Assembly (NCBI RefSeq): GCF_037860835.1
Contig: NZ_JBBEOG010000002.1
Span: forward strand, 62,001-126,000
DNA length: 64,000 nucleotides
Origin: Aquipuribacter nitratireducens
GTDB lineage: Bacteria; Actinomycetota; Actinomycetes; Actinomycetales; JBBAYJ01
Direction: 5' to 3'
Position numbers and translations under genes: made by a program
Notes under the pieces: generated by a model
What the model was told of the DNA's origin: nothing
Database searches by the model: none
What the model saw: only the letters and a program-made list of their open reading frames with translations
In this document: one piece after another, positions 1 to 64,000 of the stretch
Position numbering within the stretch: position 1 is the first letter of the stretch
Layout: the number at the start of each line of letters is the position of its first letter

Positions 1-1
1 C

Positions 2-1639
2 GACACCGTCGCGCTGCCGTACGAGGTGCCGGGTGTCGCGGCCTCCCGCGAGCTCGTCGACGCGGTGTGCCGGCAGGTCGACGACTACCTCCTGCCGCGG
101 CTGGAGCGCCTCGAGGCGCCACTGCTCGTCGTCGTCGGCGGGTCCACGGGCGCCGGCAAGTCGACGCTCGTCAACAGCCTCGTGCGCAACGCGGTGAGCC
201 GGTCCGGCGTCCTCCGCCCCACGACACGCGCGCCCGTGCTGGTCCACAACCCCGCCGACGCCCACTGGTTCGACGACCGGCGCATCCTTCCCGGGCTCGC
301 CCGCGTGCACGGCCCCGAGGAGGACCTGCCGCCGGACCGGCCCATCACGACGGTGAGGCTGGTGAGCGAGGAGGCCCTCCCGGCCGGGCTCGCCGTCCTC
401 GACGCCCCCGACGTCGACTCGGTCGTCGACTCCAACCGGGAGCTCGCCGCGCAGCTGCTCGCCGCCGCGGACCTCTGGCTGTTCGTCACCACCGCCGCCC
501 GCTACGCCGACGCGGTCCCGTGGGGGCTGCTGCAGGAGGCCGCGGCCCGCGCGGCCGCGCTCGCCGTGGTCCTCAACCGCGTCCCCGCCGCCGCGATGAC
601 CGACGTGCGGGACGACCTCGCGTCGATGCTGGCCGCGAACGGGCTCGGCGCGTCCCCGATGTTCACCATCGCCGACTCCGACGTCGAGCACGGTCTGCTG
701 CCGCGCCGTGCCGTCGCGGGGCTGCACGCGTGGCTCACCGGCCTCGCCGCGGACGAGGCCGCGCGCGGTGTCGTCATCCGCCGCACCGTCACCGGCGCCC
801 TCAACACCCTCGGCGAGCGGGTCGCCGTCGTCGCGGAGGCCGCCGACGCGCAGAACGCCGCCGCGACGGAGCTGCGGACGGTCGCGCGCGAGCGGTACGC
901 CGAGGCGCGGCGCCGGCTCGACACCGCCCTGTCCGACGGCTCGGTCCTGCGCGGCGAGGTGCTCGCCCGCTGGCAGGAGGCGCTCGGCACGGGCGAGCTG
1001 TGGCGCGGCCTGGAGTCCGGCGTCTCCCGGGTGCGCGACCGGCTGGTCGGCTTCGTCCGCGGTCGCCGCGCGCCGGTGGAGCGGCTCGGCGAGGCGTTGC
1101 AGTCCTCGACGCACGCCCTCGTCGTCTCCGAGCTGACCGCGGCGGCCGGCGACACGGCCCGCGAGTGGCGGGCCCGCCCCGCCGGAGCGGCCCTGCTCCG
1201 TCTCGACCCCACGCTCGCGCGTCCCTCCGACGGCTCCGACGAGCGGGTGGAGCGGCTCGTGCGGGACTGGCAGAGCGCCGTCATCGACCTGGTCTCGGAG
1301 CTCGGCGAGGGCAAGAAGGCCCAGGCCCGTGCGGTCAGCCTCGGTGTCAACGGTCTCGGCTTCGTCCTCATGCTCGCGGTCTTCAGCCAGACCGCCGGGC
1401 TCACCGGCGGCGAGGTCGCGATCGCCGGCGGGACCGCGGTCGTCAGCCAGCGCCTCCTCGAGGCGATCCTCGGCGACGAGGCGGTCCGCACCATGGCGGC
1501 GAAGGCTCGCGCCGACCTCCTCGACCGGGTCGGCGTCCTCCTCGAGGGCGAGCGTCGCCGCTGGGTCGACGCCGCCCCCGTCGCCGACGCCGGCGCACGG
1601 GTCCGGGCGTCCCTCGAGCTCCTGCAGGAGGCCCGGTGA
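2..1639 (+). CDS. Dynamin-like / YfjP-type GTPase, 5' end cut by window
   Basis: The frame is open from base 2 and the residues before the first possible GTG (position 26) look coding, so the true start probably lies left of the window. Counted from that GTG the P-loop GGSTGAGKST is at about residues 38-47, followed by DAPD (G3-like) and NRVP in place of the usual NKxD. A hydrophobic stretch near residues 435-470 suggests membrane association. The 3' end overlaps the next GTPase gene by 4 bp (GTGA). Paired, co-translated GTPases with membrane segments resemble the Streptomyces DynA/DynB division dynamins; that link is inference. Such proteins are often misnamed ABC transporters because of the P-loop. 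Confidence 0.75.
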   Translation, partial: DTVALPYEVPGVAASRELVDAVCRQVDDYLLPRLERLEAPLLVVVGGSTGAGKSTLVNSLVRNAVSRSGVLRPTTRAPVLVHNPADAHWFDDRRILPGLARVHGPEEDLPPDRPITTVRLVSEEALPAGLAVLDAPDVDSVVDSNRELAAQLLAAADLWLFVTTAARYADAVPWGLLQEAAARAAALAVVLNRVPAAAMTDVRDDLASMLAANGLGASPMFTIADSDVEHGLLPRRAVAGLHAWLTGLAADEAARGVVIRRTVTGALNTLGERVAVVAEAADAQNAAATELRTVARERYAEARRRLDTALSDGSVLRGEVLARWQEALGTGELWRGLESGVSRVRDRLVGFVRGRRAPVERLGEALQSSTHALVVSELTAAAGDTAREWRARPAGAALLRLDPTLARPSDGSDERVERLVRDWQSAVIDLVSELGEGKKAQARAVSLGVNGLGFVLMLAVFSQTAGLTGGEVAIAGGTAVVSQRLLEAILGDEAVRTMAAKARADLLDRVGVLLEGERRRWVDAAPVADAGARVRASLELLQEAR

Positions 1640-3342
1640 GCACGGCGGCGGGGACGGGGGAGGACCGCGTCGTCGGGGACCGGCGGTCCCGGCCGCGGCG
1701 CGGCGCCCGGGAACGTCGCGGCGGCGGGGTGGACCCGGCGGTGGAGGTGCCCGACCTCACCGGCCGCATCCGCAGCGCGCTCGAGCTCGCCGGCGACCGC
1801 TTCCCGCCCGACCGGGTCCGCGCCGCGAACGAGGAGCTGGAGCGGACGGAGGCCCGCGCCGGGCTCGGTGCCGAGCACACCGTGGTCGCGCTCATGGGCG
1901 CGACCGGCTCGGGCAAGTCGAGCCTGTTCAACGCCGTGGCCGGCTTCACGATCTCCCAGGTCGGGGTGCGGCGGCCCACGACGAGCGACCCGGTGGCGTG
2001 CACGTGGGGTCCCGGCACCGACGCGCTCCTCGACTGGCTCCAGGTGCCGTCGCGGCACCGCACGGAGCACACGAGCGAGCTCGTCGAGGGCCGCTCCGAC
2101 GCCCTCGAGGGGCTCGTCCTGCTCGACATGCCCGACCACGACTCCCGGGAGCGCGCCCACCGGGCGGACGTCGACCGCCTCGTCGGGCGGGTCGACCTCC
2201 TCGTGTGGGTCGTCGACCCGCAGAAGTACGCCGACGAGGCCCTCCACGCCGACTACCTGTCCCGGCTGCGGGGACACGACGACGTCCTCCTCGTCGTCCT
2301 CAACCAGGTCGACCGGCTCCGTGACGACGAGCGGGACGCCGTCCTCGCCGACCTCCGCCGTCTCGTCGCCGCCGACGGCCTGCCCCGCGCGTCGGTCCTC
2401 GCGACGTCGACGGTCACGGGGGAGGGCGTCGACGAGCTCCGGCGGCTCTTCGCCGACGCCGTCGCCTCCCGCGCCATGGCGCTGGGGCGCGCGCGGGCGG
2501 CGTTGCGGGAGGTCGCGGCCGACCTGCGCCGCGCCGTCGCCGACGACGAGCCCCACGTCGACGACGTCAACGGGGACGCCGACCTGACCGAGACCCTCGC
2601 CGGCGCGGCGTCCGTGCCGTCGGTGGTGGCCGCGGTCGAGGCCGACTACCGGCGTCAGGCGGCACGGCACGTCGGCTGGCCCTACACGCGGTGGCTCGGC
2701 CGCCTCGGTCGGGACCCGCTGCGTCGGCTCCGGCTCACCGACCCCGCACTGGGGGAGGAGCTGACCGGGCTGGCGCGCTCGTCGGTGCCCGCGCCCACCC
2801 GCGCGCAGCTCGCGCGCGTCGACCTCGCCGAGCGGCAGCTCGTCGACCGCGCGACGACGGGGCTGCCCGACCGCTGGGCGGACGCCGTGCGAGCGGCGCC
2901 GGTGCGGACGGAGGACCTCCGGGACGCCCTCGACCAGGCCGTCGTCGGCACCGACCTGTCGTTCCGGCGACCCCGCTGGTGGGTGGTCGTCGGCGCCCTG
3001 CAGTGGGTGTTCGCCCTGCTCGCGCTCGTGGGGCTCCTCGCCCTCGTCGGGCTGTTCGTCCTCGGCTTCCTCCAGGTGCCCGCACCGGACCTGCCCGCCC
3101 TGCCCGGGCTCCCGGACTGGCTCCCGGCGCCGACGGCCCTCCTCCTCGTCGGGCTCCTCGGTGGGCTGCTGCTGTCCGTGCTCGCGGGCGCAGCGGTTCC
3201 CGGACGGGCGCGGGCGCGCGCCCGCGAGGCCCGCACGCGCCTCGACGTCGCCGTGTCGGGGGTCGCGCGGGAACGGGTGCTGTCGCCCGTCGCCGACGTG
3301 CTCGCCGAGCACCGGCGGTGCCGGGAGCTGCTCACCCCCTGA
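1636..3342 (+). CDS. Dynamin-like membrane GTPase, second of a pair
   Basis: The start GTG lies inside the stop of the preceding gene, giving 568 residues. The first 40 residues are basic and disordered. The P-loop GATGSGKSS is at about residues 87-95, DMPD follows as a G3-like motif and NQVD as G4, so the GTPase fold is more complete here than in the upstream partner. Two hydrophobic helices lie near residues 449-478 and 500-520, which would anchor the protein in the membrane near its C-terminus. Together with the upstream gene it probably forms a heteromeric membrane-remodelling or septum-associated GTPase; the partner pairing is inferred from the overlap. Confidence 0.75.
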   Translation: MSTAAGTGEDRVVGDRRSRPRRGARERRGGGVDPAVEVPDLTGRIRSALELAGDRFPPDRVRAANEELERTEARAGLGAEHTVVALMGATGSGKSSLFNAVAGFTISQVGVRRPTTSDPVACTWGPGTDALLDWLQVPSRHRTEHTSELVEGRSDALEGLVLLDMPDHDSRERAHRADVDRLVGRVDLLVWVVDPQKYADEALHADYLSRLRGHDDVLLVVLNQVDRLRDDERDAVLADLRRLVAADGLPRASVLATSTVTGEGVDELRRLFADAVASRAMALGRARAALREVAADLRRAVADDEPHVDDVNGDADLTETLAGAASVPSVVAAVEADYRRQAARHVGWPYTRWLGRLGRDPLRRLRLTDPALGEELTGLARSSVPAPTRAQLARVDLAERQLVDRATTGLPDRWADAVRAAPVRTEDLRDALDQAVVGTDLSFRRPRWWVVVGALQWVFALLALVGLLALVGLFVLGFLQVPAPDLPALPGLPDWLPAPTALLLVGLLGGLLLSVLAGAAVPGRARARAREARTRLDVAVSGVARERVLSPVADVLAEHRRCRELLTP

Positions 3343-3510
3343 CGCCGGGGCCGTGCGGTCGCGTCCCGGTCGGTGCCGTGTCCACAGGTCGTCGGGCGGC
3401 GTCGTCGTCCACAGCAGCGGACGCCGGCCACCCCGTCGGTGCACCGCGGCGTCGAGGCTCGTCCCGACGCGCCGGCACCCGTCGGCGCCCGAGACGACAA
3501 GGGGCACCTC

Positions 3511-4107
3511 ATGCTCAACGACACCCGGATCACGCTGCGCGGCAACGTCGCGACCACCCCCTCGCTCAAGGTGACGACGGCCGGCACGACCCTCTGCACG
3601 TTCCGCATGGCCGTGACCGACCGGCGCTGGTCGGACACCGACCAGAAGTACGTCGACGGCGCGACGAGCTGGTACACCGTCACGGCCTGGCGGGGGCTCG
3701 CTGGCAACGTCGCGGCCAGCCTCGCCCCCGGCACCGGCGTCGTGGTCCAGGGCCGACTGCGCATCCGCGACTACACGTGGGAGAACCAGCCGCGCACGAG
3801 CGCCGACGTCACGGCCGACGTCGTGGCGCTCGACCTCTCGTGGGGCACCGTGAAGCTCGAGCCGGCCCGGCGTCGCGGTGGCAGCAGCAGCGGCGAGCGG
3901 TCCGCCGACCGCGCCGAGGCCGAGATCCTGGCGGCCCAGTCGGCGGCAGAGGTGACCGAGGAGTCCCGCCTGGCCTACGAGGCGGCGGAGCCGGACGAGG
4001 GCCTCGGTGACGGGGACCTCGGCGAGCAGGACGGCGAGGCCGACGGCGGGACCACCGAGGGCGACGCGCCGTCTCTCGCGGTCGTCGGGGCCGCGGACCC
4101 GTTCTGA
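3511..4107 (+). CDS. ssb: Single-stranded DNA-binding protein
   Basis: 198 residues. The N-terminal OB fold (about 1-108) carries typical SSB features: a GNVA start strand, FRMAVTDRRW, the WYTVTAWRGLAGNVA segment and VVVQGRLR. The rest is a Glu/Asp/Gly-rich tail ending in ADPF, a short version of the acidic PF-ending tip that recruits DNA repair and replication partners. The ATG at 3511 is preceded by an AAGGGG ribosome site; an open frame further upstream (from 3373) has no SSB homology and was not used. The 168-bp gap before it has two DnaA-box-like 9-mers. This may be a second SSB paralogue rather than the ribosomal-operon one, since no rpsF or rpsR is adjacent. Confidence 0.9.
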   Translation: MLNDTRITLRGNVATTPSLKVTTAGTTLCTFRMAVTDRRWSDTDQKYVDGATSWYTVTAWRGLAGNVAASLAPGTGVVVQGRLRIRDYTWENQPRTSADVTADVVALDLSWGTVKLEPARRRGGSSSGERSADRAEAEILAAQSAAEVTEESRLAYEAAEPDEGLGDGDLGEQDGEADGGTTEGDAPSLAVVGAADPF

Positions 4108-4111
4108 GGGC

Positions 4112-4762
4112 TCACCCGACGGCGGCGAGCACGGCCACGACGACACCGACGACGACGAACAGCACCGCCGAGCCGCGCAGCACCGTCCGCTGCGGCAGCA
4201 CGCGCGCGAGGCGGGCGCCGACCTCCACGGCGACCGCGTTGGCGGCCACCATCCCGAGGCTCGCGCCGACGAACGTCGCGACGGCGTCCTGCTGGGCCGC
4301 GATCGCGACGGTGGCGAGCTGGGTCTTGTCGCCCATCTCCCCGAGGGCGAAGGTCAGCGCGACGGCGAGGACGGCACTGCGGCCCGTCGCGGTGGCGAGC
4401 CGCCGTGCGAGCCGCCCCGTGCCCGGGACCACGTCGCCGCCGTCCTCGTCGCCGTCGTCGTCGCCGTGCCCGTCGCCCAGCGTCTCCCGCCACAGCCACA
4501 GGCCCACGAGCACGAAGAGGACGCCGGAGACGATCCCGACCGGGCGGGCCGGCAGCACCGCCCCGGCCGCGGCGCCCACGAGGACCGCGACGAGCTGGAC
4601 CGCGAGGATGCCGAGGGTCACGCCCAGCAGCACCACCCGGCGACCGAGCCGCGCCGACAGCCCCGCCGCGAGCAGCTGGGACTTGTCGCCGAACTCCGCG
4701 AGGAACGTCGCGAGGGCGGCGCCCCCGGCCGCGAGCAGCCAGGCGCCGAGGGCGGTCGTCAC
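4112..4762 (-). CDS. TMEM165/GDT1 (UPF0016) family cation exporter
   Basis: 216 residues, nearly all hydrophobic, with two repeats each holding the family motif E-x-G-D-K-(S/T)-Q: EFGDKSQ near residue 23 and EMGDKTQ in the second half. The two halves are joined by an acidic Asp-rich loop (about residues 95-115). Family members export Mn2+ or Ca2+ in exchange for protons. The gene converges on ssb with only 4 bp between stops and is divergent from ettA. No yybP-ykoY Mn2+ riboswitch fits in the 86-bp upstream gap. The start is GTG at 4762. Confidence 0.85.
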   Translation of the reverse strand: MTTALGAWLLAAGGAALATFLAEFGDKSQLLAAGLSARLGRRVVLLGVTLGILAVQLVAVLVGAAAGAVLPARPVGIVSGVLFVLVGLWLWRETLGDGHGDDDGDEDGGDVVPGTGRLARRLATATGRSAVLAVALTFALGEMGDKTQLATVAIAAQQDAVATFVGASLGMVAANAVAVEVGARLARVLPQRTVLRGSAVLFVVVGVVVAVLAAVG

Positions 4763-4836
4763 GGTGCGCTCACCCCGGCATCCTCCCGTACCCGAGGGCG
4801 CGGCCCGACCGTGCGCGGTCGGCGGTGGGGCTCCCC

Positions 4837-4848
4837 TAGCCTGGGGCC
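4837..4848 (+). promoter_or_regulatory. Leaderless promoter -10 of ettA
   Basis: TAGCCT at 4837-4842 ends six bases before the GTG start, so transcription would begin at or next to the start codon. No Shine-Dalgarno sequence is present. Confidence 0.65.
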
Positions 4849-6534
4849 GTGGCGGAATTCATCTACACGATGTACAAGGCCCGCAAGGCCCACGGCGACA
4901 AGGTCATCCTCGACGACGTCACCATGTCGTTCTACCCCGGCGCCAAGATCGGTGTCGTCGGCCCGAACGGTGCGGGGAAGTCGACGATCCTCAAGATCAT
5001 GGCGGGGCTCGACCAGCCCTCCAACGGCGAGGCGCGGCTCTCGCCCGGCTACTCCGTGGGCATCCTCCAGCAGGAGCCGCCGCTCAACGAGGAGAAGACC
5101 GTCCTCGGCAACGTCGAGGAGGGCCTCGGCGAGATCAAGCAGAAGCTCGACCGCTTCAACGAGATCAGCGCGCTGATGGGCGAGCCGGACGCCGACTTCG
5201 ACGCGCTCATGGCGGAGATGGGGGAGCTGCAGGAGGCGCTCGACCACGCCGACGCGTGGGACCTCGACAGCCAGCTGGAGCAGGCGATGGACGCACTGCG
5301 CTGCCCGCCGCCGGACGCCGACGTCACCGTCCTGTCCGGTGGCGAGCGCCGCCGGGTCGCCCTCTGCAAGCTCCTGCTGAGCAAGCCGGACCTGCTCCTG
5401 CTCGACGAGCCCACGAACCACCTCGACGCGGAGAGCGTCAGCTGGCTCGAGCAGCACCTCGCCGCCTACCCGGGCGCCGTGCTCGCCGTCACGCACGACC
5501 GCTACTTCCTCGACAACGTCGCTCAGTGGATCGCCGAGGTCGACCGCGGCAAGCTCTACCCGTACGAGGGCAACTACTCGACGTACCTGGAGAAGAAGCA
5601 GGAGCGCCTGCAGGTCCAGGGCAAGAAGGACGCGAAGCTCGCCAAGCGCCTCAAGGACGAGCTGGAGTGGGTGCGCCAGAACTCCAAGGGCCGCCAGACC
5701 AAGTCCCGGGCGCGCCTGCAGCGCTACGAGGAGATGGCGGCGGAGGCCGAGCGCACCCGCAAGCTCGACTTCGAGGAGATCCAGATCCCGCCGGGGCCGC
5801 GCCTCGGCTCCACCGTCATCGAGGTCGACGACCTCCACAAGGGCTTCGACGAGCGCGGCACCCTCATCTCGGGGCTGTCGTTCTCGCTGCCCCGCAACGG
5901 CATCGTCGGGGTCATCGGCCCCAACGGCGTCGGCAAGACGACCCTGTTCAAGACCATCGTGGGTCTCGAGGAGCCCGACGCGGGGACCGTCAAGGTCGGC
6001 GAGACCGTGAAGATCTCCTACGTCGACCAGAACCGCGCGAACATCGACCCGAGGAAGACCCTGTGGGAGGTCGTGTCCGACGGCCTCGACCACATCCAGG
6101 TGGGCAACGTCGAGATGCCGTCGCGGGCGTACGTGTCGGCGTTCGGCTTCAAGGGCCCGGACCAGCAGAAGCCGGCCGGGGTGCTGTCCGGCGGGGAGCG
6201 CAACCGGCTCAACCTCGCCCTCACCCTCAAGGAGGGCGGCAACCTCCTGCTGCTCGACGAGCCGACGAACGACCTCGACGTCGAGACGCTCGGGTCGCTG
6301 GAGAACGCGCTGCTCGACTTCCCCGGGTGCGCGGTCGTCATCAGCCACGACCGCTGGTTCCTCGACCGGGTGTGCACGCACATCCTCGCCTACGAGGGCG
6401 ACGAGAAGGACCCCGCGAAGTGGTTCTGGTTCGAGGGCAACTTCGAGTCCTACGAGGCGAACAAGGTCGAGCGGCTCGGCCCGGACGCCGCCCGGCCGCA
6501 CCGGGTCACGCACCGCAAGCTCACCCGCGACTGA
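4849..6534 (+). CDS. ettA: Energy-dependent translational throttle protein EttA (ABC-F)
   Basis: 561 residues with two ABC ATPase domains and no membrane segment, the ABC-F layout. Walker A GPNGAGKST is at 38-46, the first signature LSGGERRR near 162 and LLLDEPTNHLD near 183. The second domain has GPNGVGKTT near 357, LSGGERNR and LLLDEPTNDLD. The linker between domains is basic and carries the R-rich segment typical of ABC-F proteins. Length matches E. coli EttA (555). EttA binds the ribosomal E site and gates the first elongation step according to the ATP/ADP ratio. Single gene with its own leaderless promoter; DUF2254 follows 9 bp later. Confidence 0.93.
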   Translation: MAEFIYTMYKARKAHGDKVILDDVTMSFYPGAKIGVVGPNGAGKSTILKIMAGLDQPSNGEARLSPGYSVGILQQEPPLNEEKTVLGNVEEGLGEIKQKLDRFNEISALMGEPDADFDALMAEMGELQEALDHADAWDLDSQLEQAMDALRCPPPDADVTVLSGGERRRVALCKLLLSKPDLLLLDEPTNHLDAESVSWLEQHLAAYPGAVLAVTHDRYFLDNVAQWIAEVDRGKLYPYEGNYSTYLEKKQERLQVQGKKDAKLAKRLKDELEWVRQNSKGRQTKSRARLQRYEEMAAEAERTRKLDFEEIQIPPGPRLGSTVIEVDDLHKGFDERGTLISGLSFSLPRNGIVGVIGPNGVGKTTLFKTIVGLEEPDAGTVKVGETVKISYVDQNRANIDPRKTLWEVVSDGLDHIQVGNVEMPSRAYVSAFGFKGPDQQKPAGVLSGGERNRLNLALTLKEGGNLLLLDEPTNDLDVETLGSLENALLDFPGCAVVISHDRWFLDRVCTHILAYEGDEKDPAKWFWFEGNFESYEANKVERLGPDAARPHRVTHRKLTRD

Positions 6535-6543
6535 GTCCGCGCC

Positions 6544-7866
6544 GTGGTCGCCGTCGTGCAGCGCGTCCGCGAGTCCTTCTGGGCCGTTCCGACGCTGCTG
6601 TGCGTGGCGGCCGCGGTGCTCGCCCTCGTCCTCGTCGAGGTCGACCGGGCGCTCCTCGGCGTGCAGGTCCTCGAGGGCGTGGACGTCCTCTACCGGGTCG
6701 GGGCCGACGGCAGCCGCAGCCTGCTGTCGGCCATCGCGGGCTCGGTGCTGGCTGCCGCGTCCACCACGTTCTCCATCACCATCGCGGTCCTCGCGCTCAC
6801 GTCGTCGGCGTTCGGTCCGCGGCTCGTGCGCAACTTCATGGCCGACCGCGTCAACCAGGCGGCGCTCGGGACCTTCCTCGCGACGTTCCTCTACTCGCTG
6901 CTGGTGCTGCGAGCCATCCGGACCATCTCCGGGACGGAGACGGACGAGGCGTTCGTCCCCCACATCGCCGTCAACGTCGCCATGCTCCTCGCGATCGTCA
7001 GCATCGCGACGCTCGTGTGGTTCATCCACCACATCAGCGACAGCATCCAGGTGTGGACGCTCGCGCGCCGCGTGCGCGGCGAGCTGCGCCGCACGATCGA
7101 CGACCTCTACCCCGATCGGCGTGGCACGGGCGAGGAGCGGGCCGAACCGGAGCTCGCCGACCCCGGCCCCGTCACCCTGCGGGTGCGCAGCGACGACGCG
7201 GGGTACGTCCTCACCGTCGCCCTCGACGACCTCGTGCACCACGCGGAGGAGCACGACGTGCTCGTGCGGCTGCGGGTCCGGCCGGGCGACTTCGTCGTCG
7301 AGGGGCAGGAGCTCGCCCACGTCCACGGCACCGTCCGCGACGCCGAGGACCTCGTCGGCTGCGTGCGCCCTGCGGTGGTGCTCGCGCCGTCCCGCAACCC
7401 GGCGCAGGACGTCGGCTTCGCCGTCCAGCTGCTCCTCGACATGCTCGCCCGGGCGCTGTCGCCGGGCACGAACGACCCCTACACGGCCCGGACGGCGCTC
7501 GACGACCTCAGCGACGGCCTGGCCGCGATGGCCCGGCGCTCGCGGCCACCCGAGCGCCACACCGACGACGACGGGACGGTGCGTGTCGTCGCGCCGACGA
7601 TCCGGCTGCCGGAGCTCCTGGAGACCGTCGTCGACACCGTCCGGGCCTACGGGCTGCCGCACCCGGACGTCGTCGTGCGGACCGTCAGGCTGATCGGTCA
7701 GGTCGCCGACGACGCCGACCGGGCCGACCTTCCGGCGCTCGGCGCCCAGCTCGACGTGCTCCTCGACCACCACGCCCGCACGCAGCCCTACCCCCGCGAC
7801 CGGGAGCGCGTGCTCGCTGCGGCGGAGGAGGCCCGTGCGTCCCTGCCGGCGACGCCCGCCCTCTGA
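6544..7866 (+). CDS. DUF2254 family membrane protein
   Basis: 440 residues. Four hydrophobic segments occupy about the first 180 residues (near 15-35, 60-85, 105-130 and 140-165), with the SAIAGSVLAAASTTFSITI stretch characteristic of DUF2254. The remaining 260 residues form a soluble domain rich in Asp, Arg and Val, which includes RPGDFV and SPGTNDPYTA segments conserved in the family. The function of the family is unknown. It lies 9 bp after ettA and converges on alkB with 19 bp between stops. Confidence 0.8.
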   Translation: MVAVVQRVRESFWAVPTLLCVAAAVLALVLVEVDRALLGVQVLEGVDVLYRVGADGSRSLLSAIAGSVLAAASTTFSITIAVLALTSSAFGPRLVRNFMADRVNQAALGTFLATFLYSLLVLRAIRTISGTETDEAFVPHIAVNVAMLLAIVSIATLVWFIHHISDSIQVWTLARRVRGELRRTIDDLYPDRRGTGEERAEPELADPGPVTLRVRSDDAGYVLTVALDDLVHHAEEHDVLVRLRVRPGDFVVEGQELAHVHGTVRDAEDLVGCVRPAVVLAPSRNPAQDVGFAVQLLLDMLARALSPGTNDPYTARTALDDLSDGLAAMARRSRPPERHTDDDGTVRVVAPTIRLPELLETVVDTVRAYGLPHPDVVVRTVRLIGQVADDADRADLPALGAQLDVLLDHHARTQPYPRDRERVLAAAEEARASLPATPAL

Positions 7867-7885
7867 GGAGCGGGGCGAGACCGGC

Positions 7886-8536
7886 TCAGGCGACCCCGCG
7901 CGGGCGCAGCTGCACGCTGATGCGCGGGCCCACCGGCCGCGCGGTCTTCGGCACGCAGTGGTCCCACGTGCGCTGGCACGACCCGCCCATGACGAGGAGG
8001 TCGCCGTGCCCGAGGGGGAACCGCAGCGTGGGTCCGCCGCCGTCGACGGGGCGCAGGGCGAGCGCCCGCGGCTCCCCGACGGAGAGGATCCCGACGAGCA
8101 CGTCCTCGTGCCGGCTGCGACCGATGCGGTCACCGTGCCATGCGACCCCGTCTCGGCCGTCGCGGTACCAGCACAGTCCGGCGCTCGCGACGCGCTGCGG
8201 GGCCGGGAGCCCGTAGTGCGCGTCGAGCGCCTCCCGGGCCGCCGTGAGGGCGGGGTGCGGCCACGGCTCCTCGGGGCCGTACCAGGCGAGCAGGCGGGGG
8301 ACGGTGACCACGCGGTCGTACATGCGGCGCTCCTCGGCGCGCCACGGCACGGTGCCGACGAGGTGCGCCATGACTCCGGCCGAACCCCGCAGCCAGCCGC
8401 GCCGGACGTCGAGCCACGCCCCGTGCGCGAGGTCGACGCGCTCGAGCCCGTCGGCGAGCGCACCGAGGGACCACCCCTCGGTGGTGTCCGGCCCCTCGGC
8501 GGCGTCGAGGAGCGACGGCTGGAAGGCGGTCCGCAC
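7886..8536 (-). CDS. alkB: AlkB-type 2-oxoglutarate/Fe(II) dioxygenase (DNA/RNA repair)
   Basis: 216 residues. The iron ligands are visible as WHGD (His134, Asp136) and His193 in RTWDHCVPK, and the 2-oxoglutarate arginine lies in PRISVQLRPR (Arg205). Tyr124 in LCWYRDG fits the nucleic-acid contacting region. Such enzymes oxidatively remove methyl groups from 1-methyladenine and 3-methylcytosine. The gene is the last on the minus strand before the convergent DUF2254. A TACGCT element 7 bases upstream of the GTG start suggests a leaderless transcript. Confidence 0.88.
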   Translation of the reverse strand: MRTAFQPSLLDAAEGPDTTEGWSLGALADGLERVDLAHGAWLDVRRGWLRGSAGVMAHLVGTVPWRAEERRMYDRVVTVPRLLAWYGPEEPWPHPALTAAREALDAHYGLPAPQRVASAGLCWYRDGRDGVAWHGDRIGRSRHEDVLVGILSVGEPRALALRPVDGGGPTLRFPLGHGDLLVMGGSCQRTWDHCVPKTARPVGPRISVQLRPRGVA

Positions 8537-8549
8537 GACCGATAGCGTA
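8537..8549 (-). promoter_or_regulatory. Leaderless promoter -10 of alkB
   Basis: On the minus strand TACGCT (8549 to 8544) is followed by seven bases and the GTG start at 8536. Confidence 0.55.
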
Positions 8550-8564
8550 CAGGTGTTCGAGCGG

Positions 8565-9401
8565 TCAGAGGAGGTCGGGGAGCCCGACCGGTGCCTGCAG
8601 GCAGCCGTGCGTGGCGCCGACGGCGGCGAGTCCCTCGAGGTCGCCCGCGGCGAAGCCGTCCGGCGTGCCGGCGTGCAACCGGGGGTGCATGAGCTGCGTG
8701 GGGTCCTCGGTGTGCCCGAGCCCGACCGCGTGTCCCAGCTCGTGGAGGAGCGTGTTCCGCCGTGACGTCCCCGGCCCCGCCGCGGGCTTGCCCTCGACGA
8801 GGAGCTGCGGGGCGTCGAGCACGACGTAGCCGCGGACGATGACGTGCCCGAGCCGGCCCGGGTCCGCCGGGTCGTAGACCAGGCCGTCGCGCGTCCGGGA
8901 CGTCAGGAGGCCACGGGCCCCGGCCTGGGCCGCGATGCCGCCCTCGAGGTCGGCGCTCGTCTGCTCCGGCTCGACCCACGCGACGACGACGTCGGCGGAC
9001 TGCTCGAGCGGGTCGGCGGGCTCGGTGAGGGGGACCTCCGCCGTCAGCCCGCGGTAGGTGAGTCGCAGGCCCGTGGTCGCGGCGACCTCCTCGACCGCGG
9101 CGTGGGTCTCGCCGAGCACCTGCGCGCGCAGGCGCACGGGCACCGCGGTGAGGTTGACGCGGTACGTGATGGTGCTGCACGGGTCCCACCGCAGGTACGT
9201 GCCGCTGCCGTCGGGCAGCACGCCGTCGTACAGGGAGAACCGGGACGAGCCGGGGACGGCCCGGGGCGGGCTCGCCGCGGCCGGGGCGAGCCGCGTCGCC
9301 TCGTCGACGCCGGGGTCGCGGGGAGCGTGCGGCGCCACCAGCGCGAGCAGCACGAGGGCCGCCACGACGAGGTGGCGTCGCGCGTGCCGGCGTCGGCCCA
9401 T
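8565..9401 (-). CDS. Secreted matrixin-type (M10-like) zinc metalloprotease
   Basis: 278 residues. An arginine-rich start and hydrophobic helix (about residues 11-25) form a signal peptide or anchor. Residues 220-230 read HELGHAVGLGH, the metzincin zinc site with His220, Glu221, His224 and His230, and the Met-turn is probably Met238 in QLMHP. The segment RWDPCSTITYRVN near 71-83 is typical of actinobacterial matrixin-like proteins. No haemopexin or calcium-repeat domain is present. Likely acts outside the cell; substrate unknown. The matching minus-strand upstream gene is tesB, 73 bp away. Confidence 0.8.
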   Translation of the reverse strand: MGRRRHARRHLVVAALVLLALVAPHAPRDPGVDEATRLAPAAASPPRAVPGSSRFSLYDGVLPDGSGTYLRWDPCSTITYRVNLTAVPVRLRAQVLGETHAAVEEVAATTGLRLTYRGLTAEVPLTEPADPLEQSADVVVAWVEPEQTSADLEGGIAAQAGARGLLTSRTRDGLVYDPADPGRLGHVIVRGYVVLDAPQLLVEGKPAAGPGTSRRNTLLHELGHAVGLGHTEDPTQLMHPRLHAGTPDGFAAGDLEGLAAVGATHGCLQAPVGLPDLL

Positions 9402-9413
9402 GAGTCCATCATC
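9402..9413 (-). promoter_or_regulatory. Possible leaderless promoter -10 of the matrixin gene
   Basis: GATGAT (9413 to 9408, minus strand) lies six bases before the ATG at 9401. It matches the A and the final T of the TAnnnT pattern but not the first T. Confidence 0.35.
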
Positions 9414-9474
9414 GGTCGAGCGGGCGGCCGCCTGGACCTGTTGGAGCGAGTCGGTACGCCGTGTCGAAGGGTCG

Positions 9475-10356
9475 TCACCCCCCGGAGCGGGGGACCCGCA
9501 CCATGCCCTCCTGGGTGGTGGTGACGACGAGCCGCCCCTGCCGGTCGTGCATGTGGCCCTGGACGAGGCCGCGCGCGTTCGACGCCGACGGGCTGGCGTG
9601 GGTGTACAGCAGCCACTCGTCGGCGCGCGCCGGACGGTGGAACCACATCGCGTGGTCGAGGCTGGCGATCTTCAGACCGGGCGTCGACCACGCGACGCCG
9701 TGGCGGCGCAGCACCGCCTCCAGCAGGGAGTAGTCGCTGGCGAAGGCGATGACGGCCGCGTGGACGAGGGGCTCGTCCGGGAGCGCGGCCGGGGTGCGCC
9801 ACCACACCGCGCTGTCGCTGCGGCGGGCGCTCGCCGGCCGCAGGAAGATCGGCTCGTCGACGTTGCGGATGTCGACGGGCCGCTCGTGCGACCAGTAGTG
9901 GGCGGTCGGGTGGTCGATCCCGGCGAGCACGTCCGCGGTCGTCGGGAGCGACTCCGGGTCGGGGGCGTCCGGCATCGGGGCCGCGTGGTCGAGGCCCTCG
10001 TCGGCGGTCTGGAACGACGCGATCATGGACAGGATCGGTCGACCGTGCTGCAGGGCGTGCGTGCGCCGGGCGCTGAACGAGCGGCCGTCCCGCAGGCGCT
10101 CGACCGCGAACTCGATCGGCACCGACGGGTCGCCGGCGCGGAGGAAGTACGCGTGGAGGCTGTGGGGGTGCCGCTCGGGGTCGACGGTGCGGCCCGCCGC
10201 CATGAGCGACTGCCCGAGGACCTGCCCGCCGAAGACGCGCCCCGAGGGGTGGTGGACGTTCTGGCCGACGAAGCGGTCGGCGTCGTCGGTGGCCTCCAGC
10301 CTCAGGTCGCTGACGAGACGGTCGCGCAGGGACTCGGGGGTCGGGCGCTCGCTCAC
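9475..10356 (-). CDS. tesB: Acyl-CoA thioesterase II
   Basis: 293 residues, the usual TesB length (286 in E. coli), with two hot-dog domains. FGGQVLGQSLMAA near residue 38 and the HSLHAYFLRAGD segment near 63 are family hallmarks; SFSARRTHALQHG and the C-terminal SLDHAMWFHRP and DEWLLYTHASPSA segments complete the double fold. It hydrolyses medium- and long-chain acyl-CoA. The start is GTG at 10356 with a TAGGTT -10 six bases upstream. Confidence 0.92.
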   Translation of the reverse strand: MSERPTPESLRDRLVSDLRLEATDDADRFVGQNVHHPSGRVFGGQVLGQSLMAAGRTVDPERHPHSLHAYFLRAGDPSVPIEFAVERLRDGRSFSARRTHALQHGRPILSMIASFQTADEGLDHAAPMPDAPDPESLPTTADVLAGIDHPTAHYWSHERPVDIRNVDEPIFLRPASARRSDSAVWWRTPAALPDEPLVHAAVIAFASDYSLLEAVLRRHGVAWSTPGLKIASLDHAMWFHRPARADEWLLYTHASPSASNARGLVQGHMHDRQGRLVVTTTQEGMVRVPRSGG

Positions 10357-10368
10357 CCCCGGAACCTA
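10357..10368 (-). promoter_or_regulatory. Leaderless promoter -10 of tesB
   Basis: TAGGTT (10368 to 10363, minus strand) is separated by six bases (two G then four... all G/C) from the GTG at 10356. Confidence 0.6.
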
Positions 10369-10400
10369 CCGCCGACCCCGGCCGCGCCCTCGATCACCGC

Positions 10401-10549
10401 CGAGTGGGACGTCCGCACGGCGAGTGGGACGTCCGCACGCCGAGTGGGACGTCCGCACGGCGAGTGGGACGTCCGCACGCCGAGTGGGACGTTCGCACGG
10501 CGAGTGGGACGACTTCGGGCGTCCGGCGCACCGGAACGTCCCAGTCGCG
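10401..10549. repeat. Tandem array of a 20-bp GTGGGACGT repeat plus one inverted copy
   Basis: Five exact-length 20-bp units starting at 10401, 10421, 10441, 10461 and 10481 share CGAGTGGGACGTCCGCACG (the fifth has one C-to-T change); their last base alternates G, C, G, C, G, so the real period may be 40 bp. A sixth partial unit covers 10501-10510. An inverted related copy, AACGTCCCAGTCGCG, lies at 10535-10549. The array sits in the 231-bp gap between tesB (divergent start) and the end of the small acidic gene group. A related array is at 45504-45640. Confidence 0.9.
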
Positions 10550-10587
10550 GGCCCGTCCCGCAGACGAAACCGGGCACCGGCCGACCC

Positions 10588-10788
10588 TCAGGACCGCTGC
10601 GGTCCCGGTCGGGGCGGTGCCTGCGCCGCCCCGCCGGGACCGGCGGTGCCGCCCTCCTGCGGCCCCTCGCCCGCGTCGGGCTCGGGGTCGTCGCTGTGGC
10701 GGTACATCTCGGGGTCGTCGTGGTCGGTGCGCTCGGGGGCGTCGGGGTCCGGCATGCCGGCGCAGTACCCGCCGGCGGCCCCGCTCAC
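10588..10788 (-). CDS. Small acidic protein, unknown function
   Basis: 66 residues, rich in Asp, Glu, Pro and Gly, with no hydrophobic segment and no recognised domain. It contains DHDDPEMYRH, which resembles DDPDADPEMLHP in the first gene of this three-gene set (11302-11514), so the two may be distant paralogues. It is the last of three minus-strand genes, 7 bp after the DUF5709 gene. Predicted to be disordered. The small size makes the call uncertain, but acidic composition, spacing and the shared motif support it. Confidence 0.5.
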   Translation of the reverse strand: MSGAAGGYCAGMPDPDAPERTDHDDPEMYRHSDDPEPDAGEGPQEGGTAGPGGAAQAPPRPGPQRS

Positions 10789-10795
10789 ACCGTGG

Positions 10796-11305
10796 TCAGG
10801 TGCGGGGGTCCTCCGTCACGTGCATCGCGGCCTCCTCGGCACTCGCCGCGCCCGCGTCGATGCCGACGTCCTCGGCGACGAGGTCCTTCTCGGTGTCCTC
10901 GCGGACGCCCTCGTCGGGCTCGACGAGCCGTCCGGCGCGCAGGTCGCCCACCTCGCTGTCGTCGTCCTCGGTCATCGCGAGGTCCTCGCTCGACACGTCC
11001 TCGCCGGTCGCGTCCGTGAGGGGCTGGTCCGTCGGGAGCACGGCGTCCCCGGGCCGCTCCTCGAAGACCTCCGGCTCCTCCGCCTCCAGGCGCGCCTCGA
11101 GGCTGCCGCCCTCGTGCTGCTCCTCGGCCGTGGTGCCGTGCGCGGTCGCCGCGACGGGGCGGTCGTTCGGCACGTAGCTGCGGTCGAGGTTGTCGTCCTC
11201 GCCGTCCTCGCCGAACGCGAGGTCCTGGTCCATGTCGACCTCGTCGAGGTCCATGCCTGCGGTCGCCTCGGCGTCGATCCGGTCGACGCCCTCCTGCTCG
11301 CTCAT
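10796..11305 (-). CDS. DUF5709 domain protein, acidic
   Basis: 169 residues, strongly acidic. The segment from about residue 42 (DRSYVPNDRPVAATAHGTT, then ...GGSLEARLEAEEPEV) matches the pattern of actinobacterial DUF5709 proteins: a short motif around YxPxDRP followed by a charged helix with LxxRLxxEEPDV. The rest is low-complexity Asp/Glu/Ala. Function unknown. Its ATG overlaps the stop of the upstream 70-residue gene by 4 bp, which indicates translational coupling. Confidence 0.7.
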   Translation of the reverse strand: MSEQEGVDRIDAEATAGMDLDEVDMDQDLAFGEDGEDDNLDRSYVPNDRPVAATAHGTTAEEQHEGGSLEARLEAEEPEVFEERPGDAVLPTDQPLTDATGEDVSSEDLAMTEDDDSEVGDLRAGRLVEPDEGVREDTEKDLVAEDVGIDAGAASAEEAAMHVTEDPRT

Positions 11306-11514
11306 GCGTCTCCCCTCGGGTTGAGGCTGTCGGGGTCGGAGTCGGGGTCCTCGGTCTGGGACCCGGAGGCCCGGTCGCCGTCACGCGGGTGCAGCATCTC
11401 CGGGTCGGCGTCCGGGTCGTCGTCGGGGTCGTACCCGCCGGTCTCGTCGCCGGGACCCTCCATGTCCTCGGGGTCGCCCGTGGCACCCGTCGGGTACTCG
11501 GTGTTCTCGCTCAT
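11302..11514 (-). CDS. Small acidic protein, first gene of a three-gene set
   Basis: 70 residues with about a third Asp/Glu and no hydrophobic segment. It has an internal repeat: DDPDADPEMLHPR (about 33-45) and EDPDSDPDSLNPR (about 55-67). Family not recognised. It is divergent from the thioesterase gene at 11577 with 62 bp between starts, and its stop overlaps the DUF5709 start. Similar DPD/DPE repeats in the third gene of the set suggest a shared origin. Confidence 0.55.
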   Translation of the reverse strand: MSENTEYPTGATGDPEDMEGPGDETGGYDPDDDPDADPEMLHPRDGDRASGSQTEDPDSDPDSLNPRGDA

Positions 11515-11576
11515 GGTGAGTGCGGTACCCGGACGCGCTCCGCGCCATGCCTGGGCCGCGTGCGAGGATCCCGGGC

Positions 11577-12008
11577 GTGCCCGTCGTCACCGTGCCCGTC
11601 GCGATGCGCTGGTCCGACATGGACGCCTACGGCCACGTCAACAACACCGACTTCATGCGCTACACCGAGCAGGCGCGCATCGAGGCGCTCGCGCTCGTCA
11701 AGTCCGGCCCGGACACGGGGACGCTCGTCGTGCGCCACGAGGTGGAGTACCGGGTGCCGCTGGAGTACCACCGCGACGGCGTCCTCGTCGACATCTGGGT
11801 GACGCGGATCGGCGGCGCCGGCTTCGACCTCGCCTACGAGGTCGCGACCACGCACGCCGGTGAGCGCGTCGTCCACGCCGTCTCGGCCTCGACGATGGTG
11901 ATGTACTCCTTCTCACGAGCGACACCGCGTCGCATCGAGCCGGCGGAGCGCGAGCTGCTCGAGAGCCTGTCGGGCCCGCCGGTGCAGTTCCGCCGGCCCT
12001 CGCGCTGA
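11577..12008 (+). CDS. Hot-dog fold acyl-CoA thioesterase (YbgC/4-hydroxybenzoyl-CoA type)
   Basis: 143 residues from GTG 11577. The N-terminus reads MRWSDMDAYGHVNNTDFMRY, the signature of the YbgC/FcbC family, with the catalytic Asp in SDMDAYGH. It probably hydrolyses acyl-CoA esters in the cytoplasm; the substrate cannot be told. An upstream open stretch from 11520 would add residues before the conserved start strand and is not favoured. CGAGGAT lies just upstream of the chosen GTG and could act as a weak ribosome site or a -10. Converges with the phosphatase gene, 4 bp between stops. Confidence 0.85.
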   Translation: MPVVTVPVAMRWSDMDAYGHVNNTDFMRYTEQARIEALALVKSGPDTGTLVVRHEVEYRVPLEYHRDGVLVDIWVTRIGGAGFDLAYEVATTHAGERVVHAVSASTMVMYSFSRATPRRIEPAERELLESLSGPPVQFRRPSR

Positions 12009-12012
12009 GCCG

Positions 12013-13170
12013 TCAGGCGGGCGGCACGCGGACGACGAGGACGGCGGTGTCGTCGCTCTGCCGCTGCGCGAAGGCGAGGACCGCCTCCTCGACGCAGCGG
12101 GCCGTGTCGGCCGCGGGCCCGTCGCAGCCGCGCAGCACCTCGACGAGCCGCTGCTCCCCGAACTGCTCGCCCTCGTGCCGGGCCTCGGTGACGCCGTCGG
12201 TGTAGAGCAGGACGCTGTCGCCCGGGTGCAGGACGGTCGCGGCGTCGCTCAGCATCGGCTGCTCGAAGACGCCCAGCACCATCCCCGGCTCGCCGAGCGG
12301 CTCCACGGTCCCGTCGGCGCGGCGGCACAGCGCCGGCGGGTGCCCGCCGAGCGACACCGTGAGCCGGCACGCGCCGTCCTCGAGCCGGAGTGCGAGGTAG
12401 GCGGCGGTCACGAAGCGCTCGGAGTCCGGGTGCTGCCGACGCAGCGCCTCGTCGAGCAGCCGGAGCACGGACGACGGTGAGGTCCGTGTGACGGCCGCGG
12501 CGCGGATCGTGTACCGGGCCAGCGCCGTGACGGTGGCGGCCTCCACGCCCTTGCCACAGACGTCGCCGACGGTGAGCGCCCAGCCGTGCTCGCCGGTCTG
12601 GAAGACGTCGTAGAAGTCGCCGACGACGTCGACGACCTCCGAGCCGGGCAGGTAGCGGGCGGCGATCTCCGCCCCGGGCACGTCCGGCAGCACGGGCGGC
12701 AGGAGGCTGTCCTGCAGCGTGCGGGCGAGGCGGCGGAACCGCTCGCCCGCCTCGATCGCCTCCTGTGCTGCCCGCCGCTCGACGGTGACGTCGCGGAAGT
12801 ACCACGCCCACCCGATGGAGGTGCCGTCCGGTGCACGCAGCGGGGTCCCGTAGCGGTCGAGCACGCGCCCGTCGACGAGCTGGAGCTCGTCGCGCGCGGG
12901 CGTCGAGCCGTCGGCGTACAGCTCCTCGACGCGGCGGAGGAACGCGTCCGGGTCCACGACGCTGCGCTGCGCCCACGCGAGCGCCGCCTGGTCGTCGCCC
13001 GATGCGGCGATGTCCGCCGGGATGCGCCAGATGTCGAGGAACTGGTGGTTCATCGCGATCATCCGGCCCTGGGTCGAGACGACGACCATGCCGTCGAGGC
13101 CGGACTCGACGGCGGCGCGCAGGAGCGCGGCGTCGTCACCGGCGTCGCGCGCGGCGGGTGGAACGGACAC
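12013..13170 (-). CDS. PAS domain plus SpoIIE/RsbU-type PP2C phosphatase
   Basis: 385 residues. Residues about 15-145 form a PAS sensor domain (GLDGMVVVSTQGRMIAMNHQ near 29-48, ending in WAWYFRDVTVER). A short coiled linker leads to a PP2C SpoIIE domain (about 165-383) with LPGSEVVDVVGDFYDVF, VGDVCGKGVEAA, LLYTDGVTEAR and QSDDTAVLVV, which hold the metal-binding aspartates. Such proteins dephosphorylate anti-sigma factor antagonists in stress-response partner switching. No partner sigma or anti-sigma gene is nearby. The GTG start has a GAGGAGGG ribosome site a few bases upstream and a possible TACGAT -10 (13204 to 13199, minus strand). Confidence 0.88.
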   Translation of the reverse strand: MSVPPAARDAGDDAALLRAAVESGLDGMVVVSTQGRMIAMNHQFLDIWRIPADIAASGDDQAALAWAQRSVVDPDAFLRRVEELYADGSTPARDELQLVDGRVLDRYGTPLRAPDGTSIGWAWYFRDVTVERRAAQEAIEAGERFRRLARTLQDSLLPPVLPDVPGAEIAARYLPGSEVVDVVGDFYDVFQTGEHGWALTVGDVCGKGVEAATVTALARYTIRAAAVTRTSPSSVLRLLDEALRRQHPDSERFVTAAYLALRLEDGACRLTVSLGGHPPALCRRADGTVEPLGEPGMVLGVFEQPMLSDAATVLHPGDSVLLYTDGVTEARHEGEQFGEQRLVEVLRGCDGPAADTARCVEEAVLAFAQRQSDDTAVLVVRVPPA

Positions 13171-13284
13171 GGCCCTCCTCGCCTCGCACTCGCACGGGAT
13201 CGTACGGGCGGGGCGGGGAGGGCCGCGCGTCGGACGGTCGGCGTCAGCCGATCGGGTGACGCCCCTCGAGGGCTCAGCCGGTCG

Positions 13285-14952
13285 TCACGGCGTCCGCAGC
13301 CACACCGTGGTGTCGGACGGGACCCGGCCGTCGGCGTCGAGCGGGCCGCTCGTCAGCAGCACCTCGGCACCCGCCGGCAGCTCCTGCGGCTCACCGTCGA
13401 AGGTGACGAGCACGGTGACGTCGCCGTTGCGCAGGCCGAGCGACCCGTCGCCGCAGCGCTCGTCGAGCCAGCGGAGGCTGCCGCGCCCGAGGCCGTGCTC
13501 GCGACGCAGCCGCAGCGCGGCCCGGTACGTCTCGAGCGTCGACCCGTCGACACCCTCCTGCCGGTCGCGGGCGAGCTCCGCCCACACCGGTGGCTGCGGC
13601 AGCCACGACGCGTCACCCGGTCCGAAGCCGTACGACGGGGCGTCGGCCTCCCACGGGATGGGGACGCGGCAGCCGTCGCGGCCGACCTGCTCCCCGCTCG
13701 TGCGGTGCCATGCCGGGTCCTGCCGGACGTCGTCGGGCAGCGTCGTGTGCTCCGGCAGGCCCAGCTCCTCGCCCTGCCACAGGTACGCGGAACCGGGCAG
13801 CGACAGCATGAGGAGCGTGGCGGCGCGGGCGCGGCGCAGGCCGAGCTCGGCGTCGGGCTGCTCGTCGCGCGGGCCGATGCCGCCGAGACCCCGCGTGGCC
13901 GGCGGGAAACCGAGCCGCGACGCGTGGCGGACGACGTCGTGGTTGCTCAGGACCCACGTCGTGGGGGCGCCGACGGCCTCGGAGCCGGCGAGGGAGGTCG
14001 TGATGACCTCCTGCTGCTCCTTCGGCAGCCACGGCGCGACGCAGTGGTCGAAGTTGAACGCCTGGTGCAGCTCGTCGGGGCGCGTGTACCGGGCGAGGCG
14101 CTCGTACGGGGTGACCCACGCCTCGGCGACGAGCATGCGGTCGCCGTCGTAGGAGTCGGTGACGGCGCGCCAGCGCCGGTAGATGGCGTGGACGCCCTCC
14201 TGGTCCCACATCGGGGGACGGCGGTCGTCGGTGATCTCGGCCGTGCCCTGCATGGGCCGGTCGTCCGCCGACCAGTCCGGCAGGCCGGGTGCCTTCACCA
14301 TCGCGTGGGCGACGTCGATGCGGAAGCCGTCGACGCCCCGGTCGAGCCAGAACCTCAGGGTGTCCTCGAACTCGTCGTGGACCTCGGGGTTGTCCCAGTT
14401 GAGGTCCGGCTGCGTGGAGTCGAAGAGGTGGAGGTACCACTGGCCCGGGGAGCCGTCGGCCTCCGTCACGCGCGTCCACGCCCGGCCGCCGAACACCGAC
14501 GCCCAGTTGTTCGGGGGCAGCTCGCCGGCCTCACCGCGCCCGTCGCGGAAGTGGAAGCGCGCTCGCTCCGGCGAGCCCGGCGCCGCGGCGAGCGCGGCGC
14601 GGAACCACGCGTGCTCCGAGCTCGTGTGGTTGGGGACGACGTCGACGACGACCCGGAGACCGAGGTCGTGCGCCGTGGCGATCATGGTGTCGGCGTCGGC
14701 GAGGGTGCCGAAGATGGGCTCGACGTCGCGGTAGTCGGAGACGTCGTAGCCCGCGTCGTTCTGCGGGGAGGGGTAGAAGGGGGACAGCCACACCGCGTCG
14801 ACGCCGAGCTCGGCGAGCTTCGGCAGGCGGGACGTGATGCCCGGCAGGTCACCGATGCCGTCGCCGTCGCCGTCGGCGAACGAGCGCGGGTAGACCTGGT
14901 AGATGACGGCGTCGCGCCACCACGGGGCGGACTCGAGGGACGAGGAGGTCAC
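13285..14952 (-). CDS. GH13 alpha-glucosidase / oligo-1,6-glucosidase
   Basis: 555 residues, cytoplasmic (no signal peptide). The TIM-barrel motifs are clear: WRDAVIYQVYPRSF near 12-25, VDVVPNHTS near 103-111, GFRIDVAHAM with nucleophile Asp213, MLVAEAW with acid/base Glu277 and LSNHD with Asp339. QDNDGDGIGDL-like residues after YPRSF (GDGDGDGIGDLPGI) place it with the oligo-1,6-glucosidase and alpha-glucosidase subfamilies. A C-terminal beta domain follows. It would release glucose from malto- or isomalto-oligosaccharides, which fits the maltodextrin importer at 25.7-31.6 kb. The gene lies 37 bp after glbO. Confidence 0.9.
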   Translation of the reverse strand: MTSSSLESAPWWRDAVIYQVYPRSFADGDGDGIGDLPGITSRLPKLAELGVDAVWLSPFYPSPQNDAGYDVSDYRDVEPIFGTLADADTMIATAHDLGLRVVVDVVPNHTSSEHAWFRAALAAAPGSPERARFHFRDGRGEAGELPPNNWASVFGGRAWTRVTEADGSPGQWYLHLFDSTQPDLNWDNPEVHDEFEDTLRFWLDRGVDGFRIDVAHAMVKAPGLPDWSADDRPMQGTAEITDDRRPPMWDQEGVHAIYRRWRAVTDSYDGDRMLVAEAWVTPYERLARYTRPDELHQAFNFDHCVAPWLPKEQQEVITTSLAGSEAVGAPTTWVLSNHDVVRHASRLGFPPATRGLGGIGPRDEQPDAELGLRRARAATLLMLSLPGSAYLWQGEELGLPEHTTLPDDVRQDPAWHRTSGEQVGRDGCRVPIPWEADAPSYGFGPGDASWLPQPPVWAELARDRQEGVDGSTLETYRAALRLRREHGLGRGSLRWLDERCGDGSLGLRNGDVTVLVTFDGEPQELPAGAEVLLTSGPLDADGRVPSDTTVWLRTP

Positions 14953-14989
14953 GTGTCACAAGGGTGGCACAGCCGCGGTGCCCGTCCCG

Positions 14990-15409
14990 TCACTCGAAGG
15001 TGTTGACGAGGGAGTGCGCAGCCCGCTCGAGGTAGTCCCACAGGACGGCCTCGTGCACGGGCGCGAGGTCGAGGGAGTCGACGGCGCGGCGCATGTGGAG
15101 CAGCCAGCGGTCGCGCGCGTCCGGGTCGACGCGGAACGGCGCGTGCCGCATGCGCAGGCGCGGGTGACCGCGCTCCTCGCTGTAGGTGGTCGGCCCGCCC
15201 CAGTACTGCTCGAGGAACATGCGCAGCCGCTGGGCGGCGGCCCCGTGGGGGCCGAGGTCCTCCTCCGGGTACATCGGCGCGAGGACCGGGTCCTCGCCGA
15301 CCCCGGCGTAGAAGGCGGCGACGAGCCGGTCGAACGTGTCGGTGCCGCCGACGGCTGCCCAGAAGGAGTCGGGACGGCGCAGGTCGGGGACGTCGTGCGG
15401 CCGGCTCAC
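14990..15409 (-). CDS. glbO: Group II truncated haemoglobin (trHbO)
   Basis: 139 residues. Typical trHbO segments are [22 protein letters not shown] with the B10 region tyrosine, [43 protein letters not shown] with the proximal histidine in MRHAPF, and DRWLLHM with the G8 tryptophan. Proteins of this type bind O2 or NO and interact with terminal oxidases or protect against nitrosative stress. Its ATG overlaps the stop of the DUF4229 gene by 4 bp. Confidence 0.9.
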
Positions 15410-15738
15410 CGGGGCTCCTGCCCGTCCGCCCGGTGGTCGTCGGCGCGGTCCAGCGCCGCGTCCTCCGCGGCGGCGTCGTCGTCGATCCGGTCGCGGAGCC
15501 GTCGCCGCTGCCCCGTGGTCGCCTGCGCCTCACCGGCGTCGCGGGACGCGCGGCGCTCCATGATCGCGAGCGTGACGGCATCGCGCTGTCGGCGCAGCAC
15601 GACGAATGACAGGAGCATCGAGATGACGAGGGCGAGGACGAGGGACAGCAGCCCCCCGACGCCGACGAGGCGCAGGGCGAGGAACGCGACGAGGAACATG
15701 CCGAGCCGCAGCGCGGAGTAGACGGCGACGGGACGCAT
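15406..15738 (-). CDS. DUF4229 small membrane protein
   Basis: 110 residues. Two hydrophobic helices (about 5-27 and 28-47, separated by GVGGL) are followed by an arginine-rich and acidic tail with alanine/aspartate stretches, the layout of DUF4229. Function unknown. It heads a minus-strand unit with glbO (4-bp overlap), and probably the alpha-glucosidase. A TACCCT -10 six bases upstream of the ATG indicates a leaderless transcript. Confidence 0.75.
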
Positions 15739-15750
15739 CCCCCCAGGGTA
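15739..15750 (-). promoter_or_regulatory. Leaderless promoter -10 of DUF4229-glbO
   Basis: CCTACCCTGG on the minus strand; TACCCT is 15750 to 15745 and the ATG at 15738 follows after six bases. Confidence 0.7.
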
Positions 15751-15791
15751 GGCGTCACGCTGGCCGGTCCCGTCCGGGGGAGACTGTCGGG

Positions 15792-16310
15792 ATGGACGCG
15801 CGACAGGGCGACCCGAGCGGTCGGGCCGGGGCCGTGCTCGCCGTCCACGCGGCCGCGGAGGCGCCGGCGAGCGGCTTCGCGAAGCAGTCGCGCGACGAGC
15901 TCCTCCTCGTCGCCGACCACGGCGCCGCGGACGACCGGCACGCCGGCCGGGACCTGCGGGAGGTCCACCTCGTCGACGTCGCCCGGTACCGGCTGCTGCG
16001 CGCCGCGGGGCACGACGTGGGTCCGGGGTACCTCGGCGAGAACGTCACGACCGACGGCGTCGACCTCCTCGCCCTGCCCGCCGGCACGGTGCTGGCTGTC
16101 GGGGGGCGGGCGCGGCTGCGCCTCACCGGGATGCGGTTCCCGCGCCACGAGGACCCGGCGACGGACCGCGTCGGCGTCGACCTCGACCCCGCCGGTGTGC
16201 CCGTCGGGCGGGTGGGGGTGTTCGCCGTCGTGCTGGCGGGCGGCCGCGTCCGGGCGGGTGACGCCGTTCGGGTGCTGCACGTCGGGGACGACCCGCTGCA
16301 CCCCCTGTGA
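15792..16310 (+). CDS. MOSC domain protein lacking the usual cysteine
   Basis: 172 residues. GYLGENVTTDGVDLLALPAGTVL (about 76-98) is the core MOSC motif. The segment LTGMRFPRHEDP sits where active MOSC proteins have TGxRxPC; here Arg replaces the sulphur- or molybdenum-ligand cysteine, and the whole protein has no cysteine. MOSC domains normally carry sulphur for molybdenum cofactor chemistry (YiiM, mARC). Loss of the cysteine means it may bind the cofactor without sulphur transfer. The gene is divergent from DUF4229 with 53 bp between starts. Confidence 0.8.
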   Translation: MDARQGDPSGRAGAVLAVHAAAEAPASGFAKQSRDELLLVADHGAADDRHAGRDLREVHLVDVARYRLLRAAGHDVGPGYLGENVTTDGVDLLALPAGTVLAVGGRARLRLTGMRFPRHEDPATDRVGVDLDPAGVPVGRVGVFAVVLAGGRVRAGDAVRVLHVGDDPLHPL

Positions 16311-16335
16311 CCTGCCCGGAGGTGCCGTACCGACC

Positions 16336-16347
16336 TACCCTGGTCCT
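16336..16347 (+). promoter_or_regulatory. Leaderless promoter -10 of the PLDc_N gene
   Basis: TACCCT at 16336-16341 (within CCTACCCTGG-like ACCTACCCTGG) lies six bases before the GTG at 16348. Confidence 0.7.
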
Positions 16348-16554
16348 GTGCTCCGCCTCCTGGTCGTGCTCGCGGTCGTCGCGCTGCACGTCTACGCGTT
16401 CATCGACTGCATGCGCACCTCGCCCGCGCACGTGCGGGGGCTGCCCTTCGCGGCGTGGGTGCTCGTCGTCCTCGTCGTGCCGGTCGTCGGGCCGCTGCTG
16501 TGGCTGTGGTCGGGTCGGCCCGAGGCCTTCGACCCGGTGGGCCGGCGCCGCTGA
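16348..16554 (+). CDS. PLDc_N-type two-helix membrane protein
   Basis: 68 residues with two transmembrane helices (about 2-18 and 28-50). The pattern FIDCMRTSPAHVRGLPFAAW and a final WLWSGRP match the PLDc_N family of small membrane proteins, named after the N-terminus of some cardiolipin synthases, although no phospholipase domain is present. A paralogue lies on the other side of menA at 17469-17831. Converges with menA, 27 bp between stops. Function unknown. Confidence 0.75.
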   Translation: MLRLLVVLAVVALHVYAFIDCMRTSPAHVRGLPFAAWVLVVLVVPVVGPLLWLWSGRPEAFDPVGRRR

Positions 16555-16581
16555 CGGGACCGCTGCTGCGGCCGCCGGCGC

Positions 16582-17457
16582 TCAGGTGAGGGCGAGTCCC
16601 GACCCGAGGCCGAGCCCGAGGAGCAGCAGGTACCGGCCGGTGCCGCCGAGCGGGGCGACGAGGTCCCGCCCGGTGTCACCGCGCAGCACGGCGCGCGCGG
16701 GCGGCAGCGCCGCCGGGACGGCCAGCAGCGCGAGGAGCGCCCCCCACCCGCTCGTCGTCGCCGCGAGCAGCACCGCGGGCACGGGCACGGCGAGCAGCCC
16801 GACGAACAGCCGCCGGGTGCGGGCGTCGCCGAGGGCGACCGCGAGCGTGCGCTTGCCGGCGACGGTGTCGGTCGGGATGTCCCGCAGGTTGTTGACGACC
16901 AGCAGCGCGGCGGCGACGGCGCCGAGCGCGACCGCCGCGGCCACGCCGCCCGCGTCGAGGGCGAGGGCCTGCGTCCACGTCGTGCCGAGGACCGCGACGA
17001 GGCCGAAGAACACGAACACCACGACCTCGCCGAGACCGGCGTAGCCGTACGGCCTCGGGCCGCCGGTGTACGTCCAGGCCGCGACGACGCACAGCGCGCC
17101 GACGAGCAGCAGCCACCACGTGCCGCTGAGGGCGACGAGCACGAGACCGGCGAGAGCGGCGACGGCGAAGGCGAGGACGGTCGCCGTGAGCACCGCACGC
17201 GGCGACGCCAGCCCCTGCCCGACGAGCCGGACCGGGCCCACCCGGTCCCGGTCCGTGCCGCGGACGCCGTCGGAGTAGTCGTTGGCGTAGTTGACGCCGA
17301 CCTGCAGCGCGAGGGCGACGACGAGGGCGAGCACGGCGCGCCCGGGCGCGACGGCGCCGAGCCCGACGGCCGCGCCGGTCCCCGCGGCGACGGGCGCGAC
17401 GGCGGCCGGGAGGGTGCGCGGGCGTGAGCCGGCCACCCACTGGGCGGGGGTCGTCAC
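16582..17457 (-). CDS. menA: 1,4-dihydroxy-2-naphthoate polyprenyltransferase
   Basis: 291 residues with about eight or nine transmembrane helices. The UbiA-family first Asp motif is NYANDYSDGVRGTD (near 55-68), and the second is in NNLRDIPTDTVAGKRTLA (near 185-202). The start WVAGSRPRTLPAAVAPV is typical of MenA. It attaches the polyprenyl tail to DHNA, producing demethylmenaquinone for MenG (encoded at 44.8 kb). It follows the PLDc_N gene by 11 bp and is the last gene of the minus-strand men unit. Confidence 0.93.
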   Translation of the reverse strand: MTTPAQWVAGSRPRTLPAAVAPVAAGTGAAVGLGAVAPGRAVLALVVALALQVGVNYANDYSDGVRGTDRDRVGPVRLVGQGLASPRAVLTATVLAFAVAALAGLVLVALSGTWWLLLVGALCVVAAWTYTGGPRPYGYAGLGEVVVFVFFGLVAVLGTTWTQALALDAGGVAAAVALGAVAAALLVVNNLRDIPTDTVAGKRTLAVALGDARTRRLFVGLLAVPVPAVLLAATTSGWGALLALLAVPAALPPARAVLRGDTGRDLVAPLGGTGRYLLLLGLGLGSGLALT

Positions 17458-17468
17458 GGGGGAGGGGG

Positions 17469-17831
17469 TCAGCGCCGCCCGCCGGGCGCGGGCCCGCCGG
17501 GGTCACCCGCGTCGCCGTCGCGGCGGTCGCCGGGCTCCTCCGGTGGGTCCTGCGCCCCGCGGTCGAGCCCCCGGAGGAAGTCGGGGTCGTCGTCCGGGCC
17601 GAGGACCCGTGGCGCGGGCCGGCCGAGACGGCCCGTGCCCGGCAGGCGGCTGCGGCGCGGGCGCCCGGCGATGAGCCACGCGACGCCGCCGGCGAGGGGG
17701 AACAGGAGGACCAGCAGCACCCACACGAGCTTCGGGAGGCCCCGGACGTCGGAGTCGTCGGACCGCACGACGTCGACGAGGCAGTAGACCGTGAAGGCGA
17801 GCACGAGCGCCGGGATGATGAGGGCTCTCAC
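17469..17831 (-). CDS. PLDc_N-type membrane protein with acidic tail
   Basis: 120 residues. Helices at about 2-18 and 30-50 flank VVRSDDSDVRGLPKLVW and end in WLIAGRP, matching the 68-residue paralogue at 16348. The tail (about 58-120) is Pro/Gly/Asp/Arg-rich and contains DDPDFLRGLD, a motif common in this group. The GTG start overlaps the menE stop by 4 bp, so the reading frame that continues further upstream in the same frame was not used. Constant company of men genes, but role unknown. Confidence 0.75.
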   Translation of the reverse strand: MRALIIPALVLAFTVYCLVDVVRSDDSDVRGLPKLVWVLLVLLFPLAGGVAWLIAGRPRRSRLPGTGRLGRPAPRVLGPDDDPDFLRGLDRGAQDPPEEPGDRRDGDAGDPGGPAPGGRR

Positions 17832-19153
17832 GGGTGCTCGTCCTCCTGCTCCGGGGGTGCGTGGTCCTGGCGACCATGGTCTCCCATGCCGGCGTCCGGC
17901 GTCGTCCGGGGTGCCGCGCCGGCGGCCGCGAGCAGCCGGACGGCAGCCGCGCGGTCCGGTTTGCCCACGCCCGCGACGGGCAGGGCGTCGACGAGGACGA
18001 CGCGGTGCGGGGTGGCCGCGCGACCGACGCGGTCCCGCACGGCGGTGACGGCGCGGGGCATGACCTCGCGCGTCGCACCGTCGTCGTCGGGGACGAGCAC
18101 GAGCCCGACGACCGTGCCCCACGAGTCGTCCGGCAGGCCGACCGCGAGGGCGTCGGTCACACCCGGGACCGTCCGGGCCGCCGCGGCGACCGCGTCGAGC
18201 GCGACGTTGGTGCCGCCGCACACGACGACGTCGTCGAGGCGTCCGAGCACCCGGAGGCGACCGCCCTCGACGACGGCACGGTCGGTGGTCCGGAAGCAGC
18301 GGGGACCGCCCGGGACCACGTCGTCGCCGAACCCGCCGCCGGCCGCGTCGGGGGCGCCGTGGTCGCCCCCGGGGGCCGCGGGGTCGCGGCGGTAGCCGCG
18401 GGCGACCACCGGGCCGCTCACGACGACCCGGCCGAGCGGCGGCTCCACGTCGACCCGCACCCCCGGCAGGGCCGTGCCGTCGTACACGCAGCCCCCGCAC
18501 GTCTCCGTCATGCCGTAGGTCTCGACGACGCCGACCCCGAGGGCCTCGGCCCGCTCGCGGGTGCCGGCGTCGAGCGCGGCACCGCCCACGAGGACCGCGT
18601 CGAAGGAGACGAGCGCCGCGCGCGCCTCGCGACCGGCGCGCCCGGGTGCGACGAGCAGGCGTCGCAGCTGCGTGGGCACGAGGGACGTGTAGCGGCGCTG
18701 GCGCCCGCCGAGGGTCTCGGCGGCGGCCGCGAACCGGGCGGGGTCGAAGCCGTCGGTGAGGTCGAGCGCGACCGGGGTGGTGCCGGCGACGAGGGACCGG
18801 ACGAGCACCATGACGCCCGCGACCGTGTGTGCGGGCACCGCGAGCAGCCACCGGCCGGAGCCGCCGAGGTGGTCGTGCGTGGCCGCCGCGGACGCGAGCA
18901 GCGCCGACGCGGGCAGGAGCACGGCACGGGGGGCGCCCGTGGACCCCGTCGTGGTGACGAGGGCGGCGGTGGGGTCGCGGGGGTCGTCCTCGTCGGCCGC
19001 GAGCGGCTCGATGAGCCACGGGGGGACGGGCGCGGTCCCGGCCCGGGGGAGCACCGCGGGCCCTGCCCCGCACAGGGCGTCGCGCAGGGGGTCGAGGAGG
19101 GGACGGCCGTCCGCTCCCGTCACGGGGACGGTGAGGACCGCCCGGCCGCTCAC
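17828..19153 (-). CDS. menE: o-succinylbenzoate-CoA ligase
   Basis: 441 residues, an ANL-superfamily adenylate-forming enzyme. TTTGSTGAPRAVLLP (near 67-81) is the P-loop, ETYGMTETCGG (near 208) the A5 motif and GRLDDVVVCGGTNV the hinge; the final lysine motif is GVGKPDRAA. It is short (family about 450-490), which is usual for actinobacterial MenE. It activates OSB, made by MenC, for ring closure by MenB. An inserted Gly/Asp/Pro-rich loop (about 255-285) separates the core from the hinge. Lies 7 bp after the CPBP gene. Confidence 0.9.
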   Translation of the reverse strand: MSGRAVLTVPVTGADGRPLLDPLRDALCGAGPAVLPRAGTAPVPPWLIEPLAADEDDPRDPTAALVTTTGSTGAPRAVLLPASALLASAAATHDHLGGSGRWLLAVPAHTVAGVMVLVRSLVAGTTPVALDLTDGFDPARFAAAAETLGGRQRRYTSLVPTQLRRLLVAPGRAGREARAALVSFDAVLVGGAALDAGTRERAEALGVGVVETYGMTETCGGCVYDGTALPGVRVDVEPPLGRVVVSGPVVARGYRRDPAAPGGDHGAPDAAGGGFGDDVVPGGPRCFRTTDRAVVEGGRLRVLGRLDDVVVCGGTNVALDAVAAAARTVPGVTDALAVGLPDDSWGTVVGLVLVPDDDGATREVMPRAVTAVRDRVGRAATPHRVVLVDALPVAGVGKPDRAAAVRLLAAAGAAPRTTPDAGMGDHGRQDHAPPEQEDEHP

Positions 19154-19160
19154 GAGCGGG

Positions 19161-20060
19161 TCAGACCCGGGCGGTGGACAGCGGGCAGACGGCGCACGCG
19201 CTCGACCCGGCGTGGTCGCACGCGCCCGTGCACGCCGCTCCGTCCGGGTGCGCGGCCGCGTGGCTCGTGCCGTGGCTCGTCGCGTCGCCCGTGGCCTGCG
19301 CAGCGGCGCTGGCGGGCGAGACGTCGGCCGTCGACGTGCCGGGCACGACGGTCACGGCCTGGCCGGCGGCCGCGTCGGTGCCGTGGTCGTGGCCGCACGC
19401 GCACCCCTCGGCGCGGTGTGCCGTGACGAGGGTCCGGCCGAGGCCGAGGGCCGCGACCGACGCGTGGAGGGCCGCCGCGGCGAGCGGGCTGCCCGTGAGG
19501 AGCACGACGAGACCGAGCCCGAAACCGAGGACCGTCGCGAGCACGAAGGCCGTGCCGCGGGTGCCGGGTCGCGCCCGGACCGCCTGCAGGGCTCCCGTCG
19601 CGCCCGCGGTGAGCAGGACGGCGACGGTGACGGGGGAGCCCGCGGCCTCGAGCAGCCCGAGGAGGAAGCCGCGCAGGACGACCTCGGTGCCGACGGCCGT
19701 CGCGACCGTCGCCGTCAGCGCCCGCCGGTCGCCGGGGAGCGGTCCGCGACGCGCGGTCCACGCGACGGCGAGCCCGAGCAGGAGAACCGCCACGGCCGTG
19801 AGGAGCCAGCCGGGCACGGGTGGGGCGACCGCGATGGCGCTCCACCACAGGTCGACCCCGACGAGCCCCGCGGCGACGGTCGCGACGACGACGAGGCCGA
19901 GCTGGCCGAGGACGGTGAGGCGCTGTGCGCCGGCGACGGCGGCGTTCCGGGCGACCAGCGGACGCCGGTCGCGGACGAGCCGGGTCGCCATGGTCGCCTC
20001 CCACGCCGTCCACGCCACGACGGCGAGGGCGACCGCGACAGCGGCGAGCACGAGGTCCAC
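19161..20060 (-). CDS. CPBP-like membrane protein with Cys/His-rich tail
   Basis: 299 residues from GTG 20060, set by a leaderless -10. About eight hydrophobic segments cover residues 1-210. TEVVLRGFLLG (Glu126, Arg130) resembles the CPBP glutamic protease motif EExxxR, but the first Glu is Thr; ALHASVAALG (His199) would be the later motif. The tail from 220 to 299 carries six cysteines (220, 222, 277, 281, 289, 292) and six histidines in clusters such as CACGHDHG and CDHAGSSACAVC, a probable metal site. An active CPBP protease is doubtful. Encoded between menE and a Nudix gene. An extension to 20108 was rejected because it would cover the promoter. Confidence 0.6.
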   Translation of the reverse strand: MDLVLAAVAVALAVVAWTAWEATMATRLVRDRRPLVARNAAVAGAQRLTVLGQLGLVVVATVAAGLVGVDLWWSAIAVAPPVPGWLLTAVAVLLLGLAVAWTARRGPLPGDRRALTATVATAVGTEVVLRGFLLGLLEAAGSPVTVAVLLTAGATGALQAVRARPGTRGTAFVLATVLGFGLGLVVLLTGSPLAAAALHASVAALGLGRTLVTAHRAEGCACGHDHGTDAAAGQAVTVVPGTSTADVSPASAAAQATGDATSHGTSHAAAHPDGAACTGACDHAGSSACAVCPLSTARV

Positions 20061-20072
20061 GCACCCAGGGTA
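20061..20072 (-). promoter_or_regulatory. Leaderless promoter -10 of the CPBP-menE-menA unit
   Basis: CCTACCCTGG on the minus strand; TACCCT is 20072 to 20067, six bases before the GTG at 20060. Confidence 0.7.
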
Positions 20073-20173
20073 GGAACCTCCGCCCGTACCGGACGACACG
20101 GGAGGCATCGGGTGGATAACGGTTCGTCAGCGGTTCGGTAACGGTGGGTGCCGGCGCAGGGTCGGACCGGTGA

Positions 20174-20638
20174 TCACGACGGGGCCGAGCGCTCCTCGAG
20201 CCAGCGGGGGAGCCACTCGGGGTACACGGTGTCCTCCGTCGAGGCGAGCTCCCGCGCGGTCCACCAGCGCCAGCCGAGCAGCGCCCGGGTCTCGACGTCG
20301 GTGTGGGCGCCGGGCTCGACGGCGACGTCCGCGGCGTCGAGGCGCGACACGTAGAACAGCTCGTGCTGGCGGTACTCGACGCCGTCGTACGTGAACTCCG
20401 CGGAGCGCTCGGCGACCGGGCCGTGCAGCTCGACGCCGGTGAGGCCCGTCTCCTCCCACAGCTCCCGCGCGGCGGCCTGCAGGTGGCTCTCGCCCGGGTC
20501 GAGGCCGCCGCCCGGGGTGAACCACCACGACCTCGTCGCCGGGCGGGCCGGGTCGCAGCCGTGGAGCAGGAGGAGGCGGCCGCGGCCGTCGAGCAGGAGG
20601 ACGCGGGCGGAGCGGCGGTCGATCGGGGCCCCGGTCAC
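20174..20638 (-). CDS. Nudix hydrolase
   Basis: 154 residues. The Nudix box reads GGGLDPGESHLQAAARELWEETGL split around residues 43-66, with the catalytic Glu cluster REL-WEE intact. The N-terminal strand [18 protein letters not shown] is typical of mutT-like enzymes. Substrate unknown; nucleotide or CoA diphosphates are possible. It begins 7 bp after menB and is probably co-transcribed with it. Confidence 0.85.
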   Translation of the reverse strand: MTGAPIDRRSARVLLLDGRGRLLLLHGCDPARPATRSWWFTPGGGLDPGESHLQAAARELWEETGLTGVELHGPVAERSAEFTYDGVEYRQHELFYVSRLDAADVAVEPGAHTDVETRALLGWRWWTARELASTEDTVYPEWLPRWLEERSAPS

Positions 20639-20645
20639 GGCGCCG

Positions 20646-21599
20646 TCAGTAGTACCAGGGGAACGCCGACCAGTCGGGGGTCCGCTTGTCGAGGAACGCG
20701 TCGCGGCCCTCGACCGCCTCGTCCGTCATGTACGCCAGGCGGGTCGCCTCGCCGGCGAACACCTGCTGGCCCATGAGGCCGTCGTCGGTGAGGTTGAACG
20801 CGAACTTCAGCATGCGCTGCGCGGTGGGGGACTTGCCGTTGACCTCCGCGGCGACCTGCAGCGCGTCGCGCTCGAGGTCGGCGTGGTCGGCGACGACGTT
20901 GACCGCGCCCATCCGCTGCATGGTCTCGGCGTCGTAGGTGCGACCGAGGAAGAAGATCTCGCGGGCGTTCTTCTGCCCGACCATCTTCGCGAGGTACGCG
21001 CTGCCGTACCCGGCGTCGAAGCTGCCGACGTCGGCGTCGGTCTGCTTGAAGCGGGCGTGCTCGCGGCTGGCGACCGTGAGGTCGCACACGACGTGGAGGG
21101 AGTGCCCGCCGCCGGCGGCCCAGCCGCTCACGACGGCGACGACGACCTTCGGCATCGTCCGGATGAGCCGCTGGACCTCGAGGACGTGCAGTCGCCCGCC
21201 CTCGGCCCGGGTGCGCTTCTCGTCCACCGTGTCGGCGGTCTCGCCCTCGGCGTACTGGTAGCCGGTGCGGCCGCGGATCCGCTGGTCGCCGCCGGAGCAG
21301 AACGCCCAGCCGCCGTCCTTCGGGCTCGGGCCGTTGCCGGTGAGCAGGACGCAGCCGACGTCGGGCGTGCGGCGCGCGTGGTCGAGGACGGCGTACAGCT
21401 CGTCGACCGTGTGGGGCCGGAAGGCGTTGCGGACCTCGGGCCGGTCGAACGCGACCCGGACGGTGCCGCCGGCCGGGCCGTCGAGGACGCAGCGGTGGTA
21501 CGTGACGTCGGTGAGACGCTCCCGGCCGAGCTCGGTCGGGTCCACCTCCCGCCAGGCCGACGGGTCGAACGTGTCGGAGACGTGGGGGAGCGCGGGCAC
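20646..21599 (-). CDS. menB: 1,4-dihydroxy-2-naphthoyl-CoA synthase
   Basis: 317 residues from GTG 21599. Crotonase fold: AFDRPEVRNAFRPHTVDELY near 50-69, oxyanion hole CSGGDQRIRG near 100, AVVSGWAAGGGHSLHVVCDL near 150 and the catalytic Asp/Tyr region TDADVGSFDAGYGSAYLA. The C-terminal DKRTPDWSAFPWYY tail is typical of long-type MenB. It closes OSB-CoA to DHNA-CoA. Back-to-back with menC (21 bp between starts), and preceded by a TACGCT -10 exactly six bases away. Confidence 0.95.
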   Translation of the reverse strand: MPALPHVSDTFDPSAWREVDPTELGRERLTDVTYHRCVLDGPAGGTVRVAFDRPEVRNAFRPHTVDELYAVLDHARRTPDVGCVLLTGNGPSPKDGGWAFCSGGDQRIRGRTGYQYAEGETADTVDEKRTRAEGGRLHVLEVQRLIRTMPKVVVAVVSGWAAGGGHSLHVVCDLTVASREHARFKQTDADVGSFDAGYGSAYLAKMVGQKNAREIFFLGRTYDAETMQRMGAVNVVADHADLERDALQVAAEVNGKSPTAQRMLKFAFNLTDDGLMGQQVFAGEATRLAYMTDEAVEGRDAFLDKRTPDWSAFPWYY

Positions 21600-21611
21600 G
21601 GCGCGAGCGTA
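21600..21611 (-). promoter_or_regulatory. Leaderless promoter -10 of menB
   Basis: TACGCT (21611 to 21606, minus strand) plus six bases precedes the GTG at 21599. It overlaps the upstream region of the divergent menC. Confidence 0.65.
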
Positions 21612-21620
21612 CGGGCGAGG

Positions 21621-22649
21621 ATGACCGCCGTGCCGTCCGACGTCCCCGACCTGCCCCCGCCCGCGGACGTGCACGTCGTGGCGCTGCCGCTGCGCACGCG
21701 GTTCCGGGGGTTGACGGTCCGGGAGACGCTCCTCGTGCGGGGCCCGTCCGCGTGGGGGGAATTCGCCGCCTTCGCCGAGTACCCGGACGACGAGGCCGTG
21801 CGGTGGCTCGCAGCCTGCTACGAGGCGGCGTACGGGTCGTGGCCCGCCGCTCGTGTTCCCGCGGTGCCCGTCAACGCGACCGTCCCGGCCGTGCCCGCCG
21901 ACGACGTCCCGTCGGTGCTCGCCCGCTTCCCCGGCTGCACGACCGCGAAGGTGAAGGTGGCGGAGCGGGGGCAGTCGCTCGCCGACGACCTCGCCCGGGT
22001 CGCCGCGGTGCGCGAGGCGCTCGGCCCCGGCGGCGCGATCCGCGTCGACGCGAACGCGGGCTGGGACGAGGCGCAGGCGGTGGACGCGCTGCGCGCCCTC
22101 GCCGGGGCTGGGCTCGAGTACGCCGAGCAGCCCGTCGCGGGCGTCGACGGTCTCGCGCGGCTGCGGGTGGCGCTCGCCCGGGCGGGGGTGGACGTGCCGG
22201 TCGCGGCCGACGAGGTCGTGCGTCGGGCCTCGGACCCGCTGGCCGTGGCGCGAGCGGGCGCCGCGGACGTCGTCGTCGTGAAGGCGGCCCCGCTCGGCGG
22301 GGTCGCGGCGCTGGTGGCGCTGGCGACCGAGCTGCGCGAGTCGTACGGGGTGCTCGTCACCGTGTCGTCGGCGCTGGAGTCGTCGGTCGGGCTCGCGGCG
22401 GGTGTCGCGGCAGCGGCCGTGCTCGACGCCGGGCGGGCCGAGGGACTGGCGACGGCCGCCCTGCTGGCCGGCGACGTGACCGCGTCGCCGCTCCTGCCGT
22501 CCGGCGGGCGCGTGCCCGTGCGCCGCGTGGCTCCGGACCCGGCGCTGCTCGGGCGCTGGGAGGCGCCGCCGGAGCGGCAGGCGTGGTGGCGGGAGCGGTT
22601 GACCCGGGTGCACGGGCTGCTCGCGGCGCGGGGAGGATCGGCGGCGTGA
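21621..22649 (+). CDS. menC: o-succinylbenzoate synthase
   Basis: 342 residues, enolase superfamily. TAKVKV (near 112) holds the KxK catalytic pair, RVDANAGWD (near 140) the first metal Asp, EQPV the Glu, ADEVV the second Asp and VVKAAPLGG the opposite-face lysine. It dehydrates SHCHC to OSB. ATG 21621 is used; GTG 21630 is an equally possible start because GAGGAT lies seven bases before it. The stop overlaps the menD start. Confidence 0.92.
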   Translation: MTAVPSDVPDLPPPADVHVVALPLRTRFRGLTVRETLLVRGPSAWGEFAAFAEYPDDEAVRWLAACYEAAYGSWPAARVPAVPVNATVPAVPADDVPSVLARFPGCTTAKVKVAERGQSLADDLARVAAVREALGPGGAIRVDANAGWDEAQAVDALRALAGAGLEYAEQPVAGVDGLARLRVALARAGVDVPVAADEVVRRASDPLAVARAGAADVVVVKAAPLGGVAALVALATELRESYGVLVTVSSALESSVGLAAGVAAAAVLDAGRAEGLATAALLAGDVTASPLLPSGGRVPVRRVAPDPALLGRWEAPPERQAWWRERLTRVHGLLAARGGSAA

Positions 22650-24286
22650 ACCCGTCGACCGCCGCGGCCCGCGCGATCGTCCAGGGCCTCGTCGACGCCG
22701 GTGTCGAGCACGTCGTGCTGTGCCCGGGGTCGCGCTCGGCGCCGCTGGCGTACGCGCTCGCCGCCGCCGACGACGCCGGGCTGCTGCGCGTGCACGTGCG
22801 GATCGACGAGCGCTCCGCCGGGTTCACGGCGCTCGGCATCGGCAAGGCCGGCGGCATCGCCGCGGTCGTGACGACGTCCGGCACGGCCGTGGCGAACCTG
22901 CTGCCGGCGGTGTGGGAGGCGCACCACTCGCAGGTGGCGTTGCTCCTGCTCACCGCTGACCGGCCGCGCCGCCTACGCGGCACGTGGGCGAACCAGACGA
23001 CGCCGCTCCAGGCGGCGGCGTTCGCCGAGGCCGCGCTCGAGGTGCTCGACGTCGAGGCCGCGGAGGGCGTGGACCTGCGTGCCGAGGTCGTCCGGCTCGT
23101 GCGGGTCGCGCGGGCCGACGACGGCGGTGCGGGTGGGCCGGTGCACGTGAACGCCGGGTTCGACGACCCGCTCGTGCCGGACGACCTCGCGTGGTCGCCC
23201 GGCGCAGCCGCCGTGGCGGACCCCCCCGCTGCCCGAGCGGTCGCACCGGTCGTCCTCGACGACGAGCCGACGCTCGTCGTCGCCGGGGACGGGGCAGGGC
23301 GGCTGGCGCCGCTGCTGGACGCCGAGGGGGCACCCTGGTGCGTCGAGGCGTCGGCGGGGCTCGGGTCCCGGCTCCCTGCCGTGCCGTCCGGTCGTCTGCT
23401 GGTCGACGTGGCGGGGCTGGGAGCGGACGTCCGTCGCGTCGTCGTCGTCGGGCGCCCGACCCTCACGCGACCGGTGAGCCGTCTGGTGCAGCGCGAGGAC
23501 GTCGAGGTCGTACTCGTCGGGCGTGGGGCGCTCCCCGGCCCGGGTCGTGGCGTCCGGCGGGTCGAGGCGGCCTCCGTGCCGACGGACCTCCCCTGGCGCG
23601 ACCGCTGGCGACGAGCCGGCGCGGCCGCACTCGGCGCCGTGCACGCCACCCTCGACCGCTCGTCCGCGTTCGCGGGTCTGCACGTCGCGCGGTGCGTCGC
23701 CTCGGCCCGCTCCGCCTGGGCGGGTGACGAGCCGGAGCTGTTCGTAGGCGCCAGCAGCATCGTGAGGGATCTCGACCTCGTCCTCGACCACGGGATCCGG
23801 CGGCCCCCGGTGCTGGCCTCCCGCGGTCTCGCCGGCATCGACGGGAGCCTGTCCACCGCCGGCGGCATCGCGCTCGGGGGCGGCGCGCCCGTCCGGGCGC
23901 TCGTCGGCGACCTCACGTTCCTCCACGACACCAACGGCCTGCTCGTCGGGCACACCGAGGAGCGCCCGCCCGTGCAGGTGGTCGTCGCCAACGACGACGG
24001 CGGCAGCATCTTCGGCCTGCTCGAGCACGGCGAGGAGCGGTTCGCCGGTGTCCACGAGCGCTTCTTCGCCACGCCGCACGGCGTCGACCTCGCCTCGCTG
24101 TGCCGGGCGCACGGCGTCCCGCACCGGCTCGTCACGACCGAGGCGGAGCTCGCCGACGCGCTGGGCAGCTGGGACGGCGGGGCGATGGAGGTCGTCGAGG
24201 CCCGGACCGACCGGTCCGGCTCCCGTGCCCTGCAGGCCGAGGTCGCGGCCGCGGCACGGGAAGCGGCGCTCGCCACGCTCCGGTAG
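22646..24286 (+). CDS. menD: SEPHCHC synthase (2-oxoglutarate decarboxylase, ThDP)
   Basis: 546 residues, the usual MenD length. CPGSRSAPLAYAL near 26-38, the catalytic Glu region RIDERSAGFTALGIGKA near 53-69, VTTSGTAVANLLPAV near 75-90, and the ThDP-binding C-terminal part with GDLTFLHDTNGLL and VVVANDDGGSIFGLLE. It condenses isochorismate (from MenF) with 2-oxoglutarate. Starts in the stop of menC and has a GGGGAGG ribosome site, so the pair is translationally coupled. Confidence 0.95.
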   Translation: MNPSTAAARAIVQGLVDAGVEHVVLCPGSRSAPLAYALAAADDAGLLRVHVRIDERSAGFTALGIGKAGGIAAVVTTSGTAVANLLPAVWEAHHSQVALLLLTADRPRRLRGTWANQTTPLQAAAFAEAALEVLDVEAAEGVDLRAEVVRLVRVARADDGGAGGPVHVNAGFDDPLVPDDLAWSPGAAAVADPPAARAVAPVVLDDEPTLVVAGDGAGRLAPLLDAEGAPWCVEASAGLGSRLPAVPSGRLLVDVAGLGADVRRVVVVGRPTLTRPVSRLVQREDVEVVLVGRGALPGPGRGVRRVEAASVPTDLPWRDRWRRAGAAALGAVHATLDRSSAFAGLHVARCVASARSAWAGDEPELFVGASSIVRDLDLVLDHGIRRPPVLASRGLAGIDGSLSTAGGIALGGGAPVRALVGDLTFLHDTNGLLVGHTEERPPVQVVVANDDGGSIFGLLEHGEERFAGVHERFFATPHGVDLASLCRAHGVPHRLVTTEAELADALGSWDGGAMEVVEARTDRSGSRALQAEVAAAAREAALATLR

Positions 24287-24299
24287 GTCGCGCGGACGA

Positions 24300-24374
24300 C
24301 GCCACGACGACACCCGCAACGCCGGTTCCGTGCACCGGCGACCCCGAACGGCCGTTCGTTGTGTCGTCGTGGCG
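24300..24374. terminator. Convergent-gene hairpin region
   Basis: A perfect 14-bp inverted repeat, CGCCACGACGACAC at 24300-24313 against 24361-24374, encloses a small hairpin (GCCGG 24321-24325 with CCGGC 24335-24339) and a perfect 14-bp palindrome CGAACGGCCGTTCG at 24345-24358. It lies between the convergent ends of menD and the LacI-type gene, so a two-way terminator is likely. No T-run follows. Confidence 0.6.
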
Positions 24375-24402
24375 CGGGTCACCCGCCGCCCGGACGGCAC
24401 TC

Positions 24403-24478
24403 GCTGCGGCACAGGGGTTGTAGCGCCCGGATCGGCCGTTTCGCGTCCACAACCGCTGTGGCGCAGGGGTTGTGGCGC
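24403..24478. repeat. 24-bp direct repeat with internal inverted arms
   Basis: Two 24-bp copies with three differences lie at 24403-24426 and 24455-24478 (core GGCNCAGGGGTTGTNGCGC). The second copy also forms a hairpin with the preceding CCACAACC (24447-24454) and GGTTGTGG (24468-24475). Located just past the stop side of the LacI-type gene. Confidence 0.6.
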
Positions 24479-24509
24479 GGGAGCGGGCTTGTGGGCGGGC
24501 GGGGCGCGG

Positions 24510-25520
24510 TCAGGTGCGAGCGGGGCCCGTCGTGCCGCGGACGATGAGCTCGGGGGCGAAGAGGTACTCCGTCGTGGGGTGCTGGCCCGTCCGCAGCTGC
24601 TCGACGAGCGCCGTGATGGCGACCGCGGCCATGTCGCCGACCGGCTGGCGCAGCGACGTCAGCGGCGGGTCCATGAACGCGTTCACCGGGGAGTCGTCGA
24701 AGCCGATGACCGACACGTCGCCGGGGATGGAGAGGCCGAGCGCCCGGGCCGCCCGGATGACCCCGAGCGCCATGGGGTCGGACGCGCACACGATCCCCGT
24801 GGCGCCCGCCTCGATGAGCCGGCGACCCGTGGCCTGCCCGCCCTCGATCGTGAAGAGCGAGTGCTCGACGAGGCCGGTGATCTCCACGGGCGTGCCGCGG
24901 CGCGCCTCGACGAGGCGGGTCATCGCCTCGACCTTGCGCACGACGGGCGTGTAGCGCTCCGGCCCGACCGCGAGCCCGATCGTGCGGTGGCCGAGCGTCG
25001 CGAGGTGCTGGACGGCCATCTCGACGGCGTTGGCGTCGTCGACGGCGATGAAGGTGGCGTCGAGGTCCGGCACGAAGCCGTTGACGAGCACGAGCGGCAC
25101 GCCGAGCCGGCGCAGGCGCAGGTAGCGGTCCGGGGGCGCCGTGGTGTCGGCGTGCATGCCGTTGACGACGACGAGCCCCGCCATCTGCCGGCCGAGCATG
25201 AGCTCGATCCACTCGTCCTCGCTCACGCCCGGCGTGAACTGGGAGCCGACGAGCGGGGTGTAGCCCTGCTGGACGAGCAGGGTCTGCATGCGCTGGACGA
25301 ACGCCGGGAACACGGGGTTGTCGAGCTCGGGGACGATGAGCCCCACGACGTCGGTGTCGATACCGGTGCTGCGGCGGCTCGCGACGTACCCAGCGGCCTC
25401 CGCCGCCGCGAGGACACGCTGGCGGACCGCGTCGCTCACGCCGTTCTTGCCACGCAGGGCACGACTGACCGTCGCGGGGCTGACCCCCACCTCGGCGGCG
25501 ATGACGTCCAGCGTGGTCAC
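24510..25520 (-). CDS. LacI-family transcriptional regulator of the adjacent sugar operon
   Basis: 336 residues from GTG 25520. The helix-turn-helix reads VTTLDVIAAEVGVSPATVSRAL (residues 1-22, split here), with the hinge helix near RVLAAAEAAGYV. The periplasmic-binding-like sensor follows (VGLIVPELDNPVFPAFVQRM onward) and ends at a dimer interface. It is divergent from the maltodextrin importer, so it probably represses that operon until an alpha-glucan sugar binds. GCGCAAG half-sites lie inside its own promoter, which suggests autoregulation. A start at 25556 would add 12 residues that do not match LacI proteins. Confidence 0.88.
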   Translation of the reverse strand: MTTLDVIAAEVGVSPATVSRALRGKNGVSDAVRQRVLAAAEAAGYVASRRSTGIDTDVVGLIVPELDNPVFPAFVQRMQTLLVQQGYTPLVGSQFTPGVSEDEWIELMLGRQMAGLVVVNGMHADTTAPPDRYLRLRRLGVPLVLVNGFVPDLDATFIAVDDANAVEMAVQHLATLGHRTIGLAVGPERYTPVVRKVEAMTRLVEARRGTPVEITGLVEHSLFTIEGGQATGRRLIEAGATGIVCASDPMALGVIRAARALGLSIPGDVSVIGFDDSPVNAFMDPPLTSLRQPVGDMAAVAITALVEQLRTGQHPTTEYLFAPELIVRGTTGPART

Positions 25521-25532
25521 CTGCCGACTCTG
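25521..25532 (-). promoter_or_regulatory. Possible leaderless promoter -10 of the LacI-type gene
   Basis: CAGAGT (25532 to 25527, minus strand) lies six bases before the GTG at 25520; it keeps the A and final T of TAnnnT. GCGCAAG at 25539-25545 lies just upstream. Confidence 0.4.
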
Positions 25533-25538
25533 GCACCC

Positions 25539-25640
25539 GCGCAAGTCCGCGCGCAAGGAGTTCGCTGTAGCCGCGTCAAGAATCGGTAAAGCCTTGCGAG
25601 AGTTCTGCGCAAGACTCTTCCGCTCTTGCGCTTGGTCTTG
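25539..25640. promoter_or_regulatory. Cluster of candidate LacI-type operators and the importer promoter
   Basis: GCGCAAG occurs at 25539, 25551 and 25607, and CTTGCG(C/A) at 25593 and 25625. GCGCAAGA (25607-25614) and TCTTGCGC (25624-25631) form a perfect inverted repeat with a 9-bp spacer. The importer promoter is probably TTCCGC (25618-25623), 18 bp, TAGTGT (25642-25647), so the inverted repeat would overlap the -35 box. Confidence 0.5.
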
Positions 25641-25698
25641 CTAGTGTCCGCGCCAGCCGCTCGAGCGTCGAGCGGGCCGACAGAACGGAGACACACCG

Positions 25699-27024
25699 AT
25701 GCGACGACGCATCCCCATCGCAGCGATGGTTGCCGGCCTCGCGCTCGTGGCGACCGCGTGCGGCGACGGCGGCACCACCGACGAGGCCACCGCCGCGGCG
25801 CCGGAGCCCACCGACGAGGCCACCGCCGAGGCCAGCGAGCCGGCCGCCGAGCCGAGCGCCGAGGGCAGCGAGGCGCCGATCGAGCGCGCCGACGCCGACC
25901 TCGTCATCTGGACCGACGAGACCCGCGCCCCGATCGTGCAGGAGATCGGCGACGAGTTCGGCGCCGAGAACGACCTCACCGTGGCCGTCCAGCAGCTCGA
26001 CTTCGGCGTCATCCGCGACCAGCTCATCCAGCGCGGTCCGGTCGGCGAGGGTCCGGACATCATCATCGGCGCCCACGACTGGCTGGGCCAGCTCGTGACG
26101 AACGGAGCCGTCGCGCCGCTCGAGCTCGGCGACGCCGAGGGCAACTTCCAGGAGGTCGCCGTCGAGGCGCTGTCCTACGAGGGCGTGACCTACGGCCTGC
26201 CCTACGCGGTCGAGAACGTCGCGCTCTTCCGGAACACGGCCCTCGCGCCCGAGGCGCCGGCCGACTTCCAGTCGATGCTCGACGAGGGCCAGGCGCTCGT
26301 CGACGCCGGTGACGCCGACCTCCCGCTCGCTCTCCAGGTGGGCGAGGCCGGCGACGTCTACCACTTCTACCCGATCCAGACCTCCTTCGGGTCGCAGATC
26401 TTCCGGCAGAACGAGGACGGCTCGTACAACCCCGACGACCTGCAGATCGACAACGAGGGCGGCATCGCCTTCGCCGAGCAGCTCGCCGAGTGGGGCGAGG
26501 CCGGCCTCATCAACCCGGACGTCACCTTCGACATCGCGTCCGAGGCCTTCGCCAGCGGCCGCGCCCCCTACGCCATCACCGGCCCGTGGAACGTCCCGAC
26601 GTTCACCGACGGTGGCGTCGAGTTCGTCGTCGAGGCGATCCCGTCCGCCGGCGGGGAGCCGTCGCAGCCGTTCGTCGGCGTCCAGGGCTTCATGGTCTCC
26701 GCGTACGCGGAGAACCCGCTCGTGGCCAACGACTTCGTCCTCAACTACCTCGGGACCGAGGAGGTCGCGCAGGAGCTCTACGAGACCGGGCAGCGTCCGC
26801 CGGCTTTCCAGTCGGTGTTCGACGAGGTCTCGTCCGACCCGATCATCGCCGGCTTCGGTGAGTACGGCGCCACGGGCCAGCCGCTGCCCAACATCCCCGC
26901 GATGAACAGCGTGTGGGGCGACTACGGCAACGCCCAGCGCGACATCCTGCTCGGCAACGGCGAGCCCGCCACGCTCGTGCAGGACGCCGCAGAGCGGATC
27001 CGCGCCGCCATCGCCGGCGGCTGA
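25699..27024 (+). CDS. Maltodextrin-type ABC transporter substrate-binding lipoprotein
   Basis: 441 residues. A signal peptide ends in the lipobox LVATAC with Cys21 as lipid anchor. Residues about 22-62 are a Glu/Ala/Pro/Thr-rich tether, and the mature domain starts at ADLVIWTDETRAPIVQEIGDEF, a MalE-like start. GPDIIIGAHDWLGQLVTNGAVAPL, YGLPYAVENVALFRN and GPWNVPTF are family landmarks. It would capture malto-oligosaccharides outside the membrane. A GGAG ribosome site precedes the ATG. First gene of the importer operon; a strong hairpin lies after it. Confidence 0.9.
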   Translation: MRRRIPIAAMVAGLALVATACGDGGTTDEATAAAPEPTDEATAEASEPAAEPSAEGSEAPIERADADLVIWTDETRAPIVQEIGDEFGAENDLTVAVQQLDFGVIRDQLIQRGPVGEGPDIIIGAHDWLGQLVTNGAVAPLELGDAEGNFQEVAVEALSYEGVTYGLPYAVENVALFRNTALAPEAPADFQSMLDEGQALVDAGDADLPLALQVGEAGDVYHFYPIQTSFGSQIFRQNEDGSYNPDDLQIDNEGGIAFAEQLAEWGEAGLINPDVTFDIASEAFASGRAPYAITGPWNVPTFTDGGVEFVVEAIPSAGGEPSQPFVGVQGFMVSAYAENPLVANDFVLNYLGTEEVAQELYETGQRPPAFQSVFDEVSSDPIIAGFGEYGATGQPLPNIPAMNSVWGDYGNAQRDILLGNGEPATLVQDAAERIRAAIAGG

Positions 27025-27067
27025 GCCCTTCGCGCGACACGCACCACCACCGCACCACCGCTCACGC

Positions 27068-27099
27068 CCCGGGGGTCGGGATCCGTCCCGGCCCCCGGG
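27068..27099 (+). terminator. Intercistronic stem-loop between binding protein and MalF
   Basis: A 14-bp stem (27068-27081 with 27086-27099, one G-U pair) closes a TCCG tetraloop. No T-run follows. Very stable hairpins at this place typically protect the binding-protein mRNA end and lower permease expression; that role is inferred. Confidence 0.7.
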
Positions 27100-27157
27100 T
27101 GCACCACCCCCACGCAGCAGGCGACGCACTCACCCCCGACGACGAAGCGGAGGCCCG

Positions 27158-28897
27158 GTGTCCGGCATCCTCACCACGACCCGGCCGCAGGGCGACCCGC
27201 CCGCGGCCCCACCACCGGGGGAACCCCCCGTCCCCGCGGGCAAGCCGCCGCGAGGTCCGGGGTTCCTCACGAGCCTGCTCCTCAAGACGCTCTTCATGGG
27301 CGTGCTCAACGCCCTCGGCGCCTTCGCCCTGTTCGTCTCCTTCGGGGCCGAGAACTGGGGCTTCTTCGCCTTCCTCCTCGTCTCGCTCGTCGTCGCCGAC
27401 GTCATCTACTTCAGCAAGCGGCTCGTCCCGGCGAAGTACCTGTTCCCGGGCCTGTTCTTCCTCCTGATCTTCCAGATCTTCGTCGTCGCCTACACCGTCT
27501 TCATCAGCTTCACGAACTTCGGCGACGCCCACACGATCAACCAGAACCAGGCCCGCGAGCAGATCCTCGCCGTCTCGGAGCAGCGGGTCCCCGAGAGCCC
27601 CGCGTACGACCTCACGATCGTCGCCCGCGAGGGCCAGGCGGCCCCACCCGCCGGTGAGGACGCCGGAGCCGGCGACGCCGGGGCGGTCGACGCCCCCGAG
27701 GACCCGGCGGAGACGGCGCCGCAGGAGGAGCTCGCGTTCCTCCTCACGGGTCCCGACGGCGAGGTGAGCCTCGGCACCTCGGAGGGGCTGCAGGAGGTCG
27801 ACGCCGACGCCGTGACGCTCGACGACGAGGGCGTCGCGACAGCGATCGAGGGCTGGGAGTCCCTGTCCCTGGGTGACCTCGCCGACCGCCAGCAGGCCGT
27901 CGTCGGTTTCCGGGTCCCCCTGGCCGACGAGGAGGACCCCGACGCAGGCAGCCTCCGCACGCAGGACGGCCGCATCGCCTACGAGTTCCGTCCCCAGCTG
28001 GAGTACGACGAGGAGGCGGACGCGCTCGTCGACACCCGGGACGGCACCGTCTACACCGCCGACCAGTCCGTCGGCTTCTACGTCGGCGAGGACGGCACCG
28101 AGCTCACACCAGGGTGGCGGGTGCCCGTCGGCGTCGACAACTACGTGCGCGTCTTCAACGACGACAGGCTCTCGGTCCTGCTCCTCGGCACCACGGTCTG
28201 GTCGTTCGCCTTCGCGGCGATCTCCGTGATCTCGACGTTCTTCCTCGGCGTCCTGCTCGCCATCGTCTTCGACAACCCGCGCATGCGCGGGCGCAAGCTC
28301 TACCGCTCCCTCATGATCCTCCCGTACGCGGCCCCCAGCTTCATGTCGATGCTGCTGTGGGCCGGCTTCCTCAACCCGAGCTTCGGGTTCGTCAACCAGA
28401 TCCTGCTCGGCGGTGCCGACATCCCCTGGCTCACCGACCCGTGGCTCGCGCGCTTCAGCGTCCTCCTGGTGAACCTCTGGCTCGGCTTCCCCTACATGTT
28501 CCTCGTGTGCACGGGCGCCCTGCAGTCGATCCCCGGTGACGTCAAGGAAGCGGCCCGCGTCGACGGCGCGAGCGCGTTCCGGATCTTCCGGTCCATCACG
28601 CTGCCGCTGCTCATGGTGAGCGTCGCGCCGCTGCTCATCGCGAGCTTCGCCTTCAACTTCAACAACTTCACGCTCATCTACTTCGTCACGGGCGGCGGGC
28701 CGAACATCCCTGAGGCCTCCATCAGCCTCGGGGCCACCGACCTGCTCATCCACGTCGTCTACACGCTCGGGTTCGAGAGCGGCGGCGGCCAGCAGTGGGG
28801 CTTCGCCTGCGCGCTCAGCGTGCTGATCTTCTTCATCGTCGCCGGGATCTCCGCTGTCAGCTTCAGGCAGACCCGCGCGCTCGAGGACATCAACTGA
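27158..28897 (+). CDS. malF: MalF-like maltodextrin ABC permease
   Basis: 579 residues. After a Pro/Gly-rich cytoplasmic start come hydrophobic segments near 40-60, 65-85 and 95-120, then a large outer domain (about 125-325) that is acidic and corresponds to the MalF P2 loop, then five helices with the EAA loop EAARVDGASAFRIFRSITLP near 463-482. A large P2-like loop is the mark of MalF versus shorter sugar permeases. The start is GTG 27158 with a GCGGAGG ribosome site. Followed by malG after 13 bp. Confidence 0.88.
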   Translation: MSGILTTTRPQGDPPAAPPPGEPPVPAGKPPRGPGFLTSLLLKTLFMGVLNALGAFALFVSFGAENWGFFAFLLVSLVVADVIYFSKRLVPAKYLFPGLFFLLIFQIFVVAYTVFISFTNFGDAHTINQNQAREQILAVSEQRVPESPAYDLTIVAREGQAAPPAGEDAGAGDAGAVDAPEDPAETAPQEELAFLLTGPDGEVSLGTSEGLQEVDADAVTLDDEGVATAIEGWESLSLGDLADRQQAVVGFRVPLADEEDPDAGSLRTQDGRIAYEFRPQLEYDEEADALVDTRDGTVYTADQSVGFYVGEDGTELTPGWRVPVGVDNYVRVFNDDRLSVLLLGTTVWSFAFAAISVISTFFLGVLLAIVFDNPRMRGRKLYRSLMILPYAAPSFMSMLLWAGFLNPSFGFVNQILLGGADIPWLTDPWLARFSVLLVNLWLGFPYMFLVCTGALQSIPGDVKEAARVDGASAFRIFRSITLPLLMVSVAPLLIASFAFNFNNFTLIYFVTGGGPNIPEASISLGATDLLIHVVYTLGFESGGGQQWGFACALSVLIFFIVAGISAVSFRQTRALEDIN

Positions 28898-28910
28898 GGA
28901 GCTGGGACAC

Positions 28911-29759
28911 ATGACCAAGTGGTTCACCGACACCGGCTGGCGACACCTCGTCGCCCTCGCGGTCCTCGTCTTCGCCCTGTTCCCGATCGTGTTCGTCATC
29001 AGCGCCTCCCTGAACCCCGCGGGGACGCTGACCGCGAGCAACCAGCTCTTCAGCCGGATCGGGACCGACAACTACGAGGCGCTCTTCAACACGCCCGTGT
29101 TCCCGTTCCCCCGCTGGTTCCTCAACACGATGTTCGTCGCCGTCGCGACCGCGGTCCTCCAGGTCTTCGTCGCCTGCCTCGCGGCGTACGCCTTCAGCCG
29201 CTTCCGGTTCGCGGGTCGTCGCATCGGGCTGCTCGGCCTCCTGCTCATCCAGATGTTCCCGCAGATCCTCGCGGCGATCGCGATCTTCCTGCTCGTCTTC
29301 GAGATCGGGAACCTGTTCCCCGCGATCGGCCTCGGCTCCACGCTCGGGCTCGTCTTCGTGTACATGGGCGGCGCGCTCGGCGTCTCGACGTTCCTCATCA
29401 AGGGCTTCTTCGACACGGTGCCGAAGGAGCTCGACGAGGCGATGAAGGTCGACGGCGCCAGCCACACGCGGATCTTCTTCACGATGATCCTGCCGCTGTC
29501 GGCGCCGGTCCTCGCCGTCGTCGTGCTGCTCGCGTTCATCACGACGCTCAACGAGTTCCTCGTGGCGAGCATCATCCTCACCGCACCGGAGGACCTCACC
29601 CTGGCGGTGGGCCTCTACGGGCTCGTCAGCAACTTCCTCAACGCCCAGTGGGGGTTCTTCGCCGCGGGCTCGCTCCTCGGCGCCATCCCCGCTGTCCTGC
29701 TGTTCCTCTGGCTGCAGAAGTACGTCGTGTCCGGCCTCACCGCCGGGGCGGGCAAGTGA
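28911..29759 (+). CDS. malG: MalG-like maltodextrin ABC permease
   Basis: 282 residues with six predicted helices. The EAA loop is DEAMKVDGASHTRIFFTMILP near 178-197, the contact to the ATPase. The segment ISASLNPAGTLTASNQLF near 31-48 and the C-terminal WLQKYVVSGLTAGAGK match MalG, whose C-terminal tail contacts the ATPase. No malK lies in the operon, so a shared ATPase (MsiK/MsmK type) elsewhere is expected. GAGGAG precedes the ATG, and the stop overlaps the next gene. Confidence 0.9.
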   Translation: MTKWFTDTGWRHLVALAVLVFALFPIVFVISASLNPAGTLTASNQLFSRIGTDNYEALFNTPVFPFPRWFLNTMFVAVATAVLQVFVACLAAYAFSRFRFAGRRIGLLGLLLIQMFPQILAAIAIFLLVFEIGNLFPAIGLGSTLGLVFVYMGGALGVSTFLIKGFFDTVPKELDEAMKVDGASHTRIFFTMILPLSAPVLAVVVLLAFITTLNEFLVASIILTAPEDLTLAVGLYGLVSNFLNAQWGFFAAGSLLGAIPAVLLFLWLQKYVVSGLTAGAGK

Positions 29760-31645
29760 CCCGAGGGACCCGGCTGTGGGCCGAGCCGCACCACGACGGC
29801 TCGGCCCTGCACAGCCCGGAGGCGGCGGCCGCCACCCTCGGCGACGTCGTGCCCGTCCTGCTGCGCGTGCCGCACGCGGGACCCGGCGTGCAGGCGGTGC
29901 ACGTGCGTCGCCTGCACGACGGCGAGCCCTTCTACACGGCGGCGGAGGTCGTCCGACGCGACGAGCACGACACGTGGTGGCAGGCCCGGCTGCCGCTGCG
30001 CAACCGGATGACGCACTACCGCTGGCTCCTCGACGACGGGCCGGACGGCTACCGGTGGGTCAACGCCGCCGGGACGTGGAGCCACGACGTCACCGACGCC
30101 GCCGACTTCGTCGTCAGCACGTACCGCCCCGCACCGGACTGGGCCGTGGACGGGGTCGTGTACCAGGTGTTCCCCGACCGGTTCGCCCGCTCCGGCGTCG
30201 ACCACGGCCCACTGCCGGACTGGGCGGTGCCCGCCGAGTGGGGGGACCCCGTCGAGCACACCGGCCCCGAGACCCCGCTGCAGCTGTTCGGCGGCGACCT
30301 CGCCGGGGTCGAGCAGCACCTCGACCACCTGGCACGCCTCGGTGTCGACATCCTCTACCTCACCCCGTTCTTCCCGGCCGCGAGCAACCACCGCTACAAC
30401 GCGTCGAGCTTCGACCGGGTCGACCCGCTGCTCGGCGGTGACGAGGCGCTCGCCTCCCTGGTCCGGGCCGCGCACCGGGCCGGTATCCGGGTGATGGGCG
30501 ACCTCACGACCAACCACACCGGCGACACCCACGAGTGGTTCCTCGCCGCCCAGGCCGACCGCAGCTCGCCGGAGGCGTCCTTCTACTACTTCTTCGACGA
30601 GGGTCCCCAGCCGCAGCACGGTCCCCGGGGCGAGGTGGCGGCCGCCGACGGCCCGGACTACGAGGCGTGGTTCGCCATCCCGAGCCTGCCCAAGCTCGAC
30701 CACGCCTCGCCGGAGCTCCGCCGCCGCATGGTGGAGGGACCCGGCAGCGTCGTGGCGCGCTGGCTCGAGGGACCGGACGGGCTCGACGGCTGGCGCATCG
30801 ACGTCGCGAACATGACAGGACGGCGCGCCGACGACGACCACAACCACGAGGTGGCGCGGGCGGTCCGGCGGACCATGGACGAGACGAAGCCGGACAGCTT
30901 CCTGCTCGCCGAGCACTTCCACGACACCTCCGACGACGTCACCACCGGGGCCGGCGGCTGGGACGCCGTCATGAACTACGCCGCCTTCACCCGGCCGGTG
31001 TGGGAGTGGCTCGCCGAGCCCGGCTGCCGGATCGGGTTCCTCGGCCTCCCGGTCGAGGTCCCCCGCAAGCGCACCGAGGACGTCGTGGCGGCGATGCGCC
31101 AGTTCGCCGCCGCCGTGCCGTGGCACCAGGCGCTGCAGAACGTCAACAACATCGGCTCGCACGACACGCCCCGCGCCCGCACGGTGTTCGGCTCCGACGA
31201 GGCCCTGCTGGTCGGAGCCGCCCTGCTCGTCGGCTACCCCGGCATCCCCATGGTCTTCGCCGGTGACGAGCTGGGGCTGGAGGCGGAGGACGGCGAGCAC
31301 GCGCGCACCCCGATGCCGTGGGACGACGACGACCGCTTCGCCGGGGCGGTGCTCGAGGCCTACGCCGGGCTGCTGGGACTGCGCCGGCGGTCCACGGCGC
31401 TGCGCCGCGGTGGCATGCGCTGGCTCTGCGCGGGGGAGGACGACATGGCGTGGCTGCGCGAGGCACCCGGCGAGCGGGTCGCCGTCGTCGTCGCCCGCGC
31501 CGCGAGCACCGTCGACCTGCCGGTGTCGCTGCTGGGCGAGCCGACGCTGCTGTGGCGCAGTCCCGGTGCGACGGTCGAGGCGGGCGCGACCGTCGTCCAG
31601 GTGCAGCTGCCCGGTCCGGGGGCCGTGGTCCTCCGCTGCGGCTGA
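29756..31645 (+). CDS. GH13 cyclomaltodextrinase / neopullulanase-type enzyme
   Basis: 629 residues from GTG 29756 in the malG stop. The first 125 residues look like a CBM34-type beta domain, usual in maltogenic amylases and neopullulanases. The barrel has VVYQVFPDRF near 134-143, DLTTNHTGD, GWRIDVANM with nucleophile Asp349, LLAEHFHD with Glu386 and NNIGSHD with Asp470. No signal peptide, so it acts in the cytoplasm on sugars brought in by the preceding importer. Cyclodextrin versus pullulan specificity cannot be told. Confidence 0.88.
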   Translation: MTRGTRLWAEPHHDGSALHSPEAAAATLGDVVPVLLRVPHAGPGVQAVHVRRLHDGEPFYTAAEVVRRDEHDTWWQARLPLRNRMTHYRWLLDDGPDGYRWVNAAGTWSHDVTDAADFVVSTYRPAPDWAVDGVVYQVFPDRFARSGVDHGPLPDWAVPAEWGDPVEHTGPETPLQLFGGDLAGVEQHLDHLARLGVDILYLTPFFPAASNHRYNASSFDRVDPLLGGDEALASLVRAAHRAGIRVMGDLTTNHTGDTHEWFLAAQADRSSPEASFYYFFDEGPQPQHGPRGEVAAADGPDYEAWFAIPSLPKLDHASPELRRRMVEGPGSVVARWLEGPDGLDGWRIDVANMTGRRADDDHNHEVARAVRRTMDETKPDSFLLAEHFHDTSDDVTTGAGGWDAVMNYAAFTRPVWEWLAEPGCRIGFLGLPVEVPRKRTEDVVAAMRQFAAAVPWHQALQNVNNIGSHDTPRARTVFGSDEALLVGAALLVGYPGIPMVFAGDELGLEAEDGEHARTPMPWDDDDRFAGAVLEAYAGLLGLRRRSTALRRGGMRWLCAGEDDMAWLREAPGERVAVVVARAASTVDLPVSLLGEPTLLWRSPGATVEAGATVVQVQLPGPGAVVLRCG

Positions 31646-31748
31646 CGCCCTGCCCGCGCCGACGTGCGCGTCACCCGTCTGCCGTCTGGAGGGGAGGGCC
31701 GAGCCGGTCGAGTACCAGGAGGCCCGCAGCTCCGACGAATGGTCCGCC

Positions 31749-33800
31749 ATGTCTCCTTCGCCCCCAGGACTCCTCGGACTCCTTCGACTCCTGGGCTCTC
31801 GATCGCGTGGTAGTGCCCCGATCGCCCTCGCTGTCCTCCTGACCGCGGTGACGGTCTCGGGCGACGTCCCCGGGAACGCCGCGTCGGGTGCCGCTGCGTC
31901 CACCCGCCCGTCGGCGGCGGCCGCGGAGACCGCCTGGTCCGCTGCGCGCAAGGCCGCTCGCACCGACATGTGGCGACCGGCCTCGACGGGCCGCTCGCGG
32001 TCCCGGGGACCGCTGGTCGCCGCCACGACGACCTCGACGGAGACCGCGGCGCCGACGACGAGCCCGACGACGAGCCCGACGACGAGCCTGACGACGAGCC
32101 CGACGACGAGCCCGACGACGAGCCTGACGACGAGCCTGACGACGAGCCTGACGACGAGCCCGACGACGAGCCCGACGACGAGCCTGACGACCAGCCTGAC
32201 GACGAGCCCGACGACGAGCCCGACCGCACCGTCGACTGCGCTGTCGTACGGGTTCGAGCTGGGGACGGACGGATGGCGCGGCGAGAACTCCACCACGAGC
32301 CACAGCACCCTCGCCGCGGCGGTGGGAACGGGCTCGCTGCGGGTCACCCGCACCTTCCCGGGTGGCTGGGGAGCGCTGCGGGCCGGGGACGGGCGCAGCG
32401 CCCTGCGAGACATCCGCAACCAGGGCACGAGGCTCGAGGCCAGGGTCCTCGTGCCCGCCGGAACCTCTGGCTCGTGGCGGGCGCGACTCGAGGCCCAGGA
32501 CTCCGGGTGGTCCTATGTCGCCGGCCCCACCTCGACGCTGGTGCCCGGTACATGGACGACCGTCTCATTCACCGTCCCGGACGTCGTCGCAGGCGGGATG
32601 AGGGCCGTCGGCGTGCAGGTGGAGTCCGACCAGGCGTCCGGCACCGTCCACGTCCACGTCGACGACGTCCGGCTGTCGACGGCTGCGGCGGACCCAGCGC
32701 CCACAGGGCGACCTGCTGCTCCCCGCGGGCTGAGAGCGAGCGGGAACACGATCGTCGACGAGTCGGGCCGGACCGTCCGCCTGCTGGGCGTCAACCAGTC
32801 GGGTACCGAGTACGCGTGCGCTCAGGGCTGGGGCTTCTTCGACGGGCCGGACGCCGAGCGGGCGAGCAGCGTCCCGCTGATGGGTGCCCGCTCCTGGGGG
32901 GCGACCGCGGTCCGGGTCCCCCTCAACGAGCACTGCTGGCTCGACGTCGACTCCGGCATACCGGCGCACCGGCGTGGCAGCGAGTACCGGGAGGCGATCA
33001 CCCGGCAGGTGGCCGCGATCAACGCGCTCGGCATGGTCGCCGTCCTCGACCTGCACTGGCACGCCCCCGGCACCCGCCGGACGGACAACAACCCGATGAC
33101 GAACCGCGAGCACTCGCCCCGCTTCTGGGCGTCGGTGGCGGCCCACTTCCGCGACAACCCTTCCGTCGTCTTCGAGCTCGTCAACGAGCCCCATCCCGAC
33201 GGTGGCAGCACCAGCGCCGAGGCGTGGCGCTGCTGGCGCGACGGCGGCTGGTGCCCCCGGACCGTGGACCACGCGACCGGCGCCCCGTACGAGGTCGCCG
33301 GGGTGCAGGAACTGCTCGACGCCGTCCGCTCGACCGGCGCCCGACAGCTCGTGCTGGTCGGCGGGGTGCAGTGGAGCAACCGGCTCGACGGCTGGCTCGC
33401 CCACCGCCCGCACGACCCCATCGGGAACCTCGGGGTGGCGTGGCACGCCTACGACTTCAACGCCTGCCGCACCGCCGAGTGCTTCCTGGCGGAGGTGGCG
33501 CCCGTCGCGGCACAGCACCCGCTCGTCGCGACGGAGATCGGCCCGGACCAGCTGTGTGTCGGGTGCGCGCCGTCGTCCACCGGCTTCTCCGAGCGGCTGC
33601 TCGACCTGCTCGACGGGGAAGGCGCCGGGTACACCGCCTGGACCTGGAACCTGTGGCCAGGTGACGCCCACGTCCTCGTGCAGGACTGGGCCGGGACGCG
33701 GCCGACGCCGTGGGGCGACCAGGTGCGGGCGAGGCTGCAAACGGCCGCAACAGCGGGTGGGGCCGGCCCGAGAGCACACGTGTCGCCCTCAGGAGTTTGA
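31749..33800 (+). CDS. Secreted GH5 glycosidase with repeat linker and carbohydrate-binding-like domain
   Basis: 683 residues. A signal or anchor helix covers about 22-36. Residues 103-158 are 14 tandem TTSP or TTSL units, a flexible wall-spanning or extracellular linker. Residues about 165-310 form a beta-sandwich that looks like a carbohydrate-binding module (YGFELGTDGW...HVHVDDVRLS). The catalytic GH5 domain (about 320-670) has FELVNEPH with acid/base Glu480 and VATEIG with nucleophile Glu596. Likely cellulase or other beta-glucanase. No good ribosome site; ATG 31749 chosen as the only plausible start before the signal segment. Directly precedes the glycosyltransferase genes. Confidence 0.85.
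   Translation: MSPSPPGLLGLLRLLGSRSRGSAPIALAVLLTAVTVSGDVPGNAASGAAASTRPSAAAAETAWSAARKAARTDMWRPASTGRSRSRGPLVAATTTSTETAAPTTSPTTSPTTSLTTSPTTSPTTSLTTSLTTSLTTSPTTSPTTSLTTSLTTSPTTSPTAPSTALSYGFELGTDGWRGENSTTSHSTLAAAVGTGSLRVTRTFPGGWGALRAGDGRSALRDIRNQGTRLEARVLVPAGTSGSWRARLEAQDSGWSYVAGPTSTLVPGTWTTVSFTVPDVVAGGMRAVGVQVESDQASGTVHVHVDDVRLSTAAADPAPTGRPAAPRGLRASGNTIVDESGRTVRLLGVNQSGTEYACAQGWGFFDGPDAERASSVPLMGARSWGATAVRVPLNEHCWLDVDSGIPAHRRGSEYREAITRQVAAINALGMVAVLDLHWHAPGTRRTDNNPMTNREHSPRFWASVAAHFRDNPSVVFELVNEPHPDGGSTSAEAWRCWRDGGWCPRTVDHATGAPYEVAGVQELLDAVRSTGARQLVLVGGVQWSNRLDGWLAHRPHDPIGNLGVAWHAYDFNACRTAECFLAEVAPVAAQHPLVATEIGPDQLCVGCAPSSTGFSERLLDLLDGEGAGYTAWTWNLWPGDAHVLVQDWAGTRPTPWGDQVRARLQTAATAGGAGPRAHVSPSGV
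32055..32222 (+). repeat. 12-bp tandem repeat coding the Thr/Ser/Pro linker
   Basis: Fourteen 12-bp units, ACGACGAGC followed by CCG or CTG, one unit with a single G-to-C change. Near identity at DNA level indicates slippage-prone, recently expanded sequence. Confidence 0.9.
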
Positions 33801-33824
33801 CCCCCACGCGGGCGGGTACAGCAA

Positions 33825-33854
33825 GCCCCAGCGCCGAGTTCGCCAACCTGGGGC
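33825..33854 (+). terminator. Possible terminator after the GH5 gene
   Basis: GCCCCAG (33825-33831) pairs with CTGGGGC (33848-33854) across a 16-base loop in the 165-bp gap before the GT2 gene. No T-run, so a weak or processing site. Confidence 0.35.
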
Positions 33855-33965
33855 GGGTTCCGTCAGGGTGGTGCAACGGCCGGTGCGTCACGTCCAGCTG
33901 TCCGCCCAAGGTCTGTCCCTCGACGTCGAGATCACGGCTGCTGATCCCCCCGCCGGAGCGACCCC

Positions 33966-35306
33966 TTGATCGTCTCGTTGCTGCTCGTCCTCGTCGCGCT
34001 CGCCCTCACCGCCGTCGCCGTCACCACCCTGTGGTGGCAGATGCACGCGTGGCTCCTGCCGGACCACGACGACCGCGCCCGCTACCCGGGCGCCGACGAC
34101 ACCGTCCTCGACCTCAATCAGGACCCGCCCCACCGCCGGCCGGTGGTACGCCGCTCCTTCTCGCTGATCATGCCGTGCCGGGAGGAGGAGGAGCCTGTCA
34201 TGCGGGCCACCCTCGACGCGCTCCTCGCGCAGTCGCACCCGCATGTCGAGGTCATCATCTCCGTCGGCCACGACGACGTCCCGACCGTCGAGACCGCGCA
34301 CCGGTTCGCCGCGCGGGACGCGCGGGTCCGCGTCTCGGTCAACCACGACCCCGTCGGCACGAAGAACAAGCCGAAGCAGCTGAACGACGCCCTCCTCATG
34401 TGCCGCAACGAGGTCGTGGGCGTCTTCGACGCGGAGTCGCTCGCCGCCCCGGACCTGCTCGTCAACGTCGACCGCGTGTTCTCCGAGCGCGACGCCGACG
34501 TCGTGCAGGGAGCGGTCCACCTCATGAACTACCAGGACTCGTGGTTCAGCCTCCGTAACTGCATGGAGTACCGGATCTGGTTCCGCAGTCGGCTGCACGG
34601 GCACGCGCTGTCCGGGTTCATCCCCCTCGGCGGCAACACCGTCTTCGTCCGCCGCGACCTGCTGCTGGAGGTCGGCGGCTGGGACGGCTCCTGCCTCGCC
34701 GAGGACTGCGACCTCGGCGTGCGCCTGTCCACGCGCGGGCGACGCATCGAGGTCGCCTACGACCCGTCGCTCGTCACGCGTGAGGAGACCCCGGAACGCA
34801 TCCCCCAGCTCGTCAAGCAGCGGACGCGCTGGGCGCTCGGCTTCATGCAGGTGCTGTCGAAGGGCGACTGGAAGCGACTCCCGACGCGCTCGCGTCGCGT
34901 GCACGCGTGGTGGACCCTCGTACAGCAGCACGCCGTCGCATTCGCCGGTCTCGTGCTGCCCGTCGCCGTCCTCACGGCGTTCCTCGCCGAGGTGCCGCCG
35001 CTCGTCGTGCTCGTCACCCTGCTGCCGCTCGTGCCGACCCTCGCGATGCTCGCCTTCGAGGTGCTCATCCTCCGGGAGTGGGACGAGGAGATGCAGCTGG
35101 GCGTGCGCTTCCGCGACTACGTGCGGCTCGTGGTGTCGATGCCCTTCTACCAGGTGCTGCTCGCCGTGGCGGTGGTCCGCGCGCTCGTCAAGTACGTGAC
35201 GGGCGACTTCGCGTGGGAGAAGACAGCCCACGTGGGGTCCCACCTGACGGGGGCCGCGTCCGGCGACGCCGTGCCTGCACGTGATCGAGTGGAGGTGGCC
35301 GCGTGA
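33966..35306 (+). CDS. Processive GT2 glycosyltransferase (cellulose/hyaluronan synthase-like)
   Basis: 446 residues from a TTG start with GGAG 8 bases upstream. One helix at about 2-24, a cytosolic GT-A domain, then four C-terminal hydrophobic segments (about 322-345, 346-370, 387-409). Catalytic signatures: HDD at 102-104, DAES at 155-158 (DxD role), AEDCD at 245-249 (TED role) and QRTRW at 285-289 (QxxRW), the set that marks processive beta-glycan synthases. No PilZ domain. It would polymerise and export a beta-linked glycan; the sugar is not known. Confidence 0.82.
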   Translation: MIVSLLLVLVALALTAVAVTTLWWQMHAWLLPDHDDRARYPGADDTVLDLNQDPPHRRPVVRRSFSLIMPCREEEEPVMRATLDALLAQSHPHVEVIISVGHDDVPTVETAHRFAARDARVRVSVNHDPVGTKNKPKQLNDALLMCRNEVVGVFDAESLAAPDLLVNVDRVFSERDADVVQGAVHLMNYQDSWFSLRNCMEYRIWFRSRLHGHALSGFIPLGGNTVFVRRDLLLEVGGWDGSCLAEDCDLGVRLSTRGRRIEVAYDPSLVTREETPERIPQLVKQRTRWALGFMQVLSKGDWKRLPTRSRRVHAWWTLVQQHAVAFAGLVLPVAVLTAFLAEVPPLVVLVTLLPLVPTLAMLAFEVLILREWDEEMQLGVRFRDYVRLVVSMPFYQVLLAVAVVRALVKYVTGDFAWEKTAHVGSHLTGAASGDAVPARDRVEVAA

Positions 35307-37186
35307 GCGCACCCACCCTCGAGCGCGGCACCGCACCCGCGCCGCTGCCGGCGATCGACCCGTTCCCGCGACACGGACGCGCGCCGGCACCACCGTCCGG
35401 CCCCCCGCACCCGCCGCGCCACGCCCGTGCGCGCCGGCGCCCGACCTCTTCGACCGCCGGTCCGCTCGTCACGCGGCTGACCGTCGTCCTGTCGCTCGTC
35501 GTGATCGGGGCGGCGCATGCGACCAACCTCGTCGGCTGGCCGCGCTTCGTCGACGACGAGGGCACGTACTTCTCGCAGGCCTGGGCCGTGCAGGAGCTCG
35601 GCACCCTCGCGCCGTACACCTACTGGTACGACCACCCGCCCGTCGGCTGGCTGCAGCTGGCCGGGCTGACGTGGCTGCCCGACCTGATCCTCGACGACGG
35701 TCCCGCCCTGCTCGCCGGCCGGGCCGTCATGGTGGGCTACGTCGTCGTCTCGGCGCTGCTGCTCCTCCTGCTCGCCCGCCGGGTGGGCATGTCCCGCGGA
35801 TGGGCCCTCGCCACCGTGCTGGTGTGGGCCCTCAACCCGCTCACGCTGTTCTGGGGGCGCCAGGTCCTGCTCGACAACGTCGCGATGCCGTGGCTGCTCG
35901 GGGCCTTCGTCCTCGCCCTCAACCGTCGCCGCCATCTCGGGCTCCACATGCTCGCGGGCCTCGCCTTCGGCATCGCCGTCCTCACGAAGGAGACCGTGCT
36001 CGTGCTCGCGCCGGCGCTCCTCGTCGCGGTGTGGCAGGCCACCTACCCGCGCACGCGGCGCTTCGCCGTCGTGGGGCTCGGCGTGGTGACCGCGCTCACC
36101 GGCGCCCTCTACCTCACGTACGCCGCCATTCGCAGCGAGCTGCTCCCCAGCGACGAGCGGGTCTCCGTGTGGGCGGCTGTGCAGTTCCAGCTGTCCTCGC
36201 GCGAGGGGTCCGGCTCCGTCCTCGACCCCTCCGGTGCCGACGGCGGGGCCCACGGCACCGTCCTCGGCTGGCTCGACCAGGACCCGTACCTCCTGCTCCT
36301 CGGCATCGGTCTCTCGTTGCCCGCGCTGCTCCTGCGCCGGTTGCGCCCGGCAGCGCTCGCGGTCGTGATCGCGACGCTCGTCGCGCTCCGGCCCGGCGGC
36401 TACCTACCGGCGATGTACGTCATCGCGATGTTGCCGTTCTGCGCGCTCGTGCTCGTCGGTGTCGTCGACGAGCTGTGGCAGCGCATGCGGGCCGGTCGGC
36501 ACGGTGTGTCCCTCGTGCCGTCGTACCTCCTCGTCGTCGTGGTCGCGCTCATGGCGTGGCAGCCCGTGCAGGACGCCCGCGAGCGCTACCGCTTCGCCTA
36601 CGCCGCGGACCAGAACGCCGTCCACGCCCGCGCCCTCGAGGTCGTCGAGGCCGAGGTGCCCGACGACGCCGTCCTCGTCGTGGACAACACCTACTGGAAC
36701 GACCTCGTCGCGGCGGGCAGGGACCGCGAGGACGTCGTGTGGTTCTACAAGGTCGACTCCGACCCGGCCGTCGCCGAGGAGGTCGTGCCGAGCTACGAGA
36801 GCATCGACTACCTGCTGTGGACCCGGGACTCCATGAGCGACATGGCCCCGGTCGTCCGCGAGGCCTACGACAACAGCGAGGTCGTGTGGTCCGGCGGCGT
36901 GGGGGTGCGCCGCGTCGAGCTCCGCGACGTCCTCACGCAGGCGGAGATCGAGGAGCGCGAGGCCCGTGCGGCCTCGCGGCAGCGCCAGGAACTCGCGCTC
37001 GAGCGCCGCGCCCTCGAGCTGCGCCTCGCGGCGCCGAGCCCCTACGAGGGCCTGACGAACGGGCAGGTCGACGCCATCCGCTCGGAGGCGGCGGACGCCA
37101 CCCCCGCCGAGCTGGCCGACCGCTACGGCACCACGACCGACGTCGTCACCGACGTCCTCGCCGAGACCCCCGAGGAGACCTCGTGA
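35303..37186 (+). CDS. GT-C (GT39/ArnT-like) membrane glycosyltransferase
   Basis: 627 residues. Pro/Arg-rich cytosolic start to about residue 50, then about ten or eleven helices to about residue 420. The first outer loop reads GWPRFVDDEGTYFSQAW, the catalytic-Asp loop of GT-C enzymes that use lipid-phosphate sugars, followed by YDHPPVGWLQ. The last 200 residues form an extracytoplasmic domain with a charged helix (about 548-580). Probable use of the polyprenyl-phosphate sugar made by the DPM-like gene that follows. GTG start overlaps the GT2 stop by 4 bp. Confidence 0.8.
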   Translation: MSAPTLERGTAPAPLPAIDPFPRHGRAPAPPSGPPHPPRHARARRRPTSSTAGPLVTRLTVVLSLVVIGAAHATNLVGWPRFVDDEGTYFSQAWAVQELGTLAPYTYWYDHPPVGWLQLAGLTWLPDLILDDGPALLAGRAVMVGYVVVSALLLLLLARRVGMSRGWALATVLVWALNPLTLFWGRQVLLDNVAMPWLLGAFVLALNRRRHLGLHMLAGLAFGIAVLTKETVLVLAPALLVAVWQATYPRTRRFAVVGLGVVTALTGALYLTYAAIRSELLPSDERVSVWAAVQFQLSSREGSGSVLDPSGADGGAHGTVLGWLDQDPYLLLLGIGLSLPALLLRRLRPAALAVVIATLVALRPGGYLPAMYVIAMLPFCALVLVGVVDELWQRMRAGRHGVSLVPSYLLVVVVALMAWQPVQDARERYRFAYAADQNAVHARALEVVEAEVPDDAVLVVDNTYWNDLVAAGRDREDVVWFYKVDSDPAVAEEVVPSYESIDYLLWTRDSMSDMAPVVREAYDNSEVVWSGGVGVRRVELRDVLTQAEIEEREARAASRQRQELALERRALELRLAAPSPYEGLTNGQVDAIRSEAADATPAELADRYGTTTDVVTDVLAETPEETS

Positions 37187-38355
37187 GCCCCACCGCCCCC
37201 GACACGACAGTCGTCGTGCCCACCTTCAACGAGGGCGGCAACGTCGAGATCCTCGTCCGCCGGCTGTCCACCGCCCTCGAGCGGCCCGAGACCGCGGAGG
37301 TCCTCTTCGTCGACGACTCCACCGACGACACCCCCGACCGCGTCCGCGAGGTGGCGCGGCAGGGACACCCCGTCCGGGTGCGCCTGCTGCACCGGGCGCC
37401 GGGCGAGCGGGTCGGAGGGCTCGCAGGTGCAGTGACCGCCGGGATCCGTGACAGCCGCGCGTCGTTCGTCGTCGTCATGGACGGCGACCTCCAGCACCCG
37501 CCGGAGCTCGTCCCCGCCCTTCGTCATGCGGCAGAGGACGCCGATGTCGTCGTCGCGAGCCGGTACACCGGTGACGGCGACGCCGGTGGTCTGGCCGGCT
37601 CCTGGCGGCGGTCGGTGTCCGGGGTGAGCACGATGCTGGCTCGTGCGTGCTTCCCGAAGCGCATCGGGCGGCTGTGCACCGACCCGATGACGGGCTTCTT
37701 CTGCCTGCGCCGCGCGGCCGTCGACACCGACCGGCTGCGGCCTCGCGGGTTCAAGATCCTGCTCGAGGTGCTCGCCCGCCACGACCTGCGGGTCCTGGAG
37801 CTGCCGTTCGCGTTCGGTGTCCGCCATGACGGGGAGAGCAAGGCGTCGTGGCGCAACGGTCTGCATTTCCTCCATCAGCTCGTCAGCCTCCGGATGGGGC
37901 GCATGAGCCGCTTCGCGGTGGTGGGGGCGCTCGGTGCCCTCGTCAACCTCGCCGTCATGTGGGCCCTCGTGGCGGTCGCGACGCCGTACGTGGCGGCGGC
38001 CGTGGTGGCGGCGGAGGTGAGCATCCTCCACAACTTCCTGCTGTCGGAGCGCTTCGTGTTCCACGACCTGCGCGACGGCGTCCACCCGTGGTGGTCCCGG
38101 GCGCTGCAGTTCTTCGCGTTCAACAACATCGAGACCGCCCTGCGGCTGCCGGCGCTCGTGGCGCTCGTGTCCCTCACCGGGCTGCACCCCGTCGCCGCGC
38201 AGGCCGTCACGATCGCCGTCGCCTTCGTCGTCCGGTTCCTCTTCGTGTCCCGGGTCGTGTATCGCGGTCGGCCGCCGCGCACGGTGCCCGTCGCGCCGGA
38301 CGCGGTCGTGGTCGCGTCCGAGGGCCAACCGGTCGGTGCCCGTCGCGGTGCCTGA
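37183..38355 (+). CDS. Polyprenyl-phosphate glycosyltransferase (DPM1-like) fused to GtrA
   Basis: 390 residues. The N-terminal GT2 domain has VVVPTFNEGGNV (10-21), VDDSTDDTP (43-51), VMDGDLQHPPE near 104 and MTGFFCLRR, which are DPM1 landmarks. Residues about 243-365 form a GtrA-type four-helix membrane domain (SRFAVVGALGALVNLAVMW onward). The fusion makes polyprenyl-phosphate-sugar and probably moves or holds it at the membrane for the GT-C enzyme. Overlaps both neighbours: 4 bp upstream, 20 bp downstream. Confidence 0.88.
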   Translation: MSPTAPDTTVVVPTFNEGGNVEILVRRLSTALERPETAEVLFVDDSTDDTPDRVREVARQGHPVRVRLLHRAPGERVGGLAGAVTAGIRDSRASFVVVMDGDLQHPPELVPALRHAAEDADVVVASRYTGDGDAGGLAGSWRRSVSGVSTMLARACFPKRIGRLCTDPMTGFFCLRRAAVDTDRLRPRGFKILLEVLARHDLRVLELPFAFGVRHDGESKASWRNGLHFLHQLVSLRMGRMSRFAVVGALGALVNLAVMWALVAVATPYVAAAVVAAEVSILHNFLLSERFVFHDLRDGVHPWWSRALQFFAFNNIETALRLPALVALVSLTGLHPVAAQAVTIAVAFVVRFLFVSRVVYRGRPPRTVPVAPDAVVVASEGQPVGARRGA

Positions 38356-39430
38356 GGCCGGCACCGCGCCGGTCCTGACCCGCCGCTCCCTCCTGCGGGG
38401 TGCGGCGGGCGTCGCCGTCGTCCCGCTCCTCGTTGTGGCAGCCGCGTGCGCCGGGCGTACCCCCGGCCGGGTGGGGGTCAACGTCGCGGGTGCGGAGTTC
38501 GAGGTCGGGGGCGCCTTCGACCCCGTGAGCACCGCCGAGCTGCTCGCCCAGCGCGGCTACGAACTCGTCAGGCTGCCGTTCCTTTGGGAGTCGGTCCAGC
38601 CCCACCTCGGCCGTTCGCTCGAGCCCGCCTACCTCGCCGAGCTGCGGACGGTCGTCGGGCACTGCACGGAGCGGGGCATGGCGTGCGTCCTCGACGTCCA
38701 CGGCTTCGGTCGCTTCCGCGGGGAGCCGGTCGGCAGCCCGGCCGTGCCGGTCGAGGCCTTCGCCGACCTGTGGGGCCGGCTGGCCGGAGCCCTCGTCGGC
38801 GACGACCGGGTCGAGCTCGGCCTGATGAACGAGCCGCACGACATGCCGGGCGGTGCGCGCGGCTGGGAGACCGCCGCCCAGGCGGCGGTCGACGCCGTGC
38901 GCGGAGCCGGGTCCCGTGCGTGGGTGTGGGTGTCCGGGGAGCGGTGGTCGTCAGCGGCGTCGTGGGCCGTCACGCACCCGCGGTGGTTTGTGGAAGACCC
39001 GCTGGGCCGTAGCGGGGCGGAGGCGCACTACTACTTCGATGCGAGCAACGAGCACCGGGGCACGTACCCGGCACCGTTCGCCGTCGACGACGCCCGCGCA
39101 CGACGCGACGGCTGGGAGTCGCTTGCCGCGAAGGTGGCGACCGAGCTCGACGGCTTCCTCCGATGGTGCGACGAGCAGGGGGTGCGCGGGCTCCTCGGCG
39201 AGGTCGGCTGGCCGTCCGGTGAGCCCGCGGCAGCGCACCCCGAAGACTGGCGCCGCTGGAACCGGCTGGGCGCGCAGGCGTACGAGCGCCTCATCGGCGG
39301 GGGCGTCGACGTCGCCTGCTGGGCCACCGGCGAGCGCTGGGGCGACGGCTACCCCTTGTCGGTGTACACGGGGACTCCGCTGCGTCACGCGACCAGCATC
39401 GCCCGGGTCGTGGAGCCGGCGCGGCACTGA
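38336..39430 (+). CDS. Tat-type lipoprotein GH5 glycosidase
   Basis: 364 residues. TRRSLLRGAAG near 15-25 is a twin-arginine signal, and LVVAAAC near 32-38 is a lipobox-like end, so a surface lipoprotein is likely. GH5 features: LLAQRGYELVRLPFLWESV, acid/base Glu in LGLMNEPHD and nucleophile Glu in LLGEVGWPSG. It is smaller than the GH5 at 31749 and has no binding module. Lying at the end of a synthase operon, it probably trims or releases the nascent polymer, as BcsZ does in cellulose synthesis (inference). Confidence 0.85.
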   Translation: MPVAVPEAGTAPVLTRRSLLRGAAGVAVVPLLVVAAACAGRTPGRVGVNVAGAEFEVGGAFDPVSTAELLAQRGYELVRLPFLWESVQPHLGRSLEPAYLAELRTVVGHCTERGMACVLDVHGFGRFRGEPVGSPAVPVEAFADLWGRLAGALVGDDRVELGLMNEPHDMPGGARGWETAAQAAVDAVRGAGSRAWVWVSGERWSSAASWAVTHPRWFVEDPLGRSGAEAHYYFDASNEHRGTYPAPFAVDDARARRDGWESLAAKVATELDGFLRWCDEQGVRGLLGEVGWPSGEPAAAHPEDWRRWNRLGAQAYERLIGGGVDVACWATGERWGDGYPLSVYTGTPLRHATSIARVVEPARH

Positions 39431-39448
39431 GGCGTCCGCGCCGGCTCC
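39412..39448. terminator. Strong hairpin at convergent gene ends
   Basis: A perfect 13-bp stem, GGAGCCGGCGCGG (39412-39424) with 39436-39448 and an 11-base loop, spans the GH5 stop codon and faces the end of the SfnG-like gene. A two-way terminator of the T-less actinobacterial type. Confidence 0.75.
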
Positions 39449-39464
39449 CCGTGGCAATGCGGCC

Positions 39465-40646
39465 TCAGCCGGCCGCAGCGAGGGCCGCGGCGAGCTCATC
39501 CTCCAGGTCGAGGTGGGCGACGGGGTCCGCGACCCCCGCGACCTCCGCCTCCAGCTCGCGGACGAGCGGGATGACGCGCCGCCCGAAGGCCTCCACCTCC
39601 TCCCGGACGTGGAGGAAGCCGAGCAGGAGCAGGTCGACGCCGACGAGGCGGTAGGCGAGCACGCGACGGGCCACCTGCTCGGGCGTGCCGACGAGCCCGG
39701 TGCGGAAGCCGTCATTGTACTGGACGAGGTCCCGGAACGTGCTGTCCGACCACATGCCCGTCCCGTCCGACGTCGACCGGCCCGCCTGCCGGACCGCCTC
39801 GCCGAAGCCCTCGACCTTCTCGACGTCGGCGTGGGCGACGATGTCCTCGACGACCTGCCGGGCCTCCGCCTCCGTGTCGCGGACCACGGCGAACCCGTTG
39901 ACGCCGAATCGCACGCGGCGCCCGTTCGCGGCCGCGTAGCCGCCGACCTGCGCGACCTGCTCCGCGACGCCCTCGGGGCTGTTGCCGTTCATGAAGTACC
40001 AGTCGCTCACCCGCCCGGCCATGTGCCGGGCGTCGGTGGAGTTGCCGCCCTGGAAGATCTCCGGGAGGACGTCCGGCTGGGGGCGGAAGGTGAGGTCGCG
40101 GGTGCGGAAGAAGTCGCCCCGGTACGTGAAGCCGTCGGTGGTCCACGCCCCGCGCAGTACCTCGATGAACTCCTCGGACTGCCGGTAGCGCTCCCCGTGC
40201 TCCAGCCACGTCGCGCCCAACGACACCGCCTCGCCCTTGAACCAGCCGGACACGACGTTGAGGGCGAGCCTGCCGCCCGTGAGGGCCTGGGCGGTGGCGG
40301 CCCACTTCGCGAGGACGGTCGGTTGCCAGAAGTAGGGGTGGACGGCGGCGATGACCTTGAGGCGCTGGGTCGCGAGCAGCAGGGCGAGGGAGAACGACGT
40401 CGACTCGTGCTGCTCGTCCGCGCCGTAGCTCGCGCCGTAGCGGACCTGCGTGAGGGCGTAGTCGAAGCCTGCGGCCTCGGCGGCCCGCGCGGTGTCGACG
40501 TTGTACTCGGGGCTGTGCGACGTCCGTTGGGGCAGGGTCGAGACGACGAGGCCGCCGGAGACGTTGGGCACCCAGTAGGCGAAGCGGAGCGGAGTGCTCG
40601 TGCCGGCGAAGCGCAGGGGGTCGGCGAAGCGGACGGGCTCGGTCAT
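39465..40646 (-). CDS. sfnG: SfnG-like FMNH2-dependent monooxygenase (dimethylsulfone type)
   Basis: 393 residues, bacterial luciferase-like barrel. RFAYWVPNVSGGLVVSTLPQR near 22-42, FDYALTQVRYGASYG, HESTSFSLALLLATQRLKVI, LALNVVSGWFKGEAV, WLEHGERYRQSEEFI and GGNSTDAR are the pattern of SfnG, which oxidises dimethylsulfone to methanesulfinate. It needs reduced flavin from the adjacent reductase. ATG has AAGGAG upstream and overlaps the reductase stop by 4 bp. An alkanesulfonate-type enzyme is the alternative. Confidence 0.8.
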   Translation of the reverse strand: MTEPVRFADPLRFAGTSTPLRFAYWVPNVSGGLVVSTLPQRTSHSPEYNVDTARAAEAAGFDYALTQVRYGASYGADEQHESTSFSLALLLATQRLKVIAAVHPYFWQPTVLAKWAATAQALTGGRLALNVVSGWFKGEAVSLGATWLEHGERYRQSEEFIEVLRGAWTTDGFTYRGDFFRTRDLTFRPQPDVLPEIFQGGNSTDARHMAGRVSDWYFMNGNSPEGVAEQVAQVGGYAAANGRRVRFGVNGFAVVRDTEAEARQVVEDIVAHADVEKVEGFGEAVRQAGRSTSDGTGMWSDSTFRDLVQYNDGFRTGLVGTPEQVARRVLAYRLVGVDLLLLGFLHVREEVEAFGRRVIPLVRELEAEVAGVADPVAHLDLEDELAAALAAAG

Positions 40647-41161
40647 GCGACGGCTCCTTCGAGAGCGGCGGGACGCGTGTAGGTGCGGGAGTGGTGGACG
40701 AGCGGCTCGACGCCCGGGGAGTCGGCTCCCGTGACGCGGTGGACCTCGCCGAGGGCGAGGAGGGAGTCCCCTGCCTCGACGAACCGCAGGACGGCGCCGG
40801 CGACGCGGGTGACGACCCCGTCGAGGTGCGGCAGGTCGTCGTCGCCCCAGCGCCACGCGGTCGCGGGCCCGAAGCGGAGGGCGGCGTCGGCGGCGAAGCG
40901 TCGGGCGAGCTCGGCCTGGTCGGCGGCGAGCAGGTGGACGGCGTAGCGGCCGCTCTGCACGAGGGCGTGCAGGCTCGAGGACGACCTCGAGACGTTGAAC
41001 GACAGCAGCGGCGGGACGAGGGAGACGGAGGTGACGGACACGGCGGTGAACCCGACGGGCCGGCCTGCGTGCGCGGTCGTGACGACCCAGACGCTCGAGG
41101 CGTCGGATCGGAACGCGCGGCGCAGGTCCACGGCGGGTCCACCCCAGGTGGGGGTGGTCAT
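40643..41161 (-). CDS. Flavin reductase partner of the monooxygenase
   Basis: 172 residues, HpaC/FMN-reductase split-barrel. WVVTTAHAGRPVGFTAVSVTSVSLVPPLLSFNV (split, about 24-56) holds the flavin-binding G-x-T-x-x-x-x-S-V-S core and SSSSLHAL the next turn. It would supply FMNH2 to the SfnG-like enzyme, with which it overlaps. AGGAG lies 8 bases before the ATG. It is preceded by an S-box riboswitch. Confidence 0.85.
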   Translation of the reverse strand: MTTPTWGGPAVDLRRAFRSDASSVWVVTTAHAGRPVGFTAVSVTSVSLVPPLLSFNVSRSSSSLHALVQSGRYAVHLLAADQAELARRFAADAALRFGPATAWRWGDDDLPHLDGVVTRVAGAVLRFVEAGDSLLALGEVHRVTGADSPGVEPLVHHSRTYTRPAALEGAVA

Positions 41162-41324
41162 GGTGGCTCCTGTGGGCGGTGCGGGAAGGGTGGTCGGGCG
41201 GCTCAGGAGGTCCGGCGCCGACAGGCGCTGGACCCGGTCCTGTGCAGGTCGACCACACGGCGGCGCACCAGCCGCGGCGCGCGGGTCGGGTCAGGAGCAG
41301 GACGGACGTTCACGGTGATGGCCT

Positions 41325-41410
41325 CCATCGGCCTGGCGGGAGCACCCTCACCCGTCACCGGGGGGTTGCTGCGGCGTCGACGAGCCAGGTCTCTCGGCCG
41401 CTCTGGATGG
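41325..41410 (-). ncRNA. S-box (SAM-I) riboswitch aptamer
   Basis: On the minus strand P1 is CCATC (41410-41406) with GATGG (41329-41325). After it come CAGAGCGGCCGAGAGACC (the AGAGNGGC-GAGNGA kink-turn), CTGGC, TCGACGCC, then GCAGCAACC with invariant GCAACC (41369-41364), a CCCG-GTGA-CGGG hairpin with a GNRA loop, and GGGTGCT (41347-41341). This is the S-box order. It sits 163 bases before the flavin reductase start. A small hairpin at 41243-41221 could be part of the switch that follows. Confidence 0.85.
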
Positions 41411-41556
41411 ACGAGGACGACTGTGGCGGCCGTCGCCCCCTCGTGTCCACCTCCCGCAGCGGACGTCTCACGCCTCGGACGTGCTCACGCTGCGTGACGA
41501 GGGCCGTCACCCGGTCGGCCCCGCATCGCGACCCGCCCGCTGCCGATCACCAGGAC

Positions 41557-43347
41557 GTGCGCTCGACCGTCCTCTTCCTCGTCGCCTTCACCGCTGCGGC
41601 GGTCCTCGGGCGACTGACGGCCACGACGGCAGCGTCGGCGCTGTCAGGACTGTCGCTCGTGTGGCCGGCGGCGGGCGTCGCCGTGCTCTGGGCCACCCAG
41701 GTGAGGCGTCCCCGGCAGGCGCTGGCCGCAGCGGGGCTGATGGCGGCGTCGGTCACCGTCGTCAACGTCCTCACCGGCATCCCCGCCTCGCAGGCCCCGG
41801 CCTTCGCGGCCTCCAACCTGGTCCACGCCGCCGTCGGCGCCGGCGTGCTGTGCCTGTTGCGCGCCGGACCGCGTCCGATGACGTCCGTCCGGGGCGCCTC
41901 GCTCGTGCTCGTCGGCTCCTTCGCGGCCGCCGCGGCCGGCGCCGCCGTCCTCTTCGTCGCCACTCCCGTGTACGTCGACGGGCCGCTCGCCGCCTTCCTC
42001 GTCCTCGTTCGCAACCTCGTGAGCACGGCGCTCGTGCTGTCCGTCGCGTGGACCTGGCCGCCCAAGGCGTCGGAGGTCGTCGCGGCCCGGAGGGCGGAGG
42101 CGGCGGTCCTGCTGGCCGCGACCGTCGCCGGCTACTGGCTCGTGTTCCTCGTCGCGGACGGGCTCAACATCGCGTACGCCACCATCCCGCTCACCCTGTG
42201 GGCGGCTATGCGGCTCGGCCGCTTCCTCACGTCGGCCCACCTCGTCCTCACGTGGTCGGCGACCGTGACGTTGACGGTCCTCGGCCACGGCCCCTTCGCC
42301 GGGGCGGGCTCGCCCACGACACGGGTCCTGCTCGCCCAGGGGTTCCTCGCGGTCCTCGCCCTCGTCGCGATGAGCGTCGCCATCAGCCGGCACGAGCGCG
42401 AGGAGCTGCTCGAGGCGGTCCGCGTGAGCGAGGCGCGCGCCCGCCGCAGCGTCGACACCGCCTTCGCCGGCCACGTGTCTCTCCGGCTGCGTCCGGACGG
42501 GACGACGACCGAGGTGCGGACCGCCAACCCGGCGACCGCGACCCTGTTGCGACGTGCCGCCGGCGAGGTCGTCGGCTCCGACTGGCTGGCGCTCGTCCAC
42601 TCCGACGACGTCCGCGAGGTCCGTGCCGGGCTCGTCGCGGTCGCGAGCGGGCGGGCCGCGTCCTGGGAGGGCGACGCGCGGGTCCTCCTGCCGGACGGCA
42701 CGGCCCGGTGGCTCCACGTCCTCGTCGGCGCGGACCTCGTCGGTCGCGACGGAGACGCCGTCCGGGGCGCCCGGCTCACGGTGCAGATGGTCGACGCGAC
42801 GGACCGCAAGGACGCCGAGCAGCGGCTCACCCGGCTCGCGCTGCACGACGAGCTCACCGGGCTGCCGAACCGGACGCTGCTGCTCGACCGGCTCGCGCAG
42901 GGACTCGCCGGGGCGCGCCGGGACGGCAGCTCCGTCGGCGTCCTCTTCGTCGACCTCGACCGCTTCAAGGCCGTCAACGACACCTTCGGGCACCAGACCG
43001 GCGACGAGCTCCTCGTGCTCGTCGCCCGGCGGCTCTGCGAGGCGGTGCGTCCCGCCGACACCGTGGCGCGCCTGGGTGGCGACGAGTTCGTCGTGTGCTG
43101 CCCGGGGCTCGCGGGACCGGCCGACGCGGACGCCTTCGCCGCGCGCCTCATGGAGCGGATGGCCGAGCCCCTCGTCGTCGGCAGGACCGCCCTCGACGTG
43201 GGCGTCAGCGGTGGGCTCACGCTGTCGGAGCCCGACGACGACCCGCAGCGGCTCCTCGAGCGGGCGGACGCCGCCATGTACCGGGCGAAGCGCGCCGGGC
43301 GCGGCCGCATCACCCGCGAGGGGAGCGTCGTCCCGGCGCCACGCTGA
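41557..43347 (+). CDS. Membrane PAS-GGDEF diguanylate cyclase
   Basis: 596 residues from GTG 41557. About eight helices (1-265) form a MASE1-like sensor. A PAS domain follows (about 296-415, ending in VQMVDATDRKDAEQRL), then GGDEF from HDELTGLPNRTLLLDRL near 428. The active site reads GGDEF at 507-511, and RPAD at 498-501 is the RxxD inhibitory site five residues before it, so an active, product-inhibited cyclase is expected. It is divergent from the SfnG pair by 395 bp, which besides the riboswitch shows nothing clear. The start is uncertain since no good ribosome site is present. Confidence 0.88.
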   Translation: MRSTVLFLVAFTAAAVLGRLTATTAASALSGLSLVWPAAGVAVLWATQVRRPRQALAAAGLMAASVTVVNVLTGIPASQAPAFAASNLVHAAVGAGVLCLLRAGPRPMTSVRGASLVLVGSFAAAAAGAAVLFVATPVYVDGPLAAFLVLVRNLVSTALVLSVAWTWPPKASEVVAARRAEAAVLLAATVAGYWLVFLVADGLNIAYATIPLTLWAAMRLGRFLTSAHLVLTWSATVTLTVLGHGPFAGAGSPTTRVLLAQGFLAVLALVAMSVAISRHEREELLEAVRVSEARARRSVDTAFAGHVSLRLRPDGTTTEVRTANPATATLLRRAAGEVVGSDWLALVHSDDVREVRAGLVAVASGRAASWEGDARVLLPDGTARWLHVLVGADLVGRDGDAVRGARLTVQMVDATDRKDAEQRLTRLALHDELTGLPNRTLLLDRLAQGLAGARRDGSSVGVLFVDLDRFKAVNDTFGHQTGDELLVLVARRLCEAVRPADTVARLGGDEFVVCCPGLAGPADADAFAARLMERMAEPLVVGRTALDVGVSGGLTLSEPDDDPQRLLERADAAMYRAKRAGRGRITREGSVVPAPR

Positions 43348-43354
43348 CCCGCGG

Positions 43355-43371
43355 CGTCCGGCTCCCGGACG
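43355..43371. terminator. Hairpin between convergent GGDEF and menF genes
   Basis: CGTCCGG (43355-43361), loop CTC, CCGGACG (43365-43371), in the 51-bp gap. Confidence 0.55.
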
Positions 43372-43398
43372 TCGCGGCCCGCGGGGCCGAGACCCGGC

Positions 43399-44727
43399 TC
43401 AGCCGCCGAGGGCGTCGCGCATCGGCACGAGCTTCGCCGTCGACTCCGCGAGCTCCGCGGCGGGGTCGGAGCCGTCGACGATCCCGCAGCCCGCGAACAG
43501 CCGGACCTCGGTCGCGTCGTCGCCCAGCTGTCCGCACCGCAGCGCGATGCCCCATTCGCCGTCACCGTCGGCGTCGAGCCAGCCGACCGGTCCGGCGTAG
43601 CGGCCCCGGTCCATGCCCTCGAGGTCGGCGATGAGTCCCGCCGCGGCCCCCGTCGGGGTGCCGCACACCGCTGCCGACGGGTGGAGCGCAGCCGCGAGCC
43701 GCAGGCTCGACACCCCGTCGCGGAGCACGCCCGTCACGTCGGTCGCGAGGTGCATGACGTTGGCGAGGTGGAGGACGAACGGGGACTCCGGCACGTTCGT
43801 CCCCGCGCAGAACGGCTCGAGCGCCTCCACGACGGAGCGGACGGCGTACTCGTGCTCGCCGAGGTCCTTGCTCGAACGGGCGAGCGACGCCGCCAGAGCG
43901 AGGTCGTGCTCGTCGTCGCCGGTGCGGCGGATGGTGCCCGCGAGCACACGGGAGGCGACGAGGCGGACATGGGTCCGCACGAGCATCTCCGGCGTCGCGC
44001 CCACGAGGCCGTCGACGTGGAAGGTCCACGTCGCCGGGTACGCGGCGGCGAGCCGCTGCAGGACCGAGCGGACGTCGAGCGGGGCCGAGGCCCGGGCCAG
44101 CAGGTCGCGGGCGAGGACGACCTTGTCGACGTCACCGCGGCCGATGCGGGCGACGGCGGCCGCGACGAGCAGCTCCCACTCGGTGCTCGTCACGGACCCG
44201 TCGGCGAACGTGACGTCCCGTGGTGGCTCCGGCCGCCCGTGGGGGGCGGGGGCCTCCACCGGTCCCGGCAGCTCGGCGGCCGCCCGGGCCCCCGGCGCCT
44301 GGACCGTCGTGCGGGTGAGCCACCAGCGGCCGTCGCGGTGGCCGACGACGGTCTCCGGGACCTCCAGCACGCTCTCGCTGGCCGAGGCGTCGGCGAAGGC
44401 GAAGGAGCCGAACGCGACCGGTCCGGTGCCCCGCAGCCGGACCTCGTCGCGCACCACGGACCCGCCGAGCAGCTCCCGCCACCGGCGTTCGGCGTCGGCG
44501 AACCGGTCGGGTCCGCTCGTGCGGATCCGGGCGGCCCGGCCCCACCCCACGAGGCCCTCACCGCGCCGCACCCAGGCGAGCGGCTCGGCGTCGCCGGGGG
44601 GGAGCAGGTCGAGCAGCGGTCCCGGGTCGTCGAGCCCGACGGTGCGGGAGACGAGCCGGCCGGCCGGCCGCGGCGTGGTCGCCGGGCGCTCCGCGGGCTG
44701 CGCGGGGGAGGACAGGGGGGTCGACAT
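43399..44727 (-). CDS. menF: Isochorismate synthase
   Basis: 442 residues from ATG 44727. Chorismate-binding fold with [10 protein letters not shown] near 268, [33 protein letters not shown], the catalytic [15 protein letters not shown] and [25 protein letters not shown]. First step of the menaquinone route, feeding MenD. No siderophore genes are nearby, so MenF rather than EntC. Divergent from menG; each gene has its own CCTACCCTGG promoter. Confidence 0.9.
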
Positions 44728-44734
44728 GGCAGCA

Positions 44735-44786
44735 CCAGGGTAGGTCGGCCGCCGGGCGCTCCGCCCACCGCGGCCACCTACCCTGG
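44735..44786. promoter_or_regulatory. Paired divergent promoters of menF and menG
   Basis: CCAGGGTAGG (44735-44744) and CCTACCCTGG (44777-44786) are a perfect 10-bp inverted repeat. TACCCT on plus (44779-44784) is six bases before the menG GTG; on minus (44742-44737) nine bases before the menF ATG. Confidence 0.75.
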
Positions 44787-44790
44787 CGCT

Positions 44791-45498
44791 GTGACCTCCG
44801 GCACGAGGGCCGACCTCGACAAGCGGCCCGTCGACGTCTCCACGATGTTCGACGGCGTCGCCGAGCGCTACGACCTCATGAACACCGTCCTCGCCCTCGG
44901 GTCCGACCGGCGGTGGCGCCGACTCGTGACGCGGCTGCTCGACCTGCAGCGCGGGGAACGGGTCCTCGACCTCGCCGCCGGCACGGGCACCTCGACCGAG
45001 CCCTTCGCCGCCCTCGGCGCCCGAGCCGTCGCGTGCGACTTCTCCCTCGGCATGCTCCACGTCGGGCGGCGCCGCCGCCCCGACCTGTCGTTCCTCGCGG
45101 GGGACGCGACCCGGCTGCCCTTCGCCGACGCGACGTTCGACGCGGTCACGATCTCCTTCGGTCTGCGCAACGTCGTCGACCCCGACGCCGGCCTGCGGGA
45201 GATGCTGCGGGTCACCCGGCCCGGCGGCCGCCTCGTCGTCTGCGAGTTCTCCCACCCCACGTGGGCGCCGTTCCGCCACGTGTACGACCGGTACCTGCTG
45301 AGCGTGCTGCCGGCCGTGGCGCGGCGCGCCGCCTCGAACCCGGAGGCGTACGACTACCTCGCGGAGTCCATCCAGGCGTGGCCGGACCAGCCCGCCCTCG
45401 CGGCGCGGCTGCGCGCGGCGGGCTGGGGCGAGGTGTCGTGGCAGGACGCGAGCGGCGGCATCGTCGCGCTGCACCGGGCGGTCCGGCCGCCGACCTGA
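44791..45498 (+). CDS. menG: Demethylmenaquinone methyltransferase
   Basis: 235 residues. [22 protein letters not shown] near 16-37 is the UbiE/MenG signature, [13 protein letters not shown] (near 57) the SAM motif I, and [24 protein letters not shown] the C-terminal motif. It makes the last ring methylation with SAM. Product of a leaderless transcript with GTG start. The next gene follows after a 248-bp gap with a repeat array. Confidence 0.94.
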
Positions 45499-45503
45499 GC
45501 GCC

Positions 45504-45640
45504 GCGAGTGGGACGTCCGCGCCGCGTGTGGGACGTCCTCGACGCGTGTGGGACGTCCTCGGGCGACTGCGAGGCCGCGACGTCCCGGTCACCGGCGAAA
45601 CGTCCCACTCGCGGGCGGGACGTCCCAGTCGCCGGCGAAC
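45504..45640. repeat. Inverted array of the 20-bp GTGGGACGT repeat, three plus three units
   Basis: Three direct units at 20-bp spacing (cores G(A/T)GTGGGACGTCC beginning at 45506, 45526 and 45546) are followed by three inverted units (CGTCCC at 45581, 45601 and 45621, also exactly 20 bp apart). The same core as the array at 10401. In RNA the two arms could fold on each other. Lies between menG and the MenJ-like gene. Confidence 0.85.
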
Positions 45641-45682
45641 GGGCACGCCCACCTGGCGCGCGCGACGGCCGCCGCGCCGACG

Positions 45683-45688
45683 TACCCT
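45683..45688 (+). promoter_or_regulatory. -10 element of the MenJ-like gene
   Basis: TACCCT in the same CCTGG context as the leaderless promoters, but here about 58 bases before the ATG, so this transcript has a leader of about 50 bases and a GGAGG ribosome site at 45733. Confidence 0.5.
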
Positions 45689-45746
45689 GGGCCCAACCTT
45701 GTGAAGCGGCGCACAAGACCCGCGCCACCCCTGTGGAGGACCCTCG

Positions 45747-47057
45747 ATGACCAGCGGACCCGATCCGATCCCCACCGAGGCCGACGTCGTCGTCGTCGGG
45801 GCAGGCCCCGCGGGCTCGACCGCCGCCGCGTACCTCGCCCGCGCCGGGCTCGACGTCGTCCTGCTGGAGAAGACCGCCTTCCCCCGCGAGAAGGTGTGCG
45901 GTGACGGTCTCACCCCGCGCGGGGTGAAGGAGCTCGTCGCGCTCGGCGTCCCCCACCGCGAGGAGGACGGCTGGATCCGCAACAAGGGGCTGCGCATCAT
46001 CGGCGGCGGGCAGCGGCTCCAGCTGACGTGGCCCGAGCTCACCGGGGTGCCGAGCTACGGGCTCGTCCGCCCGCGCGCCGACCTCGACGAGGTCCTCGCC
46101 CGCACCGCCGAGCGGTCGGGGACCCACCTGTTCGAGCAGACCGGCGTCACCGGTCCCGTCCTCGACGCGACGGGCCGCATCACCGGGGTGACGTGGGCCC
46201 GCTACGACGAGCGCGGCCGGCGCACCGGGGAGACCGGTGAGGTGAGCGCCCGCGTCGTCGTCGCCGCCGACGGCAACTCGAGCCGGCTCAGCCTCGCGAT
46301 GGGCCTGGAGAAGCGCGAGGACCGCCCGCTCGGCGTCGCCGTCCGCACGTACTTCACGAGCCCCCGCACCGACGACGACTACCTCGAGAGCTGGCTGGAG
46401 CTGTGGGACGGCCCGCCCGGGCAGAGCACGCTGCTGCCGGGCTACGGGTGGGTGTTCGGCGTCGGCGACGGCACGAGCAACGTCGGGCTCGGCATCCTCA
46501 GCAGCTCCAGCGCCTTCGGCAAGGTCGACTACAAGGAGCTGCTCCACCGCTGGGTCGCCACGATGCCCGCCGACTGGGGCTTCACGCCGGAGAACCAGGT
46601 CGGCCCGGTCCGCGGCGCCGCGCTGCCGATGGGCTTCAACCGCACGCCGCACTACACCCGCGGGCTCGTGCTCGTCGGGGACGCCGGCGGCATGGTCAAC
46701 CCGTTCAACGGCGAGGGCATCGCCTACGCCATGGCGTCCAGCCGCATCGCCGCAGGCGTCGTCAGCCAGGCCCTCGCCATGCCGGAGCTGCAGCGCGAGC
46801 GGGCGCTGCGCTCGTACCCGAAGGCCGTCGAGGCGGAGATGGGCGACTACTACGCGCTCGGCCGGGTGTTCGTGAAGCTCATCGGCAACCCGTGGGTCAT
46901 GCAGACCGCCACGCGCTACGGGCTGCCCCGCCCGCTCCTCATGCAGTTCGTCCTCAAGCTCCTCGCGAACCTCTACGAGGACCGCGGTGGCAGCGGCGTC
47001 GACCGCGTCATCCAGGCGATGGAGCGGCTGTCCCCGGTCGCCTCGCGGATCGCCTGA
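45747..47057 (+). CDS. FAD-dependent geranylgeranyl reductase family, probable menaquinone-tail reductase
   Basis: 436 residues. VVVVGAGPAGSTAAAYLARAG near 14-34 is the FAD dinucleotide site, FPREKVCGDGLTPRG near 46 the family segment, and LVGDAGGMVNPFNGEGIAYAM near 308 the second FAD motif. Members reduce isoprenoid double bonds; MenJ in mycobacteria saturates one unit of the menaquinone tail. Position after menG and before nuo supports a MenJ-like role. A ribosome site GGAGG precedes the ATG. Confidence 0.82.
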   Translation: MTSGPDPIPTEADVVVVGAGPAGSTAAAYLARAGLDVVLLEKTAFPREKVCGDGLTPRGVKELVALGVPHREEDGWIRNKGLRIIGGGQRLQLTWPELTGVPSYGLVRPRADLDEVLARTAERSGTHLFEQTGVTGPVLDATGRITGVTWARYDERGRRTGETGEVSARVVVAADGNSSRLSLAMGLEKREDRPLGVAVRTYFTSPRTDDDYLESWLELWDGPPGQSTLLPGYGWVFGVGDGTSNVGLGILSSSSAFGKVDYKELLHRWVATMPADWGFTPENQVGPVRGAALPMGFNRTPHYTRGLVLVGDAGGMVNPFNGEGIAYAMASSRIAAGVVSQALAMPELQRERALRSYPKAVEAEMGDYYALGRVFVKLIGNPWVMQTATRYGLPRPLLMQFVLKLLANLYEDRGGSGVDRVIQAMERLSPVASRIA

Positions 47058-47141
47058 GCGGTGCGGGCGGTGCGGGGTAACGGTTCGATTTCGTCAGGCG
47101 CTTCTGACCTAAACCCGCAGGTAGGCGGCCCGTACCCCGGT

Positions 47142-47170
47142 CCTGGACCGTTCCGGGTCGCCCCTAGGAT
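47142..47170 (+). promoter_or_regulatory. Candidate nuo operon promoter
   Basis: TAGGAT (47165-47170) is a good -10; the -35 is weak. It gives a leader of about 70 bases to nuoA. A GTCAG...CTGAC inverted pair (47093-47097 and 47104-47108) lies 55 bases further upstream in an unusually AT-rich stretch. Confidence 0.45.
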
Positions 47171-47245
47171 GACCGCGACCCTGCACCCGACCCGCGCCGC
47201 GGCCGACCGCCGCGACGCAGGCAGGACCGGACGAGGAGCACCCCT

Positions 47246-47605
47246 GTGAGCCCCTACCTCCCGCTGGTGATCATGCTGGCCATCGGCGCCGGCTTCGCCG
47301 CGTTCTCGGTGCTCGCCACCTCGCTCACCGGGCCCGCCCGCTACAACCGCGCGAAGCTCGAGGCCTACGAGTGCGGCATCGAGCCGTCGCCGCAGGCCAC
47401 GGGCGGTGGCCGGGTGCCCGTGAAGTTCTACCTGATCGCGATGCTCTTCATCGTGTTCGACATCGAGACGGTGTTCCTCATCCCGTGGGCCATCGCCTTC
47501 AACCAGCTCGGGCTCTTCGCGCTCGTGCAGGTGCTGCTGTTCGTCGGCGCCATCCTCATCGCCTACGCGTACGTGTGGCGTCGGGGCGGCCTCGAGTGGG
47601 ACTGA
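47246..47605 (+). CDS. nuoA: NADH-quinone oxidoreductase subunit A
   Basis: 119 residues with three helices (about 3-25, 60-80, 85-107). YECGIEPSPQATGG near 42-56 and FYLIAMLFIVFDIETVFL near 63-80 are ND3/NuoA landmarks. GTG start with GAGGAG upstream. Membrane arm of complex I, first gene of the nuo operon. Confidence 0.95.
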   Translation: MSPYLPLVIMLAIGAGFAAFSVLATSLTGPARYNRAKLEAYECGIEPSPQATGGGRVPVKFYLIAMLFIVFDIETVFLIPWAIAFNQLGLFALVQVLLFVGAILIAYAYVWRRGGLEWD

Positions 47606-47670
47606 CGTCCCGGTGAGCCGCGGGGCAGCAGCAGACCGGACCACCCGACCCTCCGACTGGAGCGACTGAC

Positions 47671-48225
47671 ATGGGAATCGAGGAGAAGCTCCCCGCCGGG
47701 ATCCTCCTGGGGCAGGTCGAACAGCTCGTCGGCCTCGTCCGCAAGGCGTCGGTGTGGCCGGCCACCTTCGGCCTCGCCTGCTGCGCCATCGAGATGATGG
47801 CCGTCGGCGGCCCCAAGTACGACATCGCCCGCTTCGGCATGGAGCGGTTCTCCGCGAGCCCGCGACAGGCCGACCTCATGATCGTCGCCGGGCGCGTGAG
47901 CCAGAAGATGGCGCCGGTCGTGCGGCAGGTCTACGACCAGATGCCGAACCCGAAGTGGGTCATCGCCATGGGCGTGTGCGCGAGCTCCGGCGGGATGTTC
48001 AACAACTACGCGATCGTCCAGGGCGTCGACCACATCGTCCCCGTCGACGTCTACCTCCCCGGCTGCCCGCCGCGCCCGGAGATGCTCCTCGACGCCATCC
48101 TCAAGCTCCACGAGCAGATCAAGGGCGAGAAGATGGGCGCCCACAAGGTCGCCGCGGAGCGCGAGGCCGAGGAGCGGGCCCTCGTCGCGACCCCGACCAT
48201 CCAGCAGAAGGGCCTGCTCCGGTGA
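47671..48225 (+). CDS. nuoB: NADH-quinone oxidoreductase subunit B
   Basis: 184 residues. Ligands of cluster N2 are Cys37-Cys38 in [10 protein letters not shown], Cys103 in GVCASSGG and Cys132 in PGCPPRPE. It sits at the quinone site with NuoD. The C-terminus is 10-15 residues longer than usual, and its stop overlaps nuoC by 4 bp. Confidence 0.96.
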
Positions 48226-49232
48226 GCGACGACCAGAAGGGCGCCGCCGGCACGCTCGGCGAGGGTGACGAGGCCGCGGCGCAGGGTCCGGACGGTGCGC
48301 CCGCCGGCGGCACGAACCCGACCGGCGCCGACGACGTCACGACCGAGCAGGTCGAGGACGAGGCGCTCGACCCCAGCACGAAGCTGAGCACGGACCCCGC
48401 CGTCGAGGAGGCCACCGAGGCCGAGGACGAGCCCGGTCCGGACCCGTCCGCCACCACCGGCGGCGCCGCCACCAGCGGGGCCACCGCCGGCACCGGGACC
48501 GCAGGTGACGCGGAGTCCCGCGGCGCCCGCAGCGACGTCGCCACCGGCGCGCAGGTCGCGGCCGCCACCCCCGTCACGACCCGCCGGGGCATGTTCGGCG
48601 TCGCCGGACCGGGTGACACCAGCGGCTACTCCGGCCTCGTCACGACCTCGATGGTCGCCCTGCCGGCGCAGCGGCCCTTCGGCGGCTGGTTCGACGAGCT
48701 CGCCGACGCGCTCGGGCAGTCCCTCGCCGACGTCGGACTCGACTTCGACGGCCCGTCCGGCGCGATCGAGAAGGTCGTCGTCGAGCACGGCGAGCTCACC
48801 CTCCACGTGCGCCGCGAGCACCTCCTCGAGGTGTGCCGCCGGCTGCGCGACGAGCCCGACCTGCGCTTCGAGCTGAGCCTCGGCGTCTCCGGCGTCCACT
48901 ACCCGGAGGACGCCGGCCGCGAGCTGCACGCGGTCTACCACCTGCGCTCGCTCACGCACGGGCGCCGCGTGCGCCTCGAGGTGTCCGTGCCGGACGCCGA
49001 CCCGCACGTCCCGTCGACGACGTCGGTGTACCCGACCCACGACTGGCACGAGCGCGAGACGTGGGACTTCTTCGGCATCGTCTTCGACGGCCACCCCGCG
49101 CTCACGCGCATCCACATGCCCGACGACTGGCCGGGCCACCCGCAGCGCAAGGACTACCCCCTCGGCGGGATCCCGGTGGAGTACAAGGGCGCCACCGTCC
49201 CGCCGCCGGACGAGCGGAGGCTCTACACGTGA
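48222..49232 (+). CDS. nuoC: NADH-quinone oxidoreductase subunit C with long acidic N-terminus
   Basis: 336 residues. Homology starts at about residue 118 ([20 protein letters not shown]) and runs to [19 protein letters not shown] and the RKDYPLGG end. The first 117 residues are Asp/Glu/Ala/Gly/Thr-rich and probably disordered; the start in the nuoB stop is the best one, since the frame holds no later start with a clear ribosome site before homology. Actinobacterial NuoC proteins often have such an extension, but this one is long. Confidence 0.92.
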
Positions 49233-50575
49233 GCACCCAGCAGCAGGACCCGTACTCGGCCACGGACCCGGACGTCCTCGAGGGAGCCGTCGTCACCGTC
49301 GGCGGGGGCGGGGACTGGGACGACGTCGTCGACACCGCGCGCCTGGGCGAGGAGCGGATCGTCGTCAACATGGGCCCGCAGCACCCGTCGACCCACGGCG
49401 TGCTCCGGCTCATCCTCGAGGTCGAGGGCGAGACCGTCACCGAGGCCCGCGCCGGCATCGGCTACCTCCACACCGGCATCGAGAAGAACATGGAGGTGCG
49501 CTCCTGGACCCAGGGCGTGACCTTCTGCACGCGCATGGACTACCTCTCGCCGATCTTCAACGAGACGGCGTACTGCCTCGGCGTCGAGCGCCTCCTCGGG
49601 ATCACGGAGCAGGTGCCGGAGCGCGCGAGCGTGCTGCGCGTCCTCACGATGGAGCTCAACCGCATCGGCTCCCACACCGTCGCGCTCGCGACCGGCGGCA
49701 TGGAGCTCGGCTCCACGACGATGATGACCGACGGGTTCCGCGAGCGGGACAAGGCCCTCGACATCCTCGAGGAGATCACCGGCCTGCGGATGAACCACGC
49801 GTACGTGCGCCCCGGCGGCGTCGCGCAGGACATCCCGCCCGGCACCCTCGACAGCATCCGCGAGTTCGTCCCGAGCATCCGCCAGGGCATCAAGGAGCTC
49901 GAGCTCCTGAGCGCGCAGAACCCGACGCTGCGCCAGCGCCTCGTCGGCACCGGCTACCTCAACCTCGCCGGCTGCCTCGCCCTCGGCATCACGGGCCCGG
50001 TCCTGCGGAGCACCGGTCTTCCGGCGGACCTGCGCAAGGACGAGCCGTACTGCGGCTACGAGACCTACGACTTCGACGTCATCACGCGGACCGACGCCGA
50101 CAACTACTCCCGCATGCGCATCCGCATCGACGAGATGTACGAGTCGGTGAAGATCATCGAGCAGTGCATGGAGCGGCTGCGTGCGCTCGGGCCCGGCCCG
50201 GTCATGGTCGACGACCCGAAGATCAAGTGGCCGTCGCAGCTCGCGCTCGGCGGTGACGGGCTCGGGAACTCCCTCGACCACATCCGCACGATCATGGGCA
50301 CCTCGATGGAGGCGCTCATCCACCACTTCAAGCTCGTCACCGAGGGCTTCCGCGTGCCCGCCGGCCAGGTCTACACCGCGGTGGAGTCCCCGCGCGGCGA
50401 GCTCGGGGTCCACGTGGTCTCCGACGGCGGCACGAAGCCGTACCGGGCCCACTTCCGCGACCCGTCCTTCACCAACCTGCAGGGTGTCTCCGTGATGTGC
50501 GAGGGCGCCCAGGTCGCCGACGTCGTCGCGTCCGTGGCCGCCCTCGACCCCGTCATGGGAGGCGTGGACCGCTGA
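49229..50575 (+). CDS. nuoD: NADH-quinone oxidoreductase subunit D
   Basis: 448 residues. [15 protein letters not shown] near 46-60 and [12 protein letters not shown] near 77-88 are 49-kDa subunit hallmarks; [12 protein letters not shown] follows, and the DPSFTNLQ end is conserved. Lines the quinone pocket. Overlaps nuoC by 4 bp and nuoE by 1 bp. Confidence 0.96.
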
Positions 50576-51270
50576 TGGCGTACGACGAGACGACGCTCGA
50601 GCAGCTGCGCGCGGACGCCGCCGCGGTGGTCGCGCGCTACCCGCAGGAGCGCTCGGCGCTGCTGCCGCTGCTCCACCTCGTGCAGTCGGTCGACGGCTTC
50701 GTCAGCCCCGACGGCATCGCGTTCTGTGCCGAGACCCTCGGGCTCAGCAACGCCGAGGTGAGCGCGGTCGCGACCTTCTACACGCAGTACAAGCGGCACC
50801 CCAACGGCCGCTACACCGTCGGGGTGTGCACGAACACCCTCTGCGCGGTCATGGGCGGCGACGAGATCTTCGCCGCCGTCAGCGACCACCTCGGCGTCGG
50901 GCACGACGAGACGACCGAGGACGGCGCCGTCACGCTCGAGCGCGTCGAGTGCAACGCCGCCTGCGACTACGCGCCCGTCGTCATGGTCAACTGGGAGTTC
51001 TTCGACGAGCAGACGCCCCGGTCCACGTGCGAGCTCGTCGACCGGCTGCGCCGCGGCGAGGCGGTCCGCCCGACGCGCGGCGCCGACGAGGTCGTCGAGT
51101 TCAAGCCGATGTCCCGGGTGCTCGCCGGCTTCCCCGACGGCCGCGCCGACGAAGGTCCTGCCGCCGGTCCGGCGACCCTGCGGGGCCTGCGCCTGGCGCG
51201 TGAGAACGGCTGGACCGCCCCCGAGCCCGGCAGTCCCGAACGACAGCGCAGCGACGGCAAGGAGGCCTGA
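50575..51270 (+). CDS. nuoE: NADH-quinone oxidoreductase subunit E
   Basis: 231 residues. The 2Fe-2S ligands are Cys85 and Cys90 (CTNTLC) and Cys126 and Cys130 (CNAAC). [11 protein letters not shown] near 63-73 is conserved. The C-terminal 60 residues are a Gly/Arg/Pro extension. ATG overlaps the nuoD stop by one base. Confidence 0.95.
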
Positions 51271-51272
51271 CC

Positions 51273-52634
51273 GTGGTCGACATGCTCACCCCCGTCCTCT
51301 CGGCGACGTGGGACGCGGACAGGCCGTGGACCCGCCGCACGTACGAGGCCAACGGCGGCTACGCCGCCCTCCGCACCGCGCTCGGCATGGCGCCGGGCGA
51401 CCTCGTCGACGCCGTCAAGAAGTCGGGCCTGCGCGGCCGCGGCGGCGCCGGGTTCCCCACCGGGATGAAGTGGGGCTTCCTGCCGCCCGACGACGGCAAG
51501 CCCCGCTACCTCGTCGTCAACGCCGACGAGTCCGAGCCGGGCACGTGCAAGGACACCCCGCTCATGCTCGCGACGCCCCACCTCCTCGTCGAGGGCGTCG
51601 TCATCTCCAGCTACGCGATCGGCGCGAACCGGGCGTTCATCTACCTGCGCGGCGAGGAGCTCCACGTCTACCGCCGGCTGCTCCAGGCCGTCGAGGAGGC
51701 CCGGGAGGCCGGCTACGTCGGCACCGACGTCCTCGGCTCCGGGTTCGACCTCGACGTCGTCGTCCACGCCGGCGCGGGCGCCTACATCTGCGGGGAGGAG
51801 ACGGCCCTGCTCGACTCCCTCGAGGGTCGCCGCGGCCAGCCCCGGCTCAAGCCGCCGTTCCCCGCCGTCGCGGGCCTGTACGCCCGCCCGACGGTGGTCA
51901 ACAACGTCGAGTCCATCGCGAGCGTCCCCTCGATCGTGAGCAAGGGCGCCGACTGGTTCGCCGGGCTGGGCACGGAGAAGTCGACGGGGTACGGCCTCTT
52001 CAGCGTCTCCGGCCACGTGAAGCACCCCGGCCAGTACGAGGCCCCGCTCGGCATCACGATGCGGCAGCTCCTCGAGCTCGCGGGCGGCATGCGCGACCTG
52101 CCGGACGGCACGCCCGGGGAGCTGAAGTTCTGGACGCCCGGCGGGTCCTCGACACCGCTGTTCACGGCCGAGCACCTCGACGTGCCGCTCGACTTCGAGT
52201 CGACGATGCAGGCCGGCTCCATGCTCGGCACCCGCGCCCTGCAGATGTTCGACCAGACCACGTCGGTCGTGCGGGCGGTCCTGCGGTGGACGGAGTTCTA
52301 CGCCCACGAGTCGTGCGGCAAGTGCACCCCCTGCCGCGAGGGCACGTACTGGCTCGTCCAGGTGCTGCGCCGCATCGAGGCGGGCAAGGGCACCGAGGAG
52401 GACGTCGACACGCTGCTCGACACGTGCGACAACATCCTCGGGCGCTCCTTCTGCGCGCTCGGCGACGGCGCCACGAGTCCCATCACGAGCGCCGTGAAGT
52501 ACTTCCGCGACGAGTTCCTCTCCGGCACGCACACCCCGGCGTGGGAGCTGTTCCCGTACGAGCGCTCGAGCGTCTTCGCCGACGCCGACCGCATGCCCAC
52601 CGTCAGCCACGCAGAACCAGCAGGGATGGCATGA
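51273..52634 (+). CDS. nuoF: NADH-quinone oxidoreductase subunit F
   Basis: 453 residues. [13 protein letters not shown] near 54-66 is the FMN/NADH site, [12 protein letters not shown] follows, and Cys348, Cys351 and Cys354 (ESCGKCTPC) with Cys in RSFCALGDG bind the N3 4Fe-4S cluster. GTG 51273 with GGAGG seven bases upstream is chosen over ATG 51282. Confidence 0.96.
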
Positions 52635-55192
52635 GCCTCTCCACCGGCCACGACACCAGCCGCGACACCGGCCTGGCGCGCACGGAGGTGCCCGCCGAGG
52701 ACCTGGTGACCCTCACGATCGACGGGATCGAGGTCCAGGCACCGAAGGGGGCCCTCCTCATCCGCGTCGCGGAGGAGCTCGGCATCGCGATCCCGCGCTT
52801 CTGCGACCACCCGCTGCTGGAGCCCGCGGGCGCGTGCCGGCAGTGCCTCGTCGAGGTCGCCGTGCCCGACCGCGAGGGCAACGTCCGGCCCATGCCGAAG
52901 CCGCAGGCCAGCTGCACGATGACCGTGTCGCCCGGCATGGTCGTCAGCACCCAGAACACCTCCGCCGTGGCCGACAAGGCGCAGCACGGCGTCATGGAGC
53001 TCCTGCTCGTCAACCACCCGCTCGACTGCCCGATCTGCGACAAGGGCGGGGAGTGCCCGCTGCAGAACCAGGCGATGAGCAACGGACGCGGCACGTCGCG
53101 CTTCGTCGACGTCAAGCGGACCTTCGCCAAGCCGATCAAGGTCTCGACGCAGGTCCTCCTCGACCGGGAGCGGTGCATCCTCTGCCAGCGCTGCACGCGC
53201 TTCAGCAAGGAGATCGCGGGCGACACCTTCATCGACCTGCAGAAGCGCGGTGCGGCGCAGCAGATCGGGACGTTCGACCAGCAGGTGCTGGGCTTCGCCG
53301 GCGAGCGCCTCACCGAGGGCGCCGCGGAGCTCGACGAGGCCGGCGCGCCGTTCGCCTCGTACTTCTCCGGCAACACGATCCAGATCTGCCCGGTCGGCGC
53401 GCTCACCGGCGCGGCGTACCGGTTCCGCGCGCGGCCCTTCGACCTCGTGTCGAGCCCGACCGTGTGCGAGCACTGCTCGTCCGGTTGCGCCGTGCGCGCG
53501 GACCACCGGCGCGGCGTCGTCCTGCGCCGGCTCGCGGGGGAGGACCCTGCGGTCAACGAGGAGTGGAACTGCGACAAGGGCCGCTGGGCCTTCACGTACC
53601 CGACGCTCGGTGACCGGCTCGAGGCGCCGATGGTGCGCGACGAGGCGACCGGCGAGCTCGTCGAGACGTCGTGGCCCGACGCCCTGGACGTCGCCGCGCG
53701 CGGGCTCGCCGCAGCGCGTGACGCGGCCGGGGTCGGCACCCTCGTCGGCGGCCGCGCGACGGTGGAGGACGCGTACGCCTACGCGAAGTTCGCCCGCGTC
53801 GTCCTCGGCACGAACGACGTCGACATGCGGGCGCGCCCGCACAGCGCCGAGGAGGAGGCGTTCCTCGCCTCGCGCGTCGCCGGCACCGGTATCGGTGTGA
53901 CGTACGCCGACCTCGAGCGCGCCCGTGCGGTCGTCCTCGTCGGGTTCGAGCCCGAGGAGGAGTCCCCGATCGTCTTCCTCCGCCTCCGAAAGGCGGTGCG
54001 CGCCGGCGGGCTCACCGTGACGTCGCTCGCGCCCTTCGCGACGCGCGGCCTGGAGAAGCTGTCCGGGGTGCTCGTCGAGTGCGTGCCCGGGGCGGAGGCC
54101 GGCTTGCTCCGGTCCGCCGCGTCGAGCACCGCCGCGGACCCGGTCGCGACCGCGCTCCGGCTCGACGGCGCCGTCCTGCTCGTCGGCGAGCGCCTCGCGC
54201 AGGTCCCCGGCGGGCTGAGCGCCGCCGCAGCCGCTGCCGAGGCCACCGGCGCCCGCCTCGCGTGGGTGCCGCGGCGCGCCGGCGAGCGCGGTGCGGTCGA
54301 GGCCGGTGCGCTGCCGAACGTCCTGCCCGGTGGACGGCCGCTCGACAAGGCCGCCCTCGTCGACGTCGCCGCCGCGTGGGGCGTCGACCGGCTCCCGTCG
54401 AAGAAGGGCCGCGACACCGCCGGCATCCTCGCGGCCGCCGCCAAGGGCGCCGGGCTGCTCGTCGGCGGCGTCGACCCGGACGACCTGCCCGACCCCGCGG
54501 CCGCCCGCGCGGCGCTCGAGAGGGCGTCGTTCGTCGTGAGCCTCGAGGTGCGGCGCAGCGCCGTCACCGAGCTCGCCGACGTCGTCCTGCCCGTCGCGCC
54601 CGTCGCGGAGAAGGCCGGGTCGTTCCTCGACTGGGAGGGACGGCTGCGCCCCTTCGAGGCGGTGCTGCCGAGCGGGGCGGTCGCCGACCACGGCGTGCTC
54701 GACGAGCTCGCCGAGGCCATGGGCGTCACGCTCGGGGCCGCGAAGGCCCTGCAGCTGCGCGACGAGCTGTCGCAGGTCGGCGCGTGGGACGGCAGCAGGA
54801 CGACCGTCCCCGACGTCGCCCCCGGCGCCGCGGCCGTGCCGACGGTCGGGCGGGCGGTCCTCGCCACCTGGCACCTCCTGCTCGACGCCGGCCGGCTCCA
54901 GGACGGCGAGGCGTACCTCGCCGGGACCGCTCACCGTGCCCACGCCCGCGTCTCCGCGGCCACCGCCGAGGCCCACGGGCTGCGCGCCGGCGGCACCGTC
55001 GCCGTGTCCGGTCCCGCGGGCACCGTCACGCTGCCCGTCGTCGTCGACCGGACGATGGTGGACGGTGTCGTGTGGCTGCCGACGCGCTCCCGCGGCAGCG
55101 AGGTGCGCCGGCAGGTGGGATCGGGCGCCGGGGACCTGGTAGGAATTGCCGCCGGACCGGACCAGATCGCGACGACGGGAGCCCAGGCGTGA
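52631..55192 (+). CDS. nuoG: NADH-quinone oxidoreductase subunit G
   Basis: 853 residues. The 2Fe-2S ligands are Cys58, Cys69, Cys72 and Cys95. His129 with Cys133, Cys136 and Cys142 bind N5, and the CILCQRC motif (182-188) starts N4. CEHCSSGC near 279 could be an extra N7-type cluster of the molybdopterin-like domain, which is degenerate after about 350. Overlaps nuoF and nuoH by 4 bp. Confidence 0.95.
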
Positions 55193-56634
55193 GCCAGTTC
55201 CTCGCCCTGCCGGCCCTCGGCGGTCTCGAGGGTCCTGCATCGGACTTCAGCAACGACACGTGGTGGATCGCGCTCATCAAGGCGGTCCTCGTCTTCGCGT
55301 TCCTCGTCGTCAACGTCCTCGTCGCGATCTGGGCCGAGCGGCGGATCCTCGGCCGGATGCAGCAGCGTCCCGGTCCCAACCGCCACGGCCCGTTCGGCCT
55401 GCTGCAGTCCCTCGCCGACGGCGTCAAGCTCGCGCTCAAGGAGGACATCGTCCCCGCCGGCGCCGACAAGGTCGTCTACGTCCTCGCCCCGGCCATCTCC
55501 GCGGCACCGGCGTTCCTCGCGTTCGCCGTCATCCCGCTCGGCCCCGAGGTCACGGTCTTCGGCGTCACCACGCCGCTGCAGGTGACCGACGTGCCGGTGT
55601 CGGTGCTGTTCGTGCTCGCCGCCGCGAGCGTCGGCGTGTACGGGCTCGTTCTCGCCGGCTGGGCGTCGGGCTCCACCTACCCCCTGCTCGGCGGCCTGCG
55701 CTCGACGGCGCAGGTCATCTCCTACGAGCTCATCATGGGTCTCGCGCTCGTCGGTGTGTTCATCTACACCGGCTCGATGTCGACGTCGCGGATCGTCGAG
55801 CAGCAGCAGGACCTCTGGCTGTTCATCCCGCTGCTGCCGAGCTTCCTCTTCTTCCTCGTCGCGATCGTCGGCGAGACCAACCGCGCGCCCTTCGACCTGC
55901 CCGAGGGCGAGGGCGAGCTCGTCGGCGGCTTCCACACCGAGTACTCCTCGCTGAAGTTCGCGCTGTTCTTCCTCGCGGAGTACGTCGCGATGTTCACCGT
56001 CTCGGCCCTCGCCGTCACCCTGTTCCTCGGCGGCTGGATGGCGCCGTGGCCCTTCGCGCCGCTGCAGCTGGGCCCGGTCGGGCTGCCCTTCCTCGGGGAC
56101 GGCTGGTTCGGCGTCGAGGCCGGCACCTCGTGGTTCAACACGGGCTTCTGGCCGGTGCTGTGGTTCACGATCAAGATGTGGATCATCGTCTTCGGCTTCT
56201 TCTGGCTCCGTGGCGCGCTCCCGCGCCTGCGCTACGACCAGTTCATGAACCTCGGCTGGAAGGTCCTCATCGAGGCGAGCTTCGCGTGGGTGATCGTCCT
56301 CGGCATCGCCCGCGGCCTCATCGTCTACGAGGTCCTCACCCAGCAGCAGGTCCTCATCGGGGTGGCCGTGCTCGGCGCCCTCCTCGTCGTCGGGGTGTCG
56401 TTCATCGGCGGCAAGGTCGTCGCGGAGCCCGAGAAGGAGGAGAAGGAGGTCGACCCGTTCGCGGACGGCTTCCCCGTCCCGCCGCTGCCCGGCCAGACCA
56501 TCGTCCGCTCCCGCGGCGGCCTCGGCGAGGCCCGCCCGACCGACGCCGGCCGCAGCGCCGCCCGCGAGCCCGCCGCCGTCGGCGCGGGCGAGCCCGACGC
56601 CGGCACCACCGACCAGGAGGCACCGCGTGGCTGA
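55189..56634 (+). CDS. nuoH: NADH-quinone oxidoreductase subunit H with C-terminal extension
   Basis: 481 residues with eight helices. [22 protein letters not shown] near 48-69, [21 protein letters not shown] near 224 and [12 protein letters not shown] near 345 are conserved. Residues from about 405 are a charged, Pro/Gly-rich tail absent in E. coli NuoH (325). Overlaps nuoI by 8 bp. Confidence 0.95.
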
Positions 56635-57310
56635 CCTGCCCGAGAAGAAGGCCGGTGACGGCCGCGACGTCGACCGGCCCACCGGCTCCGTCGGCGACGG
56701 CGACGGCGCCGACCGCTCCGGCCGTCCGCCGAGCACGTGGCTCGGGGAGCTCCTCGCCCCCGTCGCCGGCTTCGGCGTCACCTTCTCCACCATGTTCCGG
56801 AAGGTGCTGTCGGAGGAGTACCCGGAGGGCCCGAGGAAGAAGGGCCCGGCGCCGACCGCGCCCCGCTACCACGGCCGCCACCAGCTCAACCGCTGGGCCG
56901 ACGGGCTCGAGAAGTGCATCGGCTGCGAGCTGTGCGCGTGGGCGTGCCCCGCCGACGCCATCTACGTCGAGGGCGCGCAGAACACCGACGAGGAGCGCTA
57001 CAGCCCCGGCGAGCGCTACGGACGCGTCTACCAGATCAACTACCTGCGGTGCATCTTCTGCGGGCTCTGCATCGAGGCGTGCCCCACGCGGGCGCTCACG
57101 ATGACGAACGAGTACGAGCTCGCCGACCACACCCGCGAGGCGACGATCTTCACGAAGGACCAGCTCCTCGCCCCGCTGCGCGAGGGCATGCTCCCCGCGC
57201 CCCACCCGATGGTCGAGGGCACGACGGAGAAGGACTACTACCGCAACGAGGTCACGGGCCCCACCGAGGCGCAGCGTCGCTGGGTCGAGGAGCAGGGGGC
57301 CCGCGCATGA
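56627..57310 (+). CDS. nuoI: NADH-quinone oxidoreductase subunit I
   Basis: 227 residues. Two ferredoxin motifs: Cys97-100-103-107 ([12 protein letters not shown]) and Cys142-145-148-152 ([12 protein letters not shown]), ligands of N6a and N6b. The first 35 residues are disordered. Overlaps nuoJ by 4 bp. Confidence 0.96.
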
Positions 57311-58263
57311 GCGCCCACGTCGCGCTCGCGGTGGCGGAGACGGGCGCCGAGGTCGGCTCCAGCGCCGGCGACGCCGCCCTGTTCTGGACCCTCGGCCCGC
57401 TCATGGTCCTCGCGTCGCTCGGGCTGATCTTCGCGCGGAAGGCCGTCCACGCGGCGCTGTCCATGGCCGTCGTCATGGTGAGCCTCGGCGGGGTCTACGT
57501 CGGGCTGCAGGCGCCGTTCCTCGGCATGGTCCAGGTGTTCGTCTACACGGGCGCCGTCATGATGCTGTTCCTCTTCGTCCTCATGCTCGTGGGCGTCGAC
57601 TCCTCCGACTCCCTCGTCGAGACGATCCGCGGCCAGCGGCTCGCCGCCCTCCTCGCCGGCGGCGGCTTCACGATCTTCGTGCTCGTGGCCCTCGGGCGCA
57701 CGGCGTGGCCGGAGCCCGTCGGGCTCCAGGCGGTCAACGAGGCCGGCAACATCACCGGCATCGCCGAGCGGATCTTCAGCCGGTACGTGTGGTCGTTCGA
57801 GCTGACCGCGGCCCTGCTCGTCGTCGCCGCGATCGGCGCGATGGTCCTCGCCCACCGCGAGCGCACCGGCGAGCGGCCGACCCAGCGCTCGATCTCCGAG
57901 GCACGGCTGCGCCGCGGCCAGCGGATGACCCCGCTGCCGCCGCCCGGCACCTTCGCCCGGCACAACGCCGTCGACACCCCTGCCCTGCTGCCCGACGGCA
58001 GCCCGTCGGAGCTGTCGGTGTCGCGGGTCCTCCAGGCCCGCGGTCAGACGCTGTCGACGACGACCCTCGTCGACGACGTCCCGGAGATCGTCGCCGACGT
58101 CGACCCGGACGGGCGCGGCAGCCGCACCCGCGGGTCCGCCGTCGGCGGGCACCCGATCGACCGCGACCACCCGCGTCACGGCGACGGCCCGCTGGGCGAG
58201 GACACCGCCACCGGCGACGCCTCCGACGGAACGTCCGACTCCGCCAGCACCCGGAAGGCCTGA
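57307..58263 (+). CDS. nuoJ: NADH-quinone oxidoreductase subunit J with C-terminal extension
   Basis: 318 residues. Five helices to about residue 185, with [20 protein letters not shown] near 75-94 as the conserved ND6 helix. The last 130 residues (from about [10 protein letters not shown]) are polar, Asp/Gly/Arg/Thr-rich, probably cytoplasmic and disordered; E. coli NuoJ has 184. Confidence 0.94.
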
Positions 58264-58266
58264 GCC

Positions 58267-58566
58267 GTGGACCTCATGTACTGGGTCTACCTGTCGGTGG
58301 TCCTCTTCGCCGTCGGCGGGGCGACGGTGCTCGTGCGCCGCAACGCGATCGTCGTGTTCATGGGCGTCGAGCTCATGCTCAACTCCGCGAACCTCGCCTT
58401 CGTCGCGTTCGCCCGCATGCACGGTGACCTCGAGGGGCAGACGGTCGCGCTGTTCGTCATGCTCGTCGCCGCCGCCGAGGTCGTCATCGGCCTCGCGATC
58501 ATCATGGCCATCTTCCGCACCCGCCGGTCCGCGTCGGTCGACGACGCGAACCTGCTGAAGTACTGA
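58267..58566 (+). CDS. nuoK: NADH-quinone oxidoreductase subunit K
   Basis: 99 residues with three helices. [19 protein letters not shown] near 33-51 holds the conserved buried Glu, and [17 protein letters not shown] near 68-84 the second. GTG 58267 taken; ATG 58276 is possible. Confidence 0.95.
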
Positions 58567-58576
58567 GAGGACGGCT

Positions 58577-60526
58577 GTGCTGCTGTCGCCTGTCCCGACG
58601 CAGGGGCTCACCGCCGTGCCCGCGACCGGCGCCGAGCCGCTCGCGTGGCTGCTCGTCGTCATCCCGCTCGTCAGCGCGGGCGTCCTGCTGCTCGCCGGTC
58701 GCTCCGCAGACCGCTGGGGTCACTGGCTCGGCGTCGCCGCCTCGACCGCCGCGTTCGTCGTCGGCGCCGCCGTCTTCTGGTCGGTGCTCGGTCACGACGC
58801 GGAGGAGCGGGCGCGCTCCGTCGCGGGCTTCTCGTGGGTGCCGGCCGGCACGTTCCAGGTCGAGGCCGGCCTGCTCGTCGACCCGCTGAGCCTGTCGTTC
58901 GTCCTGCTCATCACGTTCGTCGGGACGCTCATCCACCTGTACTCGGTGTCGTACATGGAGCACGACCCCGGCCGGCGGCGCTTCTTCGCCTACCTCAACC
59001 TCTTCGTCGCGGCGATGCTCCTGCTCGTCCTCGCCGACAGCTACCTCCTGCTGTACGTCGGGTGGGAGGGCGTGGGTCTCGCGTCGTACCTGCTCATCGG
59101 GTTCTGGAACCACCGTCTCGAGTACGCCGTGGCGGCGAAGAAGGCGTTCGTCGCGAACCGCGTCGGCGACTTCGGCCTCTCCCTGGCGATCATGGCGATG
59201 TTCGTGGCGTTCGGGTCCGTGTCGTTCACCGACGTGCTCGGCGGGGCGTCCGGCGCGAGCGAGGGCTGGCTCACCGCCATCGGCCTGCTCCTGCTGCTGG
59301 CGGCGTGCGGCAAGTCGGCGCAGTTCCCTCTCCAGTCGTGGCTCGGCGACGCGATGGCCGGCCCGACGCCCGTGTCGGCGCTCATCCACGCCGCGACCAT
59401 GGTGACCGCCGGTGTCTACCTCGTCGTGCGCTCGGGCCCGATCTACGAGGGCGCGCCCGCCGCGACCCTCGCGGTCGCCGTGGTCGGCGCCATCACGCTG
59501 CTCTTCGGGGCGATCGTCGGTAGCGCGAAGGACGACATCAAGAAGGCGCTCGCCGCCTCCACGATGTCGCAGATCGGCTACATGATGCTCGCCGCCGGGC
59601 TCGGCCCCATCGGCTACGTGTTCGCGATCTTCCACCTGCTGACGCACGGCTTCTTCAAGGCCGGCATGTTCCTCGGTGCCGGCTCCGTCATGCACGGCAT
59701 GAACGACGAGACCGACATGCGCCGCTTCGGCGGTCTGCGGACGGTCATGATGGCGACCTGGATCACGTTCGGGCTCGGCTGGCTCGCCATCATCGGCGTC
59801 CCGCCGTTCTCGGGCTTCTTCTCCAAGGACGAGATCATCCACGCGGCGTTCGAGGGCGAGGGCTGGCGCCCGTGGGTGCTGGGGACGGTCACCGTCATCG
59901 GCGCCGGCATCACGGCGTTCTACATGTCGCGGCTGTTCTTCATGACGTTCCACGGCAGGCGCCGCTGGCACGACGGCACCGACGCGCCCGCGCCGCACCC
60001 GCACGAGTCCCCGGCGCTCATGGTCGCGCCCATGGTCGTGCTCGCGGTCGGGTCGGCCGGCCTCGGCCCGCTCCTGTACTACACGCACTGGCTCGAGGAC
60101 TGGCTGGAGCCGGTGTTCACCGCGCCCCCGGAGGTCGAGCCCGTGATCGACCTCACCATCGTCACCGCCGCGACGCTGCTCGTCATCGTCGTCGGGGTGG
60201 CGACGGCGTGGGCGATGTACCTGCGCCAGCCGGTCCCCGTCACGGCCCCGCGCGGCTCCTTCGCCACGCGCGCCGCCCGCAACGACCTGTTCCAGGACGA
60301 CGTCAACGACATCGCGTTCGTCGAGCCCGGCCAGGCGTTCGTCCGCGGCATGGGGCAGCTCGACGACGACGTGGTGAGCGGCGCGGTGCGGGCCCTCGCC
60401 CGCTCCGTCAGCGGCATCGGGACGGGGCTGTCGCGGCTGCAGACCGGTTTCGTCCGCTCCTACGCCCTGTCCATGTTCGTCGGCGTCGGCCTCGTCGTCG
60501 CCGCCCTCGTGATCGTGCAGAACTGA
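58577..60526 (+). CDS. nuoL: NADH-quinone oxidoreductase subunit L
   Basis: 649 residues, about sixteen helices. [18 protein letters not shown] near 157-174 and [24 protein letters not shown] near 255-278 are the antiporter-like core with the proton-path Lys and Glu. The lateral helix is toward the C-terminus. GAGAGGA ribosome site before the GTG. Confidence 0.95.
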
Positions 60527-60536
60527 GAGGACGGCC

Positions 60537-62081
60537 GTGTTCCCCTGGCTGACCGCAGCCCTCGTCCTCCCGCTCGTCGGGGCGGCCGTCGTCGCCCTCC
60601 TGCCGAAGGGCCGGACCGACGCCGCGAAGGCCGTCGCCCTCGCGTTCTCCCTCGCGGTCCTCGGTCTCGTCGTCGCGATGTCGCTCACCTTCGACGTGCC
60701 CGCGGCGGGGGAGTACCAGTTCGCGGAGGAGGTGTCGTGGATCCCGCAGCTCGGGGTCACGTACGCCCTCGCCGTCGACGGCATCGCCCTGTCGATGGTC
60801 GCCCTCACGGCCGTGCTCGTGCCGGTCTGCCTCCTCGCGTCGTGGCGCGAGCTCGGGCCGGCCGCCGCCGGGCAGGTCGACCGCGGCTTCCTCGCGCTCG
60901 TCCTCGTGCTCGAGGCGCTCGTCATCGGCGTCTTCGCCGCGCGCGACCTCTTCCTCTTCTACGTGTTCTTCGAGGTCATGCTCGTCCCGATGTACTTCCT
61001 CATCGGGCGCTACGGCGGCCCGCGCCGCCGCGAGGCCGCGACGACGTTCCTCGTGTACTCCCTCGCCGGTGGTCTCGTCATGCTCGCCGCCGTCATCGGC
61101 ACGTACGTGGTGGGCCCGGGCGGGGCCGACGGCTTCCTCCTCGCGAACCTCACGAACCTCGAGGTGTCGACCGAGACCGGACGCTGGCTGTTCCTCGGGC
61201 TGTTCGTCGCGTTCGCGGTGAAGGCGCCGCTGTGGCCCGTCCACACGTGGCTGCCGGACGCCGCCGCCCAGGCGCCGCCGGGCGCCGCCGTGCTGCTCGT
61301 GGGCGTGCTCGACAAGGTCGGCACCTTCGGGATGCTGACGATCCTGCTGCCGCTGTTCCCCGAGGCGTCGGTGTGGGCGGCGCCGGTCGTCGTCGTGCTC
61401 GCGCTCGTGTCGATCCTCTACGGGGCGTTCGTCGCCCTCGCCCAGCGCGACGTCCTGCGGCTCATCGCGTGGACGTCGATCAGCCACTTCGGCTTCATCG
61501 TCCTCGGCATCTTCGCCTTCACCACGGCCGGGCAGTCCGGGGCCGCGCTCTACCAGGTCAACCACGGCTTCTCCACGGCCGCGCTGTTCCTCGTCGCGGG
61601 CATGCTCGCGACGCGGCGGGGCTCGAGCCTCATCGCCGACTTCGGTGGCGGCCAGCGGGTCATGCCGCTGCTCGCGGGCGCGTTCCTCGTGGCGGGTCTG
61701 TCGAGCCTCGCCCTGCCGGGTCTGTCGAGCTTCGTCTCCGAGTTCCTCGTCCTCGTCGGCACGTTCGAGCGCTACCAGTGGGCGGCCGTCATCGCGACGG
61801 GCGGCATCATCCTCGCCGCCCTCTACATCCTGTGGACGTACCAGCGGATGATGACGGGCACGACCGTCCCTGCGCTCGCGGCGCTGGAGAGCGACCCGCG
61901 GCGTGACATGCGCGGGCGGGAGGCGTTCGTCGTGGCGCCGCTGCTCGCGGTCATCATCGCGCTCGGCTTCTACCCCAAGCCCGTCCTCGACATCCTCACG
62001 CCCGCCGTCGACCGCACGATGGAGCAGACCGGCATGACCGACCCCGCCCCGCTCTTCGAGGCCGAGGGGGCCGACCAGTGA
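60537..62081 (+). CDS. nuoM: NADH-quinone oxidoreductase subunit M
   Basis: 514 residues, fourteen helices. FYVFFEVMLVPMYFLIGRYGG near 141-161 holds the key Glu, and KAPLWPVHTWLPDAAAQAPP near 229-248 the key Lys. The same GAGAGGA ribosome site as nuoL. Overlaps nuoN by 4 bp. Confidence 0.95.
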   Translation: MFPWLTAALVLPLVGAAVVALLPKGRTDAAKAVALAFSLAVLGLVVAMSLTFDVPAAGEYQFAEEVSWIPQLGVTYALAVDGIALSMVALTAVLVPVCLLASWRELGPAAAGQVDRGFLALVLVLEALVIGVFAARDLFLFYVFFEVMLVPMYFLIGRYGGPRRREAATTFLVYSLAGGLVMLAAVIGTYVVGPGGADGFLLANLTNLEVSTETGRWLFLGLFVAFAVKAPLWPVHTWLPDAAAQAPPGAAVLLVGVLDKVGTFGMLTILLPLFPEASVWAAPVVVVLALVSILYGAFVALAQRDVLRLIAWTSISHFGFIVLGIFAFTTAGQSGAALYQVNHGFSTAALFLVAGMLATRRGSSLIADFGGGQRVMPLLAGAFLVAGLSSLALPGLSSFVSEFLVLVGTFERYQWAAVIATGGIILAALYILWTYQRMMTGTTVPALAALESDPRRDMRGREAFVVAPLLAVIIALGFYPKPVLDILTPAVDRTMEQTGMTDPAPLFEAEGADQ

Positions 62082-63658
62082 GCGCGCTCGCGTCCGTGGC
62101 GCTGCCGCTCGGCGGCACCGTCGGCGGGGGCGGCATCGCCCCGCCCGAGATCGACTGGGTCGCGACCGCCCCCATGTGGGTCGTCGCCGCCGTCGCGATC
62201 GTGTCGGTGACCCTGGAGGCCGCCCTGCCGCGCGGCCGCCGTCGCGCGGCGCAGGTGGTCGTGTCCGTCGGCGGTCTCGTCGCCGCGCTCGTCGCGCTCG
62301 TCCTCACGTGGAGCGACGAGGCCGTCGTCACCGCGAGCGGGTCCATCGCCATCGACGGCGTCACCCGCTTCCTCATGGCGACCGTGCTCGTCCTCGCGAT
62401 CCTCGGCGTCCTGCTCTTCGACGACCGCGTCGACGACGAGCCCGGCTTCGCCGCCCAGGCCTCCGCGGTGCCCGGGTCGCCGGGCGAGGCCGCCGCACGG
62501 CGCGCCGGTCTCGAGCAGACGGAGGTCTTCCCGCTCCTGCTCTTCGTCGTCCTCGGCATGCTCGTGTTCCCCGCCGCGAACGACCTCCTCACGATGTTCG
62601 TCGCGCTCGAGGTCCTCAGCCTGCCGCTGTACCTGCTGTGCGGCTTCGCGCGTCGGCGCCGGCTGCTGAGCCAGGAGGCGGCCGTCAAGTACTTCCTGCT
62701 CGGGGCCTTCAGCTCGGCGTTCTTCCTCTTCGGCGCCGCGCTGCTCTACGGCTTCGCCGGGTCGATCGCGCTCGCCGACATCCGCACGGCCGTGCAGACC
62801 GTGACCGGCCAGGAGGAGCTGCTCGTCCTCGGCTTCGGCCTGCTCGTCATCGGCCTGCTGTTCAAGGTCGGCTCCGCCCCGTTCCACTCGTGGACCCCCG
62901 ACGTCTACCAGGGCGCCCCGACCGCGGTCGTGGCGTTCATGGCGGCGGCGACGAAGGTGGCGGCCTTCGGGGCGCTCCTGCGCGTGCTGTACGTCGCGTT
63001 CCCCGACAACCGCTGGGACTGGCTGCCGGTGCTGTGGGCCGTCGCCATCACGACGATGGTCCTCGGGACGGTCGTCGCGGTCATCCAGCAGGACATCAAG
63101 CGGGTCCTCGCGTACTCCTCGGTCGCGCACGCCGGCTTCATCCTCACCGGCGTCCTCGCGCTCGACACCGCCGGCGTCAGCGGGTCGCTGTTCTACCTCG
63201 CGGCCTACGGCGTCACGACGATCGGGGCGTTCGCGGCCCTCACCCTCGTGCGCGACGCGGGCGGGGAGAGCACGACGATCCGCTCGTGGGCGGGTGTCGG
63301 GCGACGCTCCCCGGTCTTCGCGGCGATGTTCTCGCTGTTCCTCCTCGCCCTCGCCGGCATCCCCCTCACGAGCGGGTTCGTCGGGAAGGTCGCGGTGTTC
63401 GGCGCGGCCATCGCGGGCGGGGCCGAGGTGCTCGCCGTCGTCGGCGTGCTCACGAGCGCCGTCGCGGTGGTCTTCTACGTGCGGATCATCGTGTCGATGT
63501 ACTTCGCCGACGCCGGTGACGACACCGCCCGGGTCGCGACGCCCAGCGCCGCGCTCACCGGTGTGCTCGCGGTCGCCGCGGCCGTCACCGTCCTGCTCGG
63601 CGTGCTGCCCACCCCGCTGCTGGGCCTGGCGGAGCAGTCCGGCTTCTTCGCGCTGTGA
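62078..63658 (+). CDS. nuoN: NADH-quinone oxidoreductase subunit N
   Basis: 526 residues, fourteen helices. FVALEVLSLPLYLLCGFARR near 174-193 and FKVGSAPFHSWTPDVYQGAP near 263-282 are conserved. Last nuo gene; its stop overlaps the polyprenyl synthase start by 4 bp. Confidence 0.95.
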   Translation: MSALASVALPLGGTVGGGGIAPPEIDWVATAPMWVVAAVAIVSVTLEAALPRGRRRAAQVVVSVGGLVAALVALVLTWSDEAVVTASGSIAIDGVTRFLMATVLVLAILGVLLFDDRVDDEPGFAAQASAVPGSPGEAAARRAGLEQTEVFPLLLFVVLGMLVFPAANDLLTMFVALEVLSLPLYLLCGFARRRRLLSQEAAVKYFLLGAFSSAFFLFGAALLYGFAGSIALADIRTAVQTVTGQEELLVLGFGLLVIGLLFKVGSAPFHSWTPDVYQGAPTAVVAFMAAATKVAAFGALLRVLYVAFPDNRWDWLPVLWAVAITTMVLGTVVAVIQQDIKRVLAYSSVAHAGFILTGVLALDTAGVSGSLFYLAAYGVTTIGAFAALTLVRDAGGESTTIRSWAGVGRRSPVFAAMFSLFLLALAGIPLTSGFVGKVAVFGAAIAGGAEVLAVVGVLTSAVAVVFYVRIIVSMYFADAGDDTARVATPSAALTGVLAVAAAVTVLLGVLPTPLLGLAEQSGFFAL

Positions 63659-64000
63659 GCCCCGGCGTCGGCACCGAGGAGCACGCCGACCGCCTCCTGG
63701 CGTACGGCGTCGCCGACCCGGCGCTGCGCGAGGCGGTCGTGCTCGGCCTCGCCGACGTCGAGGCGGCCGTGCACGACGCCGTCCGCAGCGCCGACCCGCT
63801 CGCGGACGACGCCGCGGGGCACCTCGTGCGCGCCGGCGGCAAGCGGACCCGGCCGCTGCTGTGCCTGCTCGCCGCGGAGCTCGGCACACCGGGCCCGCTC
63901 GTGGTCGACGCCGCGGTCGTCGTCGAGCTCACGCACCTCGCGACGCTGTACCACGACGACGTCATCGACTCCGCGACCGTTCGCCGGGGGGTACCGGCCG
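63655..64000 (+). CDS. Polyprenyl diphosphate synthase, 3' end cut by window
   Basis: The visible 115 residues include AGGKRTRPLLCLL near 61-73 and LYHDDVIDSATVRRG near 98-112, the first Asp-rich motif of trans-prenyl synthases of the hepta/octaprenyl type. GTG start in the nuoN stop. It would make the menaquinone side chain, joining the tail supply to complex I. The chain-length-determining residues before the Asp motif read HLATLYHDD. Confidence 0.9.
   Translation, partial: MSPGVGTEEHADRLLAYGVADPALREAVVLGLADVEAAVHDAVRSADPLADDAAGHLVRAGGKRTRPLLCLLAAELGTPGPLVVDAAVVVELTHLATLYHDDVIDSATVRRGVPA

Follow-up and report, generated by a model that had tools for sequence, protein, structure and literature searches.

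In the window, the whole stretch of 64,000 nucleotides that was analyzed, a gene pair on the minus strand encodes a flavin reductase (PF01613 domain match, 40643 to 41161) and SfnG, a dimethylsulfone monooxygenase (39465 to 40646, with the start taken from the ORF listing). SfnG belongs to the equivalog family TIGR04021, scoring 575.8 bits against a cut-off of 382.95, and its putative substrate follows from this family assignment. The start of sfnG overlaps the stop of the reductase gene as ATGA, and an AGGAG Shine-Dalgarno (SD) sequence for the reductase lies at 41167 to 41171. The preliminary description had named the same two genes, and their products probably scavenge sulphur from organosulphur compounds. 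Upstream of the pair on the same strand are a short leader-peptide ORF of 36 codons with a GTG start and a TGA stop (41203 to 41313, encoding VNVRPAPDPTRAPRLVRRRVVDLHRTGSSACRRRTS), whose stop is 44 nt from the reductase gene, and a riboswitch aptamer (41322 to 41413).

The aptamer was matched by Rfam cmscan to RF00162 (SAM, S box leader) at 41413 to 41322 with 60.3 bits (E = 1.7e-11), against a curated cut-off of 44.4 bits. The match was complete over model positions 1 to 108, was repeated when the small region alone was scanned, and was the sole match above gathering score in the whole window for all Rfam families. A SAM-I riboswitch had been proposed earlier at 41325 to 41410; these positions proved to be the exact ends of inner P1, with its 5′ strand CCATC at 41410 to 41406 and its 3′ strand GATGG at 41329 to 41325 in the sequence and the cmscan alignment, and the full match extends 3 nt further at either end. 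The GCAACC, GGTGCT and P2/P3 elements were likewise seen in the order and on the minus strand as described. The other Rfam models of the SAM clan, which the preliminary description had suggested as a check, gave no match to RF01725 (SAM-I-IV) anywhere in the genome and none above the family cut-off to RF00634 (SAM-IV) at the sfnG locus; the one RF00634 match in the genome is at another locus. A SAM-IV or SAM-I/IV class for the aptamer was dropped on these grounds. The RF00634 match itself (G000:C3:326096-326208, minus strand, 101.7 bits) indicates that two SAM riboswitch classes coexist in this genome.

Support for the fold came from an alignment of 17 homologues, in which 96% of cells were paired and the covariation score was 0.067, compared with 0.032 ± 0.005 in shuffled alignments, none of 500 reaching the observed value. 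Changes on both sides were seen in P2 (G-C to A-U in four sequences), at the outermost P1 pair, and at two of the five pairs of the P2-loop pseudoknot, formed by CCUGG in the P2 loop (41385 to 41389) and CCAGG (41332 to 41336). The covariation anticipated in the preliminary description was thus found for these elements but not for inner P1, whose CCATC/GATGG pairs never vary in the 17 homologues and, being invariant, provide no covariation evidence either way. No variation was seen either in the P3 internal loop (GCAACC/GGTGC) or in the AUC/GAU segment of P1. P1, P2, P3, the conserved core and the P2-loop pseudoknot of SAM-I are therefore all present with covariation backing. The P4 that had been expected is missing: in the 17 homologues the gap between the pseudoknot strand and P1 is only 2 to 3 nt, which excludes the stem of a four-stem junction, and because of this absence the aptamer was filed as a P4-less SAM-I-type variant rather than as a canonical SAM-I riboswitch. 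Homologues of the aptamer occur within the genus, family and order.

The position of P1 relative to the downstream start was then considered. The P1 3′ strand, GATGGAGG, is the SD sequence itself: GGAGG at 41322 to 41326 overlaps GATGG, and the GTG of the leader ORF follows 8 nt after it. The S-boxes compared carry a purine-rich SD at this position or beside it, and in nearly all of them a start codon follows no more than about 22 nt later. In seven sfnG loci that have no leader ORF (Kineococcus, Quadrisphaera and genome G300), the ATG of sfnG itself lies 4 to 15 nt past the P1 SD, an arrangement that suggests P1 is where control is exercised. The P1 SD starts a long gene in 30 S-boxes sampled across the class (for threonine biosynthesis in S. 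lividans, PMC8079986), and the same order has other S-boxes that directly start a metF-like gene or genes for a rhodanese, transporter or monooxygenase. In the window's genus, by contrast, each of the nine S-boxes starts a short ORF of 22 to 43 codons at this SD, as does that of locus L090, with the structural gene 44 to 282 nt past the stop of the ORF. Direct riboswitch control of the reductase-sfnG pair, as first described, was thus right as to the genes, but the start directly under P1 is that of the 36-codon leader ORF. Overlap between the base stem of a riboswitch and a start site is a described habit of Actinobacteria (PMC1262725), and for this reason the blocking of the leader-ORF start by a closed P1 can be considered a well-founded inference.

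Folding predictions were less uniform. The window SD was mostly paired even in ligand-free folding, and no alternative to P1 in the apo state was found to be shared among the compared loci. A GATGG-AGG-CCATC repeat in the window was evaluated as a common apo-state switch and dropped since L022 does not have it. The stability of the intergenic RNA was unremarkable (z between −1.6 and +1.6), and no intrinsic terminator or consensus sigma-70 promoter was found. Just upstream of the S-box, a GTGGACA sequence is followed after about 17 nt by CACAGT (41420 to 41455 in the window; also at L022). This pair, common to two species, may be a candidate promoter, though it is not a consensus sigma-70 match.

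The leader ORF encodes the segment ...LVRRRVVDLHRTGSSAC..., which is related to the actinobacterial sulphur leader peptide NF042934, a 19-residue NCBIfam model annotated as a putative leader peptide (cis_reg_atten) with a curated cut-off of 27 bits. The peptide carries R-x-VDL-x-R-x5-C near its C terminus and is encoded by a short ORF before sulphur genes, as is typical of this leader family. Its match to the model had an E value of 0.0087 (15.7 bits, below the cut-off), and those of four sister peptides had E values of 7.5e-6 to 9.2e-4 (up to 25.4 bits, all below the cut-off); from its sequence, the ORF is here termed leader-like and is not filed as an NF042934 member. When the genome was searched with NF042934 in six frames, ranks 2 and 3 were ORFs behind two of its three S-boxes, the window ORF being third. 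Rank 1 was an ORF at L166, around 1470 to 1550 (G000:C1:199563-199610, 26.1 bits, ORF ..LCARLHVDLQRTASST*), which has neither the motif Cys nor an S-box and precedes a gene of the sodium:dicarboxylate symporter family, perhaps a cystine transporter.

Kinship was also assessed with an independent HMM made only from 21 Streptomyces-type leaders. The window peptide scored 12.0, compared with a maximum of 11.0 in 21,000 shuffles; the peptides of L022, L090 and L195 also beat all shuffles, and those of L013, L019 and L187 did better than almost every one. The metY-type leaders (L012, L020 and marginally L017) and L016 showed no match to the motif model beyond having a Cys. Between sister species, the changes within the motif were mostly synonymous (6 of 10 and 7 of 9 changed codons).

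The Cys codon of the motif (41221 to 41223) is TGT, which accounts for only 4 of the 82 Cys codons in the 28 probable genes of the window. In a protein-motif search that recovered 35 distinct leader ORFs carrying the complete motif, many of them close Streptomyces kin, the motif Cys was TGT in every one; in the long ORFs of these loci, TGT makes up 20% of the Cys codons. Of the first ten S-box leaders to be examined, nine have TGT at the motif position, L017 being the exception, and the other Cys codons within these ten leaders were TGC. One leader of genome G539 has no Cys at all. A hairpin at the Cys codon was dropped as a general feature: the window has a strong one (z = −3.5), L015 and L013 have weaker ones, and the other loci have none.

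The genome holds three RF00162 sites, of which the second lies about 24 kb from the sfnG locus, just past the edge of the window, ahead of genes for an ABC ATPase, a binding protein and a permease. The best NCBIfam match of this ATPase is of the aliphatic-sulfonate type, under its cut-off. The third S-box lies ahead of a gene for an O-acetylhomoserine/O-acetylserine sulfhydrylase-type enzyme, under the NCBIfam cut-offs, which is followed by a gene for a second luciferase-like (LLM) monooxygenase. Judged by these genes, the three S-boxes look like an organosulphur-scavenging regulon, and the two additional sites strengthen the sulphur-scavenging logic put forward in the preliminary description. 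Two sister species have three S-boxes each, two of which lie at the counterparts of these ABC and sulfhydrylase genes. The third S-box is at the reductase-sfnG pair in one species; in the other it precedes a MetQ-like lipoprotein gene, and the contig with sfnG ends just upstream of sfnG. Three S-boxes per genome, every one above the Rfam cut-off, were found in all three species of the family that were searched. Together, the ABC importer, the O-acetylhomoserine sulfhydrylase-like gene with its LLM monooxygenase and the MetQ-like lipoprotein make up a regulon coherent with sulphur scavenging under a SAM-I element.

To extend the comparison, sfnG loci were searched with a covariance model built from 20 sites. 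S-boxes lying immediately before sfnG, or before the reductase gene paired with it, were recovered in Quadrisphaera, Kineococcus, an Actinomycetales MAG and one genome from a different family. About 70 more remote sfnG loci (among them those of Nocardioides, Streptomyces and Actinomadura) yielded no S-box. In G300 (L079:197-2586, minus strand) the S-box drives sfnG and then a MetY/MetB-like enzyme (45% identity), an arrangement that joins scavenging and assimilation under one switch. Large SAM-I regulons of 5 to 13 S-boxes each were observed in G539, G451, G428 and other f56 g145 genomes and at L205; contig C14 of G539 has at least five S-boxes in 19 kb, amid luciferase-like monooxygenases and an ABC transporter.

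The tandem of S-box and leader ORF was found beyond the genus in several families of the order (L181, L179, L187, L191, L194, L195 and L196). At L181 it precedes a flavin reductase homologous to that of the window (53% identity). In the 19-kb region of G539, four of the five S-boxes have a leader ORF, and two such S-box-gated ORFs from this other family pass the NF042934 cut-off with 31.9 and 27.9 bits against 27. At many Streptomyces loci, the leader ORF alone precedes sfnG, with no S-box; in Streptomyces and relatives (L058 to L160) the leader MKxRLDLTRRRHVDLARVSSASCC.. was seen about 100 to 300 nt upstream of sfnG, and each distinct copy recovered has TGT as its motif Cys codon. Comparison of the Kineococcus/Quadrisphaera, Streptomyces and tandem loci thus shows the same gene with the riboswitch alone, with the leader alone and with both in series. 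We tentatively suggest that, in this branch of Actinobacteria, the SAM-I riboswitch and the cysteine-type leader may be interchangeable, stackable modules on the same sulphur genes, SAM licensing the leader and the rare, nearly invariant TGT reading cysteine.

For the window, we regard as probable, with some reserve, a gate in series in which a SAM-gated leader ORF in turn sets expression of the reductase. When SAM is plentiful, binding of the ligand would keep P1 closed and bar ribosomes from the leader ORF, and with the leader untranslated the operon would be off through lost translation coupling, Rho-type termination, or both. Termination by Rho on the C-rich leader, when it is left untranslated, seems plausible given the parallel of the M. 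tuberculosis Mbox (PMC12810186). A drop in SAM would open P1 and allow the leader to be translated, whereupon its conserved Cys codon or peptide segment would set the exposure of the reductase start, as proposed for actinobacterial sulphur leaders. The operon would thus read SAM supply first and cysteine supply second. The cysteine part of this model was adopted because the leader family has been linked to cysteine: cys leader peptides are described in Actinobacteria (PMC1262725), and mycobacterial cysteine-responsive attenuators were reported by Canestrari et al. 2020, according to the part of PMC9094748 that cites them. At the sfnG locus, cysteine-responsive attenuation is suggested by the peptide and its TGT codon. 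As for the route from leader to reductase, predictions had the reductase SD clearly released by a ribosome on the leader in four loci (the window, L022, L012 and L020), but gave no clear release for L015, L019, L016 or L090. The idea that all leaders contain an anti-SD masking the SD of the reductase, or share one coupling hairpin, was dropped, since this was predicted in only 4 of 10 loci.

A simpler explanation is a plain S-box OFF switch, with the small ORF a passive coupling device or a remnant that has no sensing of its own. The leaderless sfnG genes of Kineococcus and Quadrisphaera, under the same kind of riboswitch, are in keeping with it, as are the loss of the motif in metY-type leaders and the actinobacterial habit of overlapping base stem and start site (PMC1262725). 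However, the genus retains the motif at its ABC and sfnG S-boxes, other families retain it as well, it has changed between species mostly synonymously, and TGT, a rare codon, is fixed for its Cys; we therefore consider this explanation unlikely, although it deserves serious weight. It is quite improbable that the aptamer has switched to another ligand, such as a related metabolite, leaving SAM no longer the signal. The aptamer is a P4-less variant and SAM-I variants with another ligand, the spermidine variants, do exist (PMC10853860), but the score is above the SAM-I cut-off, neither the P3 loop nor AUC/GAU in P1 varies, and most identifiable genes behind these elements fit sulphur or methionine metabolism or uptake. 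That the ORF is a chance product of any SD in GC-rich sequence, with an accidental likeness of its peptide, is the least probable explanation, for although short ORFs are easily found and the window peptide alone is a weak NF042934 match, none of the 21,000 shuffles reached its score with the independent HMM, two of the top three NF042934 sites in the genome are directly behind S-boxes, and the same tandem recurs in sister species and in other families, twice above the curated cut-off.

The proposed series gate combines elements that are already known singly, namely SAM-I riboswitches, occlusion of an SD by P1, sulphur leader peptides and riboswitch-controlled upstream ORFs (uORFs). The element in the window shares with the RF00162 S-box P1, P2 with its kink-turn, the P3 GCAACC/GGTGC loop, the P2-loop pseudoknot and sulphur or methionine genes downstream; it differs in having no P4, an SD that is the P1 3′ strand, no terminator that could be found, and a leader ORF as the first target. 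With the actinobacterial sulphur leaders (NF042934, and NF042933 Ms5788A) it has in common the R-x-VDL-x-R-x5-C segment near the C terminus, a short ORF before sulphur genes and no obvious terminator, but its ribosome-binding site is inside a SAM riboswitch and its copy is below the curated score. The Streptomyces S-box before threonine biosynthesis genes in S. lividans (PMC8079986) is likewise an RF00162 element whose SD lies within the P1 3′ strand or adjoins it, but unlike the element in the window it has P4 and starts a structural gene directly. Riboswitch-controlled uORFs are known in M. tuberculosis, where a B12 switch controls uPPE2 (PMC11260477) and an Mg2+-responsive Mbox controls rv1805A (PMC12810186). 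These are translational OFF riboswitches of an actinobacterium with a short upstream ORF as the first target, as proposed for the window, but they have another ligand and aptamer, and the papers do not describe the uORF as a sulphur leader of the cysteine type. In M. tuberculosis ppe2 is coupled by an AUGA overlap, compared with the 44 nt from leader stop to gene in the window. No report of a SAM-I/sulphur-leader tandem or of a SAM riboswitch with sfnG was found in the open-access literature, which is weak evidence of absence.

The natural series of loci, with riboswitch alone, leader alone and tandem on homologous genes, allows the logic of stacking two RNA sensors to be tested, and the near-invariant TGT provides a handle on signal sensing by sulphur leader peptides. 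Organosulphur scavenging of the sfnG type in actinomycetes would also gain a trigger, low SAM and probably low cysteine. Two further riboswitch arrangements were observed. In four loci, SAM-IV riboswitches lie on the strand opposite to the S-boxes, about 100 to 1,100 bases away (L195:1697-1806, L179:1694-1806, L188:342-456 and L189:1912-2026). A guanidine-I riboswitch (RF00442, 66 bits) was found at L012:2308-2413 (plus strand) on contig C1 of G000, where it precedes a ureohydrolase-like gene and a sodium/solute symporter-like gene.
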